A stretch of DNA of 64,000 nucleotides, from contig JAYKKM010000312.1 in assembly GCA_035772405.1 (NCBI GenBank), forward strand, positions 416,501 through 480,500, written 5' to 3'. This stretch comes from Chrysogorgia sp. JL179-B06. Lineage: Eukaryota > Cnidaria > Anthozoa > Scleralcyonacea > Chrysogorgiidae. The notes beneath the pieces were generated by a model that did not search any database, was not told where the DNA came from, and was given only the letters and a program-made list of their open reading frames with translations. Shown in pieces: positions 1-64,000 of the stretch. The translations under genes and the position numbers were made by a program. Numbering within the stretch: position 1 is the stretch's first letter; each line of letters opens with the position of its first letter.

Positions 1-113
1 TTGCTGTGATTCATCGAAACGAAAATCAAGAAGATCTCATTGGCAAGCACATCTACTTTGCAGACTCCTGCACGATGTGTTGTACAAATCCATAATTATT
101 ACGTTAAACATGT
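1..113 (+). pseudogene. 3' fragment, tandem copy of the 187-525 gene
   Basis: The first ~100 bases repeat the last ~95 coding bases of the gene at 187-525 (offset about 430 bp) with almost no change; one visible difference is TGTTGT against TGCGTT near the stop. The copy runs off the left window edge, so an intact paralogue may lie just outside. Downstream flanks of the two copies start alike and then diverge, as expected of a recent tandem gene duplication. Confidence 0.7.
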
Positions 114-186
114 ATATGTAAAGATTAATCCTTTGTGTATATAGGCATCTCTATCCAAAACATTGTATTATTAGACAAAACTCATC

Positions 187-525
187 ATGGCAACAAGTAT
201 AGATATAAACGAAATTAAACTTGATAACATGAAGTTATACAGCTCTGAATTTTTATACACAATATGTACAGACTCTGATTTTTATGTTGTTGACTTTATG
301 AGCGAAGATAAAATTTGGCTAGATGACCGGGATAAAATTTGGCTAGATGACCGACGCGGGATAATATTAAAAGATTTTAATCTTACCTCTGTTCTTAATA
401 CCCGAATGGGGGTCCAAGCTGGAATTATTATTGCTGTGATTCATCGAAACGAAAATCAAGAAGATCTCATTGGCAAGCACATCTACTTTGCAGACTCCTG
501 CACGATGCGTTGTACAAATCCATAA
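187..525 (+). CDS. hypothetical 112-aa protein with internal 8-codon duplication
   Basis: An uninterrupted reading frame of 112 aa with an ATG in fair context (TCATCATGG). The product is acidic and contains a direct 8-residue repeat (DKIWLDDR twice, bases ~307-354), which is a perfect in-frame 24-bp duplication. There is no signal peptide or membrane segment. I do not recognise the family. Support for coding: the end of the gene is preserved in a neighbouring copy at 1-113, and the internal duplication keeps frame. Its compact form and the promoter-like repeats downstream resemble small genes of large DNA viruses or their integrated copies, but that is only an impression. Confidence 0.5.
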   Translation: MATSIDINEIKLDNMKLYSSEFLYTICTDSDFYVVDFMSEDKIWLDDRDKIWLDDRRGIILKDFNLTSVLNTRMGVQAGIIIAVIHRNENQEDLIGKHIYFADSCTMRCTNP

Positions 526-1257
526 TTATTAAAACATGTATATGTTTATTAAAAACCATTTATCATCTGTTTTGACATGTATGAATTAATTAACACTCTC
601 TCTGCTTATTGAGGAAAATTGTTTAACGGGTATATTAAAATATATACTAAATTGTGTGAAAAGTGTAAAATAGAGTATCAAAAAGCATAAAAATATGTTT
701 AAATAAATGTAAAAATGCTTAAATATCTAGAAATAGACGTATTTAAACATATACCCTTACGGAAATATATATTTCACGGGGGCTAATCCCTCCAAAATGG
801 CCACTTATCCCTACGCGTAATTAATACATCAACTGAATAGACAGGTTAGAACTCATTATAAAATCGTATCTCCAAAGTCCACAAACAAAATGGCCGCTAA
901 TCCCCAACAAGTATAATACATCAACTTTTGACATCGTAGACCCTATTGCTAATTATAATCCAGCGTCTTTAATCCCGCAACACAAATTCATTGTCCCTAC
1001 CCATATTATTAAACAACTGCTTTTGACATAAGGGGAGGAATTAGAACAAGACGCTTATTATATATTCGCGTCCCTAAGCGTCTAACAACACTCATTGTTC
1101 CTACCCATAATAATTCAATTGTTTTGACATGAAGGCTTTAATGAACGATCTCTGATTGGATAGATACGGGGAAGGATTTGATTATAGAAACTCTGATTGG
1201 TCAAACCCACTATACCATTGTAATAGTCCGCAAACCGTGATTATAAAAATAAGGAGT
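526..1257 (+). promoter_or_regulatory. repeat-rich upstream region of the 1308 gene
   Basis: The nonamer TTTTGACAT recurs four times (570-578, 926-934, 1021-1029, 1122-1130), and CCTACCCATA-type blocks precede the last two at similar spacing. Two AAAATGGCC blocks occur near 796 and 889. A TATA-like TTATAAAAAT sits at 1241-1250, about 58 bp before the ATG at 1308. I read this as a promoter with reiterated upstream elements. The bound factor is unknown. Confidence 0.4.
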
Positions 1258-1307
1258 ACGGACAATTAATTTCAAACTCAAAACCCAACTCGTAGCAAGA
1301 AGAAATA

Positions 1308-1781
1308 ATGGAAAACACACAAGAAACCCCGATGAAGTTCTCCTTTGATGAATACATACCACCAAAGGAATATTACAGAGATTATGTAAGTAGCGATAGT
1401 AAACTGATTGCTGTGTGTAAAAATGTCGTATATTTATTATGTTATTTTTATTTCGTAGAAAGAAACCCACCGCAGGAGGAACAGATACCGCCACCAATAC
1501 CCGACAATGTGGTCACAACGGTACCGGGCATACCCCTTTATGCCCAGGAGGAACCGCAGGAGGAACAGATACCGCCACCAATACCCGACAATGTGGTCAC
1601 AACGGTACCGGGCATACCCCTTTATGCTGACGCGAAAAGCGAGTGGGCCTTCCGCGTTCAACGCGACGACGAGTATGGTTTTGACGAGTACGTCCATCCC
1701 GAAGATGAAGAACCGCGCGTATGGGAATGCGTGGATACTATGGGGAAGCATTCATGTATTTCGAAAAAACACAAACCATGA
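1308..1781 (+). CDS. small gene with a likely short intron and overlapping acidic/basic frames
   Basis: The unspliced frame gives 157 aa: an acidic N-terminus, two 28-residue Pro/Glu-rich repeats (84-bp direct repeat from ~1470), and an acidic tail. Residues ~27-50 are encoded by an AT-rich stretch that looks like an intron: a perfect GTAAGT donor at 1386 and a T-rich tract ending TTTCGTAG at 1458. Using 1458 (73 bp removed) shifts to a very Arg/Tyr-rich frame running to a stop at 1794. A second acceptor, CGCAG at 1475 (90 bp removed), keeps the acidic frame. Both frames are open across the repeats. Family unknown. The repeat may be expanding, and one of the two frames may be accidental. Confidence 0.5.
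   Translation: MENTQETPMKFSFDEYIPPKEYYRDYVSSDSKLIAVCKNVVYLLCYFYFVERNPPQEEQIPPPIPDNVVTTVPGIPLYAQEEPQEEQIPPPIPDNVVTTVPGIPLYADAKSEWAFRVQRDDEYGFDEYVHPEDEEPRVWECVDTMGKHSCISKKHKP
1386..1458 (+). other. candidate 73-bp intron (alternative acceptor at 1475)
   Basis: GTAAGT donor immediately after a complete codon, AT-rich body, pyrimidine-rich TTATTTTTATTTCGTAG acceptor. The alternative CGCAG acceptor 17 bp downstream gives an intron length divisible by three. Confidence 0.5.
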
Positions 1782-1799
1782 TAAAAATGCGTAAGCATT

Positions 1800-2826
1800 A
1801 ACTGTTTTTTTATTTTTAAAATAATACGAACACAGAAAATTGGATTTATGTTTTTAAAATAACATTTGTCTTTTATATATATATATTTTTGTTTCTTGTA
1901 TGTTAAAAATATAATTCATCCAACTTCTACATCGTGTGTGTGTTTTTACTATAGCTAACTCTTTCATCATATGCTAACGAACAACCCTGGCGTAAAATAA
2001 GCAATTCATTGAATAAGGGATGACCTGTACTGTCACTTTGGACCAGAGCCAATCTCATTCGAATCGCAAATTCGACTACGGGTGAACGCGCACCAATGCA
2101 GTAATAAAACAGAACATTGGAAGATGTCAGAGTCTTGTACCGAAGCACAACTTACAAGCGAGCAAAACACACACAACTGAAAAATATGAAAAAATCATCT
2201 GCTTATATACTCAACTATTCTCTTAATAATTTTTTGGGGTTTTCTCCAAATTTATTAAAACACTTTTACGGCATAAAACTTTTTCCACAACTCTAATATT
2301 TATATTTGATAATATTTCATCTAAAATTATTTTGAGAACATTTTTTTCAACTATAAACCATCTCTCAAACTTTTTGGAAGACTTAAAACACCCAAATAAT
2401 TTTTATGAGTATTATCATCTTAAAATATTTTGAGGAAATATCATTTTTAAAAATACAGTAACTAGGGAATATCAGTCATTCAGCCATAAGATGGCGTCGA
2501 GGTAAGAGCTCCATGGCGGAAATTTCTATGATTAATTCAAAATGTGTGTTTATTTTTATTTCAATAAACATTACTACTCTTCAAATAAAAATAGGACAGT
2601 TTTTTACCAAACTGTTTGATTATTTTTATTTCAAAAAACATTACAAGTCTTCAAATAAAAATATGGAGTTTTTGGATGGCACGTGCACGTAAGTATAAAT
2701 CACATCGGGTGAGGTATGATGGTTATGTATAATAGAATTTTTTGTATTTCTTTTTTTCAAAACGAGGTGTGTGTCAGTATATATATCACAGTGTGAATGA
2801 TGATCTGATTAAGTGCTGTCGCGGAT
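1800..2826. other. AT-rich stretch, no gene recognised
   Basis: No coding region found. A direct repeat of about 78 bp lies at ~2540-2600 and ~2619-2665; each copy holds the blocks TATTTTTATTTCAA and CTTCAAATAAAAATA, which pair with each other and could form a hairpin. This is probably MITE debris. Confidence 0.4.
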
Positions 2827-3080
2827 GCTATATGGGGTTGAAAGCAGTGATGAACCAGGAACAGGAAGTTTAGTCGTAGAATTTCGTGTTCCGAATAATT
2901 GATAATCAGTGTGGAAAGTTTGCCCAGAAACCAAACATGTCTACAGTAAAACTGTTTCACTTTAGACATGTTTGGTTTCTGGGCAAACTTTCCGCACTGA
3001 TCATCAGTTGTTTGAAACACTAAATTCTACGACTTAAACATCCTGTTCCTGGATCATCAATGCTTTCAACCCTGTATAGC
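2827..3080. repeat. 254-bp inverted repeat (fold-back/MITE)
   Basis: Arms begin GCTATA and end TATAGC and pair through most of their length with small mismatches. The centre is a near-perfect match of CCCAGAAACCAAACATGTCT to its complement around 2930-2990. No coding content. Typical of a non-autonomous fold-back element. Confidence 0.75.
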
Positions 3081-3719
3081 AAATGACGTCAGTACTTGCT
3101 TAACACTATTCACCTTGAATGACCTTCAATCTCTGGTCGTTGAACTCAGGGACGACTAAAAAACTGGTCGTATAACAACAGGAGCAAAGTGATATATATA
3201 CTCTTGACCGCGACCCCTTTTGAATAATTTTTATACAAAAAACCTCTTGTATACGACCAGGTGCATATCCCTCCTGATTTGATGACTGGTCGTTCTTAAC
3301 AGGGTGACCACACCTTAAAAATGTTCAACCCCCCTGGAAATATGGGACTGTACTGTGCTCTGATTGGTCAATTCAAATCATTCTTGATTCTGATTGGCTT
3401 AGAGCTCGGTCCAGTCCCTAACACATTGATAATAATAATATATATATTATTACTACTATAGTGAGTTTAATAATATTTATTTTCAGTCAAACGTATACAT
3501 CGATAAGGTTAGCTTCTCATGAGAGTGCAAATCTATAATTGTCATTATACGAACTCGTTGACTGAAAATCGGCTGGATCGGATTCAATATACGCTTCCCC
3601 TCACGAAAAATAAAAGTTGACTCCTCGTCGGAGCTTAGTGCTTTCGTCTCCCAGAATTTCTAGTTGTATTTCTTCGGTTCTCACACGAGTTTGTTCTCTT
3701 GCCCATCGTCGATAGTGTT
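3081..3719. other. no gene; short hairpin MITE fragments
   Basis: A short imperfect hairpin at ~3346-3421 has GGGACTG...CAGTCCC ends and CTGATTGG blocks. ACTGGTCGT motifs recur at ~3160-3290. Nothing coding is seen. Confidence 0.4.
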
Positions 3720-4335
3720 ATCCATAACGGCTGTGTATGTCAACATTCGTCGCAAAAGAAATTTCCTTTGATTTACAGCAGCATCAATACTTTCATCTAC
3801 GTCGTAGCCTTCTTCCTCATAGTTTTCCAAATCTTCCGATGAGTGCTATCTCGCCGAAGACCTTTTAACAGTTTAAGATGTTCTTTTGTATATTTTCATA
3901 AATTCCTTCATATATTCAGGTACCAAGGAATTATAAACATGTTTTGTGGCTTCTTCATGAGTAATCCGATTCCCCTACATTGTTTTATCAATCGATCCGT
4001 CACGTATAGGATCCATCTTTTGGTAAATTTCGTTTAATATAAATTCCCATGGATTTATGCCCTCTTCCTCCGATTCTTCATAATTTTCGCTACCTTCCTC
4101 ATCCGTCAGTGTATGGTGTTCTTCCTCTGTCTCTTCTCCAGTTTCCTCGTCTGTGTAAGATTTCATACTTTGCCCCTCCAGCTTATCGTTTGTGTACAAT
4201 TCGTCATCTGTAGCAGAGGAATTACTTTTGAGAGATCCATTGACGGTTATGGATTGATTGTACAGAGTGACCTTCTCCATGGATGTTCTTCAAATTTGTC
4301 TTTCCACAAATGTCGCACTGATGAAACATCGTTAC
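3720..4335 (-). pseudogene. decayed C2H2/acidic protein of virus-like element type
   Basis: Read on the minus strand from ~4335: a C2H2-like start (CDICGKTNLKN...H...H), then a ~100-aa frame (3975-4280) with runs of Glu (TGEETEEEHH) and the segment NPWEFILNEIYQKMD. After a stop at 3975 the same frame continues with a helical charged region (e.g. EYMKEFMKIYKRTS) and further acidic residues, broken by at least two stops. The order of zinc finger, acidic stretch and PWE..LNE..-type helix resembles proteins I associate with Polinton/virus-like elements of invertebrates. The assignment comes from memory of family style, not a search. A related finger occurs at 19393-19644. Confidence 0.45.
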
Positions 4336-4483
4336 ACATTCGCAATTGAACACTGAATGAATCTAATTGCTATATTATCGATAATTTATAAGACATCTCA
4401 CATGAATGGTTATAAACATCCCCAACACCTCTAAAGCTCCCTCATTACCACCTCAAATGCCCCATAAATACCCCAAACAACCC

Positions 4484-5377
4484 TCATTCAATGATTCAAT
4501 GGATTCAATGATTCAATCTTAGGATTCAATGATCCAATCTCAGGATTCGATGATTCAATCTTAGGATCCATTGATTCAATCTTAGGATTCAATGATTCAA
4601 TCTTAGGATTCAATGATTCAACCTTAAGATTCAATGATTCAATCTTAGGATTCAATGATTCAATCTCAGGATTCAATTATTCAATCTCAGGATTCAATGA
4701 TTCAATCTTAGGATTCAATGATTCAATCTTAAGATTCAATGATTCAATCTGAGGATTCAAGGGGTTTTTTTCGGGGTCGTTTGGGGGTGTTTTCGGGGCA
4801 TTTGGGGTGTTTTCGTGGGCGTTTGGGGATGATTACGGGGGCGTTTGGGATGTTTTGGTGAGCATTTGGGGTGCTTTCGGGGCACGTTTGCAATTGAACA
4901 CAAAATGAATCTATTTTCAGAATTATCGATAATGTATAAGACATCTCAAGAGGCCCTCATCACCCCATACTGCATATCTTCACCCCTGAGACTCAATCCC
5001 AAATACACCCCAAACGCCCCCGAAAACACCCCCAAACGCCCCCGAAAACACCCCCCAAATACACCCGAAACGCACCCCCAAACGCCCCCCAAATACACCC
5101 CAAAACACCCTAAATGCCCCCGAAAATACCCCAAACGCCCCCGAAAACACACCCGAACGCCCCCGAAAACACCCCCTTGAATCCTAAGATTGAATCATTG
5201 AATCCTAAGATTGGATCATTGAATCCTGAGATTGAATCATTGAATCCTAAGATTGAATCATTGAATCCTGAGATTGAATCATTGAATCCTGAGACTGAAT
5301 CATTGAATCATAAGACTGAATCATTGAATCCTAGGATTGAATCATTGAATCCTAAGATTGAGTCATTGCATCCTGTC
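4484..5377. repeat. mirrored two-satellite fold-back structure
   Basis: Left to right: tandem 21-bp units (unit like TTAGGATTCAATGATTCAATC) at 4484-4760; G-rich units (TTTGGGGTGTTTTCGGGG-like) at ~4761-4885; a ~110-bp unique centre; the complementary C-rich units (CCCCAAACGCCCCCGAAAACA-like) at ~5000-5173; then the complement of the 21-bp units at 5174-5377. Two different satellites are thus arranged as A-B-centre-B'-A'. The frames through them are only repeat translations. Best read as a fold-back element with satellite-like termini. A related single piece of the centre (GCAATTGAACAC...ATTATCGATAAT) sits at ~4338-4385. Confidence 0.8.
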
Positions 5378-5399
5378 GAATATCTAACCGGTTTTTCTA

Positions 5400-6659
5400 C
5401 GAGGTAATTGTATAAATCTCTGTTGGTTCATATAGGATTCTTTTCATCATGAACGTGTTAAAGATTTAATAAATCTATTCGGACACTTATACCATTGAAC
5501 AATGTTTGATGTTCCTCTAGACAGATTTTAAGGTACACAATATAAACCATCCATAAATTTTAGTTCTCTGTATAGAGGACGCAAAAATAGCTGATAAGTT
5601 CTTTTATTGTTTTCGATTTTGTCCATTTGTGTCCGAGATATCTGTCTTTAAACATTGCCAAAAAGCCCTATTTTGAATTCCCCGCTTGAAATTTCCTCAA
5701 ATGCTATACGCAAATAGGCTAATATCGCAAATAGCCAAAATGGTTAGGGTGCATATCTTCATAGAACTGTCGAAGATCTAAATTGATCGTAAAGGCCATC
5801 ATATAAATCTCTGTTGGTCGAGAGACGAGTTAGTATGAAAGTATAAGCTGCTTCTTCATTACTCTGTTTAGTTCATTCCAGATTATATTATTTAGCCAAG
5901 ATCGATTGAGAGCCGCATTCACATTGCCGTAGAGAGGCGAAGTGTATAAATACAAAAGCGTTTCTTATATTATTAAAAGAAATAAGAGCTACCTTATACC
6001 ATCATCGGAAGGAGTCGGCGGCTAATCGGGGAAAAACATCATGTCAATATGACGTAATGGAATCGGTTGGGGATTTAAAAGGACACAAGCTAGGGTTAGG
6101 GATTCCTGGTTTAATGACGTAATCTGAATAAATAATTAGGGTTAAAGGGTCGTGTAGGTTCACGAGAAGTCATGACGTGATCCCCCAAAATTCGAAATGA
6201 CCTAATGAATATTTAATGAGGGGGCATCCCTTTGGGGGGCAGATGGGGGTATCACCACTGACATATCAAAGAAGGAAAACGAAAATAAAATAACGTTCTT
6301 TGATTGGTTTATTTTAATTTGCAACAAGATATCGCATGGTGCATACGACGGGATTTGTCCCTGCAACATGTCCCCGCTATTTGTCGCCTCGTGTGTCCAA
6401 ACCAAAAACTTCCTGTTTTGTGAAGTTCGTATGTTAAACACCGCCATGAAGAGCAGCTTTCAGGTGAGACGGGTCACAAATTTCCCCCTAGTCGATAGCG
6501 TAGCAGAAATACAATGAATGTGGAGATATATAACAACAGCATACAGATTACTTGTCATGCAAATGTTTAATTCCCAAAGGGGAACAGATAAAGACAATCA
6601 CTTAGATTAACGTCACAAAGGCTACTTCGCGTAAAGCGCTCTAATATAGTTGAATTCAA
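5400..6659. other. no recognisable gene
   Basis: Low-complexity and AT-rich sequence with short open frames lacking any feature of coding DNA. No RNA gene or clear repeat was identified. Confidence 0.4.
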
Positions 6660-6911
6660 TTAAAGTAATATTACCAATAATTCAAGAACAGGGCGAGAGT
6701 TTTCCCCATGAAGTGGATTCATTCCTGGCAAAAGTTTCTGATTAAGAAACTGAATGAACGCATTTGTGTTAAATCGTTGCCATGCGTCCAGAATATCCAA
6801 CGCATGCGTCCCTTCATTCGATATTGCTGATATAACATAATGGGGGTCTCCCAACTTGCATAGCTGTATAATCTTTAACAACAGCTGGTGTTTCACGAGG
6901 ACTATATCCAT
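6660..6911 (-). CDS. unassigned 83-aa open frame
   Basis: An 83-codon frame on the minus strand with a plausible protein-like composition (Leu/Ile-rich, ISNEGTHALDILDAW...). There is no domain I know, no clear splice sites and no second copy in the window. It may be an exon or a chance frame. Kept only because its composition is less biased than its neighbours. Confidence 0.2.
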   Translation of the reverse strand: MDIVLVKHQLLLKIIQLCKLGDPHYVISAISNEGTHALDILDAWQRFNTNAFIQFLNQKLLPGMNPLHGENSRPVLELLVILL

Positions 6912-7397
6912 ATAGCGAAGCGCGCGGTAATGAGGTCAGTATGTATGTTTGTCTGAGTTTGCTATAATTATTGCATTCCAAACAATAGAAAAAGAGTCGT
7001 TAGGAATCCTTGAGAGTCAATTTCGGTTTGTTTGTCTGAGTTTTGGTTCTATCAATAGCATTACTGCAACGCGCTGCGCTATTGCCGAGCGATTCGTTTG
7101 TCCTATACCAGGAAAAGAATAATCAGGTCCGTTATCACACACTGGAAAATCTGATTTTAAGTACGTAGGAAAATTGATGTAACTATACAACTGACAATAC
7201 CTGTTTCATCCAGGAAAACCAGTTGGTTTTCATTTCGCTGATACGCAGTTCGCTGCACCTATCCAAGAAGTTTACATACATCATACATGAATGTTTTCAT
7301 TCGTAAATAGTTTACACCATCAGTTTTACAAGTACATTTAGTGTTCACACGAGAAAAGAAATGGCAAATACAGTACGTAAGAATAATAAGTAAGATG

Positions 7398-7661
7398 TTA
7401 ATCATTGTTGTCGCCTTCTGTTGAATTGGTTATTTCAGTTGCTATTTCATGTAACTGAATTTTAGGATTTTGAAGGATAGAATCCATAACAACGTACTCC
7501 TCCTCATACGGATATAATGTTATACTTCCACTTAAACGACAAAGGCAACAAGGCCTTACATCACCTGTGTTAAAGAACTGTGTTACTGTGTTAAAGAACA
7601 GGTACGGTAGACAGTTTTCGGACAAACAAATAGCTCCGAATGTTGATAAACCATTCTCCAT
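7398..7661 (-). pseudogene. fragment resembling the helix-turn-helix part of an IS630/Tc1-type transposase
   Basis: An 87-aa minus-strand frame with the layout '..FFNTGDVRP...L.PYEEEYVVMDSILQNPKIQLHEIATEI'. In IS630/Tc1-like transposases of animals the N-terminal DNA-binding half has 'TGDV.P' followed by 'E...I...L..NP...L.EI...L', which this matches in order and spacing. The catalytic DDE half is missing. A short direct duplication (TTAAAGAACTGTGTTACTG-type) around 7573-7600 lies inside it. The call is by pattern memory. Confidence 0.4.
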
Positions 7662-7844
7662 CTCAAGTCATCCGAGTATGGTCGTGGCATCTTGCGTTAT
7701 TTGTCAAATACGGCAGTTCCTTTGCCTATACGGTTACCAGTATGCTAAACGTTTTAATATCCACGCGCGTAACGCATATTTAATGAAACACCTGATAGGT
7801 ATATATGTATATTGGTATACTTGATTTGGACAACCTTTTTGACA

Positions 7845-8022
<178 letters not shown>

Positions 8023-8126
8023 TAGCAATTAGACAACGAGCCCGCGTTTTCTATGAGCAGATAGTCAACGAGGCGGAGCCGAGTTGACTATCGCTCATAG
8101 AAAACAAGGGCGAGTTGTCTAATTGT
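8023..8126. repeat. hairpin MITE with CAATTAGACAACGAG ends
   Basis: The sequence folds onto itself: CAATTAGACAACGAGC pairs with GCGAGTTGTCTAATTG, and TTTTCTATGAGC.GATAGTCAAC with GTTGACTATCGCTCATAGAAAA. Related ends occur at 46626-46655 and, more diverged, at 41437-41548 and 20470-20560. This is a dispersed family. Confidence 0.7.
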
Positions 8127-8361
8127 TTTAGTATAAATTTACAACTTTCTAACCCAAGAAATAACTTTTATTTCGCATTTTTCATGGGAAAAAAGTAAAT
8201 ATTCTTTCGAAATCAGGCGACTTTTTCCCCAGAGGTTTATATCAGCGGATAGTAACTCCTGCGATAGCCAATCAAAATTGATGATTTGTGATATAAACTT
8301 GTCAATTTATACTAATGTATAATATAAACTCAATTGATTATTTGTTTTTGTTTCTATATAG

Positions 8362-8423
8362 GGCTGGAAAAATACCGGCATCAATGTTGCGTTCATATCA
8401 GAAGAAGTGTGACCAATTTGAAG
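8362..8423 (+). CDS. host gene, internal exon 1 of those seen
   Basis: Acceptor TTTCTATATAG, 62-bp exon, donor GGTATTTT. The frame with one leading base reads AGKIPASMLRSYQKKCDQFE and ends with one base over, which matches the phase of the exon at 8577 (a Gly codon would be split). The exon on its own is weak; the support is the phase chain with the next exons. Product unknown. Confidence 0.45.
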
Positions 8424-8576
8424 GTATTTTTTCAATAATATTTGAAAATATTCATGACAGCGTTGACCGGAAATGGAATCCATGGCTCGTACCATGAACC
8501 ATTTCTTAACTGGAAATCAACTGAGCCGTAAAATTATGGCGTAGCCCCCTCCCTCGCACAGACACAAACATTATAG

Positions 8577-8792
8577 GTCCGCCGATACATGATGCTCTGT
8601 CCGTTTATCAAGCACTTGGAAAATGGACAAATGAGGAGATGAAAGGGGAGCATTTTCATAACTACAAAATATACTCGAACAGTGGCATTTATGTGCCTAT
8701 CTTGACTCAGGTTCTCGCTCAAACGTCACGAAAAACTCGGTCACAATCATTATGTTACTTGACATACAGTATGTTTGAGGGAAAATGTGCAG
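8577..8792 (+). CDS. host gene, internal exon (72 codons)
   Basis: Acceptor CATTATAG and donor GCAG|GTTAGT enclose a stop-free 216-bp exon of normal composition (PPIHDALSVYQALGKW at its start). Phase 1 in, phase 1 out. The next matching phase-1 acceptor is at 21292, which would make a 12.5-kb intron holding the whole Gypsy element. No family recognised; soluble, mixed helix-like composition. Confidence 0.55.
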
Positions 8793-9029
8793 GTTAGTTG
8801 GCTTAGTGAAAGTGTATATATCCCGCGAGTGTTGTTACAGCCGTCGAAAACACATCGATAAGGATCTACATATCTATCGTCGCACTTCCTCAGGATCGCA
8901 CAACTACTTCTCAATGAAATAAGTGCAGCAACATTTTAGAACTGATAACGTGTGTTTTGGAATTATGTCACAGTAGTTAGTCATTTACACATGTTATTGC
9001 TGTATCTAAATCGAAAATATTTGCAAAGA

Positions 9030-9088
9030 GTGGGATTTAATATATGTACTGCGGCAGTCGCAGTTTATATCGGTAATGTTTGGATGTG

Positions 9089-9129
<41 letters not shown>

Positions 9130-9535
9130 CTGCCGCATAAGCACTACATATATCAATCGAACCAGTACACCATTGTAACCTTCGCTCTCAACCTGAGTCT
9201 CGGTGTATCAGTGGTTAGAGCGTCTCATCAAATGGTTACAGGTTCAATGCCTGTCCGGGACAGGATATACGAGCTTCACGATCGCGCATGTATCGTCTTT
9301 CTACTCCAAGCTCTCCCACATTCACTACAGCAGTGTATATATTAACACATCCAAACATTACCGATATATAGTAACTGCCGCATAGGCAGTACATATACCA
9401 ATCGAACCAGTACATCATCGAGTCTCGGTGGCTCAAAAGGTTACAGATTCGATTCCTGTCCAGGACTCGAATTTTTCTTAGGATACGAGCTTGACGATCG
9501 CCCATGTATCGTCAGTGAAAGCCTATGGTGAAAAA
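9030..9535 (+). mobile_element. two tRNA-like SINE copies with (TA)n
   Basis: A-box-like CAGTGGTTAGAGCG followed by B-box-like GGTTCAATGCC (~9210-9255) and a second degenerate copy with GATTCGATTCC (~9446). Both continue into the shared tail GATACGAGCTTGACGATCGC and CATGTATCGTC. Sequences upstream of each copy (ACCAATCGAACCAGTACA, ACATCCAAACATTACCGATATA) are also shared, so unit boundaries are not sharp. A (TA)n tract lies at 9090-9126. These are SINE-like repeats rather than functional tRNA genes because the cloverleaf is not intact. Confidence 0.55.
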
Positions 9536-10380
9536 GCTAGGAAACAAAGTCAATAATCTTCAAGCTAAAATATAGAAGCATGGTGAGTATGTAAATCTCA
9601 CCACATACCGTCCAAAGGGAAGCCGCCAATTAATTATTAGTCACATCCCTTATGGACGATCTATTACACCTTTACAACACTAAATTTCATTAGTTATTCC
9701 ATCCGAACCATTCCGATTTCAATTGCGACTCCTTGACTCTCATCGGGAGTTGTATGATTGCCTATGCGTTCGACTGAAACTGTGGGTTTAGCGTCCGACT
9801 GAACCTTATTAACCATTTTGGCAGTATTATGGCTTATCTTGCTTTAGTGTACAGGATTCCTATCAGGAAGAAACCCTTCGGAGAAACAGTGCGAAGAACT
9901 ATTGAAGATCTCAAACTCATCGACGTAGAAAAATAAGTCGTTACTTGGTTTTAGCATAAAGTATTCTGAAAAACAATTCGCAAAATGGTCAGGAATCGCA
10001 AAATAGGATTTCCTTACAGGAGAAGTATATCTCTAAGAGTTTTAAATTGGTTTACTTGAACGGCTTTACTTTTTAGAGAAAGTAATCCAGACAGTAATCA
10101 ACACCGCGCAAGGAGTTAGAAAATGAAGATTTAAAGCGGGTTAATTAAACTTAGCAGCTTGAATAAATTTGTCTGCATGGGGATTATAGACAAAAGCGGC
10201 CATCAAAGGGAAATTAAAGGATTACATGCAACTCCACAGACAAAATAGAGCACATGTATTTCCATAAACACAGAATAAATAATTCAGTGCACAGCAGCTC
10301 AATGGTATGATTTGGGACGATCTAAAGAGAAATGGTATTGACATGTAGATAAGGATAACTTATCGGTTTATATTAACAAA
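9536..10380. other. mostly empty; contains a decayed relative of the 10404 frame
   Basis: At ~9868-9936 the sequence parallels the end of the frame at 10404-10640 (blocks like GAAGAACTATTGAAGATCTCAAACTCATCGAC against GAAGAACTGTTAAGGATTTAAAACATGTGGAC) but is out of frame and stopped. This suggests a duplicated, decayed exon. Nothing else was found. Confidence 0.35.
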
Positions 10381-10403
10381 TCTCTCTTGATCAATATCGA
10401 GAC

Positions 10404-10640
10404 TTGTTTGAAAGCATAAGCGTTCAAATCGGCAGAAATAACTGGCCGAGAAATCTGAATGCCATTTATCAGGAGATGAATGTTAATAATTTCGGGAGAA
10501 TTATCGCTTATATAACCTTCGTACATGGTGTCATTGATTCCTTTGATGAAGAAATGCTTCGGGAAGCAATACGAAGAACTGTTAAGGATTTAAAACATGT
10601 GGACAAATATAAACTAAAGCGGTTTCAAGACATTGTGTAA
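10404..10640 (+). pseudogene. Bcl-2-like BH1 fragment cut by a Gypsy LTR
   Basis: A 78-aa frame containing NNFGRIIAYITFVHGVI. It resembles the BH1 segment of Bcl-2 family members (pattern N-W/F-G-R-I-v-A-f-x-x-F), preceded by a helix of suitable length. The frame stops at TAA inside the first bases of the Gypsy LTR, which begins at 10636, so the insertion truncates it. Upstream bases (CTTGATCAATATCGAGACTTG) stay in frame without an ATG, so the true 5' part is elsewhere. The family call is tentative: only one motif is visible, and BH2 is missing. Confidence 0.35.
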
Positions 10641-10805
10641 TGTATATATAACATGATTACTTCCGAGTTGACCACATGTTTCCGGTTTTAATGCGCATGT
10701 CCTAAAACACTGTAGTTTCAGTCCGCCATTAAAATATAATTACTTACGAAACTAAATACAGTTTTGGTGTCTGTTATTTGCGTGTTAAATGGCCTGGACA
10801 TAACA
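10636..10805 (+). repeat. 5' LTR (170 bp)
   Basis: TG...CA ends; differs from the 3' LTR by a handful of substitutions and small indels. It is followed directly by GTGGCGACGAGGAT, the likely primer-binding site region. Confidence 0.95.
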
Positions 10806-10869
10806 GTGGCGACGAGGATAACTGGAATACGACACCTGACATTGGAAAATACTGTATTTTTGCTGAATA

Positions 10870-11220
10870 ATGGCTGCTGCATTTGGAAAGATTAACGAAT
10901 TCGATGCGTATAGTGACCAGAATTGGGATGAGTACATCGAACGTTTGGAACATTATTTTGTGGCAAATGAAGTAGACGACGCTAGTAAGAAAAGATCGAT
11001 CCTGTTAACATACAGTATAATTCTTAGTTTAGTCAGCCCTGATAAACCAGGCGACAAAACGTACTTAAAACATTGATTCCTAATTATCTGAAACCCAAGC
11101 CACTGGTAATCGCTGAACGTTTCAAGTTCCACCAGCGAAAACAGGGGATTCAGAATCAGTTAGTCAGTGCTTGACAGAGTTGCGAAAGTTGAGTGAGCAT
11201 TGCCAATTCCAAAATGTTTT
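10870..11220 (+). pseudogene. Gypsy gag, N-terminal part
   Basis: Opens with ATG at 10870 and reads as a Gypsy-type capsid start (MAAAFGKINEFDAYSDQNWD, W..Y..R...YF.AN). It breaks by frameshift near 11010-11080. Downstream pieces in other frames (NYLKPKPLVIAERFKFH) continue the gag. The gene is clearly degenerate. Confidence 0.8.
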
Positions 11221-11222
11221 GA

Positions 11223-11834
11223 ATGATGCTTTGCGTGATCAGTTTGCGTGTGATTTTATCGTCTATTGCTATTCAACGAAAGCTGTTGTCGGAGGCAGAT
11301 TTGACACAAAAGAAAGCAAGTGATATCGCTCCTAGCATGGAAATGGCTGAAAAAGAAGAAAAAAAACTATCTAGTAAGATCATAGAGAAAGCTAACAAAA
11401 TCTCCATCCAGTGTTTCCACTGTGGTAAATCCAATCATCAGGCTGAGTCGTGTTTCCATAAGAAAAGTACATGTCATAAATGCCAAAAAGTGGGACATTT
11501 GAGCAAAATGTGCCAAATGAGTACCCATAGCCGTGGAGTTGAAGATTATCCAACGAAACCTGGCAAATCTAAGAATCAAGGAAGTGTAACTTCTAGTGGA
11601 TGGAAGGGCCAAGTTAAAAAGAAAATGTCGAAAGTAAATAGAGTGGAAGAGTACGATTCCACTGCATCCAGTGATGTTTCTGATCAGGAAGAAAAGGAGG
11701 GATGGCCAATCTTCACAATTAAGTCAGAAAACAGGAAAGAAATCAAAGTCAAGTTGAAAATTGACAGTCACCCATTAGAAATGGAACTTGACACAGGTGC
11801 TTCTGTGTCATTGATACCCGAATTACTGTACAAT
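11223..11834 (+). pseudogene. Gypsy nucleocapsid knuckles and aspartic protease
   Basis: Two CCHC zinc knuckles (CFHCGKSNHQAESC, CHKCQKVGHLSKMC) at about residues 60-98 of the frame, a Lys/Ser-rich linker, then a retroviral-type protease with the catalytic box LDTGASVSLIP near residue 190. After ~11834 the homology ends where the LINE fragment begins. The 3' tail of the open frame (to 11906) is microsatellite translation. Confidence 0.85.
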
Positions 11835-11844
11835 AGAACTCCGA

Positions 11845-12488
11845 GATACTGTTTCTTTGAGGAGTTCTTCAGTAATCCTGAGAACCTATATATATATATA
11901 TTTTAATAATAATAATAAACTTTAATAATAACATTTGCAGACTTAACTGAATTACTGTGATACAACAAATACTATCTATAAATAAGATTTAAGATAAATA
12001 AGATTTAAAAATCCGCGTAGCCGCTGGTATAAAACTATTAGAGAAGCGGTTTGTTCGGCACTTGGGCACCAACAAGGGGTCACATGTGCGTAAGTTGTAT
12101 GAAACTGATCTTTTCGAAGGAAAAATGGCGTTAAGTTTGTGAATAAAGGACTACTGAGAGTGAGGCGGTTGAAGAGGGTTTGCAAGTTCGCTGCGACCAA
12201 CGCACCAGAGTAACTCAGTGATGGAAATATAATACGCATTGCTCTCCCTTGTGAACTCTCGATTTGGTCACTGAGGTATTGAGGTAGGCTGTGATTCCAC
12301 AGTTCACACTCGTATTTAAGGATAGGTCGTATTCAATAATTTATTTTCCGTCAATGACAACAGGAGGAAAGGAGGAGGACTGGGATGAGAAACAAACGCG
12401 CATTTCCTTAGTTTTGGACCGGTTGAGTTTCATATTGTTGTTAGAAACCCAGTCAGCGCACTTGGAAGCCAAGGATGGTAGTACAGAC
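11845..12488 (-). mobile_element. LINE fragment (CR1/L2/jockey-like) inserted in Gypsy pol
   Basis: On the minus strand the sequence reads late reverse-transcriptase segments of a non-LTR element (WVSNNNMKLNRSKTKEMRV, then PPVVIDG, and SSQ/RAMRIIFPSLSYS further on) in several frames. The plus-strand left edge is (AAT)n/(TA)n rich, as expected for a LINE 3' tail in reverse. It replaces the Gypsy region between protease and the RT core, so the Gypsy sequence was deleted or the insertion carried a deletion. Confidence 0.7.
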
Positions 12489-12489
12489 T

Positions 12490-12715
12490 GCGAGTTCTTC
12501 GGAAGGACTTCTCAGATAGACTGAACGGTGGTGAAAAGTTTTCTAAACTCGACCTGTCGCATGCATACCAACAAGTTTTGCTTGATGAGGAATCTTGCGA
12601 CTGCGTGACCATCAACACACACCTTGGTTGATACCGATATACCCGACTTCCTTTTGGGGTAGCAGCCGCACCTGCTATTTTTCAACACACCATGGATCAA
12701 GTCTTACAGTGCCTT
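12490..12715 (+). pseudogene. Gypsy reverse transcriptase core, lacking YxDD
   Basis: Reads LNGGEKFSKLDLSHAYQQ (motif A with catalytic Asp) and, after a stop, YTRLPFGVAAAPAIFQ (motif B region). The following segment that should hold Y-x-D-D is deleted: LDGA runs directly into DAEH-like bases near 12730. The enzyme is therefore inactive. Confidence 0.9.
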
Positions 12716-12749
12716 GATGGAGCGGTAAGGATGATGCCGAGCACAAGAT

Positions 12750-13447
12750 AAATCTGGAAGCAACCCTGCAGTTAAATGATTTTGACATTAAGCTGAAACG
12801 ATCCAAATGTTCTTTCATGCAAGATGAAGTTGAATATTTTGCGTTCAAGGTGAACCGAGATGGCATTCACCCATCACCGAAGAAAGTGGAGGCGATTTTG
12901 GAGCTAGAAGATTCCAAGAATAAGAAGGAACTTCAGTCGTGGCTGGGAATTGTGAATTATTATCGGAAGTTCGTGCCAAATATGTCTACCGTAATTCAAC
13001 CTCTTACTCACCTCCTGGCAAATGATGTAAAATGGATTTGGTCACAAGATTGTGTTCAAGCATGTAAAGAAGTCAAGAGACTTTTAGCGTCATCTGAAGT
13101 GTTGGTTCATTACAATCCCAGTAAACCTGTAGTATTAGCAGTGGATGCTTCAGCATATGGTTTATGGGCAGTCATTTCCCACTATGACACTGATAAGGAA
13201 TTCCAAGAACGACCAATCGCATATGCTTCCAGAACACTAACCTCTGCAGAACGTAATTACTCTCAGATTGAAAAAGAGGCTCTGGTCATTCGGTATTCAA
13301 AAGTTCCACCAGTACCTATATGGAAGAAGGTTTACATTATGGACAGACCACAAACCTTTGACACTCATACTTGGGCCAAAGAAAGGTATTCCAGTACTGG
13401 AAGCGTCCCGAATACAGAGATGGGCAATCCAGCTGTCTGCATACCAG
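12750..13447 (+). pseudogene. Gypsy RT thumb/connection and RNase H
   Basis: From 12817 a 200-aa frame covers the connection (WLGIVNYYRKFVPNMS) and RNase H (VLAVDASAYGLWAV with the first Asp, QIEKEALVI with the Glu). A frameshift near 13290 moves the end (LWTDHKPL with the second Asp, and RIQRWAIQLSAYQY) to another frame. The gene is interrupted at 13448 by the 3.9-kb transposon and resumes at 17352. Confidence 0.9.
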
Positions 13448-13690
13448 TACACTGTAAATTTTAGGGAGTAAAATTTACTCTTGTGCGGGTTAAAAATTAC
13501 TACCGCAAAAGGGGTAACCTGAAACGGAGCAAAAATTACTCCCGTTCGGGGGTAAAAGTTGGGGGGATAAAGTGATAAACGGGGGTAAAAAATAAAATGG
13601 AGTAATAATTACCCCCTTTGGAGTGTATATACGGGAAGCTGGAGGATAAAAGCTAGTGGGGTAAAAATTACTCCTCTTCTCACTGTTGTA

Positions 13691-16600
13691 TTAAGATATT
13701 AAGATGGCATCGTAATGGTGACTTTCGTCGGATCAAGTTTTGATTCAGACATTGTCAACTCCATCGATATCGTGGCGACGGTACATGTGTTTGCGCCAAG
13801 AGTAATACCTTCTAAACGTTGCATGTCGTACAAACGTCCGATGCCAGTGTTAGACATAGCAGTGTTAATTCGGGTCATTACGATGGCATCTTCCGATGTG
13901 CAGATTGAGAACTGTTGCTGAAAGGTCTTAGCCGAAAATATTCCGCAGTTACCACAACACCAAGGCATCTATATGAACACGCGCGCGCGTCATCACAGAG
14001 CGCTCTACCGCAACAACCTAATTTTTGCGTGAATCAATTCGTATCAGTGGAACATCTGTTTGCCATATGTTTCTATTTAAGGGTAGATCTAATTTTGTTA
14101 GATCCAACAACCATTAATTCCTGCGATTAGAATGAATGTTTGATATGCAGCGCTATTGATTAACCAGGAATTATAAACAATAAAAATTGGTGCGCATTTA
14201 TATGGCCTTTAGTTTTCGTATGTACAGTACATCCTCTCTTGCACTGCGAGTTTAATATTAGCGTTTTGTCGTGATGTTGAGACAGACAACATCCTTACGC
14301 TAATTATTTATCTGATTTGGTGTATCCGCCATCAGTCACACCATGCACATATTTTTGACTAAAAACCTATTATAGTTATGAATTTATGGTGTCAAATAAT
14401 ATTACAATATCCTTCTGTCCTAACCATGTATCCAATCATTTCTTCATAAATATCTTGGCGCGCAATTGTTAAACCATTCAGTCATGAAGTCCAACCCTCT
14501 TCTGTTGTATGAACCAATCGGAATGCATGAAAAGATTTGGCGCTCGATTATGAGATAAAAATATATTAGAGGACGATAATCTGATAATTTTCTTTGTCAC
14601 TGGAAGCCCACTAGTTGAGACGTATTGATTTGAATACCTTCTGCGAACGTGTATCGAGCTAATACAAAGGTAAGCGCAAGTATTATGTTATTACTTCGTA
14701 TATATTCTTGTGTGTTCGATATGTATATATATATATAATATTATTGTGGGTGAGATTGCATGTCAGTAAATAACCTCAAAGTTGTTCAAAAGCCAATTTT
14801 CTAACTCATGCGCGTGCGTCTCCCTTAGTTATACATTGCTTCTCATACTAAGTGATAAAGGCGAAAGACTATATATTATAATGATAAGCATGGGTTTGTT
14901 CAGCACGGATAGCTTATCCGGCGGATAAGTCATAGCGAGTGAACAGTTATCCTATTCAATTGAGTCAGTTATATCCTTTTGTCCATGTTTGAACAAAATC
15001 AGTTTCATTCCCATGCTGAAAAAGTCAAATATATGGAAGGCTTTCTCCCTATGTCTATGGATTCATTTTCAAAAAGCCGATTTAACCGCGTTAATTAGCG
15101 TATTTACACGTATAAAGTAAAACTTGAAAATGATCGTTGACGTGCAGATTTCGTTTGTTACTGTTGAGACTGACAGATAGCAGTGTACATGTTTTACGAA
15201 CTAACACACATTTATTAGCCACATTTATTAGCGCCATTTATACGTATGTTTATACCGAGAGACATAAGACGCGAGTTATATTATACCACGATCACATGAG
15301 GCGCGTCTTAATTAGGTAAGATACGAAACGCGCATATATAAAATATACAAAAATATGTTCATGTGATACACAAGCAGTGTCAAACAGAAGGCATACTGCC
15401 ATAAGCCCATATACTCGTAATGTAGGCAACTTCGCGTCTTCATAATTCCGTCTTATTTCAATTCACACGTATGTGCCATGTGGCTCTGGCTCAATATAAT
15501 GATTAGAGTGTCTTATCACGGTAATCAGAAAGTTACTGGTTCGATTCCCGTCAGGGATTTTATATGAACTTGAAAGGTTGTTACAAATATATGATGTTAT
15601 AGAAATAAAGACTAATATTTAAGCTGAGCTCATGCTGTGTATTAAAGTCGGTGGTGGCGTGAAATGAAAATTGAGTAGGTGTTTTAATTTTAAAGAATTT
15701 CCCGTGGGCGATTAATTAAATCGTCGTCAATGACATACATAAGACAAGCATCTAAAAAAGCATGCCAAAAAGCATGCGAATGAATCCAGTAATTTCGCTT
15801 ACCTTTTGCTCTTAGGTTACTTAATATTATACTGTTACAGTATTTTTAAACAAAATGGTATGACATTTTTCTCATTTATATTTAATTATTATATATATTT
15901 TTTCAACCATATATAAAAAATATAGATTTGCCTGTGAAATCGAACTTGCAGTAGACAATTTTCTTGAAGAAGAAAAGGCAGTTACTAGCTAGTGAATGGA
16001 GTCACTATATAGTGAAACTATTGCTGCACTCGAGGATCATTATTATTGAGGTAATGTACATACGTAACAAAAATATTTATAAAAGCTCTAATATCATTGA
16101 TGCGCGATTGTCTTTTTCTCTTCGAAAAATATTCATCAACGTATAGGCAGATTAAAACAGATCACCTGCAGAAAGGCGTACTCGGATATCATGGGTACGA
16201 GATTTGGTCCTACCATTTTATGATGTCAAAACTCACTATAGTCTATATTATTAATAATTATTAGGATATATTGATATTAAGTCTAAGAAATGGAATTGAA
16301 ATCACTGTCCACGTGCTGGAGTTTTGAGTTGACACGACTTGAAACAGAACGTTGAGGCGGCACGCCTTGCGAAAGTGACAAACTTCATTACATCTCCTTA
16401 GGACTTTTTAGAAAATATATCATGTTATATAATATTTAAAACCAGTAACATATATATATATACGGTATATATATATATATGTTTACAAGTTAAATCAAAC
16501 AGCGAAACAAGTCACGGAAAACATGACAACTTCATGCTCTCAGACTGGTAAATTGAAATCGAGACCTAACTAAAAAATTGAAAAGTCATTGCAGAAAAAG

Positions 16601-17129
16601 CTAGACGACTGCAGCAACGTTTCAGAGAAGTTTATGTATGTCCTATGCTTATGTCTCAATACGTATGTCTCTAGACATTGTGCGAACTCTCTCGAACCCC
16701 TGTTATACGGACTCCTTGCATCGATATATACAAGTTTTTACATAAAATCTGTATGTTTCCTTATGTTTTATATAGTACATGAAACGACGTGTGCAGTACA
16801 AGTGAACAAGTCATGTGGAGGGAGAAAAGTTATGTTACGTCTCAAGTGCGCGTTGGACTCAGCCCTGTTTATTGTTTACGTTACACTCTGCGTACTATCG
16901 GTGTTTAATATTAGCTATCCAACAACAAAACGAAAGGACACGTTTATTTTTATAGATTCGGTTTATTCAGAAAGGCAGCTGTAAAAAGGATTTGGCAGCA
17001 ATAATTTGTTTCTATTTCACATATGCATGAATAATACATGATATATTTTGTATATTATTTGGATTAATTTGGTACATTATTTTATAAAATTTAATATGCC
17101 TAAATGGCGGCCAATTTAATATTTTTTTA
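13691..17129. other. interior of the 3.9-kb transposon, no credible gene
   Basis: Short frames only (for example 13699-13968 minus and 16589-16984 plus), AT-rich, with no transposase motif. A tRNA-like SINE piece lies at ~15478-15560. Small (TA)n hairpins occur near 14726 and 16450. Confidence 0.5.
15470..15570 (+). mobile_element. tRNA-like SINE fragment
   Basis: TGGCTCAATATAATGATTAG resembles an A box with a 3-bp insertion, and GGTTCGATTCCCGTC is a good B box about 45 bp downstream. No intact acceptor stem, so it is not called as a tRNA gene. It is related in layout to the copies at 9180-9530 and 56520-56650. Confidence 0.5.
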
Positions 17130-17351
17130 GATGCGTGGAGTAAATTTTATCCCTATAAATTACCACCTTGTTTGGAGTAACTTTTACCCCTTAAATCTTT
17201 ACCCCTTTGTAAGGGGTAAAAACTACACCAATTTGAGAGGGGTAAATGTTACCCCCTCTCAAAATTTACCCTTCAAAACTGGGGTGTTTGTGCGACAAAC
17301 ATTTACCCCCACTTTTCGGAGTAATTTTTACTCCCTAAAAATTACAGTGTA

Positions 17352-18360
17352 TAAGTATCGTTCGACCGACAAGAATGGCAACGCTGACACATTATCCCGT
17401 TTTCCATTACTGACATCTGAAGTCGTGTGTCTGACAGTGTTTTCTATTTCTACAGTTTACCACTAAATGTGTCGCTGCGGCAACCAGAAACGACAAGTGG
17501 TTGTCCAGGGTGGTTGAGTTTACCAAGAGTGGTTGGCCGCAAGGTACATTTGACAGCGAGTTACTTGCATACCACCGCATTCGAGAAGAATTGTCAATCG
17601 AAGAAGATTGTCTTCTCCGAGGAGTACGAGTTATAGTTCCTGAGCCACATCGCGAGGAAATGCTCACTGAGTTACACAGAAATCATCCAGGAATGGTGCG
17701 TACGAAGGATCTTGCCAGATTACATGTTTGGTGGCCAAACCTGGACACCGACATCGAGGTCAAAGTGGCAAAGTGCGAAGCTTGTAAGAAGCAATTGCCC
17801 AATTTTCCCAAAGCTCAAGCTAATCCTTGAATCTGGCCCCAAGCACCATGGAAGCAGATCCATGTCGACTTTGCGGGACCTTTCATGAAAGAAATGTTTC
17901 TGATCGTCGTTGATGCGCACTCGAAGTGGCTAGATGCGGTAAGAATGTCATCTACCACTGCTGAAAGCACCATAAATGCCCTGCGCTATATATTTTCTTC
18001 ATATGGACTGGTTTCGGACAATGGGCCCCAGTTTGTGTCTGAAGAGTTCGAGAAGTTCATGAAAGGGAATGGCATTACGCATATCATCCAAGTTCAAACG
18101 GAGAAGCAGAGACAGAGCTGTTCGTACTTTCAAGCAAGCAATGAAGACAATGGAATCTGAGCATGGCTCCTTGAACCAAAAACTTGCCTCATTTTTGTTA
18201 TCGTACCGTACCACACCCCATAGTACGACGAAAACAACACCCAGTGAACTGTTTCTCGGGAGGAAGGTAAGAACACCTTTGGATGCACTTCGACCAAATC
18301 TGGCGCAGTCAGTGCAGAAAAGATCGACACCCCAAGAGAAAAGGACGCGTTCCGTCTAGA
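17352..18360 (+). pseudogene. Gypsy RNase H end and integrase
   Basis: Begins with the rest of the RNase H tail (NGNADTLSRFP). The integrase follows: an HHCC zinc finger (HRNHPGM...CEACKK at ~17675-17790), a stop at 17828, then the core with IHVDFAGPF (first Asp) and SDNGPQF (second Asp), and a frameshift near 18080 into the C-terminal half (LLSYRTTPHSTT, SELFLGRKVRTPL). Several stops make it inactive. Confidence 0.9.
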
Positions 18361-18840
18361 TTGGCGACATAGTTATGGTGCGTGACTACCGTGGCAGGCC
18401 ACAGAAACCGTCTTGGATCCGTGGAATTGTACTTAAGAAGTTAGGACCAGTCACCTACAGAGTTGAAGTGGACGATATGCAATGGAAACGGCATATAGAT
18501 CAGATTCGTGAAGGTGCTGTCCAATATTCAAAAAACGGTAGAGCTAAAGATACCTCGAGTGGCAAATGTTCCTATTGTTTACACACCTCCTACAGAGCAA
18601 AGCGGTTTTCCTGAAAATGTGCCTGTTGCATCACCCGAAACTTCAGGATTGACGGAAAACTCTTACGGAAAATCTTCCTCAAGATTTTCAGATTGAAACA
18701 GGAACAGTATCGCTATCGACTCCTGTAAAGAATGTTGAGAATGGACCTCAACTAAGGAACTTTCCAAGATCTACTGCCGAACCTCGCTATCCATGGCGCG
18801 AAAGACATAGACCACATAGATTAATTAATAACTGCTAAAT
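18361..18840 (+). pseudogene. Gypsy integrase C-terminal/chromo-like tail
   Basis: Reads VMVRDYRGRPQKPSWIRGIV, then LGPVTYRVEVDD, the usual GPY/F-type module at the end of Gypsy integrase, and finishes in another frame with RYPWRERHRPHRL just before the polypurine tract. Confidence 0.85.
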
Positions 18841-18975
18841 CAAACTTACACTAATTTTGATTGATCTATTGCAAAAACGTACCATGTTCACATTGTTTTA
18901 AAAGAGAAACAGTTACAGTGTAACATTCCAAGAATATTGAAGTTGTTAGGACGTTGTTGATTTAAAGGGAGAAAG

Positions 18976-19144
18976 TGTAATGTATATAACATGATTACTT
19001 CCGGAGTTTACCGCATGTTTCCGGTTTTAATGCGCATGTCCTAAAACACTGTAGTTTCAGTCCGCCATTAAAACATAATTACTTACGAAACTAAATACAG
19101 TTTCGGTGTCTGTTATTTTCGTGTTAAATGGCCTGGACATAACA
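18976..19144 (+). repeat. 3' LTR (169 bp)
   Basis: Matches the 5' LTR apart from a few changes (e.g. CCGGAGTTTACCGC against CCGAGTTGACCAC). It is followed by CATTG, the target duplication. Confidence 0.95.
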
Positions 19145-19154
19145 CATTGCTTTA

Positions 19155-19365
19155 AGGCCACAAGGATAATAAGGATAAGGATAAGGATAGGGCCACAAGG
19201 ATGAGGCCATAAGGATAAAGCCATAATGATAAGGCCATAAGGATAAGGCCATAAGGATAAAGATAATGATAACGATAAGGATAATACCATAAGGATAAGA
19301 TAAGGATAAGCTAGGATAAAGATAAGGATAAGGATAAGAAGAGAAGCACGAAGAGGAGCAAGAGG
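19155..19365. repeat. GATAAGG minisatellite
   Basis: Irregular tandem units of AAGGATAAGG and AAGGCCATAAGGAT. The long minus-strand frames here are repeat translations only. Confidence 0.9.
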
Positions 19366-19392
19366 AGCAGGTGGAGCAAGAGGAGTGGAAGA

Positions 19393-19644
19393 ATGAGAAA
19401 TAGAAACCCCGATTTTTCTCATGATCATTGCGTCTGCTATATATGTGAGGAAATCTTTTCAATCCTATTTAATAAGCAACGCCATATTAAGACAGTCCAT
19501 GGTGCAGGAAACAATCACAAAGACCCAACTTCTGTTGTCAGTGGTTCCAGCATCATGAAACATCCTTGCCACTCAAAGTGGCAAGGCCGTTTGGGTGAGA
19601 AAGCTTTTGGAAAACGCCAAAAGCAGCATCAGTCCGCTTCCTGA
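19393..19644 (+). pseudogene. C2H2 zinc-finger fragment of a virus-like element
   Basis: An 83-aa frame with a good C2H2 finger (CYICEEIFSILFNKQRHIKTVH: C-x2-C-x12-H-x4-H) and a second partial one (GEKAFGKRQKQHQ). It lies directly upstream of the ATPase-like remnant and resembles the finger at the start of the 3720-4335 pseudogene, so the two may come from the same kind of element. Confidence 0.5.
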
Positions 19645-20290
19645 ACGTATCATTTGGTGTTATTGTCAGTAGCAGCCCTGCATTTACCTGGATATGATCA
19701 CAACTATACCTAGCATTGAGCTCAGAGGAATACCCGATGACATTGCGGAAAAGGACGATATTATGGATCAGTCAGGAGGCGATAAGCGCATAGCCTACCT
19801 ATTCACAAAAGGGAGTCATTATCGGAATCTCTCTGTGATATACATTGTTCAAAATATATTTCATCAATGCAAAGAAAATAGAAATATCAGCCTCAATGCC
19901 CACTATATCATACTCTTCAAATCTCTGCAAGACAAACACATCTCAAGCAACTATATCTATCTTGAAGGAAGGATATATCATGCTTGATCTAAAACCGACT
20001 ATCGATGATTAACATCGTTAGAAAACGAACATACTGCCCGACGAAAATACAAAAAAACCTGGACCGCTATATTCAAAAGCGATCTTATCAACAATCTCCC
20101 ATCCTCAACGCAATGTACAACTGAGATCAACAGACGCATAATATTATGAAGGTGTCTCAGTTAACACCAGATGAAACCCTTTACTCTGATAAATTACAAC
20201 CTTTCCAGTCATTCCAAAATCAACTCCACACTAATCTTGATCAGTATTACAAATATCTCGTCAAATTTTTAAATGTGTTTTGTATCTAAT
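19645..20290 (+). pseudogene. decayed packaging-ATPase-like fragment
   Basis: The frame 19694-19987 contains a DDIMDQSGGDKRIAYLFTKG stretch followed by SHYRNLSVIYIVQNIFHQ and ISLNAHYIILFK. Viral-type packaging ATPases of Polinton/adintovirus-like elements carry a Walker B-like acidic pair, then a 'LFTkGsHHrNlSviyi.QN' sensor region and 'slNahYivlFKnprD'. The order and spacing fit. The Walker A part is not visible upstream, and downstream (LDLKPTIDD, then stops) is broken. Identification is from family memory and needs a profile search. Confidence 0.45.
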
Positions 20291-21291
20291 TATTTCGTTT
20301 AAACGAACTCAAGTAAACAATACAAACATGTTATACCCAATACAAATGTGTAGCCTATTCATTTGTTTACAGTTTTTATTCTCTCTAGGACGGTAATTAT
20401 TTCCATCACGCCAAATCTGAAGACGCAATTGTTGACGTTTGACCGCTAGTTATTTGCAACATTAACTATTAAACAATTAGTCACTGAAGTCGAGGTGATT
20501 ATCGGTGAATATATGTGATAGTGACTGCTCTACGTGGTGACTATCGTCTCAGAATTACTGGCCCGTCAGCCAATCAGAACTCGTTTAAGCTCAGAAATTA
20601 TACTAACGACAGATACTAGATAATGATATGATTAACCAGTAGAGATTACGGATTGGCTGTAGGCCTGTGATCGATATTTACGAAACTTCATAGAAACATA
20701 AAAAAGTTCACATGCACCATCATGAACAGTTTACGTTTGATGGCGTTAATAAAGGAGCTTATTTTCAAAAAAAAATTTTTTAAAGAAATATAAAACATTT
20801 TTGTGTAAGCACGAAAAAAATATTTATATTTCTGTAATAAACTCTATAGATTATTAAAAACATGTTACTCATAAAGGCCCTGTCTTTTTCAGACTTTACT
20901 TTTTTGGAAACTGCCCCCGTTGAACAGCAACAAATTGAAAAAAACATATCCCTCTCATAGTCATTGCTCGTTTATTTGGTTTGCTCTGTCGAGTTATGGA
21001 TGCACACGGAAAGTTGGGAGAGCACGAAGAAAGCGTAGGTAAACTTACCAAGTGCAACCATAACGTACAGTAGCATACCAAACCATGAACCATAATATAT
21101 AACATAGAATAAGATACAAAATAATAAAAAACAAGCTGCCTGAAAATATCTTTGTCCTAGCGGAAGCCGAAAATTTAGAACATTTCTGATTGTTCGCTTC
21201 AAATCCCCGTGCTCCATCGAGAAATGGAACACGTGCAACAGCCAATAAGAAGCGTCGTTATATTAATCTGTGTTATAATATTTATTTATAG
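20291..21291. other. intronic AT-rich DNA, no gene
   Basis: Contains an imperfect hairpin at ~20470-20600 (CAATTAGTCACTGAAG...GATAGTGAC/GTGACTATC) related in style to the hairpin at 8023-8126. Minus-strand frames at 20896-21245 overlap each other and lack coding character. Confidence 0.4.
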
Positions 21292-21396
21292 AGTCCTCGT
21301 CCTGTGAAAAACCTCGTGATGATGTTCAGTACTTTATTGATAGTTTGGAAAAGCTTCCGCTGTTGGTTCTAAACACAATAGATGGAGCGAAGACCA
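21292..21396 (+). CDS. host gene, internal exon (35 codons)
   Basis: Acceptor TATTTATTTATAG, donor ACCA|GTAAGC, 105 bp, phase 1 in and out. Reads SSSCEKPRDDVQYFIDSLEK onward with no stop. The phase agrees with the donor at 8792 before it and the acceptor at 23695 after it. Confidence 0.6.
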
Positions 21397-21559
21397 GTAA
21401 GCGTATGTTTACTAGAGTTATTATATTTGTTAGTGAACTATTTCGCTCGCCTGCACAATTCACAAAATGGAAAATGTACAATGCTTCGGATGCAAGCTGG
21501 CAGGGTTGCCGGGATGAACGAGATAGCCCGGTAAATAATGTTAACATTTACTAAAATAT

Positions 21560-23330
21560 AATGAGATTATAAGGTAACGAGAAATAAGCGAACTTCAATA
21601 TGTCGAAAATCACTTAACTGAAGGTTCTTACGTATTTCCTTTGGAACACACTGCTCAAATGACCAATATTATCAACCAAGCTAGGATAAAACAACCTTCT
21701 CGTATCATCACTCTACTTGACCTCAAAAATGCTATTGGTGAAGTCCATCATTACTTAATTCATGCAATCTTTCGATTATCATCACATTCCTAATCACGTT
21801 AGTGATGTTATAAAAAGCTTGTACTCTGGTTTCAATACTGCAATAATAACATTTGAATTCTCAACTCGCTTAATAAATATTGGCCGTGGTGTGCTACAAG
21901 GTGACTGTCTTAGTCCTCTCCTTTTTAATATGTGTTTTAAACACTTTCATCCAACTCATAAAAACTGACAAATATCGTCAGTTTCGTTTCCGCACAAAAT
22001 TTATTTTCCATTTGGTGCCAATGGTCTGATATGATTATCAGAGTTGATAAATGTAGTACATAATTACTAAATCAATCCAGTATTTACCGAAACTTCTAAT
22101 TGATAATGAATTAATGCCTACTACCAAATTTGGAGACTCTTTTCGATACTTAGGAAAATATTTTGACTTTAACATGTCTAACCAACAACACAAATCTGAG
22201 CTGATCTCCCTCACTGAAGACTGATGTTTGACATTGATCTTAAACCTCTACATCCTAAAAAAAACCTTCTACTTTGCAGTCGCTACATGTTATCCAAATT
22301 ATCCTGACATTGTACCGTTGCTTCCTTGTCTAAAACTTGGGTCACTGAAAACATGGACTCAATAGTAAACAAATACATCCGTAAATGGTTTGAAATACCT
22401 GTATCAGGAACATTAAGTACTGTCTACCTTAACCAAAGCAAATTTGGTTAAAAGCTTTAAAAACATCTCCTATAATGATTCAATAAAAGATCTATGGAAG
22501 ATTTCAACTCTGGACAAGAAAATAAACTGCAAAACCACGTGGTTATATCCAAGGCTCCTTTTTCTCTAATGTAATAAAATACTCATTGTAACAACTTAAT
22601 AGCATCTGGTCCAAATCTCATTCTAACTTACCAAAAAACATTTATAACTTTACCATTCGTTACATTAATAACTCTCTCCCTATACCAAAGAACCTTACAA
22701 GATGGGGTATATCATCAACCTCGAATTGGTCCTTTTGTTTAAACCCTGAAACGCTCTTACATTGGTTGCAGGATGTTAATCGTACCTTCCACGGTTTACA
22801 TGGAGACACGACTCTGTCCTCAACTTTCTCGCAAAAACACTATACATTGTCAACAACTCTATAATCTCTTCGTTGATATTCCCGGATACAAAAATCCATC
22901 AATAATAACTGGTGAGACGTCCAGATTTGGTTTTATCTATTTCTAATGAGTACCTCTATATCTTTGAACTTATACTGTCGGATTTGAATCAAACCTCGAA
23001 AACAACGTTGAATGCAAAAAACCTAAATACACTGACGTTATTAGACAACAAAAAGAACAATATAAAAATGTAAAATTTGTAATTAAATCTCTCGATTAGT
23101 TCTCTCGGTATTTTTCAAAAGAATGCTCTACTTTTCTAGAGATATTAAGTGATGTAGGTCTTGATAAAGAAAACACCAAAACTACTGCATTAAAATAATA
23201 ATATATATCGCCATTAGAACAACATACTATATTTTCTGCCGTAGAAACAAAGAATGGACAAATCCTGAATTAATGAACTTTTGAAATAGACGTATATATT
23301 CATATTTTCATTTGTATAATCTTTAATTGA
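21560..23330 (+). mobile_element. decayed LINE with restriction-like endonuclease (R2/NeSL-type)
   Basis: In order: RT motif A (TLLDLKNAIGEVHH, ~21715), RT motif B region (GVLQGDCLSPLLFNMCF, ~21893), a deletion where the FADD box should be, MIIRVDKC and PKLLIDNELMPTTKFGDSF (~22030-22150), thumb-like pieces, and a C-terminal part with TLLHWLQDV near the zinc motif and TYYIFCRRNKEWTNPEL at the end, all in shifting frames. The same C-terminal architecture is better preserved at 54850-55939. It is inserted in an intron of the host gene. Confidence 0.8.
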
Positions 23331-23694
23331 TAGTTTATGGTGGTTAAGTAGTCAATTGTAAATTACCTCATTGAGCGAGATTTATAATAATTGTACATAT
23401 ATAACAGAAGATTTTAATAAAGTTCCCATTATTATAACTAATAAAAGATAGATCGTAATGATAACACCAATGCTTGACATGTAAATGTGTTTCCAAATGA
23501 CCAATGAAAAAAGGATGTATGAACAGCAATATGCAGAAAAATGGTTGTGTTGCTGTTTTATTTGGCAACCCTCGACACTTTGACACGAGAGGGGGGAGGC
23601 TATTGTTAGCTGATGTGAAATATACAGTAGAATGATAAAACATTTTAGAGAATTGTACTAAATTATGTATGTTTTCGTTTTATTCCTGATGTAG

Positions 23695-23825
23695 GTTTGA
23701 CGCCTTGGTTATCGGCAATCTCTAGAAAGGCAAAGATAATATTCGGCGACAACCATCCTGAAAATACTTCTTGTGCAATGAATGTAGACTTAGAATCTCT
23801 AAATGTGAATGATGATCATATTCAG
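23695..23825 (+). CDS. host gene, internal exon (43 codons)
   Basis: Acceptor CCTGATGTAG, donor TTCAG|GTACGC. Phase 1 in (matching the exon ending at 21396; a Ser codon is split), phase 0 out. Reads LTPWLSAISRKAKIIFGDN onward without stops. Product unknown. Confidence 0.6.
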
Positions 23826-24357
23826 GTACGCGTATCTTATGGGGAAACTATTTAGGTACAGTAGATGGTGGGGTTGCTCAGATTCATATGGACTTTTACT
23901 ACGTACATGTATTCCATATAAGTAAACGCAAACACATTGGATGACGAGAAAATACATTAGACTGATGAGCAAACAAGATGATGGCCAATTTTTAGGCCGT
24001 TAGTATTAGGGTTAGATAATAGCGTTATTTTAGGAAGAATTCGTTGTCGGCGGCCATATTGGAACCTATCGCTCGTCCCTCGTAAACTGCCGAGCAAATA
24101 TATAGTATAGACCATGCAATAATAATGGCAAACGTAAATTTGTTCTTGAAAAAATAAATTGTAGTAATATATCTTAAGATAACGATCATTATTCTCTGCC
24201 ATTAGAAATAACTTGCCCATATTTTTGGCTGTAACTCATTGCAATTTACGATTGAGACACTTTGTTTGCTGGTACATTCTCCATATTGAAATCGGCGTTT
24301 TACGATTCAGCACCATGCACTCTACCGTGACATTTTGTTTTTTCCCTGCATTTTTAG

Positions 24358-24443
24358 GCTTCGTATGCAATCATCAATGTGTTCTGCCGAACGTGTGCCG
24401 CTGTCCAGAACGCTAGGGCGTCAGAATCTGCTGCATCAGAAAG
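24358..24443 (+). CDS. host gene, internal exon (28 codons)
   Basis: Strong acceptor TTTTTTCCCTGCATTTTTAG, donor AAAG|GTATAA. Phase 0 in (matching the donor at 23825), phase 2 out. Reads ASYAIINVFCRTCAAVQNAR onward. The next exon, with phase 2 entry, was not found and probably lies among the transposons to the right. Confidence 0.6.
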
Positions 24444-24489
24444 GTATAAATCTCATATTATGGATGAAACATAAGATGAACAAAACCTT

Positions 24490-24605
24490 CGAAAAATAAT
24501 AGCTCCATAAAAGTGGCGGTCTCAATAAAAATACTAACTTTTCGGAGAGAAGCCCTTCGTCATCTTTCACCCTGTGACGAAGCGATTGCGCTCGGAAGTT
24601 AGCAT
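24490..24605 (-). mobile_element. Penelope-like terminal fragment with degenerate hammerhead-like core
   Basis: On the minus strand: GATGACGAAGGG...TCTCCGAAAAGTTAG followed by TATTTTTATTGAGACCGCC. Penelope-like elements often carry 'CTGANGA-stem-GAAA' hammerhead cores in this setting. Here the first core base is changed and helix II pairs poorly, so activity is unlikely. Confidence 0.35.
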
Positions 24606-24629
24606 TTATTCTGTAATGTCTTTATAAAC

Positions 24630-24862
24630 CACGCAGCAAATTATGATTTTCTTATTTTAAGAAAAAAACAACTAATTTTAATTTTTTCTTAAAATAAATT
24701 AAATTTTCTTGGGAGAATAACAAGACATTTTTTTCTTAACAAAATTTTTCTAAAGAAAACCTTAAGAAATTATTATATGGATAATTTTACTTGTTTAAGC
24801 AATTTTTTGCTGAAAACAAGTAATTTTTTCTGAAAATAAGAATCACGAATTTGCTTTGTATA
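24630..24862. mobile_element. MITE (~230 bp)
   Basis: Imperfect terminal inverted repeats: GCAAATTATGATTTTCTTATTTT on the left and the complement of CAAATTCGTGATTCTTATTTT on the right, with an extremely A/T-rich TTAAGAAAA-type interior. No coding content. Confidence 0.55.
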
Positions 24863-24879
24863 ACTGCCAAAATACGGTC

Positions 24880-25072
24880 AAAACAGCCCTTTCAAAAGCT
24901 TCTTAATAACTCTTGAAAGAGAGTCAAAACGACCTTTAAAAGCATAGAAACGACTCTTGAATGAGAGTTAAAATCGTTCATTCAAAGCGTAGAAATAACT
25001 CTTCAAAGATTTAAAACGACCTTTTATAAGCGTAGCTAGAAACGACTCTTCCAAGAAAGTCAAAATAATTAT
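24880..25072. repeat. irregular tandem repeat of GAAACGACTCTT-type units
   Basis: Units alternating GTCAAAACGACCTTT and GCATAGAAACGACTCTTGAA recur about every 60-65 bp, abutting the TTAA element. Confidence 0.6.
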
Positions 25073-25076
25073 TTAA

Positions 25077-25731
25077 AGGATGCGTGTCCAGCTAATGCTT
25101 TGCGCGCTTGTGTTATTGTTTTGATTTGGGAAACTGGCTTCAAACTACCTCGGTTTACTACGTTTTCTTGTTGTTTTGTTATCTTCTTACGATATAATAA
25201 GCTTTTAAAAGTCGTTTAAATCAGTTTGTAGTGATGTCTGACTCAGAGTTTGTCGAATATTGTGCCGTCGTCTCTTTGTGCCGTCGTCTGTCAGCGGGTT
25301 CTATTCTCAACGGCTTCGATTACAACGGCCTTGTCCAATACAACGATTTACAGCAGAGAGCGTTCGTTTCTAGCGTAATATCTGTTCCTGTACTCATAGA
25401 ATATGTGGAATATAAGGATCTTATACTAATGACTTTGCCAGAAAACTGCGGTCTTGAAGGAAACTTTGAAATTCACGTATCAAACGGCAAACAACGAGCG
25501 ACTCCAAAACACAACTCCACGTCGCACCAAGTGTAATCAAATACTATAAAAAATATGGCAATAATAACTTACTACATTATCTCTGCTCTTACGAAAAACA
25601 CAATTTGAGTAATTTACTGCACGGATTGCTCAGATATCGAAGGATTAGTTTCAGTTGTTCAATTTCGTGACCCAAAAAATGGCCGCGAGCAAGCTTGTGA
25701 GCGCGCAAAGCATTAGCTGGACACTCATCCT
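25077..25731 (+). mobile_element. 655-bp DNA element with TTAA target duplication
   Basis: Ends AGGATGCGTGTCCAGCTAAT and, inverted, AGGATGAGTGTCCAGCTAAT (about 31-bp inverted repeats with one mismatch), flanked by TTAA (25073-25076 and 25732-25735). TTAA duplications are typical of piggyBac and Kolobok. It holds one 101-codon frame and no transposase. Confidence 0.8.
25231..25536 (+). CDS. hypothetical 101-aa protein inside the TTAA element
   Basis: An ORF of 101 aa (a second ATG at 25234 starts MSDSEFVEY) with ordinary composition (VLIEYVEYKDLILMTLPENC). It occupies nearly half of the element, between its inverted repeats. No domain recognised. It could be a captured host exon or a remnant of an element gene. 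Confidence 0.3.
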   Translation: MMSDSEFVEYCAVVSLCRRLSAGSILNGFDYNGLVQYNDLQQRAFVSSVISVPVLIEYVEYKDLILMTLPENCGLEGNFEIHVSNGKQRATPKHNSTSHQV

Positions 25732-25897
25732 TTAAGCTTCTTAGTTGGCGGTTTGCACTTTGCAAGACTTCAAAACATGCAGCTTGCGAACTATTTTCCC
25801 GATGTCCAAATACCTTTGAATACTTTCTACTTCTTAGGATATTTGGGATGAGTTCGATTTGTGAACAGATAATTGCTTAAATACGCGAAAACTCGGC

Positions 25898-25903
25898 TTC
25901 GCC
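25898..25903 (+). repeat. left target-site duplication TTCGCC
   Basis: TTCGCC directly abuts the element's AGTAGTAG end, and the identical hexamer follows the other end at 37779-37784. Six-base duplications are characteristic of Polinton integration. Confidence 0.9.
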
Positions 25904-28900
25904 AGTAGTAGTAATATGCGGGTTTCAGCCCAAAATCTCGTAAAAATCTCGTTTTCAATCCAAAAATCTCGTTTTCGGCCCAAATCTCACTTTTTGATTT
26001 ATTCATAAAACCACGTTCCATTCTAGGGCGTGGCACGTTTCAAATGGGTCCCGAACTTATGCTAATTAGCCGTGACGTCATCATTACGCCCCGCCCACCT
26101 GTCAATCAAAACTTGTCTCACATTTCACTATGCTAATTAGCAATGGCGCCCCACCCTCAATCAAAACTTTGGTCGGCGGTCACTCGTCCTCGAATATCAC
26201 CTCCGTCATAATCTTGCAGTGACCTAGTGCCAGCGTGTTCACCCCATCTGGTAGAACGTGTCTCTTGTCGTCGTTGCTACTCAACGCGGTCTTGTTCACA
26301 GCCTCTGTGTAGATCTCGTGTTTCCTTGACCTAAATGTGTTCATTGATCTCGTCTGACTCACTCCAGAGAGCAAACAAGTCTTGTAGTCCTCAAACACGA
26401 TCGAGGATTTGACGACGTTCTTCTTCACCCCCTTACACTTTTTCGTGTCGCCGCGTAGTGTTTTGAGAGCGTATAACTTGGAGCGGAGTCCAACGAACTC
26501 GAGGACTTGCTCTCCGCTCTGTTCGTCCTTCATCATTCCAATCACCTTCTTGTTTCTCCCTATTGGAATACAGCTCGGGTGGTTCTTCGTGAAACCGGAC
26601 GTGTCGAACATCTTCTCGACGTCTCCACTGATGTCTTTGTAAAAGTCGTCTGTGAAGATCTCGTACATGAGAGAGTCGGTGTCTGTGAAAAGTAGCGTCG
26701 CCTTGTCCCCGTACTTTGGCTTGATATAGCCGTAGTGGAAGTCGTACATTATCGTCTTACTAAGGTCCAAGATGCTCATGCCCAGGTACACCGGCTTGTT
26801 GAACTTCACCTTGGTCCTCTTCATTTGGACGGCGATCAGGTTCTCGTCGAAAATCGTCCTATGGTGAAAGTTCGGCTTTGCGACTAGCGTTCTCATTCTC
26901 TTTTCCGAAGTGACTAGCCGGATATCGACCCTGTTTCGAATGTTCTCCATCGTTTTACCAAAGACGCTGTTGTTCATCAGCTTAAAAAACTCGCTCTCGA
27001 AGTTGTTCCTTGCCTGTGTCCTTAGGCTCGTGTTGAGGTCGATATACGGCTTCATCCACGCGCTCTCCTTGAAGGTGATCCCCCGATGGATCTTGGTTAG
27101 TTTCAAACCAAATCGCGTGTACATCTCGAGATTCTTCTTGTGAAGCACGTACTTGGTCTTGTCGAAGAGGTTTGGGATAAGCTTCTCCACCTTGTTCACG
27201 ACGGCTCTCTCTGGAGCCAACGGATAGTCGTTGTGAAGGTCGTGAAGCTCCTCAGGGTACTCCAGATCCACTTCCAAGATACAAGGTACGTTTCTCCAGT
27301 TCTCGAGCTGACCCTCTGTCATCCACCTAAAACCGTGTGTGGGTAATGGTTCACACATTGCGCCACCATAGAGATTGTTCTTGTCCAAGTACGGTAAAAA
27401 GACGCTTGGTTTTGTAGGGTCGTACAGCGAGTCACCAGTACGCTCTATCGTCTCGTTGCCGTTGATGTGGTCCATAAACTCGTTGTTTGCCTCAGCGTGT
27501 CTCTTTGTGATGGTCGAGACTCCACCGCGAATTCCAGCCTCGACCATTAACAACATGTCGATGTCGGTCAGTAGCTCCAACTCCACTTTCGTGATCTTTA
27601 GCAATGCGTCCCAAGCTAACCCGGGCGAGGTGTAGTAGAACGCTGGGTCCAACCCGTAGTGGGTTCTACACACTTTCCTAAAATTTTGAAAGACGTCCTC
27701 CAACAACATGACGTCGGTTTTCAAATACAAATCGTGGTACTCGCGCATCGTGGTCATACCAAAGTGTTTCCACACGTTCCTTGCGTGACCGTAATCGTCG
27801 TCACTAATGTCGCTGTCTGTGAGTCTCGAGTAAAACTCACCTTTAGGTGGCAACACCGTCTCGTCGAGTGACGCTAGTCCGGTCATGTGTTCGTAGGGGA
27901 ACACGCCTTTTTTAGACACGAGACCGAAATCTTCTCCAAAAACTCTCCTTGTCGACACCAAGTCCTTTTTGTCCAAGTTCGTGACCAAGTTGTTCAAACT
28001 ACTCGACATGAATTTGAGAGAATCGATGAACCTTATCTCCCTCTTGGTTTCGACTGTCACTCCGGCTTTGCTCGTGACTTTGTCCACAACCACCACCTTG
28101 CTGAACGAGATGTACTTTTCCTCGTTGCTCGGGATACAACTTATGGCTCCCTCCGTAACACCCAAGTTTTTGACAAACAAGTGTGCGTCGTAGCCCGACA
28201 AGTTGTGGAACACCACAGGAACGAACTTTGGTAACCTGTATTTCAAATTGCAGGTGTTGTGTGCTGCGCCTCTATATCGTCCAGACAGATGACAGTGGTC
28301 TCTGACGCGTTTTTCGTCTTCGGCGAACTCGTCACCACACAACCAACAAGTCTTGGCGTTATGGAATGCCTTCTTCTCCTTATCCCCAAAGACAATGGGG
28401 ACCGCCACCTTGAACTTGTCGTAAATATTTTGCACAGTCTCCTCCAACTTTTTTACGAAAATCTCACCCATGTTTTCGTCGTCGCTTCTCCTCGTGTAGA
28501 GATACGGTTCTTCCCAGTGTAGGTTGTCGTCGAAGCACTTTAGGTGGAAACAGAATCCAGATGGTGAGTGATGTTGGTACTGAGTCGTCGAGCTTTTCTT
28601 GGGGTTGTTGGTTGGTCCCTCCACTGGTTCGATGAACGACTCAAAGTCCGCGTAGATGACAAAGGGCACATCCTGTGTCTTGTAGAAGTTCTTGAACCCT
28701 ATTGTATCACCCCACTTTGGCATCTGGGTCCTTACACTGTCGACGTTTGAGCAATGCTCCTCGTGTTTGTCTAGGACGTTTTGACTGCCAAAACTGTTGA
28801 GACACCGACAACAGTGAAACGTCCTACCCTTATGTTTGCTCTTTGAGCTAGACAGCAATCTGCTCATGTTTTTGATCCAAACGTAGTGAGAGTTGACTTT

Positions 28901-29711
28901 GTCACCCTCACCCTGCTCCGTGATGTGTAGCATGTTGATGACGTCCTTTGAATTTCCTTGAATGAGAAGTGGGTACACACCCACTCCGTACTCGTATGCG
29001 AACACGTTCACGCTAATTTTGTTGTTCTCGGTGAACTTTCTAATATCACTCAACGGCGTCGGGAACGAGATCCCAGTCCAGTCAAACTTGTTCGAGGACT
29101 CTCTCATGGCCTCGTCGAGTCTCTCTGCGTGTTTTCTCTTAATCATCCTTGACCCGGTCGCAGCCCACTTGAAACACTCGTGATCGTTCTCGTTTTGAAC
29201 GTTGATTATGCCGTTCTTCTTAACCAACGCGTTTGGTGTAGGAATGTATGACGAGCCACTCAATGGTTTGAACGTGTCGATAAACACGTCCAACTTTACA
29301 ACGCGTAGCACTCGCCAAGAACTCCCTCTCTTCAAGTACGTCGCGAGACTTTCTAAAATCTTTCCCACCATAATGTGGTAGATATCGTCCAAGTCGGTTC
29401 CAGGTAGAGCGATAGATATGAGCGAGTGAAAATGTGCAGATACCTCAGAGTCTCCAGCGTCTGTCCTTCTCACCATGACGCACTCTAGGTCGAATTTTGT
29501 CTTTACGCCTCTCCTCTTCTCCACTTCGTGACTCCAAAGACCTTTCGCTAGCACTTTTGTGTTCGCCAAGAATGTCTTTGGGTCTACTTTCGCCGAGGCT
29601 TTTATCGTGTAGGTCTCCGAAAACCCTTTGAGAGATGTCTCCGATCTCTCCATCGCCAAGTCTTTCTCCTTGTACAAGCTAGAGATCTTTTGCTTTAAGA
29701 ATCTGAAAGCC
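25904..29711 (+). repeat. left 3,808-bp terminal inverted repeat
   Basis: Position p pairs with 63682-p in the right arm. Non-coding outer part 25904-26179 contains repeated ATCTCGTTTT blocks, GCTAATTAGC palindromes and AAAACTT(G/T)(T/G) blocks. The rest is the polymerase gene. The inner limit is where GGCTTTCAGAT ends. Confidence 0.95.
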
Positions 29712-29872
29712 ATCAAGGACACGAACGTCAAATTGGATATGGCAGTCACCCCAAACACGTGGTTGATACCGCGGAGCATGGTCTTGCTAAAAACGCCTAT
29801 CCCAGGGTACAACAATTTACTCAGAGAGTCAACAGAGACGAACATGAAATTTGGGTTTAACGACGGGCTCAA
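26180..29872 (-). CDS. polB: protein-primed family-B DNA polymerase, left copy (chimeric N-terminus)
   Basis: 1,230-aa frame; from AFRFLKQKIS onward it matches the right copy with only three amino-acid differences that I can see. Visible motifs: a C2H2-like finger, exonuclease box YADFESF, an endonuclease VII-like Cys/His cluster (CWLCGDEF...HCHLSGRYRG), Exo II FHNLSGYDAHLF, Exo III YLKTDVMLL, motif A DKNNLYGGAM, motif B KLMNNSVFGKT, motif C FTDTDSLMYE. It replicates linear DNA from a protein primer in Polintons and relatives. The first ~53 residues come from the antisense of a truncated central gene, so they are not native. The junction also makes an in-frame ATG (29711-29713) that would give 1,177 aa. 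All catalytic residues are present. Confidence 0.95.
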   Translation of the reverse strand: MSPSLNPNFMFVSVDSLSKLLYPGIGVFSKTMLRGINHVFGVTAISNLTFVSLMAFRFLKQKISSLYKEKDLAMERSETSLKGFSETYTIKASAKVDPKTFLANTKVLAKGLWSHEVEKRRGVKTKFDLECVMVRRTDAGDSEVSAHFHSLISIALPGTDLDDIYHIMVGKILESLATYLKRGSSWRVLRVVKLDVFIDTFKPLSGSSYIPTPNALVKKNGIINVQNENDHECFKWAATGSRMIKRKHAERLDEAMRESSNKFDWTGISFPTPLSDIRKFTENNKISVNVFAYEYGVGVYPLLIQGNSKDVINMLHITEQGEGDKVNSHYVWIKNMSRLLSSSKSKHKGRTFHCCRCLNSFGSQNVLDKHEEHCSNVDSVRTQMPKWGDTIGFKNFYKTQDVPFVIYADFESFIEPVEGPTNNPKKSSTTQYQHHSPSGFCFHLKCFDDNLHWEEPYLYTRRSDDENMGEIFVKKLEETVQNIYDKFKVAVPIVFGDKEKKAFHNAKTCWLCGDEFAEDEKRVRDHCHLSGRYRGAAHNTCNLKYRLPKFVPVVFHNLSGYDAHLFVKNLGVTEGAISCIPSNEEKYISFSKVVVVDKVTSKAGVTVETKREIRFIDSLKFMSSSLNNLVTNLDKKDLVSTRRVFGEDFGLVSKKGVFPYEHMTGLASLDETVLPPKGEFYSRLTDSDISDDDYGHARNVWKHFGMTTMREYHDLYLKTDVMLLEDVFQNFRKVCRTHYGLDPAFYYTSPGLAWDALLKITKVELELLTDIDMLLMVEAGIRGGVSTITKRHAEANNEFMDHINGNETIERTGDSLYDPTKPSVFLPYLDKNNLYGGAMCEPLPTHGFRWMTEGQLENWRNVPCILEVDLEYPEELHDLHNDYPLAPERAVVNKVEKLIPNLFDKTKYVLHKKNLEMYTRFGLKLTKIHRGITFKESAWMKPYIDLNTSLRTQARNNFESEFFKLMNNSVFGKTMENIRNRVDIRLVTSEKRMRTLVAKPNFHHRTIFDENLIAVQMKRTKVKFNKPVYLGMSILDLSKTIMYDFHYGYIKPKYGDKATLLFTDTDSLMYEIFTDDFYKDISGDVEKMFDTSGFTKNHPSCIPIGRNKKVIGMMKDEQSGEQVLEFVGLRSKLYALKTLRGDTKKCKGVKKNVVKSSIVFEDYKTCLLSGVSQTRSMNTFRSRKHEIYTEAVNKTALSSNDDKRHVLPDGVNTLALGHCKIMTEVIFEDE
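27752..27914 (-). other. patch of clustered substitutions between the two polymerase copies
   Basis: Fourteen base differences from the paired interval 35768-35930 lie within 163 bp; ten codons differ silently and three change residues (Pro/Ala, Gly/Asp, Asn/Lys). Sampled sequence on either side is identical or nearly so. Confidence 0.85.
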
Positions 29873-30125
29873 CTTCTCAAGTCCAAAGCCTAAGGATGTG
29901 GTGAAAACTCACTCTAGTGGAGGAGAACACCTTGAGGTATTACCTGACGTGAAGGTCAAAGCAAAGGGCACGACGACTCCCTCAACTCCTCCGAACACAC
30001 CAACGACTTCGTCTCCTCCGAACACACCCACGTCGTCTTCGACTCCTTCGTCTCCTCCGACTTCGTTGCTCCCCGTTTCGTTGGAGGTGTTGGTAGGAGT
30101 GATAGTGAGCAAATTTCTCCTTTAG
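29712..30125 (+). pseudogene. 5'-truncated central gene with Pro/Thr/Ser linker and hydrophobic C-terminus
   Basis: The plus-strand frame is open across the repeat junction to a stop at 30123-30125, but everything before 29712 is antisense polymerase, so the real 5' part is lost. What remains is about 137 codons: a region with IPRSMVLLKTPIPGYNN, then a linker of TPPNTPT/SSPP repeats, ending in a short hydrophobic segment (VSLEVLVGVIVSKFLL) like a tail anchor. Family unknown; a structural or membrane protein of the parent element is possible. It marks the breakpoint of the rearrangement. Confidence 0.6.
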
Positions 30126-30132
30126 AGAAAAG

Positions 30133-30261
30133 ATGATGATGACGATAGTTTTTGTGAACGAGCTCGTGAACTACTACTTCCCAGTCGAAAAACCAACTCT
30201 GGAGGAGGAGTGGGAGAGGGTCCTCAATCAGATCGACTCCATGTATAAAAAATGGCGGTAG
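30133..30261 (+). CDS. 42-aa mini-ORF
   Basis: Starts with three consecutive ATG codons 7 bp after the preceding stop and ends 6 bp before the next start, so it is packed like the other element genes. The product has a hydrophobic/aromatic start (IVFVNELVNYYF) and an amphipathic helix-like end (LEEEWERVLNQIDSMYKKW). Function unknown. Tight spacing is the main support. Confidence 0.5.
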   Translation: MMMTIVFVNELVNYYFPVEKPTLEEEWERVLNQIDSMYKKWR

Positions 30262-30267
30262 TAATAA

Positions 30268-31011
30268 ATGAGCTTGTACCTTGGACACGACGAACCAAAG
30301 AGAGAGAAAGACGAACGACCACCTTATGAGACCGTTTTTAATGTGAACGTTAAAAACGCAAAGGTCACCTATCATAACACCGCTGGAGGAAGCAACAAAG
30401 TGGAGCAAATAGAAGACGGGACATCTCGTCTTCATCAGAACACGTTCCTCAAGAGTCCCACTGTTGATGTCGACGCCGACTCTGTGAAGAATTTGGGGGA
30501 TAACAGAATGGTCTTCGACTGTCCAGCGCTTATGAACACCAATGTCTCTATATTTATGGTTTTCAAGTTGTTGGCTAGACCGTCGTCCGGTGGTTACGGG
30601 TACGTCGTTGGTAACGACAATGGGAGTCACGACAAATTTATAGGTTACAAAATAGGGTTTACTAATCGACTATCGTACGGTGGGGGGTGGCCTGTAAAGG
30701 AGTATAATTGTACACTACCCCCTGGTCTTGTAGGGACTGACAAACATCTCGTGTCTTGCCATTGGTTGATGAAAGGTAGTCACCTACGCGTGAACGACAC
30801 GGTGTTGTTTCGCTCAGCCTTTAACGCGAACACTAAGAGCACCGGTGCTCCGTTCGGGTCTATATTCTTCAACGAACGTTTCAATAGCGTGGAAAGAACG
30901 AAAGGCACGTCAGGCGAGATCTACGGTCTGAGAGTCGTGAAAGGTTTCTTGGAGGCGGACGACATCTCAAGGATCAACAAGAGCATGATGCTGGAGTACG
31001 ACATTTCTTAG
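30268..31011 (+). CDS. LamG/concanavalin A-like jelly-roll protein (247 aa)
   Basis: An intact frame whose middle and end read as a LamG-type beta sandwich: alternating hydrophobic strands (VSIFMVFKLL, HDKFIGYKIG, LVSCHWLMKG...LRVNDTVLF) and the closing segment EIYGLRVVKGFLEADDISRI, typical of the last strand and short helix of such domains ('aElliydraLsdeei...'). No signal peptide. In viruses and Polinton relatives such folds serve as fibre or surface-binding parts, which would fit a virion attachment role, but no capsid gene is present here. The N-terminal ~60 residues are charged and unassigned. Family call by fold-style reading. Confidence 0.6.
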   Translation: MSLYLGHDEPKREKDERPPYETVFNVNVKNAKVTYHNTAGGSNKVEQIEDGTSRLHQNTFLKSPTVDVDADSVKNLGDNRMVFDCPALMNTNVSIFMVFKLLARPSSGGYGYVVGNDNGSHDKFIGYKIGFTNRLSYGGGWPVKEYNCTLPPGLVGTDKHLVSCHWLMKGSHLRVNDTVLFRSAFNANTKSTGAPFGSIFFNERFNSVERTKGTSGEIYGLRVVKGFLEADDISRINKSMMLEYDIS

Positions 31012-31036
31012 AAAAAAGAGCTTAGAAGAAAAGGAG

Positions 31037-31156
31037 ATGATAGACACACGAAAGGCGATGGCCGACGGTTGGAAAAGGTACTTGAAGGGTTTGCGGAAAA
31101 AGGCCGAGCGGCTCAAAGACGAAATTGAAAATGGCTTAAGGAGTTGCGTGGAGTAG
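31037..31156 (+). CDS. 39-aa basic mini-ORF
   Basis: ATG at 31037, stop at 31154-31156, 7 bp before the next gene. Very Lys/Arg-rich (WKRYLKGLRKKAERLKDEI), a single amphipathic basic helix; possibly DNA- or capsid-binding. Support is its position and the absence of a gap in gene packing. Confidence 0.45.
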   Translation: MIDTRKAMADGWKRYLKGLRKKAERLKDEIENGLRSCVE

Positions 31157-31163
31157 GAACAAA

Positions 31164-32132
31164 ATGACCGAGAACACGCAGCTAACGTCCGCAAAGGGTT
31201 ACGACCCAAAAGAACACATGATCTTTTCTGATCCTGTTTCTGGAAAGATCCCAGACAGCAAAATCGAGTTTAAGAGAATCAACATTTCCACTCGCAACGA
31301 GGACGGGACGGAGGGTGAACTCATCATCCCCACCGAGCGCCTCTACTCGTTTGGAGTCTCAGAGAACACGAGTCAAGAGACTGGTGAGGTCACTGGTTTC
31401 ACCTTTCCCCTGTGTTTGTGGAACCGCGATGGTCCTACAAAAGAAGAGGAAGTCTGGGTGAACACCTTTGACGCCATCGTTGACAATTGCATCGACCACT
31501 TGGTTGAAAACCGTGAGGAGATCGAGAGACTCGAGTTGGAGCACAGTGATCTGACCAAATCCAAGGGTGGGCTAAACCCCCTCTATTGGAAGACGGAGAA
31601 GGTTGCGGACAAGAAGACTGGGAAAACCGTTCTTCGAAGGGTTCCCGGTCGTGGTCCAACGCTATATGCGAAACTGATCTACCACAAAAAGCAAGACAAG
31701 TTCCTCACACAGTTCTTTGACCCTGACAACAACCCGGTGGAGGTTCAGTCACTCATGGGAAAACACTGTTGGGCAAACGGTGCAGTGAAGATCGAGTCCA
31801 TCTTTGTCGGCGCTCGCATCTCCTTGCAAGTCAAGTTGCACGAGGTAGTCGTAGAGCCAAGCAAGATGGGGATGAAACGTCTTCTACCACTTCGAGAGGC
31901 GAAACCCAAGGTGGTCGAGTCAAAGCCAAAGGTGGTCAAGTCAAAGCCAAAGCGTGAGACAGCCAACGCGGCAATGGAATTCGTCTTTGAGTCAGACTCT
32001 GAGGAAGAAATAATTCTCTCAGAGTCAGAAGACGAGGAGAAGCCAAAGCGAACGAAAAGTGAAGAAAAAGAGTGGTGGGCAAGGAGAATTGCGCGAGCCA
32101 AATCAGGTGAGGCGTACGACACAGTCTATTGA
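31164..32132 (+). CDS. candidate viral-type ssDNA-binding protein (322 aa)
   Basis: Intact frame. Residues ~1-235 form a globular domain with TFPLCLWNRDGPTKEEEVW (about 74-95) and GPTLYAKLIYHKKQDKFLT (about 164-182), then KIESIFVGARISLQVKL. The arrangement '..L.LW..dgpT..E..w...f..i...', then '.LY.kliy....kf.T.f', then '.....i.v....slq.kl' resembles the DUF2738/DUF5871-type single-strand-binding proteins of nucleocytoplasmic large DNA viruses. The C-terminus is a Lys/Pro linker with two KPKVVxS repeats, then an acidic tail (SDSEEEIILSESEDEE), as usual in SSBs. Beside a protein-primed polymerase an SSB is expected for strand-displacement replication. The homology is inferred. Confidence 0.55.
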   Translation: MTENTQLTSAKGYDPKEHMIFSDPVSGKIPDSKIEFKRINISTRNEDGTEGELIIPTERLYSFGVSENTSQETGEVTGFTFPLCLWNRDGPTKEEEVWVNTFDAIVDNCIDHLVENREEIERLELEHSDLTKSKGGLNPLYWKTEKVADKKTGKTVLRRVPGRGPTLYAKLIYHKKQDKFLTQFFDPDNNPVEVQSLMGKHCWANGAVKIESIFVGARISLQVKLHEVVVEPSKMGMKRLLPLREAKPKVVESKPKVVKSKPKRETANAAMEFVFESDSEEEIILSESEDEEKPKRTKSEEKEWWARRIARAKSGEAYDTVY

Positions 32133-32187
32133 GGATACAAGGTGATTTTATAAGCAAAAGCTTATAAAACGAGACACGTCAAACGAC

Positions 32188-32412
32188 TCACTTGAAAGGG
32201 TCGTCCGGGATAAGCTTCTTCTGTTGCGCGTACTTTACGGCGATCGTTCCAGCGCTGATTGCGACTGCGAGTTTTAATGTTCCCACGAGCGTAGTCGGCG
32301 TGCTGAGAGACTCTCCAAGAATTTTCCTCGACACCATACTGATTCCAACTCCTGCGGCGGTGTAGAGCAAAGCGTCGTACACCTCGTTCATTATTTCCTT
32401 TCGATCTGACAT
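32188..32412 (-). CDS. small membrane protein (74 aa)
   Basis: Intact frame with two hydrophobic helices (ALLYTAAGVGISMVSR about 14-29; TLKLAVAISAGTIAVKYA about 45-62) separated by a short polar loop, and a charged C-terminus. No signal peptide; likely a two-helix membrane protein. Convergent with the gene ending at 32132 and followed on the same strand by the gene at 32446-32799. Small membrane proteins are frequent in Polintons. Family unknown. Confidence 0.6.
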   Translation of the reverse strand: MSDRKEIMNEVYDALLYTAAGVGISMVSRKILGESLSTPTTLVGTLKLAVAISAGTIAVKYAQQKKLIPDDPFK

Positions 32413-32445
32413 CCTTTATTATTGTAGTGCAAAACTTTTTTTTTT

Positions 32446-32799
32446 CTAGTCAAAAGACTCAAGGTCTGAACAATCTTTGGCCTGGTTTGAACACGATGGA
32501 GTCACCACTGGAGCGTTTGCCTCCGAGGAGTCGAAGACGACGTGGCGAGGTGGAGGCTCGTCGCCACGTTTGAAATAAAAGTACAACCCTCCAGCGACAC
32601 CAATCGCTCCAACGACGTATCCAAGCTTACCAACGAGTTGATAGCTCTGGTCTCCACCACCTCGCTCAAATTGCTCGAGTCTTTCTTGAGCCTTCTTCGC
32701 CTTTGCAGCTTTGCTAATCGCGGCGAGTCTCTTTCCTTGCTCGACCTTCTTTGGGTCCTTGGGTTTTTGGGACGTGATTGTCTCTGTTGCTTCACTCAT
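32446..32799 (-). CDS. coiled-coil, single-membrane-helix protein (117 aa)
   Basis: Residues ~14-45 form a Lys/Ala/Glu-rich helix (KRLAAISKAAKAKKAQERLE), then a Gly hinge, a membrane helix (LGYVVGAIGVAGGLYFYF about 59-76) and a polar tail. Start codon at 32799-32797 lies inside a 17-bp mirror of the next gene's start. Transcribed away from 32930, so the two genes share the repeat-rich promoter. Function unknown. Confidence 0.6.
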   Translation of the reverse strand: MSEATETITSQKPKDPKKVEQGKRLAAISKAAKAKKAQERLEQFERGGGDQSYQLVGKLGYVVGAIGVAGGLYFYFKRGDEPPPRHVVFDSSEANAPVVTPSCSNQAKDCSDLESFD

Positions 32800-32932
32800 A
32801 TCTTTATCTTACTCACAAAGATTTGCTCAAGATTTGCTCAAGATTTGCTCAAAAGTTGCTCAAAGCAAAGCCAATTTGCTCAAGATTTGCTCAAAAGTTG
32901 CTCAAAACTTTAGACAGTAAGATAAAGATATG
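32797..32932. promoter_or_regulatory. symmetric divergent promoter with TTTGCTCA repeats
   Basis: The 17-mer AGTAAGATAAAGATATG, including the ATG, occurs at 32916-32932 and as its exact complement at 32797-32813, so both divergent genes begin with an identical leader and start codon. Between them lie at least five copies of a TTTGCTCA or GTTGCTCA unit in direct order. It looks like a bidirectional promoter, possibly also a hairpin-forming or replication site. Confidence 0.65.
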
Positions 32933-33347
32933 GCAATGATGGCAGGGGGGACTATTTAACGCGCTCGCGTTCGCAGGTGCAGGGTTCCTTTTCAAGCACC
33001 TTGAGGGGAACAAATATGGTGAGGAGATCAGTCGTCACAATCTCGCAATGGAGAAACTCACGCGAGATAGGGAACTGTGGAACGAGCAAGAGGTGGCTCG
33101 CAGAGACAAAGTCTCACGACTACGTCTCGCCTTGTCGGACGCAAACCACAGCATCAACGACACGAGCGCAGCTCTCGATGTACTTTCAGCGACGCTTCGC
33201 AAGGCTGCAAAGTTCCACAAGGAACCAGAGTTGCACGACTACTACACACCGTCACCGGAGATGCAAAAGTACTTGTCGGTGACAGAGGGGGTGATGTTCG
33301 TTGGTGTCGGGTGGGCTGGGTACAAGGTGGTGGCAATTATGATCTAA
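32930..33347 (+). pseudogene. membrane protein gene with a one-base frameshift
   Basis: The ATG at 32930 is in the strong mirrored leader, but its frame stops after nine codons, directly downstream of a run of six G (about 32944-32949). Relative to that frame, a one-base change in the run would make the reading continuous with the frame that is open to 33347. The downstream frame is annotated from an internal ATG at 33048 (99 aa): a charged helical region, then a membrane helix near the C-terminus (VMFVGVGWAGYKVVAIM). Upstream bases in that frame also encode a hydrophobic segment. Homopolymer slippage, a sequencing error or true decay are all possible. Confidence 0.55.
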
Positions 33348-33373
33348 GGACAACAAAACACACCAACAAAACC

Positions 33374-33721
33374 ATGTCACTCACAAAAGCAAGCACCAAC
33401 TATCTAACCACCAGGAAATTGAAAGTCATCGCGAGAGAGCGAGGTGTTAGGCTAAAGCAAGGGGTAAAACACCGCGAGATTCTTGCAGCGTTGGGGATGG
33501 AACCTATCGTTATCCCAAAGAGATACGACCATTGTAAGACAAGGAAACTCGCCCAGGTCGTGGTCAAGACAAACGTGACCACTGGAGAAGAGACGAAGTT
33601 TGGGAGTATCTTATCGCTAGCAAGGAGCTTGAGCCTCTTTCCAGGGTCTATCACCTACCGGATAAAGACGGGGAAAAGTCTAGTCGTTGACGACATCTCC
33701 TTCACGTTTCGTAAAGAGTGA
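33374..33721 (+). CDS. small DNA-binding protein with SAP-like and NUMOD1-like modules (115 aa)
   Basis: I chose the ATG at 33374, not an earlier one, because the upstream part of the frame overlaps the previous gene out of phase. Residues ~10-40 (LTTRKLKVIARERGVRLKQG...EILAALGM) fit a SAP/helix-extension-helix fold. Residues ~60-113 (VKTNVTTGEETKFGSILSLA...GSITYRIKTGK) fit NUMOD1, a DNA-binding module normally attached to homing endonucleases. No nuclease motif is present. It lies immediately upstream of the polymerase, so a role in DNA recognition at replication or in regulation is a reasonable inference. Confidence 0.5.
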   Translation: MSLTKASTNYLTTRKLKVIARERGVRLKQGVKHREILAALGMEPIVIPKRYDHCKTRKLAQVVVKTNVTTGEETKFGSILSLARSLSLFPGSITYRIKTGKSLVVDDISFTFRKE

Positions 33722-33791
33722 GATCACCGTGCACTTGATTTTCTAACCAAAAATCAAATGAGGCTTAAAGGTATAACCTACACCCAGAAAG

Positions 33792-36700
33792 ATGTCACAA
33801 ATCCTAGACGAACCTATTCCATCAGGGCTTGGACCCACGATGGTACCCACAATGGCGAAGAAAAAGGGCCCAAGACTTCTAAAGAGGCTCGCTCTGAGAG
33901 AAAAAATGGACTCGTGGTACGATTGGCTTGTGAGTCAAACCCCAAAGCCTATCAAGAAACGAGTATTGACGGCTTTCAGATTCTTAAAGCAAAAGATCTC
34001 TAGCTTGTACAAGGAGAAAGACTTGGCGATGGAGAGATCGGAGACATCTCTCAAAGGGTTTTCGGAGACCTACACGATAAAAGCCTCGGCGAAAGTAGAC
34101 CCAAAGACATTCTTGGCGAACACAAAAGTGCTAGCGAAAGGTCTTTGGAGTCACGAAGTGGAGAAGAGGAGAGGCGTAAAGACAAAATTCGACCTAGAGT
34201 GCGTCATGGTGAGAAGGACAGACGCTGGAGACTCTGAGGTATCTGCACATTTTCACTCGCTCATATCTATCGCTCTACCTGGAACCGACTTGGACGATAT
34301 CTACCACATTATGGTGGGAAAGATTTTAGAAAGTCTCGCGACGTACTTGAAGAGAGGGAGTTCTTGGCGAGTGCTACGCGTTGTAAAGTTGGACGTGTTT
34401 ATCGACACGTTCAAACCATTGAGTGGCTCGTCATACATTCCTACACCAAACGCGTTGGTTAAGAAGAACGGCATAATCAACGTTCAAAACGAGAACGATC
34501 ACGAGTGTTTCAAGTGGGCTGCGACCGGGTCAAGGATGATTAAGAGAAAACACGCAGAGAGACTCGACGAGGCCATGAGAGAGTCCTCGAACAAGTTTGA
34601 CTGGACTGGGATCTCGTTCCCGACGCCGTTGAGTGATATTAGAAAGTTCACCGAGAACAACAAAATTAGCGTGAACGTGTTCGCATACGAGTACGGAGTG
34701 GGTGTGTACCCACTTCTCATTCAAGGAAATTCAAAGGACGTCATCAACATGCTACACATCACGGAGCAGGGTGAGGGTGACAAAGTCAACTCTCACTACG
34801 TTTGGATCAAAAACATGAGCAGATTGCTGTCTAGCTCAAAGAGCAAACATAAGGGTAGGACGTTTCACTGTTGTCGGTGTCTCAACAGTTTTGGCAGTCA
34901 AAACGTCCTAGACAAACACGAGGAGCATTGCTCAAACGTCGACAGTGTAAGGACCCAGATGCCAAAGTGGGGTGATACAATAGGGTTCAAGAACTTCTAC
35001 AAGACACAGGATGTGCCCTTTGTCATCTACGCGGACTTTGAGTCGTTCATCGAACCAGTGGAGGGACCAACCAACAACCCCAAGAAAAGCTCGACGACTC
35101 AGTACCAACATCACTCACCATCTGGATTCTGTTTCCACCTAAAGTGCTTCGACGACAACCTACACTGGGAAGAACCGTATCTCTACACGAGGAGAAGCGA
35201 CGACGAAAACATGGGTGAGATTTTCGTAAAAAAGTTGGAGGAGACTGTGCAAAATATTTACGACAAGTTCAAGGTGGCGGTCCCCATTGTCTTTGGGGAT
35301 AAGGAGAAGAAGGCATTCCATAACGCCAAGACTTGTTGGTTGTGTGGTGACGAGTTCGCCGAAGACGAAAAACGCGTCAGAGACCACTGTCATCTGTCTG
35401 GACGATATAGAGGCGCAGCACACAACACCTGCAATTTGAAATACAGGTTACCAAAGTTCGTTCCTGTGGTGTTCCACAACTTGTCGGGCTACGACGCACA
35501 CTTGTTTGTCAAAAACTTGGGTGTTACGGAGGGAGCCATAAGTTGTATCCCGAGCAACGAGGAAAAGTACATCTCGTTCAGCAAGGTGGTGGTTGTGGAC
35601 AAAGTCACGAGCAAAGCCGGAGTGACAGTCGAAACCAAGAGGGAGATAAGGTTCATCGATTCTCTCAAATTCATGTCGAGTAGTTTGAACAACTTGGTCA
35701 CGAACTTGGACAAAAAGGACTTGGTGTCGACAAGGAGAGTTTTTGGAGAAGATTTCGGTCTCGTGTCCAAAAAAGGCGTATTCCCCTACGAGCACATGAC
35801 CGGACTAGCGTCACTCGACGAGACGGTGTTGCCAGCGAAAGGCGAGTTTTACTCAAGACTTACGGACAGCGACATTAGTGACGACGACTACGATCACGCT
35901 AGGAAGGTGTGGAAACACTTTGGTATGACGACGATGCGCGAGTACCACGATTTGTATTTGAAAACCGACGTCATGTTGTTGGAGGACGTCTTTCAAAATT
36001 TTAGGAAAGTGTGTAGAACCCACTACGGGTTGGACCCAGCGTTCTACTACACCTCGCCCGGGTTAGCTTGGGACGCATTGCTAAAGATCACGAAAGTGGA
36101 GTTGGAGCTACTGACCGACATCGACATGTTGTTAATGGTCGAGGCTGGAATTCGCGGTGGAGTCTCGACCATCACAAAGAGACACGCTGAGGCAAACAAC
36201 GAGTTTATGGACCACATCAACGGCAACGAGACGATAGAGCGTACTGGTGACTCGCTGTACGACCCTACAAAACCAAGCGTCTTTTTACCGTACTTGGACA
36301 AGAACAATCTCTATGGTGGCGCAATGTGTGAACCATTACCCACACACGGTTTTAGGTGGATGACAGAGGGTCAGCTCGAGAACTGGAGAAACGTACCTTG
36401 TATCTTGGAAGTGGATCTGGAGTACCCTGAGGAGCTTCACGACCTTCACAACGACTATCCGTTGGCTCCAGAGAGAGCCGTCGTGAACAAGGTGGAGAAG
36501 CTTATCCCAAACCTCTTCGACAAGACCAAGTACGTGCTTCACAAGAAGAATCTCGAGATGTACACGCGATTTGGTTTGAAACTAACCAAGATCCATCGGG
36601 GGATCACCTTCAAGGAGAGCGCGTGGATGAAGCCGTATATCGACCTCAACACGAGCCTAAGGACACAGGCAAGGAACAACTTCGAGAGCGAGTTTTTTAA

Positions 36701-37502
36701 GCTGATGAACAACAGCGTCTTTGGTAAAACGATGGAGAACATTCGAAACAGGGTCGATATCCGGCTAGTCACTTCGGAAAAGAGAATGAGAACGCTAGTC
36801 GCAAAGCCGAACTTTCACCATAGGACGATTTTCGACGAGAACCTGATCGCCGTCCAAATGAAGAGGACCAAGGTGAAGTTCAACAAGCCGGTGTACCTGG
36901 GCATGAGCATCTTGGACCTTAGTAAGACGATAATGTACGACTTCCACTACGGCTATATCAAGCCAAAGTACGGGGACAAGGCGACGCTACTTTTCACAGA
37001 CACCGACTCTCTCATGTACGAGATCTTCACAGACGACTTTTACAAAGACATCAGTGGAGACGTCGAGAAGATGTTCGACACGTCCGGTTTCACGAAGAAC
37101 CACCCGAGCTGTATTCCAATAGGGAGAAACAAGAAGGTGATTGGAATGATGAAGGACGAACAGAGCGGAGAGCAAGTCCTCGAGTTCGTTGGACTCCGCT
37201 CCAAGTTATACGCTCTCAAAACACTACGCGGCGACACGAAAAAGTGTAAGGGGGTGAAGAAGAACGTCGTCAAATCCTCGATCGTGTTTGAGGACTACAA
37301 GACTTGTTTGCTCTCTGGAGTGAGTCAGACGAGATCAATGAACACATTTAGGTCAAGGAAACACGAGATCTACACAGAGGCTGTGAACAAGACCGCGTTG
37401 AGTAGCAACGACGACAAGAGACACGTTCTACCAGATGGGGTGAACACGCTGGCACTAGGTCACTGCAAGATTATGACGGAGGTGATATTCGAGGACGAGT
37501 GA
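33792..37502 (+). CDS. polB: protein-primed family-B DNA polymerase, right copy (native start)
   Basis: 1,236 aa. The first 60 residues, basic and unique to this copy (e.g. AKKKGPRLLKRLALREKMDS), are the probable native N-terminus. Approximate positions: zinc-finger-like CCRC...H...C at 358-380; Exo I YADFESF 412-418; endonuclease VII-like Cys/His cluster 515-550; Exo II FHNLSGYDAHLF 561-572; Exo III YLKTDVMLL 721-729; motif A DKNNLYGGAM 836-845; motif B KLMNNSVFGKT 970-980; motif C FTDTDSLMYE 1067-1076. It copies linear DNA by strand displacement from a protein primer; the exonuclease proofreads. Length and order match Polinton-type pPolB. Residues 61-1236 lie in the inverted repeat. Confidence 0.97.
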   Translation: MSQILDEPIPSGLGPTMVPTMAKKKGPRLLKRLALREKMDSWYDWLVSQTPKPIKKRVLTAFRFLKQKISSLYKEKDLAMERSETSLKGFSETYTIKASAKVDPKTFLANTKVLAKGLWSHEVEKRRGVKTKFDLECVMVRRTDAGDSEVSAHFHSLISIALPGTDLDDIYHIMVGKILESLATYLKRGSSWRVLRVVKLDVFIDTFKPLSGSSYIPTPNALVKKNGIINVQNENDHECFKWAATGSRMIKRKHAERLDEAMRESSNKFDWTGISFPTPLSDIRKFTENNKISVNVFAYEYGVGVYPLLIQGNSKDVINMLHITEQGEGDKVNSHYVWIKNMSRLLSSSKSKHKGRTFHCCRCLNSFGSQNVLDKHEEHCSNVDSVRTQMPKWGDTIGFKNFYKTQDVPFVIYADFESFIEPVEGPTNNPKKSSTTQYQHHSPSGFCFHLKCFDDNLHWEEPYLYTRRSDDENMGEIFVKKLEETVQNIYDKFKVAVPIVFGDKEKKAFHNAKTCWLCGDEFAEDEKRVRDHCHLSGRYRGAAHNTCNLKYRLPKFVPVVFHNLSGYDAHLFVKNLGVTEGAISCIPSNEEKYISFSKVVVVDKVTSKAGVTVETKREIRFIDSLKFMSSSLNNLVTNLDKKDLVSTRRVFGEDFGLVSKKGVFPYEHMTGLASLDETVLPAKGEFYSRLTDSDISDDDYDHARKVWKHFGMTTMREYHDLYLKTDVMLLEDVFQNFRKVCRTHYGLDPAFYYTSPGLAWDALLKITKVELELLTDIDMLLMVEAGIRGGVSTITKRHAEANNEFMDHINGNETIERTGDSLYDPTKPSVFLPYLDKNNLYGGAMCEPLPTHGFRWMTEGQLENWRNVPCILEVDLEYPEELHDLHNDYPLAPERAVVNKVEKLIPNLFDKTKYVLHKKNLEMYTRFGLKLTKIHRGITFKESAWMKPYIDLNTSLRTQARNNFESEFFKLMNNSVFGKTMENIRNRVDIRLVTSEKRMRTLVAKPNFHHRTIFDENLIAVQMKRTKVKFNKPVYLGMSILDLSKTIMYDFHYGYIKPKYGDKATLLFTDTDSLMYEIFTDDFYKDISGDVEKMFDTSGFTKNHPSCIPIGRNKKVIGMMKDEQSGEQVLEFVGLRSKLYALKTLRGDTKKCKGVKKNVVKSSIVFEDYKTCLLSGVSQTRSMNTFRSRKHEIYTEAVNKTALSSNDDKRHVLPDGVNTLALGHCKIMTEVIFEDE

Positions 37503-37778
37503 CCGCCGACCAAAGTTTTGATTGAGGGTGGGGCGTCATAGCTAATTAGCATAGTGAAATGTGAGACAAGTTTTGATTGACAGGTGGGCGGGGCGTAATG
37601 ATGACGTCACGGCTAATTAGCATAAGTTCGGGACCCATTTGAAACGTGCCACGCCCTAGAATGGAACGTGGTTTTATGAATAAATCAAAAAGTGAGATTT
37701 GGGCCGAAAACGAGATTTTTGGATTGAAAACGAGATTTTTACGAGATTTTGGGCTGAAACCCGCATATTACTACTACT
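33971..37778 (+). repeat. right 3,808-bp terminal inverted repeat
   Basis: Mirror of 25904-29711. The likely donor copy, because the polymerase reads through its inner edge into a native-looking N-terminus while the left edge cuts another gene. Non-coding end 37503-37778 has two differences from the left arm near 37540-37546 and no indels. Confidence 0.95.
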
Positions 37779-37784
37779 TTCGCC
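37779..37784 (+). repeat. right target-site duplication TTCGCC
   Basis: Identical hexamer to 25898-25903, directly abutting the ...CTACTACT end. Confidence 0.9.
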
Positions 37785-37989
37785 TAAGTAAAACTATATA
37801 GCGTGGTCACAGAAAGTGCTCACTCCAAGATGGCCGCCACGAGTAACTTCCGGCTTCAATTTGTGTGACTCCGAAACAATAGGTTGCTCGATCCAGTCCT
37901 ATTTTTGAGATCAGTGATCCACTTCGCAGAAGCCAAACGAAAATAAATATGCATGCCGCAGAAGATCCCGCTGAAATACTTATCTAACC

Positions 37990-39490
37990 ATGGTAATTAG
38001 TAAGGTAGAGAACGGGAGTGCTGGAACCTGAAGAGAAATTCGAAGAACGCTACAACTTGGGAATAGTTAAAGTTGCCGCCAAATTAAAGGGAGGACAAAT
38101 ACCAGTAAGGCTATTCAACCCTTCATCAACAGCCAACAGAGTCTACAAGGGTAGCAAAGTTGGCAAATTCTGTCCTTTGGTGGATGAGAACGAATTGGCT
38201 AACTCGGGTTTTTACTATTTCATACCCAAAAGAAAAGTTACAGCGAAGAATAGTGGAACTTGTTCAATGACAAGTAGAGACTGACACGAATCCGGCACAG
38301 AACATCGAAAACGTATTTCCTATCAACAATCCATCACTGACAGAGATCGAAACAATGATGAATGGGTTTGAATGGATTTGCAGATATGAATGGGTTTGAA
38401 TGGGTTTGCAGATATGGTGTCATGCAACGACTACATACCGATCAAGGCAAAAACCTTGAAAGCAACATTTTCAAATAAATGACCAGCATCCTTGGAATCA
38501 AAAAGACACGAACTACTCCATTTCACCCACAAAGTGATGGACTGGTGGAGAGAATGAACCGCAGCCTAAAGGACATGCTTTCAAAATTAGTAAACGATCA
38601 ACAAAATGATTGCGACATGTGGATTCCTCAAGTATTATTGGCCTACTGATCTACAGTTAAAAGTTCGACTGGTTTCTCCCCTCACCGTTTGATGTTTGGA
38701 AGAGAAGCGAAGGTTCCAATCCACCTAATGGTACCAGGACCTCCTGACGAAGAACACCCCACAACAAACACATAATTCATCGACAACATGAAACGGCGCT
38801 TCCAAGAAGCATACGAGCTGACCCGGAAGAACACAAGGAGATCAGCACAACGATACAAGGAATACTATGATGCAAGATCAAGTGGCGCATAATACAGCAT
38901 TGGGGACAGGGTGTGGCTTCATGTGCCCTACGTAAAAAGAGGCAAGAACAAAACGTTATCGCGGCCATGGCAAGGTCCGTATGTTGTCGTAAAAAAGCTT
39001 GCAGATGTGGTTTATCGCATAGAGATTGAAGGCAATAAAAGGAAAAGAATCGTAGTCCATTTTAACCGACTAAAAAGATGTTTCACTGCACCAGTGGGGC
39101 AACGGCCGCCCCTAACCAAGGAAATCACCCAACAAGGAGAGGAAGTAAAAGGCAACGACTACAAGAAAGTCGACATAGAAGCGACGAGGAAGGGTGGACA
39201 ATTGTGTCACACCACAGGAAAGATGCGAGATAGTACCGAAAGCAGAAGGAACCGACAACAACCAGAGAATCAACCACGCAACCAAATAAGCTGACACAGC
39301 GACAGAATTAATCACTCAACCACGAGGTGCCCTGGACATGACAAGCGGTAGTCCAATGTGGCGTGTAGACACAGATCAATCTTCATCGGAAACAACACAG
39401 TTGCAGACAGTTGAACCAAGTCATACTGCGAGAGAGGAACGACCTAGGCGCATGAGAAAGAAACCATATCGGTTGGAATATCACCGATAA
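37990..39490 (+). pseudogene. second Ty3/Gypsy pol remnant (internally deleted)
   Basis: 38018-38284 reads the spacer after a Gypsy protease (IPVRLFNPSSTANRVYKGSK). RT and RNase H are missing. From ~38435 the integrase core end appears (RTTPFHPQSDGLVERMNRSL, with the catalytic Glu), then LAY...STVKSSTGFSPHRLMFG, and 38911-39294 holds the C-terminal module (GDRVWLHVPYVK...LSRPWQGPYVVVKKL) with stops between. The piece ends near 39490 with RPRRMRKKPYRLEYHR. No LTRs located. It belongs to a different lineage from the 10636 element. Confidence 0.85.
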
Positions 39491-39554
39491 TATTAGTAAC
39501 ATTCAACAATTATTATTACCGTAAATAAATTGTTTACCACACACTCTAAAAAAT

Positions 39555-39905
39555 AAGGTGTGTAAATTAGCACACCTTTTCTGTCCAAAAAACTACACAC
39601 CTTAAGATGGGTTAAACAACACACCTTAAGGTGTGTTTCTGACTTGTCCAAAAAACAACACACCTTAAGGTGTGTTCTATGAAAAGGTGTGTTAACTAAC
39701 ACACCTTGGTGTGTTATCTAACACACCTAGGTGTGTTATCTAACACACCTTGGTGTGTTATATAACACACCATAAGGTGTGTTATCTCACACACCTTGAG
39801 GTGTGTTATCGGTAACACACCTTAAGGTGTGTTATTGGTAACACACCTTAGGTTGTGTTATCTAACACGCCTTAAGGTGTGTTATCTAACAAAGCTTTGA
39901 TGTTA
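39555..39905. repeat. left subterminal AAGGTGTGTTA array
   Basis: Roughly twenty copies of ACACACCTT/AAGGTGTGT spaced 8-25 bp with variable spacers such as TATC, TGG and TTATT. Orientation alternates, which forms palindromes. It encodes nothing. Confidence 0.9.
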
Positions 39906-40743
39906 TCTAAATTCTAAACACAGCTTAAGTTGTGTTAGATACCACAGCTAAACATCCAGGCCGAGTAGCCGAGCACACCGAACCCAGCACTGCCCAGCAG
40001 CGTGCTGTCGTGACAGTGCACCTAGTAGTTTCTTGGTTACAATAATACAATTTACAGATATTGAAATAAATAGTATAAATATCTTTCAATCTTTGTGCCT
40101 GATTAAATTTAAAATATATTTGTCCAACTGTCCCAATATTGTTATGACAGCAAACATGCGTTATTTGTTGCCAAACTCGCTTGAAATGATGTAATCATTG
40201 TAATCATGTAATGATCAGTTGATCACATGTTTTGATGTTAAACCATTTAACCATGCACATAGCAAAACTCATGCTTTTTCACATTTGAATATTTGATTGG
40301 TTTTTTAATTTCTATTTTCATTATCGAATACTTATAATGTTAGACGTTTACAGCAAAATTAAGAATTTGCTTTATTCAATTATAGTATCAAACTAAATTA
40401 ATTATTAATATTGAGTATTTTGAACTAGTGCTGCCTTGAATTCCAAATCTTAAGTTGGTCTAAGACTGATAACAAGTTTTGAATACCGCAAACATTTAAT
40501 TTTTTGCACCCCCCTTGACCAAGGCCAACAGGGGTGTACACCCCTGTCCACCCCGCATATAAATCCACCACTGCATTTAAAGAGAAATACTCATGCAATA
40601 AACAAGTAGTTTGGACATACTGTACTGTAACTGGTATATTTCTAATAAAACGCAATTGGTTTTACATTACACAAATAATTAGCAAATATTAATGTATAAA
40701 TATCAAATAGTTTTAAGGATCAGTCTAATGTCACAAATTAACC

Positions 40744-41318
40744 TTAAAGCGAGGTATTAAAGTGGCCCAAAACTGATACCATAACCACGCAAACTAACCA
40801 CGGACCACATCCACTTTATAGTAGATTACACCAAGTCCTCAATATATGTTGTATATTAGTATTATCAGTATATTAGGGTTATTTTTGAGGTTTCCTTTAC
40901 TTAAACAGGTTTGCAAAACAAAACAACAAATTGCCTAACAAGGTGGATAATAATAACCAACCCCAAAACAACCCGCCACCTTACGAGTTTTCTATTTAGG
41001 TTAGGGTTTCTACTGCCGGTTAGAAAACTTGCGTTAGGCAGGGGGTTAGGATCTTTGTTGTTTTGGGGTCGATTATTATTATCCACCTCGTTAGGCAAAT
41101 TGTTGTTTCGTTTCGCAAACCCATATTTAAGTACAAGAAACCTCAAAAATAACACTAATACTGATAATACTAATACACTAACTGTAATTACTATAACATT
41201 ATAAATCACTACAACACATATTAAGGACTTGGTGTAATCTACTATAAAGTGGATGTGGTCCGTGGTTAGTTTGCGTGGTTATGGTATCAGTTTTGGGCCA
41301 CTTTAATACCTCTTAAAG
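40744..41318. mobile_element. fold-back MITE (~575 bp)
   Basis: Whole-length palindrome: TATTAAAGTGGCCCAAAACTG at the left pairs with CAGTTTTGGGCCACTTTAATA at the right, and pairing continues inward through GTGGATAATAATAACC to a short centre near 41030. No gene. Nested in the 9.4-kb element. Confidence 0.85.
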
Positions 41319-41436
41319 CAGGTAAATTTATATAATAGAATAGATATAAATATATATATATATACAGTACTGTATAAACATTATATTGACAGCTATATAA
41401 TTATAATAGAGTGAATATAAAATAATACAAATACTC

Positions 41437-41548
41437 AACAATTATTGGACGAGGTTGAGCGCGATAAATAGTGATTTGTCAGTGGCGAGTAGATCTGCGA
41501 GCCACTGACAAATCACCATATTTTGAGATAACCGAGTTCAATAATTGT
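41437..41548. repeat. hairpin MITE, CAATTATTGGACGAGG type
   Basis: CAACAATTATTGGACGAGGTT near 41437 and AACCGAGTTCAATAATTG at the other end, with GATTTGTCAGTGGC pairing GCCACTGACAAATC inside. Distant cousin of the hairpins at 8023 and 46626. Confidence 0.6.
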
Positions 41549-41655
41549 TTTATCATTCAATCTATTTGTTGTGAAATACATTTACATGTAGGACCATTTT
41601 AGTTACATTTTTCATGTTTTCACTGTTTGTTTTTGGTCTACTAAACAGGACAAGT

Positions 41656-41822
41656 TAGATTATCATTCACTTCGTTTCTATATCCTGAATTTTGATTGGT
41701 TAGTTTACCTGCAAATAACTCAGATGACTCAAATGCTCAGAAAATTATTTGCAGTATGACGTTATTTGCAGGTAAACTAACCAATCAAAATTCAGGATAG
41801 AAACGAAGTCAATGATAATCTA
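41656..41822. repeat. 167-bp hairpin MITE
   Basis: TAGATTATCATTCACTTCG pairs CGAAGTCAATGATAATCTA, and the match continues through CTGAATTTTGATTGGTTAG and GTTTACCTGCAAATAAC to a ~35-bp loop. Confidence 0.85.
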
Positions 41823-41865
41823 AAAGGTTGGTGTAATTCCAAACTACTGTATATACTATATATTG

Positions 41866-41897
<32 letters not shown>

Positions 41898-42029
41898 CAC
41901 ATAAATAATACCAGTTTACCCTATTTGCACAGTTTGCAATTGTTTATTCCATCTTACTTCTGAGTGCTGCCATGAAGGTGCAAATAGAGCATTCCAGTAG
42001 AATGTGTTGAGGAAATGATAGGATCCCCA

Positions 42030-42200
42030 TCATGCATAATAAACATAAATCAGATCCACCAATGCTTTATTTGAACATTCCATGAATGTCGGATCCTCCC
42101 CAGTAATAAAGACTTGTCGAATGTCCTCCAATGATCCAATACATGTAATTTTAAACTGTACCAGCTTGTCTTTAAGAATGTTCTCTACATTTGTAGATGA
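42030..42200 (-). CDS. candidate terminal exon inside the 9.4-kb element (56 codons)
   Basis: Minus strand: acceptor TTTCTCTTTACAG, then an open frame SSTNVENILKDKLVQFKI onward, ending YVYYA and TGA. Composition is protein-like and the acceptor is good. Together with exon candidates at 47614-47872 and 46121-46174 it could be part of one minus-strand gene carried by the transposon. No family recognised; linkage is not proven. Confidence 0.4.
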   Translation of the reverse strand, partial: SSTNVENILKDKLVQFKITCIGSLEDIRQVFITGEDPTFMECSNKALVDLIYVYYA

Positions 42201-42998
42201 CTGTAAAGAGAAATTATAATATATATTATATTCATACAGGTTATATTAATAATTCATGAGCTAATTATCCAATAATAAAGACCCATCTAGCCACAGGATT
42301 GCATTTGGATAACTAAGTCAAACACCGTGTCTCAGAACACTAAAATATCCTAATTACGTATGCCGATCAAATGTATTGTAGTGTTCAACTATTAACATAA
42401 CCCTCCCATGAGAGAATATCATCCAATCAAATATAACCTACACTTGTGTTAATTTGGGAAGCTATTTAAACAACTCCAGCTCGTGTCCCACCGGGATATC
42501 GAAACACCCGAAAACAATTAACAAAAACACTCGCACTACGCGCTCGTGTTTTCATACATTGTTTTCTCGTGTCTGGATATCCCGGTGAAACACTCGCTGT
42601 CGTTGTTCAAATATTACGTGAATGATTGTCACTATTTGTGATATGATTGTCACCATTAAATAGTTGTGTTGGTCATGTGGCTTTCACTTTGGTATGGCCA
42701 GGTTCACTTGGCAGTTGCCCATCCCGTCTGATGCTACTGGTTATATCTATAACAAGCCTGCAATTCACCACCCCCTGTAATTCATGGTGTGTATTGATCA
42801 TACTTCATAGACTTTCGAACAACTTATAACAACTACAAGGATAATAAGCTTAACTGCTTCTGAAAAACAACATTAAAATGTTTAGGCACATCTAGCATTG
42901 ACAACTAAGTGAATAAATTAAATTTAACTGATTAATAAATTATTTAATACATTTATTTATAAAGATGATTTAATAAATTAAATTTAACGTACAGTAAG

Positions 42999-43728
42999 AT
43001 GAAATGTTGTTTACCGTTCCTTAATATATTTTCTAGTTCCAGAGTTATAAAGATTTAAAGATGTCAAAATCAAGGGAAAATACAGAACAAACAAATTGCT
43101 GATTCAGCACAACTTTATGACGTCATATTGTTTGAATGTTAGTTTGGTGAATGTTTAAATTAACTATAGCTCAGTTACTATATGCCAGAATTAAATGAAC
43201 CTTTACACACAGATAGTGAAAGATGAAACACAGTTGATAATGTCACTGATTTTGTTGTCAAGGTAACACTGTTGTACCCAGGCCCCTTGCACGGATTTTA
43301 TAAATCACAATGTATTTATCACTGGGTGTATAATTTTCAAATTATTATAGTATAAATTTATTTTAGGCATGCATAGGTATGACAAGCACACGTCTGATAT
43401 TATTTTATTCTTATCAAGACAGAGTATGGTGTTTTATAAAATCCGTGCAAGGGGCCTGGGTACAACAGTGTTACCTTGACAACAAAATTAGTGACATTAT
43501 CAACTGTGTTTCATCTTTCACTATCTGTGTGCAAAGGTTCATTTGATTCTGACATATTAGTTCATTTAAACATTCACCAAACTAACATTCAAACAATATG
43601 ATGTCATACTCATAAATTTGTGCTGAATCAGCAATTTCTTTGTGCCATATTTTCCCTTGATTTTGACGTCTTTAAATCTTTATAACTCTGGAACTAGAAA
43701 ATATATCAAGGAACGGTAAACAGCATTT
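42999..43728. mobile_element. fold-back MITE (~730 bp)
   Basis: Arms match from GTTTACCGTTCCTTAATATA at the left to its inverse at the right, including AACACTGTTGTACCCAGGCC near the centre. A ~110-bp spacer lies around 43310-43430. No gene. Confidence 0.85.
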
Positions 43729-43739
43729 TGGTAAAAACA

Positions 43740-44395
43740 TTTAGTTGAAACTCTAATTTTATCTTGATTAGATTTCAGTGACATTGTATTTTATCTATAG
43801 TAAGAACGCTGTCAAACATAGTTATTGACATTTCTGACTATTCATTCTGTTGTAATTATTCTAATTAGTTATTTTATATGTCCTCATTCTATTTATCATA
43901 TTATAACCTTTATATATTGTACTTAAGGCCAAATAAAAAAAAATTGTGTAGTTCCGGTTACCCGACCGACCCTAGTTCAGCTCGCCCGTCCCTGTAAATT
44001 TTGTGACATATTTTTGCACCAAATGACTATTAGCCATAAAAAGGGTAGGTTTTATAGTTTTTACATAGACTTTAATGATAAAATAAGTTTTACCCTGGTA
44101 AAAAACATAAATAAGATCACTACGTGACCTGCCACCGTCGCTGGCTTTGTAACAATCGCCATTTTGCTAAATTAGTTCCCAGGCCATCATTCTTGCACAA
44201 CAATATAATGGAACAAGATGATGGCCTGTGTGGCAATAGACCAACAACTTTTCTCAAAAATAATAAAATCCCGATCTACCTAGCCTAATTTTTTTCAAGA
44301 TGCAACCGGAACCACATAATTTTAATTTACTTTTAATTTATTTATTTTTAATTAATAATTTACTTGGCCTAATTTCCTAGAATAAGTAATTATGT
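43740..44395. other. no gene recognised
   Basis: AT-rich interior of the 9.4-kb element. A short inverted pair around 44180-44230 (AGGCCATCAT...ATGATGGCCT) is the only structure noticed. Confidence 0.4.
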
Positions 44396-44398
44396 TAT

Positions 44399-44987
44399 AT
44401 ACCGTAGAATCTTGAAAGTAACCGACCACCGAAAGTAGCGGCCCCTTCGAAAGTAGCCACTTTTTTAAACAATTACTACGAACACCCGAAAGTAGCTGCC
44501 CCTCTTAAAGTAACTGCCATCCCCTGAAAGTAGCCGCCCCTCCGATCTTAAAGTAATGCCCCCCGCCCCCGAAAGTAGCCATAACTATTGTATAAATAAG
44601 TTGTAACATCTGTTTAACAATGTATTTTGAATGGCATGGATTAAAACATGTATAAAACTATATCAAATATTCAGGAATTTCAGACAGTAGTTATAAGTTT
44701 GTCTTTGTCATCGTTCAGACGTCCTGTTCCATTTCCGTTCGGTATCTGAATATTCAGTATCGAGTACGGTTAATTATTAGCATTATAAATTAAGTAACAA
44801 CTCTTATATAATTTAATCAAAATAAAACAAAACTTTGAAACATTGTGCAAAATGTATAGTAGTGGTTAAAACTTGGCCGATGCTAAAAATAACAACCCAA
44901 AAGTAACCGCCCCTCAGAAAGTAGCCGCCTTAGAGGTCACTAATTTCGAAAGTAACTGCCCCGGTTACTTTCGAGATTCTACGGTAT
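44399..44987. mobile_element. 589-bp element with GAAAGTAGCCGCCCC arrays
   Basis: Terminal inverted repeats ATACCGTAGAATCTTGAAAG and the inverse of ATACCGTAGAATCTCGAAAG; possible TAT duplication (44396-44398, 44988-44990), but TA cannot be excluded. At least nine copies of GAAAGTAGCCGCCCC-like motifs cluster in the outer ~180 bp at the left and ~90 bp at the right. Non-coding middle. Confidence 0.75.
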
Positions 44988-44999
44988 TATTACATCCAT

Positions 45000-46110
45000 T
45001 TCTTGTACCGGTAATTAGATATTAGTCTTCAATAGATGAAGAGCCTTCCATGAGGGATACTATGCTATTGAATAACCAATTTTTATTATTATTATTGTTA
45101 TTATTATTAATTAGCATAAGAAAATCTAATAGGAGATAAGTCAGGATCACTTTGAATTTTTATAAGAGAAAATTGTGGCTATATTAATGAAAATAAAATT
45201 ACATTGTACCAGTATACAGTGGCGCTTAATAGTTTTTGTAACTCTTTCGTGCGTGTAAAGTGCATGGAGTCTCAGTGTACATGCAGAGCGATTACACGTA
45301 CAAGATTGTGTACTGCGCTCAAAACTACACAGACTACACAAAGCTAATTGAGGCATAATACTCATTGTGATGTGTTTTCATTGAGGCATAATAAATTCTT
45401 TCATTTTGATTTGCACAAATTCGATGTCAACATGAAAGAATTCACCATGCCTCTATAGACACTATCAGATATCTATTTCTCACCTTTTGAATATTAAGCC
45501 CTGCTCGCTACTGGTACATGCAAGAAACTTGGTATAGTGCGTCTACATGTTATACACAAAGCTTTGTGTATTTTTGGTGTAATTACATGAAGATTGGGTG
45601 TAAAAATGCTGCGTGTACACGAAGATTACACGCAATTTAGTCCACGAAGGTGTTACAAAACTTTTAAGCATCACTAGTTTGAAGATATGAATTTTATCTT
45701 CTTGTGACATTGTGGTGAAAATAATATTTTACTCAATTGCTTTGCTAATTTGTAAAATACTGTTTTTACCACACAAAGATAAAACCATATACCGGTACAT
45801 AATTGCATCACCATTTAACATCATATATGTATGTATAATTAAACTCTGACCTACCCAATACTTTGAAGGATTACTGTACATCAACTCTGGGAATTTTTTG
45901 CAAGTACGCAATGTGCCATTCTTTTGTAGTCCCCTTGCTTAGGGTGGCCCAGAGAAGAATGATCCAATATCCACAATAAGATGTTTTCTCACTGGTAAGA
46001 CACTGATACACTGGAGAAAGTATAGGATGATACGTACACGGAAGAAAGTATAGGATTGGTTGTGTGTGGAGTTGAATATAAAGGCTGGTTAAAGATATTT
46101 ATGTCACTAT
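45000..46110. other. no firm gene; possible exon on the minus strand
   Basis: A minus-strand open stretch around 45880-45990 (WATLSKGTTKEWHIAYLQKI) has protein-like composition without convincing splice sites. The rest is AT-rich, with AAT repeats near 45090. Confidence 0.25.
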
Positions 46111-46120
46111 TATATGCCAG

Positions 46121-46174
46121 TCAGTTGGATGGTGTTAATTCCATGAAGGTCTGTAACTCCTCAACATCAACTAT
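46121..46174 (-). CDS. weak candidate exon, 17 codons and stop
   Basis: Minus strand: acceptor TTTTTATGTTTTAG followed by IVDVEELQTFMELTPSN and TGA. It could be an alternative last exon of the gene starting at 47872. Too short to be sure. Confidence 0.25.
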   Translation of the reverse strand: MVDVEELQTFMELTPSN

Positions 46175-46435
46175 CTAAAACATAAAAATCTCAAAATTAA
46201 CAATAATTTATAAACAAAATACAGAAACCGCAAATGACCTGCTACAATGAGCACACATTTTCTATTTAACAATTTACAATTATACAATCACGTGACTTAT
46301 ATATGCATTTCCATTGGTTCTTGCCCATGATCTATTGAAGGACAGATACATGGATGGCATCAAATCATGTCAGCAGCTATGTTTTTCTTTTTTCGTGCCC
46401 CAAACCTTTGGGGTTGTTTTTGATTGTATAAAACA

Positions 46436-46622
46436 AATAGATTCCATTTTTTGTTGTCTGTTCAGTTATAGATACATAGAGGACGTCAGATCGTGGTAAG
46501 AACATCAGTGACCCACTCGACTCTGTAGCTCGTGGGCCACTTTTTTTGTTCTTACAGGTACTACGTTCTGACATCATCTGTGCATCTATAACTGAACAGA
46601 CAGTGGCAAAATGGAATCTATT
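46436..46622. repeat. 187-bp hairpin MITE
   Basis: AATAGATTCCATTTT pairs AAAATGGAATCTATT, and TCTGTTCAGTTATAGAT pairs ATCTATAACTGAACAGA. The inner arms GTAAGAAC/GTTCTTAC close the stem. Confidence 0.8.
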
Positions 46623-47613
46623 TGTCAATTAGACAACGAGCTTGAGTTGTCTATGAGCAACCATGGTCAGTTTCTACTAAAGCAGAGTTAACATTTTCAA
46701 CAAATTACATGTATTTGAAACAAATTATTCAACAGCTTATTTGAAATGTTGTTAAACACCTTGAAAAGCAACTATTTTTGCTGCTCGTGCTCTATCACTC
46801 TTATATAGTAATATAGAGAGTGACCAGTAGCTCAACCAATAGAGGATTTGTGATAGTCCTAGTTTGTTTATACTAATATTTTATAACACTAAATGGTTTC
46901 TTTAGAAATTTGGTGTTCATATATTTTTTCATTGTGAAATTTGATTAATTTGCAGCTGAAACAGATAAATGTATGGCTATAGGAACAGGGATAACTACTT
47001 TAATACCACATTAACAAACATTTGTGATTTGGCTATAAAATTATAAATTAAAATAAGCTATAGTCTATAGAACCAACAAAGTCAATATTACTTTGCACAT
47101 TGCTTCAATTTCTGTTGCCAACATTTTAATTTATATATTTTATATATGATTTCAAAATAATAGTGTGAGCACTGCCATGCAATCTGCCAAAGGCAAAGGT
47201 TTCACTCCGTCGTCGACTCGTCTGCTCAGCCTCATTTATACCTCAACATGAACACAAATCACCAAAGCCCAAAGGTAAAAATGTAATCGAAGAGCATCTT
47301 CGCAGTATTCAAACATTTAACTTACTTTTTAATAAGCATGAATGGGAGTCTTCCTTGACAATTACATTTCGTTTCAAATAAAATATCAATTCGACGTCAT
47401 TCAACCTTTGACTCAAGTCGAGAAGGAAGACAGGAAGCCATCTTGGATTTCGACTTTAATTTAGTTCTCCGTGAAGCGTGATATAACGCGGAACCCGCGA
47501 GTTATAATCACGCGAGTACACTAAATAATTATTAAATACTCTAAAGTATACTAATTATTAATTTGCGTCGCAGGATTTTAACTAGAAGCGCATCAATGAC
47601 TGAGTTTACGTAC

Positions 47614-47872
47614 CTGGCTTAGGTCTTCGACCTGATTTACTTCCGTCAGGATAATGGCTTCGTCTTCGACCTGCTGTATTAGTTGTTTTCATTTTGAAGC
47701 GATATCCAGACTTTGGTAACACGGCCGAGAACTCACTGATATCTTTCGTTAAATGAACAAGCGAATCAATTAATTCATACGTGCTCATATTATAGAAATC
47801 TATAACGTGAAAATCGTATTGGAAGGTAAAAGCGATAACTGCGTGTCTCATGCAGTGATCACAACCAAACAA
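47614..47872 (-). CDS. candidate first exon inside the 9.4-kb element (86 codons)
   Basis: Minus strand: ATG at 47872, open for 86 codons with mixed protein-like composition (MSTYELIDSLVHLTKDISEF) and a basic end (AGRRRSHYPDGSKSGRRPKP), then a strong donor CCAG|GTACGT. The absence of stops and the donor support a real exon. Not recognised. Either the transposon's own gene or a captured host exon. Confidence 0.45.
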
Positions 47873-48329
47873 ACAAATTCAGCGCGCAGCGTTCTCATTG
47901 GTTAAGAATTATGACGCCTAGGTACAACCCGCATCCACCCGCATTGCTTCTCCAGAACCTTAGAACCCAACCTCGTACCCAGGCTCTTCCGGTTCCATGC
48001 GCTATATTTATGAATTTTTGGTTAAAAATGTTGTTAAAGACACTAAATAAACAAAAAGTTCATTCCATCCGCCAAACTGACGTCTCAGCGCCTTCGATTC
48101 CTGGCAGTCGAAAGTTCTCGACGTCATTTTAGCTCATGTTTGAGAGTGTTAACAAAGTTCCTCGATTTATCTACACGCGCGCCATATTGACGTTGATCGC
48201 GAAATGGCGCGCACGTGTAAATAAATCACCTTTTCGGATGCCAGAGTTGCCGTGGAGCAGATACATCATATTCCATGTCATTTCTTACACCTTCATGTTA
48301 TTCGGAAGATGTTTTAGTGAAAGGTGGTT

Positions 48330-48895
48330 AATCTAAATGTGTGTTAATCAAAAGGTGTGTTATTAAGGTGTGTTACTGAAAACTTGTGTTAATCAAAAGG
48401 TGTGTTACTGGAAACGTGTTTTGCTGAAAAGGTGTGTTAATCAAAAGGTGTGTTTATCAAAAGGTGTGTTATTTGAAAGGTGTGTTATTTTGGAGGGTGT
48501 ATTATTTAGAAAGGTGTGTTATCAAAAAGGTGTGTTATCAAAAAGGTGTGTTATGAGTAAAGTGTGTTATCAAAAAGGTGTGTTGTATTTCAAAAGGTGT
48601 GTTAATGTAAAAGGTGTGTTATTGCAAAAGGTGTGTTTTCTTTCAAAGGTGTGTTAAATTACACACCTTTGGTTGCGAAAAGGTGTGTAATCTAAAGGTG
48701 TGTTAACTAAAGGTGCGTTAGTTAACACACCTAGGTGTGTTAATGAACACAACTAGGTGTGTTAATGAACACACCAAGGTGCGTTAATGAACACACCAAG
48801 GTGTGTTTTTTAAAATAATTGTCAAAAGGTGTGTTAAATTAACACACCTTGGTGTGTTTTCTAACACACCTTGGTGTGTTTTCTAACACACCCTT
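48330..48895. repeat. right subterminal AAGGTGTGTTA array
   Basis: About thirty copies of AAGGTGTGTTA. The outer third alternates orientation into palindromes, while the inner part is mostly direct (AAAAGGTGTGTTATC). Frames through it are repeat translations. Confidence 0.9.
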
Positions 48896-49271
48896 TTTTA
48901 GAGTGCAGCATTTGTGCTGTTTAATGCAACATTCAAATTTAAGCAGGAAATAGTGTTGTAATTAATGGACCTTTTCATGGTACTTGAATAGTTTAAAAAT
49001 GACGAGTACAAAGTCTGCTGGCGTATAGTAAAACGGACGTTTCGTAGGATTCATCAGTTCAGTTTTTCCTTGTGTTATTACTATTGTTAAGACAATTACA
49101 TTGCTAATAAATCATAAACCATTAGAGTAATCGATTTTTAGCCTCGCTTCACACTATCGGTCGAATGTAAACATTTGACTGCTGAACAATGCCTACACAT
49201 TATAGACGCGCCAATCACCATCCTGTTACTGCTACTTTAATGGTTCTTCCCTTTCCGATCTCTTTTCACTT

Positions 49272-49748
49272 TAAAGTGTATATGAAATGAAAATTAAGTT
49301 TGTCTTATTTTAAAGAACTCTTGAAATGACAAAGGAACTCCATCCATCGTTTTTTCATATTGCTTTTCGTTCTTGAGATATTTGTTTGATATGTAAATAA
49401 CACACTGCATACATGTACGTCACATTAAATAATGAGTTGTTGTAAAAGTAGAAATATCGTTGAAGCTTTCAAACAAAGTCACACTAAACGCATCTATATA
49501 AGGGGTATTTGTCTTATGACATCTATAATAAATAATGAAAGTTTCGATAAACAGCAAATTTCAATAATATACTTGGTTTCTCAACAACTCATACAATGTG
49601 ACGCATGCAGTGTGTTATTTACATATCAAACAAATCGCAATATCTCAAGAACGAAGAGCGACATGGAAAAATATAGATGGAGTTCCTTTATAATTCAAGA
49701 GTTCTTTCAAATAAGACAAACTTAATTTTCATTTCATATACACTTTAA
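49272..49748. mobile_element. fold-back MITE, TTAAAGTGTATATGAAATGA type (~477 bp)
   Basis: Outer arms TAAAGTGTATATGAAATGAA and TTCATTTCATATACACTTTA. The pairing runs inward through GTTTGTCTTATTT and AACACACTGCAT. The frame at 49432-49725 is an arm translation. Shares its end with the 50620 element. Confidence 0.85.
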
Positions 49749-49749
49749 A

Positions 49750-50619
49750 ACTCGTCAACTGAGACTGTTTCTATCTATTACATTTATTTAGAGATATCCT
49801 CAAGTTTCGTTGGGCATCGAGATTTGTATATGTGCTAGTTTCTTTTCCACGTCTGGTCGAAAGCCTATATGTTCACCTTTGGAGCACGATTTGTCATAAG
49901 GTATGAGCACATGCAACTTATCATGCTATATTTATATATTTAGCCACAATTCTTTGCGCACAGTAAACAATTGTATCTTGCAGAATTAGCAGAAGATAGG
50001 GTTTCAAAAATATTCATATTGGTAAGAAAAAAGCCCTTACCTACTTAATTAATAATGTAAATTGTTTGAACCTAGATATATCAATAGAAGTTAGAAGTTG
50101 ATCATGCAGGTTGTTGTTGTCTTGAGAAAGTCTGTCGTTGGTGACTGTCGTTTCGACTCAGTGGCGGTCATTTTCAAAGCGGTAATATCTTCATTTGACT
50201 CTGAAGATGAACAACATCAGTCAACAATCACCTGCAACAACAGTCTTTCTTGAATTTTCAACCTGGACGATCAATTTCTACTTAATTCATGTTAGCATGT
50301 TAAAGTGCCTCTAATACAAATTATTATTTTTCGTTAAACGCTAATTGTGTTTTCCTAAATATTTATATACAAAAATGTTTTGATTTGGTTAAAATGCTCG
50401 ATTTTCTGTGTCCGGGAATGGATCTGATAACTACTGTTACGTAATTCCAGAACTTGGGTTAACAGTTGTACAATGTTTCTTCACTTATTTCATTGAGTGT
50501 GCGACGAAATCAAAATAATTTGGCGAATATGTACACTTGCGCTTCGTTCTGGAATGACGTCGCAACCCATCTCTCGCCCCAGATCTCCTTTACGCGGTCG
50601 TGGTCCAAGTATTCGTTAA
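49750..50619. other. no gene recognised
   Basis: AT-rich. A hairpin-like pair near 50108-50250 (GTTGTTGTCTTGAGAAAG and ...CAACAACAGTCTTTCTTG) is visible; otherwise nothing. Confidence 0.4.
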
Positions 50620-51081
50620 CTTAAAGTGTCTATGAAGTGAAAAATGCGCTAGCTTTTTTGCTTTAACGGACAAAGTAGCACAGCAGGAGCGTACACTGAA
50701 AATTTCAAGTACATCTGCTGCATAGTCTTCGAGCTATCAACTCTCAAAGTTTGTCCATTGGCATAGTTTAACGTTACAAAATAGGGAAAGACTGGGATTG
50801 AATATATGTTGTATATGACGTATGCAGATGATCATTAATGTTCAAATCCATTGTTCTTCTACATAGTACTGTAAGTACACCTGCATACGTCACAAGACAT
50901 TGAACCGCCCGTTTCAGATTTCACCAAAAACATTTAGCCATGCCAAACTTTGAGAGTTGATAGCTCGAAGACTATGCAGCAGATTTACTTGAAATTTTCA
51001 GTGTACGCTCCTGCCGTTTGCTACTTTGTCCGTTAAAGCAAAAAAAAGCTAGCGAATTTTTCACTTCATAGACACTTTAAA
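50620..51081. mobile_element. fold-back MITE, TTAAAGTGTCTATGAAGTGA type (462 bp)
   Basis: Arms pair over ~160 bp (ACTTAAAGTGTCTATGAAGT against its inverse; GCTCGAAGACTATGCAGCAG within). Related at the ends to 49272-49748. Confidence 0.9.
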
Positions 51082-51173
51082 GTTTCTACAACCCCAAGTT
51101 CTTTATTAATTTAGAGACATTATATATAATGTTAATAGTTGAGCAGTTAACTATTTCAGACATAGTTTGACGC

Positions 51174-51314
51174 TACTCTGGCTTTAATATTTTTTTTGAA
51201 CGTAACTTAAAAGTTACTGACCATGAGTATGACCCAACGTTTCGACACTCCAGGTTGGGTCATGGACAGTAACTTTTAAGTTAAAACTTTTTAAAGCCAG
51301 AGTAGCATCAAACT
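51174..51314. repeat. 141-bp hairpin MITE
   Basis: AGTTTGACGCTACTCTGGCT pairs AGCCAGAGTAGCATCAAACT. The inner arm AACTTAAAAGTTACTG pairs CAGTAACTTTTAAGTT. Confidence 0.85.
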
Positions 51315-52365
51315 GATTTATCTGATTTATCACCTGGTTGCGTTGGGAAATTATGTGTTAGTTAAATATTTCTTTGATTTGATCTTTCCTTTTATACTTC
51401 ATACATGTTTATGTTAAATTAAAATGCTATAATGAATGTTACGTTAACCCTGTAGGAATTTTGCTTCCTTACCTGCATTCCATGTAATAAACTGGTTGAG
51501 GATTTGACTAAAAAGTTCATAAAATATCTAGTATAGCATTCAAATATACCATCAACGTTTGGAATAGGTCAATTTTTAGCAGCAAAATATTGTATTTGAA
51601 ATGATTACTGGTTTGACGTCACATCATTAGCATTTCGGAAAACAAACCTTTATAGAACATCAACGCAAAGCTCAAGTCGTAAAATATTTTGGTATTCAAC
51701 TATTCACTTCATGTAGAATATATATTACTAATATCGTATTTGGGATTATAGGTACTCTAATGAAAAGTGTCGGTCATTTTCTCATCCATGAAATCTCCTC
51801 AGTGAAATTATCCGTAAATATTTTGTGAATCATTTATATCAATTATTAATTTTGTCTTTTAAGAAGACATATCTTAGAAAGTAATTATTTCTGTATTTTT
51901 GACAAAACTTCACGTGTTTGGTGAGTTTTCTTTCAAATTATGTCAGTCTCAACTTCCGCGAAACGTAGAAGACCAATGGACGAGGTTCAAACAAAAAAAT
52001 CATATCTGGTCCCCAGTGGATGTATGTGGATTGTGGAATGCAGAAAAGCATGAATGAATGAATACTTCGTATCGTCTGAAAACATAAAATTTAAACGCGC
52101 AATACACGACGGTTGACACTCACTCTTTAACAGGGCATAGAAAATCAAGGATTTAACCAAATAAAAAATTGCGTACTCATGAAAGACACAATTTGGTGGT
52201 TAGGGGCACTTCGGAAATTCAAGGTTTATTTGTTATTGAGTTAATTTAGATTTGAGGTAATTTAGGTTAGCATGTTAAATACCATGTTAATATGTTAAAC
52301 AATGTTTAGATGTATCTTGCTGATTAAGGTTCGCAATAAATTGTTTGTCTGTATATAATATGAAA
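51315..52365. other. no gene recognised
   Basis: AT-rich intron-like DNA with no convincing frame, RNA or repeat. Confidence 0.4.
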
Positions 52366-52665
52366 AGGAGAAATATAATAGCTGAAGGACACATCCTCGA
52401 AACGTTGATACTCTTACTTTTTTGAGATACTGAAGTTCTATTATTTCTCCTTTTCATTTTATATATCCAGTTCTTTTGCGAAATTAGCAGCTTTCATATT
52501 TATTCTTATTAATGATAAAGAAAAAAAATTAAATCAGCTACTTCAGCAGCAACTGTTTTAAAAATAATTTAATTTGTTTGAGCTTTCGTCGTTTACGACA
52601 TCGTCAGAAACTGAGAGGAAGCGGTAACAATGCTGTATATATAGTGACAATGGATATAGGGTGTA
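52366..52665 (+). mobile_element. Penelope-like terminal remnant with hammerhead-like core
   Basis: AGCTGAAGGACACATCCTCG then AAACGTTGATACTC: a GGA...TCC stem flanked by CTGA and CGAAACG, which is the usual layout of Penelope hammerhead cores but lacks part of the CTGANGA box. Further along, GAGCTTTCGTCGTTTACGAC followed by ATCGTCAG is the other phrase common in such elements. The TATAATATGAAAAGGAGAAA block recurs inverted ~75 bp on. Confidence 0.35.
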
Positions 52666-53424
52666 TAATAGGAATATTGAATGTATACTAATATGATAAG
52701 ACAATGAATAAAAATATGCGTAGTGGGAATAATATACAATATTAAAAACTAATAAAAGCTATAAAGTGCTATAAATTTATATACAGGTACAACCGCTTTT
52801 TATTGCTCTTGTATGCATTGCATAAGTTTGTTTTGCTCCGTATCATATGTGCGCTCATGAATGCGGTCTATACAATTCAACGTTATTTTCTGTTGTATAT
52901 TATTTTAATTGCCCGATCCCAATAGACTTTTCTCGAATTTACTTCAAATTCGTAATTGCATTACCATCTCATTGCCAGTACCTCAACTTCGAGCCATTTC
53001 GTTGGCATTGAAGCAAATTCGAGAAGTGTTTATAATTATAACCTGATTTAAATATTGACATTTTCTTTGGGAACATGCCATCATCCCTCGAGGTTGAAAG
53101 TTCCCCGTTCTGCGCGAAGACGAGAAACATCTAACAATATTTTGCCCCATTTTCACTTCTCTACATGATTTTCACTTATTATCGCCTAGTTACTTTAAGT
53201 GTTTACTTTATAAAATAAACATAAAGTGTTCAGTTTAACAATGTTTGCATTGCCTTGGTTGATGCAAACATCCGAAGAGTCAGAGAACTCTCATTCACGG
53301 TTTATACTAATATAGGTGTACTAACGGAAGTTTAAGAGCAAGCTAGCAGTCTATTTTTACTAAATAATTAATGAATAAAATATGGTTAATTGTGTAATTG
53401 TTTTTTGTTAGCCTCATTTATTAG
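52666..53424. other. no gene recognised
   Basis: AT-rich, no convincing coding or RNA feature. Confidence 0.4.
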
Positions 53425-53531
53425 AAAAAGAGCATGTCTATGGTTTGGCCATTCTTGTTTCTCATCTTGCTTGCTGTAAACCTGGTCGAACATGTACTAT
53501 TCGTGTTCCATCGGCAACGACGATGTCTGAG
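53425..53531 (+). CDS. candidate host exon (35 codons)
   Basis: Acceptor ATTTATTAG, donor GAG|GTAGAT. The frame with two leading bases reads EHVYGLAILVSHLACCKPGR onward with no stop. Phase 1 in, phase 0 out, which fits the exon at 63030. It does not join the exon ending at 24443 directly (phase 2), so at least one exon is missing between them if they belong to one gene. A second open frame across it is also possible. Confidence 0.4.
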
Positions 53532-53780
53532 GTAGATTTCAGAATTGTACATTTATTCCTTAGCGGTTTTCCGTTGAGTGATTTTAAACGCCTTTGCGTA
53601 AACCTAAATGTGTTTTTATAAGAATGGTTTCTTTATTTTATTTTATTTGTTCGATAATATTTATTTACGGTAACTTAATATTAGCCCATGTATACTCTTA
53701 TGATTTGCTAATAACTTCCCACGTATTACGTATAATAATAATACTTTTAGTATTACTTATTGAATAAGATATAATATCTA

Positions 53781-53781
<1 letters not shown>

Positions 53782-53836
<55 letters not shown>
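53782..53836. repeat. (TA)n microsatellite
   Basis: Pure TA run of about 55 bp. Confidence 0.95.
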
Positions 53837-53837
<1 letters not shown>

Positions 53838-53854
53838 TTAAAAACTAACTAGAA

Positions 53855-54671
53855 ATACGTATTCGCAAGAACCCCTCTCCCACTTGCTGTTTGAAACGTT
53901 TATAGCGTAGTTGCTTACAGTACTTCTTTTAGTTCTAAATTACTTGCCAAACTGAAAAAATTTTCAGTGGACAATATCTTTGAGCGCTTTGTATTGTCTG
54001 AATTTAATTGTTTCATAGGACATCAAATTAAATACATGTAGCCCAAACTTTTTAATTTTGGGGTGCTGCAGCTGGGGAGGTTTACTGCTGTTCCTTCCAT
54101 CAATCACTAAGAAAGAAATTACTTTTCTCACACTATTGATGATTCATGAAATAATCAACGCGGTAGTTAGTATATATACAGACACCAAAGGCTGTTGAAG
54201 GAAGAAAGTGCAGTGTCTTTATCATACAATGGGTGCCCTTTAAAAAAATCAAATTCGTTCAAATGTCTACGGATGCATATAGTACAAATGTACTATAGGG
54301 ATCCATTCAAATTGGATTTACTAAGACGTATTAGCGATTCTACCCCAATTGTTGGTGTGGATAGATTATATACAGTAAGTTGATAATTCTACCCGCATTG
54401 AACTAATGTGATGTGGAGCTGGCAGGAATGTGAATAACTAAATATTGATGGTAATGATCAGAGGTCTCAACGCATGTCAGGGAAACTGATCTTTCCTAAG
54501 TCGGGACTTGAAACTGATTGGTTAATAGAAATCCTAGGATTGGTACCTCTTGTATTAGAAGCAAGTTACATGTGTTGAAATTTGTAATAACTGTAATTTG
54601 TTAGAAAACAAGACTCCCATATATTGATACCAGTGTTAGCATTGAAGGGGCTATCCTGTATAAATATTATT

Positions 54672-54711
<40 letters not shown>

Positions 54712-54735
54712 TATTATTATTATTATTATTATTAA
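53855..54735 (+). mobile_element. LINE 3' remnant, inverted duplicate of 60590-61220, ending in (ATT)n
   Basis: From 53855 to about 54560 the sequence is a diverged inverse of 61220-60590 (shared blocks such as GATGATTCATGAAATAATCA, CTTACAGTACTTCTTTTAGT and AGGCTGTTGAAGGAA). At 54590-54735 it joins GTTAGCATTGAAGGGGCTAT followed by (ATT)n, a LINE-type 3' tail also found inverted at 58750-58870. The original coding frames are decayed. Confidence 0.6.
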
Positions 54736-54849
54736 CTGGAACTAACGGACTACTTAGATAAAATTCACAGATTACCTCTCCACCCAAGAAATAAAATACT
54801 GATTACTACCAAATATGTGTATAGTAAACTGCGTTAGCGTTTATCTATA

Positions 54850-55939
54850 TATAAGCTCTCGGAGACTTGGGTCGTCCAACACCTGGATGACAAGATTATA
54901 AACTATGTCAAGCGTTGGCTACATTTCCATCAAGGGGCAAACCTTACACATTTAAAACTTGCTATCAGCAAATTTGGTTTTGGTCTTCAGCTGGTTTCCG
55001 ACGTTTTTAAATTCTGCAAGCTCTCCATCAGACAAATCCTTTCAAAATCCATCAACAACGAAATTAAAACCCTCTTCTTCAACCTCACAAAATTGAATTA
55101 TGTGCGAACAGACGCTATAATTACTAGCAACAATGGCAATCCTAAAGCAATTCTCACACGACAAATCGAAAACAACGTAGTGGAACATCTCTCAACCCTA
55201 AAGGAACAGAACACGATTATGAAGCACATCAAACAAGTATCTACATCCAAATTGATAACGATGTGGCATAACATCTGTAGCCAAATGCCGAAGAATATAT
55301 TCATTTTTGTAAGACGAGCTTTGATATTTAGTCTGCCAAATAATTCAAACCTTTATCGATGGAGGAAAATAGAGTCTGCATCCTGTATTTTGTGCACTTC
55401 CAACAAACAAACACAACTCCATATGCTATCTAACTGTCCTGTATCCGTAGCTGAAGGCCGATATACCTGGCGACATGACTCTACTTTATACATTGCTTCA
55501 ATATTTATGTCAACTAAAGAATTATGGATTCAATATTTATGGCGATCTTGAGGGTTATTGCAAGACTAGTGAACTTTTTCACTCCTTCCGTCCCGACATC
55601 GTGTTGGTAAAAGATGACACCATCTAGATTTTAGAATTGACGTGCTGCTTTGAAACCAATACCGAAAAGAGTAGAAACTTTAAAATGAATAAGTACATAG
55701 ATATTAAGAATGATTGCACGAGAAGATTTAGACATTTAAAAAATATTTTTATTGAAATAACATCACTTGGTCTAGTCACAACTCATATCGAAAACTTGAA
55801 CAGTATTTTTAAAGAAACTGATATTAACTATAAGAGGATGATCGCGAAGTGCATGGAAGTTGCTATGAGAGCTTCATTTTATATCTATATACGCCGTAAT
55901 AAACACTGGACATATCCGCCTTTGTTAAAGTTTTATTAG
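54850..55939 (+). pseudogene. LINE C-terminal half: thumb, CCHC and restriction-like endonuclease
   Basis: Better preserved than the 21560 copy. 55093-55551 (152 aa) ends in a CCHC zinc motif (CILCTSNKQTQLHMLSNC: C-x2-C-x8-H-x4-C). Next, FRPDIVLVKDDTI, a stop, then LELTCCFETN give the R-P-D...D/E core of the restriction-like endonuclease found in R2/R4/NeSL-type elements. 55637-55939 finishes with YIYIRRNKHWTYPPLLKFY. Upstream 54860-55090 carries TWVVQHLDDKIINYVKRW. At least one stop and a frameshift inactivate it. Confidence 0.85.
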
Positions 55940-56127
55940 CAACGTTTTATTGTTTTATTTAGTCAGTATAAAGTTTTATTGTAAATATAGTATAACTTCT
56001 TAAATATGTTGCCTGTTTATCTCTGTGGATTGCCCTACGTTTACGTATGGAGAGAAACACAGAGTTGATTTATTCTTAAGATTATTTTGTAATATTGCTT
56101 CAATCGATTTTCTGAAATAAAGTTTCC

Positions 56128-56150
56128 ATTATTATTATTATTATTATTAT

Positions 56151-56181
<31 letters not shown>

Positions 56182-56182
56182 G
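56128..56182. repeat. (ATT)n/(AAT)n microsatellite
   Basis: Run of ATT switching to AAT, forming a small hairpin, at the 3' side of the LINE remnant. Confidence 0.9.
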
Positions 56183-56315
56183 CCTAATGCAGATTGCAGA
56201 TGCCATGGCACTGTGTACTATAGTATCTAAATTATATCACCATGCACATATTTAACCTATATTCAGGATGACATGCCTAGTCTGCTTGTCGACAATGATC
56301 TAGCACACACAGTAC

Positions 56316-56354
56316 TTGTTCAACCCCCTAACAATTTGTTAGGGGGTTGAACAA
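56316..56354. repeat. perfect 19-bp hairpin
   Basis: TTGTTCAACCCCCTAACAA, one base, then its exact complement. It could be a terminator-like or cruciform structure or the core of a MITE; no context decides. Confidence 0.8.
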
Positions 56355-56519
56355 TAGTGAGTGTCAACTTACCCAATGTCAACATAATCTTATATAAGCT
56401 GTATCTTACATTGACAGACATAATAAGTTGTGGCCCACTAGGCCAGCTACTGTAGGCCTAACATGTTCCATAATGGATGGAGTACTGTAAACACAGATTA
56501 TATATGGAATACATGCCAG

Positions 56520-56650
56520 TATACAATACATGGACGTCAAGCTCATATCCTCAGAAAAATATTCCCGGTTGGAAAAATTATAACCTTATTGCCAGTGATG
56601 GCATCTAACCATTGAGCCATTGTGACTCAGCCATCGCAAGACATCTTTTG
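56520..56650 (-). mobile_element. tRNA-like SINE fragment
   Basis: On the minus strand: TGGCTCAATGGTTAGATGCC (A-box-like), a damaged B-box region (CCAACCGGGAATATT), then GAGGATATGAGCTTGACGTC, the same tail as the SINE at 9450-9500. Confidence 0.5.
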
Positions 56651-57074
56651 TCTAATGCGCATTGTATACACGCAAAGCATACAGAAGTGGAGGGAAACGC
56701 TGTAATTTATTCCTCGACGAGAAACTCCATATCATGAAAGCCCATAAACAAACTTTACTTAACAAAAGATCGAAACTTGTTTCAACATGCCGCCACCAAT
56801 ATAGTTTTAGCATTTCAAACAACCGCCGCGCGAAGAAAAAATGATGACTCATCAAGCCTCCCACGTTCCATGACGCAAAGCCTACTATAAAATCAGGACC
56901 GCCAAATCAGTTCCATTATTGCCTGAAGGTCGCCTCGGCGTGAAACTCGGAGTAGTAAATGAAACTCGGAGTATATATATATATATATATGAACTATTTA
57001 TACCCAAGCGATTGCCGGTAACAACCGCTTGTGGGATAATAGCAGTCATACGCACATCCAGAGAGCGTGAAGCG

Positions 57075-58735
57075 GTATAGATACAATAAAATACAATACA
57101 AATTTATTTGACCAAAAAGCAAATTACAAAAGGTAGGTTATTTAATACTTAATACATATAATGATAGGATTGATAGCAAATTTGGACATGCTATACCTAG
57201 AAAAACCATATGGGCTTATCAAAGCTAGGATACCAAATATATAACTTAATTCAAATTGTAAATCAATAGCCAAAAATGGTCTTCCACAATACGAAACAAA
57301 CGGAAAGTACAGTCAATAGAGTAAGATTACAAACAAAAACAAACAAAAAAACACGTGACAGAGAAGCTATCTATCTCTGCCAAGCCAGTTCCGTCTAATA
57401 CGAACTGCCTTGGACTAAGTTATAATAATATTTCTAGATGAATATCTATTATATTTTAATAACATATCAATCTATAATTTTTTTAACTTTTTTTTAATAC
57501 AGCTAGGGATGAGGTCATAATATCAAAGGAATTCCAAATTTTTGTACCTTGAAACCTAATATTATATTTTCCATAATTTCTTCGTGGTTTTGAAAGACTG
57601 TATGATAACCTCGAAGATAATCTTGTGTTATGATCATAACGCAGAAATAAATTATCCAAAGTTGAAGGAAGCAGAGTGAAACTTGAACATAAAAATTACA
57701 GTAGTAAGTTTCACTAAATCATTAAGTTTAATCAATTTAATGGATTTAAATAAAGTACTGCTATATTCGGTATAACAAGAAAAAGTAATGATGCGTAGAA
57801 TACGTTTTTGTTGTAAAAAGAGAGGATTAATAATCGATTCATACGTATGACCCCATGCAATTAAGGAATATGTGAGGTAAGGATAAATCAATGCATACTA
57901 TAAGTTAACAAGAGTTTTTAGATCAACAAAATATCTTACTTTTGAAAGCAAACCAACATTTCTTTTAATTTTTGTCATTAAGTAATTAATATGAGCATTC
58001 CATTTAAGGTTACTATCTATAACATTACGCCAAGATACTGAATAAATGTTTAAATATTCAAGATCCTTTAAACTCTTGTTAGCATAAAAAAGGTTTTTTT
58101 CAGCAAATAGATGAAAATCAAACAATTTGGAACATTGATATAAATCATTTATATATAATAGAAATAACAGTGGTCCAAGTGGAACTCCACAAGGATTACT
58201 GAGGTGGTTTTAACATGTCTGATCAATCGTAACAAATTGCTTACAGTCTTTTAAAGAAGAAGTAAATAAGTCCTTAGCAACCCCATGGATACCATAATTA
58301 TCTAATTTTCTTAAAAGAATTGTATGATTCACAGTATCAAATGCTTTACTTAAATCCAAGAAAATGCCAGAGGGAAAGTATCCATCCTCAATAACCTTTT
58401 GAATTTTATCAATGATATATAATATGGCATGCTCAGTGGAGTGACATGACTTAAATCCAAACTGTTTACTGTATAAAATGTTGTTGTTATTAATTTATTC
58501 AATAAGTCTTTTGTACATATGTTTTTCCAAGATTCTATTAAAAATACTTAGAAGTGAAATCGGGCGATAATTATCACACACACTACATATGAACCCTTCT
58601 TGTACAACAGGAAGTACTCTAGCCAATTTAAAATGATCTGGTACAATTCCAGTTGTAAATGATTGATTGTGGAGAATTTCCAGTGGTTTATGGCATGCTT
58701 TGTTGCAGGTACATATACATGGCTTTTGTATTAAT
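57075..58735 (-). pseudogene. LINE (CR1/L2/jockey-like) reverse transcriptase with 3' tail
   Basis: Minus-strand pieces in order: SLLSIFNRILEKHMYKRL (~58520), YSKQFGFKSCHSTEHAIL (~58440), FLDLSKAFDTVNHTILL (motif A, ~58340), GVPLGPLLFLLYINDL (motif B/C region, ~58180), then 57898-58125 and 57652-57891 (YLTYSLIAWGHTYES...LQQKRILRIIT), the usual thumb/connection of CR1-like elements. The YADD box is missing between the pieces. The 3' end is the low-complexity TTGTATTGTATTTTATTGT at ~57080-57105. Stops and frameshifts make it inactive. Confidence 0.85.
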
Positions 58736-58749
58736 AACCATCAAAATAT

Positions 58750-58870
58750 GATATCGGCATTATTATTATTATTAATAATAATAATACAATAATATTTATA
58801 CAGGATAGCCCCTTCAATGCTAACATAGGTATTATTGGCGGTCTTATTTCCTAACAAATTAAAGTTATTA
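58750..58870 (-). mobile_element. LINE 3' tail with (AAT)n
   Basis: Inverse of the tail at 54590-54735: GTTAGCATTGAAGGGGCTAT then CCTGTATAAATATTATTGTA and ATT repeats. Confidence 0.7.
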
Positions 58871-59514
58871 TTCCGGTTACCACCTGTGGTGGTTGCCGAG
58901 TCTAGGTTTCGGTGGCATTCCTGTATTTTTTTATTTTTCGGGTCGACAAATTGCAATTATTGCATCATCCCGATAGCCTTTGCGAAACCAGGCGCTGTGC
59001 TCATCTTTGCGCTTGCGCCATCTTCTTTGGTCACTATTTCTCGCCTCTGGATTGTCTATAAGCTATCCAAAGAAATATAGTAAATTTGTGACAAGATTCA
59101 TAAGGAATGTGGCTGGCAAATATCTTAAACACGCTTACACTGCTTACAATCGCGCACCGCGGTGGACCTAAAAGATGACGAGCGATTTTTATATATTTTA
59201 TTGAATCGATCAAACTTATGTTTAAATGTGATATTGAATTGTACTGAAAAATGTTGCTCAAATGCTGTTAATAGAAGAACGAAGAATATTGATGAAGTGA
59301 ACTTTGAAGTGACAGGTAAACATGCTGTTGTGATAATAATATATATCCGAAGAGACTAAACGTATTAACGCAGTATGGAAATACGTTACAAGTACCAAGG
59401 TAACTGTAATATTTATGATAAGCTTTATTGCCTGTATTGTTCATTGCGATGCCATACAAAATAAAGTCGATGCTATTCAACAGTTTATTGTATATCGTTG
59501 ATCTTCTATGATCA
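58871..59514. other. no gene recognised
   Basis: A few short frames on both strands, none with splice sites or known motifs. Confidence 0.35.
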
Positions 59515-59793
59515 TTACTTTGCAGTACATTCACTAGCCTCCTGTAGACCGTGTATAAGAACGTCTGTGAAGGAGGCTATACATTGACATATTTTGCCTA
59601 ATAAATCAGAAAACATATTGCGATTGAATAACCCTGTTTCACTTGATATTTTACCTGTAAATGCGACTCCAAAATGTTCTAATTTATCAGTGCCAGTTAC
59701 AGCCAAATGATTGTCACAGATATCCAAGAAGTTAAATTTAACAAGATCTTTATATCCCAGTTTGTGTCTTGGACACACGGTTACGACAAACAT
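59515..59793 (-). CDS. unassigned 92-aa open frame, possible exon
   Basis: Minus-strand frame with ordinary protein-like composition (YKDLVKFNFLDICDNHLAV, GKICQCIASFTDVLIHGLQE), unlike the surrounding AT-biased frames. No domain recognised, and splice sites are not decisive. Confidence 0.3.
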   Translation of the reverse strand: MFVVTVCPRHKLGYKDLVKFNFLDICDNHLAVTGTDKLEHFGVAFTGKISSETGLFNRNMFSDLLGKICQCIASFTDVLIHGLQEASECTAK

Positions 59794-60432
59794 TAGTTTT
59801 AGTTCATATGACCATATAATTGTTCTTTGTTATGATGTATAATATATTTTTATACATTTACAATAATATATTTTTGTAACTTGAGTAGTGCTGTCTGTTG
59901 CTATGGTGAGCTAGAGTCTTTTCAAGGCACTAAAAGTAACGGAAAATATATGGTCTTTATGACTAATAACTTCTATATCTTATATACCATTCTTAGGTTA
60001 TTGCGTAAAATGTGATTTTGAGTTAAAAGTTAAAACATCAATTCTTCCACTATATCTTAAACTAGTGGGGGCCTAAGCATACTGGACAAAGTCGAACCAT
60101 TTGAAGACCACTATTAAGGAAACAATGAAATACCTGAATATGGTAATCCCCCCTATAAATGGTGGTCATTAAATGGTTACAGTTTTTTTGTTTCCGGCCC
60201 CTCAACTTCCTTATTGTCCAAGCAAAGTAAAAGTCGTATGTGAATCGCATCTGGAAATTACATTGCCGACAAATTAACCGCGCTCCAGCAAAACAACATC
60301 AGCCAACCCAAAAGTTCCTGCAGAGTAGCTTTCTAAGTATCCCGAGTTTACGCCTAGCGGGCGCCTTGTAGTTACAAATACAAATATAAACAGATATTCA
60401 TATATGTACAGTACAATGTTACAAAATCTAAT

Positions 60433-61070
60433 TTAACTCAAAAGTTGTATATCCTGCATATTGTCAATTAAGGCAATTGATAAGGTGCTACAACATGTAT
60501 ATGCATGAACAGATTCATTGAGATGAAATAAGTTCTTTAGACATGATATGAAAATGCCTTCACGGAATTTCTTAACTAGCATTACACAATGTAACTTTCT
60601 TCTAATTACAAGAGGTTCCAATCTTAGGGTTTCTATTAGCCGATCAGTTTCAAGTCCCGAGTTACGAAAGATCAGTTTCCCTACTCTGCGTTGAGAGCTC
60701 TCGAGAAAAATCAATATTAATTGTTATCCACATCCCTGCCACCTCAATATCAAATCACTGTATATAATAATATCACCAACAATCGGGGTAGAATCTCTAA
60801 TATACGTCTTAGACAACCCAATTTTAATGGACCCTATACATTTGCACTATATATGCACCCCTATGATAAAGATGCACTTTTTTCCTTCAACAGCCTTTAG
60901 TGTCTGTTTATACTAACTACTGAGTTGATTATTTCATGAATCATCAATAGTGTGAGACAAGTAATTTCTTTCTTAGTGATTGATGGTAGAAACAGCAGTT
61001 GTCGTCCCCACTATAAGTTGCTGCACCCAAAAATTCAGACAAAACAAAGCTCTCACAGATATTGTCCACT
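60433..61070 (-). pseudogene. LINE C-terminal remnant
   Basis: Minus-strand 60433-60714 reads SSQRRVGKLIFRNSGLETDR onward, like the region after the RT of CR1/jockey-type LINEs ('iQ.ra.rli'). Upstream (to ~61070) is its decayed continuation, shared in inverse with 53855-54560. Confidence 0.55.
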
Positions 61071-61199
61071 GAAAGTCTATTCAGTTTGGCAAATTAATGG
61101 GCTATTATCTAATTCAAGTACTAAAAGTAAGAACTAAAAGAAGTACTGTAAGCAACTACGCTATAAAAGTTTCAAGCAGTAAGCGGGTGTGGGGTTGTT

Positions 61200-61450
61200 G
61201 CGTATACGTATTTCTTGTTCGGATGACCAACATGCGTAGGTTTTGAATACATATCAGTGACCAACCCGTTCCCCCTTTGTCTTACCATAACATCCAAAAA
61301 TGGAAGCTTTTCTCTTGACCACTCCCGTGTAAATTTTATTGTTTAATGGAAAGAATTCGCATAAGTAAAGAATTCTCTAAGGGTATCCTCACCAGGCAAC
61401 CAAATCAAAAAAATGTTATCCAAAAACCTTCACCACACCCATGCATGCCC
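61200..61450 (-). pseudogene. Penelope-like RT fragment, minus strand
   Basis: Minus-strand pieces such as VKRKASIFGCYGKTKGERVG followed by YVFKTYACWSSE, and KVFG near its start, correspond to the segment after the active site of Penelope-like RTs (compare the plus-strand copy's ELPFLNVMGG...VFKTYGCTS). Broken by stops. Confidence 0.5.
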
Positions 61451-61865
61451 TTAGATGATATTCCCTCAACATTTATTTGAGGACGACATCTATAGACAGA
61501 AACTTGGTGCTGCCATAGGAACCAAGCTTGCACCGTTATTTGCAAAGTAACGTGTTTATGTTTGATTCTGAGAGGAAAATGTTGAGGGAATGGGTGTGGT
61601 GGAGGTTTTTGGATGACATTTTTTTATTTAGTTGTGTGGTGAGGATACGCATAGGGAATTATTTACTTATACAAATTATTTCCATGAAACAATACATTTT
61701 ACGTGGGAGTCGACAAGAGAAGAGCTTCCATTTTTGAATGTTATGGGGGGACAGGTTGGTCACCGATGTGTATTCAAAACGTACGGATGCACATCAGTAC
61801 TTAGACCACAGATCATGTCATTCGAATCACGTAAAGAATTACATCGGTTGTTACTTTGAATAGAT
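61451..61865 (+). pseudogene. Penelope-like RT fragment, plus strand
   Basis: In order: LGAAIGTKLAPLFA (~61504), then WVWWRFLDDIFLF with the DD active site (~61590), then after a frameshift GEDTHRELFTYTNYFHETIH and EELPFLNVMGG...VFKTYGCTSVLRP. This matches the Penelope-like order 'GaaMGt..AP', 'WWRyLDDIf', 'F....E...iPFLDv'. It is head-to-head with the minus-strand piece. Confidence 0.7.
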
Positions 61866-62239
61866 TCCCTCACTTCAAACATTTAACTGATTTAACTGAG
61901 CACAAAACGTTCACTGGTAATTGATCATTCATGACGATACTATACCGATTGGATTCCGATTGCTAACACTAGATGAGCTAATACTCTTGAGGTAATTTAT
62001 CTAATTAAAATATATTTAAACAAAAATAATACTGAGAATTCGCGATAGAAAATTGGAAATAAATTTTACCTCGTAAGCCCTGCATGTCGAAGCGTTTTAT
62101 CTGTGTAAATTTGTGTCGTTTTGCCGCCGCCATTCGTATTTTTGAGCGACTTTGATGACCAAGCTATTGTCCTTCGGTTTTCGGAATTTCCGAACAAGAG
62201 GGTTTCCGGCGGCTATCAGAAAATCAAAATCGATATCGA
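61866..62239. other. no gene recognised
   Basis: Nothing beyond short chance frames. Confidence 0.4.
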
Positions 62240-62626
62240 ATACATTTTTAATAATAATAACAATTCTTTACAATAAATACAGATTATATTACAGGTGCAT
62301 AAATAAAGATTATTATTATTACATTACATCACATTACATTACTGTGATTATAAACTGTACAACATGCTCTCAGATCCATTTTGAAACTAATTAAATTGGT
62401 ATATTTTCAGATCATCTTTAAATATTGTTAGCGAGTTTGTGCTTCTTGTTTTATTGTCCAAGTTATTAAAATCCATTGAAGCGTGATAAATCAATTTTTG
62501 TTTTTCCCAGTTTGTGTTGACTTTAGGTAGATGTAGTTTGTTGTTGGTCCTTGTAAAATATTTATTAATGTTATTATTGCTAATTAGTTCAAAGTCAAAA
62601 TATATTAAACCGTTAATACAAGTCAT
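62240..62626 (-). pseudogene. LINE (CR1-like) 3' end
   Basis: Minus-strand 62387-62626 reads FTRTNNKLHLPKVNTNWEKQ then LIYHASMDFNNLD and KSL/TIFKDDLK-type residues, the conserved C-terminus of CR1-like ORF2 ('R....l.lP..rtn.gk....y.g...wN.Lp'). Followed by an ATT-rich 3' tail. Confidence 0.75.
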
Positions 62627-63029
62627 TTAAATATAAAAATACATCGATGTTTCTGTCGTCTGATTCTGCAGAGAGGTGTCCATGCATGCAGTTACTTGTT
62701 TTTAAGACTTCATATTGAGGAGGAGAGTGGTGGAGCATCAAGTACGAGTTTAGAAGCTTTATTTTCTAGAATTTATAGAGCCAGTTTATTAGTGTCGAGT
62801 TGTTCTTGTCGCCCTAAATAATGTCGGCATAATAGAGGTAATATAATTTTGCAAGAAGTAAGGAACATGATTATTTAAACATTTAAAAGTCATAATTGCA
62901 GTATATGCATTTTACAACGAAAATAAGAGCGAGGGCTAATTCAAGTTCAATAGGCAAGGTTTACTCAGTAATTGTTCCAACATATGATGTTGTCAGTAGT
63001 TTTTGTTTTGTATTTATTTCTCTCGACAG

Positions 63030-63112
63030 AGTGAATATTACCAGTCCTTTGTTGATCTTCTTTCAAGTCATATCCTGTTGTCTTCCAAGAACTCAGTGAG
63101 ATTCTTTATCAG
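63030..63112 (+). CDS. candidate host exon (27 codons)
   Basis: Strong acceptor TTTATTTCTCTCGACAG, donor ATCAG|GTATGT. Phase 0 in, phase 2 out. Reads SEYYQSFVDLLSSHILLSSK onward with no stop. The phase matches the exon ending at 53531. Product unknown. Confidence 0.5.
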
Positions 63113-63119
63113 GTATGTT

Positions 63120-63795
63120 TCTTTTTTATTTAATAACGTTTCCATTTATAATACTGATAAGACTACCATCAATAATACTGCCGTTTACACGGCAGAAACA
63201 GTTTCCCGATTCAAAATATTTTCAGATTCATATCGATATAAAGGTTTGGATTCGGCATGTATAGCGTACGCGAAGAAATAGTCTCATTCGGTCCTTTTCG
63301 TTTAACAGATGAATTCTGGGAAATTTGCGGATAACTATGGTGATAAATACAGTAATGCAAATGACAAAAGTATCCGGATTCATTTCACGAGTCGCATTAG
63401 ATCTCGAAATCAAAAGTATTCGGATTCGTGGCAAAACTGTTTCTGATTCGTCATTCTCGTACATACGGCAAAACGAATCAGGCTACGAAAGTATGCAGAT
63501 TCACTGCGAATGTGGAAACGCTTTGTTTCAAGTATATCAATATTTCATGAAATATAAACTCTTTATTCCACTGGTCTATTTACACATATATTCTTCGACG
63601 CTTCCGCCCAGCCCGAACTCAAAACAATGTCAACACATTTACTACTATTATCCTAAGACGTTCCTCAATTCCTATATTACCTATTGTAACATCCTCCTCA
63701 TTTTGTAAATAAATCTTATATATGTTAAGCAAGTCCCTCGTAGTCCTGAGTAACGTGTTCAGAACACAACTGTTTTAAAATCTATCCCTATATAA
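63120..63795. other. no gene recognised
   Basis: A long plus-strand frame (63325-63708) has no motif and biased composition. Part of the right half may be LTR/3' sequence of the Gypsy element entering at 63796. Confidence 0.3.
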
Positions 63796-63996
63796 TCAAG
63801 TATGTCCTCCTGTATCATATTCCAGGTATGCGGGTGGTTTACGCCGGCGTTGTGGTCGTGTTGGATTTGGAATCTGGGGCTGCATTGGAGGTGTGCTTGC
63901 TGCCGGTACCACTGGATCTGATCGGATGCTTGAAGATGATGTCGCTTCTTCTGCAGGTTCCATCGGTCCTTCCTCCTCTAATTGTGCTGTCGACAA
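63796..63996 (-). pseudogene. 3' end of a third Gypsy-like pol, running out of the window
   Basis: Minus-strand frame ending RPQRRRKPPAYLEYDTGGH after an acidic/Pro/Ser-rich linker (MEPAEEATSSSSIRSDP). This is the usual tail of Ty3/Gypsy polyproteins ('RRS.R..kpP.rLdY'). The body lies beyond base 64000, so integrity cannot be judged. Confidence 0.6.
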
Positions 63997-64000
63997 TTCA

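What the first reader, a model, noticed from the sequence alone, without database searches (positions are those of the whole stretch)
25904..37778. Polinton-like element whose 3.8-kb inverted repeats each encode the DNA polymerase
Polinton inverted repeats are normally a few hundred bases up to about 1 kb and do not contain the polymerase. Here each 3,808-bp arm holds codons 61-1236 of pPolB plus the terminus, both facing outward around a 4,259-bp core. Ends (AG...CT) and a 6-bp duplication (TTCGCC) are exact on both sides, so this is one integrated unit. A linear replicon with a polymerase gene at both ends could double polymerase dosage and let either end seed repair of the other. I know of no described Polinton with this layout.
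Basis: partly seen in the sequence, partly recalled or inferred. Interest (0 to 1): 0.92.

Follow-up and report, generated by a model that had tools for sequence, protein, structure and literature searches.

The report
Mirror-ended defective Polinton with two polymerases
In an octocoral genome, one virus-like Polinton element carries its polymerase-bearing right end twice, as mirror images, in place of its left half, which likely arose when the element's own replication switched strands and copied back, and six other places in the same genome carry left-end sequence as a mirrored pair.

Summary
In detail: two 3,808-bp arms, a 4,259-bp core, AGT...ACT ends and a TTCGCC duplication; relatives of the target repeat show the empty site. 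The arms differ at 16 sites, 14 of them within 163 bp, so one is not a plain assembly copy of the other. The layout is a derivative. The same genome (COX1 97% identical to octocorals) holds ordinary 16.6-17.9-kb relatives with the polymerase at the right end only. Here the left 8.7 kb, which in a relative encodes integrase and A32-type ATPase, is replaced by an inverted copy of the right 3.8 kb, joined at a 6-bp microhomology inside a 550-codon gene. The exact junction was found once. A marker census found 1 right-right element (this one), 6 left-left pairs without polymerase marker, 44 left-polymerase pairs at full-length spacing, 11 short ones, and 38 left ends without polymerase mate. The 3 left-left junctions read are all different. 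Most likely these are copy-back (defective-genome-like) products of end-initiated replication, integrated with integrase supplied in trans. The switch before integration is inferred; chromosomal repair through the terminal repeats would look the same at this locus. Double dosage or a propagating double-polymerase form is not supported.

The parts
25898..25903 (.). left copy of the 6-bp target duplication TTCGCC
25904..29711 (-). left arm: inverted second copy of the right end (terminal repeat plus polymerase codons 61-1236 and the last base of codon 60)
26180..29713 (-). left polymerase frame, 1,177 aa, starting at an ATG made by the junction; lacks the first 59 codons
   Evidence: expression not tested
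27752..27914 (-). patch in the left arm (163 bp) with 14 of the 16 arm differences; matching stretch in the right arm 35768-35930
29706..29711 (+). junction microhomology AAAGCC, shared by polymerase-type and core-type sequence
29712..30125 (+). 3' remnant of a gene that is 550 codons long in relative C265 (function unknown)
30268..31011 (+). core ORF, 247 aa, no Pfam or NCBIfam family
31164..32132 (+). core ORF, 322 aa, DUF2738 (PF10927), E 1.9e-64
33792..37502 (+). intact polymerase frame, 1,236 aa; predicted fold of its last 749 residues matches phi29 DNA polymerase; Endonuclease_7-like stretch at residues 510-549 (below Pfam cut-off)
33971..37778 (+). right arm: the native right end
37503..37778 (+). 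terminal region from polymerase stop to element end; its counterpart at the left is 25904-26179
37779..37784 (.). right copy of the 6-bp target duplication TTCGCC

Best explanation
This is an 11.9-kb deletion derivative of a 16.6-17.9-kb octocoral Polinton in which an inverted second copy of the polymerase-bearing right end replaces the left 8.7 kb, likely made when the element's polymerase, while copying a linear molecule inward from its right end, switched strands at a 6-bp microhomology and copied back out to the end before the product integrated. Step by step: synthesis would start at the right terminus, run about 8.07 kb inward to 29712, jump at AAAGCC onto the complementary strand at polymerase codon 60/61, and copy 3.8 kb out to the same terminus, giving a molecule with two right ends. 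Both ends carry the AGT...ACT terminus found on the relatives, so an integrase supplied by a full-length relative could insert it and leave a 6-bp duplication. The anatomy, junction, missing half and target duplication are shown; the template switch, its timing before integration and the supply of integrase in trans are inferred.
For: Relatives carry the polymerase at the right end only and a different left half. The window keeps the right 8.07 kb and lacks the left 8.67 kb of relative C265. Junction: polymerase-type to 29705, shared AAAGCC 29706-29711, core-type from 29712; random joins of the same sequences share 6 or more bases in 0.21% of trials. Junction query matches whole only here (40 of 321 candidates scored, 1 site with up to 3 mismatches). 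Both arms run to the exact terminus, with 6-bp duplication and 5 of 5 empty-site relatives read. The polymerase tail is predicted to fold like phi29 DNA polymerase bound to terminal protein, i.e. a protein-primed, end-starting enzyme. Inverted-end forms recur from the other end: six opposed left-left marker pairs spaced 11.7-12.3 kb, with three different junctions in the three read.
Against: The same picture at this locus would come from repair after integration through the terminal repeats. No second copy of the window junction was found. Two of the three left-left junctions read share few or no bases, so microhomology is not general. Arms of 3 of the 5 left-left pairs seen with the second marker carry different marker words, so those arms are not recent copies of one another or have recombined. 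A single-base microhomology statistic for one event is weak. No free linear form was observed.
Confidence: 0.6

Rival explanations
1. Post-integration repair: a full-length Polinton integrated here, later broke in its left half, and the left stub used its terminal repeat to invade the right terminal repeat, copied 3.8 kb of the right end and was then joined at microhomology to the core.
For: Terminal repeats of about 280 bp and more are nearly or fully identical in several relatives (7 of 17 pairs at 100% in the best-matching stretch), so the homology needed exists; the result would keep the outer ends and the target duplication.
Against: Needs a break, an invasion and an end-joining instead of one switch; the six left-left pairs have nearly the same spacing, which independent chromosomal repairs would not predict, although selection or shared ancestry could give it.
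Confidence: 0.27
2. A functional double-polymerase Polinton that propagates in this form: two genes raise dosage and the arms repair each other.
For: Both polymerase frames are open, the left one with a new ATG; the family polymerase is under purifying selection (dN about 0.02, dS about 0.2, 6 of 7 comparisons).
Against: Junction found once; 1 opposed polymerase pair among 62 marker sites; left gene lacks 59 codons and its normal upstream region; the integrase and ATPase half is missing; the arms carry a 14-difference patch that mutual repair has not erased.
Confidence: 0.05
3. Assembly artefact: one arm is a duplicate or a fold-back chimera.
For: No reads could be examined, and the family has at least 62 polymerase-end marker sites.
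Against: Arms differ at 16 sites, 14 of them clustered (0 of 20,000 random placements as clustered). The outer left flank is not an inverted copy of the right flank but the other half of the same target repeat, with the exact 6-bp duplication. The join is at 6 bp. Six mirror-image marker pairs exist elsewhere.
Confidence: 0.05

Closest known systems
Polinton/Maverick elements of animals
   Same: AGT...ACT ends, 6-bp target duplications, phi29-like polymerase (predicted fold), integrase and A32-type ATPase in the full-length relative; sizes as in vertebrate Mavericks (PMC8097293, section 7 and passages)
   Different: this copy has 3.8-kb inverted repeats with the polymerase in both and lacks the integrase and ATPase half
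Terminal duplication-deletion variants of poxviruses (mpox 2022, PMC10230479, abstract; MVA-CR19, PMC11680203, passages)
   Same: sequence of one genome end is duplicated, inverted, to the other end, replacing sequence there, so the terminal repeats grow
   Different: poxvirus ends are hairpins and replicate differently (recalled); those variants are viruses in culture or patients, this is one integrated copy without an integrase gene
HCMV AD169/Towne variants (PMC2885757, passages)
   Same: a region at one end replaced by an inverted duplication from the other end
   Different: herpesvirus, much larger genome, another replication mode (recalled)
Copy-back defective viral genomes
   Same: one end lost and replaced by the complement of the other, giving long self-complementary termini (definition recalled, not taken from a call)
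   Different: best known from RNA viruses (recalled); helper dependence and interference were not tested here
Polinton-like viruses with long terminal repeats
   Same: inverted repeats of hundreds to thousands of bp (PMC12220804, passages; PMC4642659, passages)
   Different: in the passages read I saw no statement that the polymerase lies inside the repeats; supplements were not read

Membership tests
[quoted passage not shown]
   predicted fold of the last 749 residues, top hits phi29 DNA polymerase; Pfam and PDB sequence searches did not name it
Polinton/Maverick (autonomous element) | retrovirus-type integrase | tested here: not met
   absent from the window element's scanned ORFs; present in relative C265 as rve (just below cut-off) plus chromo domain
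Polinton/Maverick (autonomous element) | terminal inverted repeats with AGT/ACT ends and 6-bp target duplication | tested here: met
   12 of 13 other elements whose ends were read
Polinton/Maverick (autonomous element) | packaging ATPase | tested here: not met
   absent from the window element's scanned ORFs; Pox_A32 match in C265
Polinton/Maverick (autonomous element) | capsid proteins | tested here: inconclusive
   no ORF of the window element or of C265 was recognised as capsid
Copy-back defective genome | one end deleted and replaced by an inverted copy of the other | tested here: met
Copy-back defective genome | formed by template switching during replication | tested here: inconclusive
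   6-bp microhomology and left-left forms fit; chromosomal repair not excluded
Copy-back defective genome | helper dependence and interference | not testable with these tools
   missing integrase and ATPase imply helper dependence; interference needs experiments

The most novel reading that the evidence does not exclude
A split Polinton: right-right and short forms that carry the polymerase, and left-left or polymerase-less forms that carry integrase and packaging ATPase, complement one another and spread as a multipartite population generated by copy-back replication.
Probability: 0.12. Interest if true: 0.87.

Novelty: new variant of a known kind. Interest (0 to 1): 0.66.

Why it matters
Polinton replication has been inferred mainly from gene content (recalled). 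Mirror-ended derivatives are by-products expected of replication that starts at the ends of a linear molecule. Finding them from both ends in one genome, beside full-length relatives, makes switch points, trans-mobilisation and the free replicating form testable. It also warns that long terminal repeats in Polinton catalogues may be rearrangements and not ancestral layouts.

Tried and rejected
Artefact: judged unlikely on arm differences, flank anatomy and mirror relatives, but reads were not available. Propagating double-polymerase form: junction found once. A close donor for the patch: none seen; the nearest scored copies are 97% (left arm's version, 40 of 160 candidates scored) and 96% (right arm's version, 40 of 96 scored). 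Capsid identity of the gene cut by the junction: fold model poor (pLDDT 42.7) and profile search without a significant match, so no capsid claim is made. Viral contigs: no relative of the polymerase confirmed. One lineage of short forms: the 4 short copies in the polymerase tree do not form one cluster and right breakpoints of the 5 examined differ, but recombination weakens that tree. Literature: no paper with Polinton and octocoral; one listing for Polinton with defective interfering, an astrobiology review not read further; nothing on polymerase-bearing Polinton repeats in the titles and abstract starts listed (20 of 24 listed). The library holds open-licence PMC papers only, and the 2006 Polinton paper was not held. 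An adenovirus precedent for mirror-ended defective DNA was recalled but not confirmed in the passages read, so it is not used.

Full report
What is there. The window lies in a 781-Mb, 522-contig assembly (C312:416501-480500). Its COX1 is 97% identical to clusters named Ellisellidae and Coelogorgia, both octocorals. Arms 25904-29711 and 33971-37778 are inverted copies of 3,808 bp around a core of 4,259 bp. Ends read AGTAGTAGTAAT...ATTACTACTACT and TTCGCC lies on both sides. The target was a dispersed repeat: in 5 of 5 relatives read, matches to the left and right flank overlap by exactly six bases, which is the empty site. So the 11.9-kb unit sits between one pair of target duplications.

The arms are not identical. 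They differ at 16 sites: two in the terminal region (arm positions 239 and 243) and 14 between positions 1849 and 2011. In 0 of 20,000 simulations did 14 of 16 random sites fall within 163 bp. At 13 of the 14 patch sites both window letters occur among 23 other family copies; at one site the right-arm letter is private. Ten of the 13 affected codons are synonymous. I read the patch as a recombination or conversion tract from another copy. At the two terminal sites, 22 of 22 terminal sequences that contain the search word (of 36 ends looked at, 14 lacked it) agree with each other, so each arm carries one private change. Outside the patch 2 of 3,645 sites differ, so the duplication is young relative to the family, whose polymerase genes (24 loci compared) are 92-96% identical.

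What the normal element looks like. At C265 the whole unit is 16,627 bp with terminal repeats of about 280 bp, and other pairs of terminal matches span up to 17.9 kb. Twelve of 13 other elements whose ends I read have AGTAGT ends and a 6-bp duplication; for the thirteenth (C504) no left end was found. In C265 the left half encodes a 200-aa Pox_A32 ATPase (E 2.2e-14) and a 361-aa protein with integrase core (E 4.8e-7, just below Pfam's cut-off) and chromo domain (E 8.5e-7). The polymerase lies at the right end. Its last 749 residues, modelled with 51 homologues (pLDDT 79.3), match phi29 DNA polymerase bound to terminal protein best (E 3.2e-15); Pfam and PDB sequence searches did not name it. 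Against the window copy, dN is 0.019-0.023 and dS 0.19-0.21 in 6 of 7 comparisons (the seventh failed on frame), so the family polymerase is under purifying selection.

The rearrangement. The window element keeps the right 8.07 kb and replaces the left 8.67 kb by an inverted copy of the right 3.8 kb. Polymerase-type sequence runs to 29705, core-type from 29712, and AAAGCC (29706-29711) is common to both. Random joins of the same sequences share 6 or more bases in 0.21% of trials. The join lies inside a gene that is 550 codons long in C265; that gene has 12 unnamed homologues and no recognised family, and its model is poor. The join also turns polymerase codon 60 into an ATG, so the left copy is open for 1,177 aa without its first 59 codons. 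A 341-bp junction query matches over its whole length only here; the other scored matches hold one half or the other (40 of 321 candidates scored). A 33-base junction word with up to 3 mismatches finds 1 site.

The census. A 43-base word near the polymerase end (up to 3 mismatches) has 62 sites, and the only two within 25 kb of each other are the window's opposed pair. Two left-end words gave 104 sites (100 listed) and 96 sites, merging to 107 left-end features. Of these, 57 have a polymerase site downstream in the same orientation: 44 at 14.6-15.9 kb (full-length spacing), 11 at 5.9-6.9 kb (short), one at 9.9 and one at 30.0 kb. Twelve form six opposed left-left pairs 11.7-12.3 kb apart (C3, C174, C375, C384, C439, C461) with no polymerase site between. 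Thirty-eight have neither; their right ends were not read. Five polymerase sites have no left mate, two of them the window's. Sites with more than 3 mismatches and 4 unlisted sites are missed, so the counts are incomplete; some of the 38 may have a diverged or lost mate.

The mirror class. At C3, C439 and C461 the element runs normally to window-equivalent positions about 33361, 33355 and 33609, upstream of the polymerase start at 33792, and then continues with the inverted left end from L009 coordinates about 2278, 2467 and 2228. Closer reading gives three different joins: C3 within about 20 imperfectly shared bases, C439 with a few shared bases at most, C461 with none. I infer separate origins. 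Only one end and one junction of each was read, so their target duplications and arm identities are untested; the other three left-left loci rest on marker positions alone. At the second marker the two arms carry the same word at C174 and C461 and different words at C375, C384 and C439; C3 was not listed. So inverted-end derivatives arise from both ends, and the gene sets are complementary: right-right keeps polymerase and lacks the integrase and ATPase half; left-left lacks polymerase.

Mechanism. A molecule whose synthesis starts at its ends needs one strand switch to make such a product: the growing strand leaves its template at 29712, anneals at AAAGCC to the complementary strand at polymerase codon 60/61 and copies out to the end. 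This explains why the arm stops exactly at the terminus, why both termini could serve the integrase, and why both ends of the family give such forms. Recombination among copies is common: within 100 bp, site pairs are more compatible than in 1,000 of 1,000 shuffles, which fits co-replication of several genomes in one cell, though ectopic conversion would also do. The main rival, repair inside the chromosome through the terminal repeats, cannot be excluded from this locus alone. I give copy-back before integration 0.6 and repair after integration 0.27.

Comparison. The phenomenon is known in other linear DNA viruses: mpox genomes with up to 18.2 kb duplicated to the opposite end and up to 16.9 kb deleted there (PMC10230479, abstract), MVA-CR19 (PMC11680203, passages) and HCMV AD169 and Towne variants (PMC2885757, passages). 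Vertebrate Mavericks have terminal repeats of 46-1,447 bp, sizes of 12.7-24.6 kb and mostly (AGT)2 ends (PMC8097293, section 7; 6-bp duplications in passages). I saw no report of polymerase-bearing or mirror-ended Polintons in the listings. Because integrase and ATPase were tested and not found, I file the element not as an autonomous Polinton but as a non-autonomous, mirror-ended Polinton derivative: a new variant of a known kind.

Noticed in passing
L082, L083, L084 (C3, C439, C461); marker pairs at C174, C375, C384: Left-left mirror elements: the polymerase end is replaced by an inverted left end (three junctions read, all different); three more loci seen by marker words only.
   Followed up: partly
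L020-L023, L080 (C504, C294, C87, C143, C22): Short forms of about 8 kb: internal deletions joining a left breakpoint near L009:3618-3690 to right breakpoints between about window-equivalent 32075 and 32860, keeping the polymerase; 11 left-polymerase pairs at 5.9-6.9 kb spacing in the census.
   Followed up: partly
38 left-end features listed, e.g. C34:680585, C96:4922309: Left ends with no polymerase mate and no left mate; 10 of them have a match to the 550-codon gene. Right ends not read.
   Followed up: no
polymerase genes of 24 loci: Nearly star-like tree with signs of recombination among copies at short range, more like a replicating population than a simple burst from one copy.
   Followed up: partly
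37779-37916 and 25757-25903: The element sits inside a dispersed repeat (L044-L048) whose copies show the empty site.
   Followed up: yes
38911-39294: Fragment of a retroelement integrase C-terminus (Integrase_p58_C, E 3.2e-14) next to the element.
   Followed up: no
39685-39894: Array of about 22-bp palindromic units (GGTGTGTTA...TAACACACC).
   Followed up: no
32821-32906: Short tandem repeat in the core that is expanded in the short copy C294.
   Followed up: no
G000:C460: COX1 recurs about every 19.0 kb on one contig, so this is probably a head-to-tail assembly of the mitochondrial genome.
   Followed up: no
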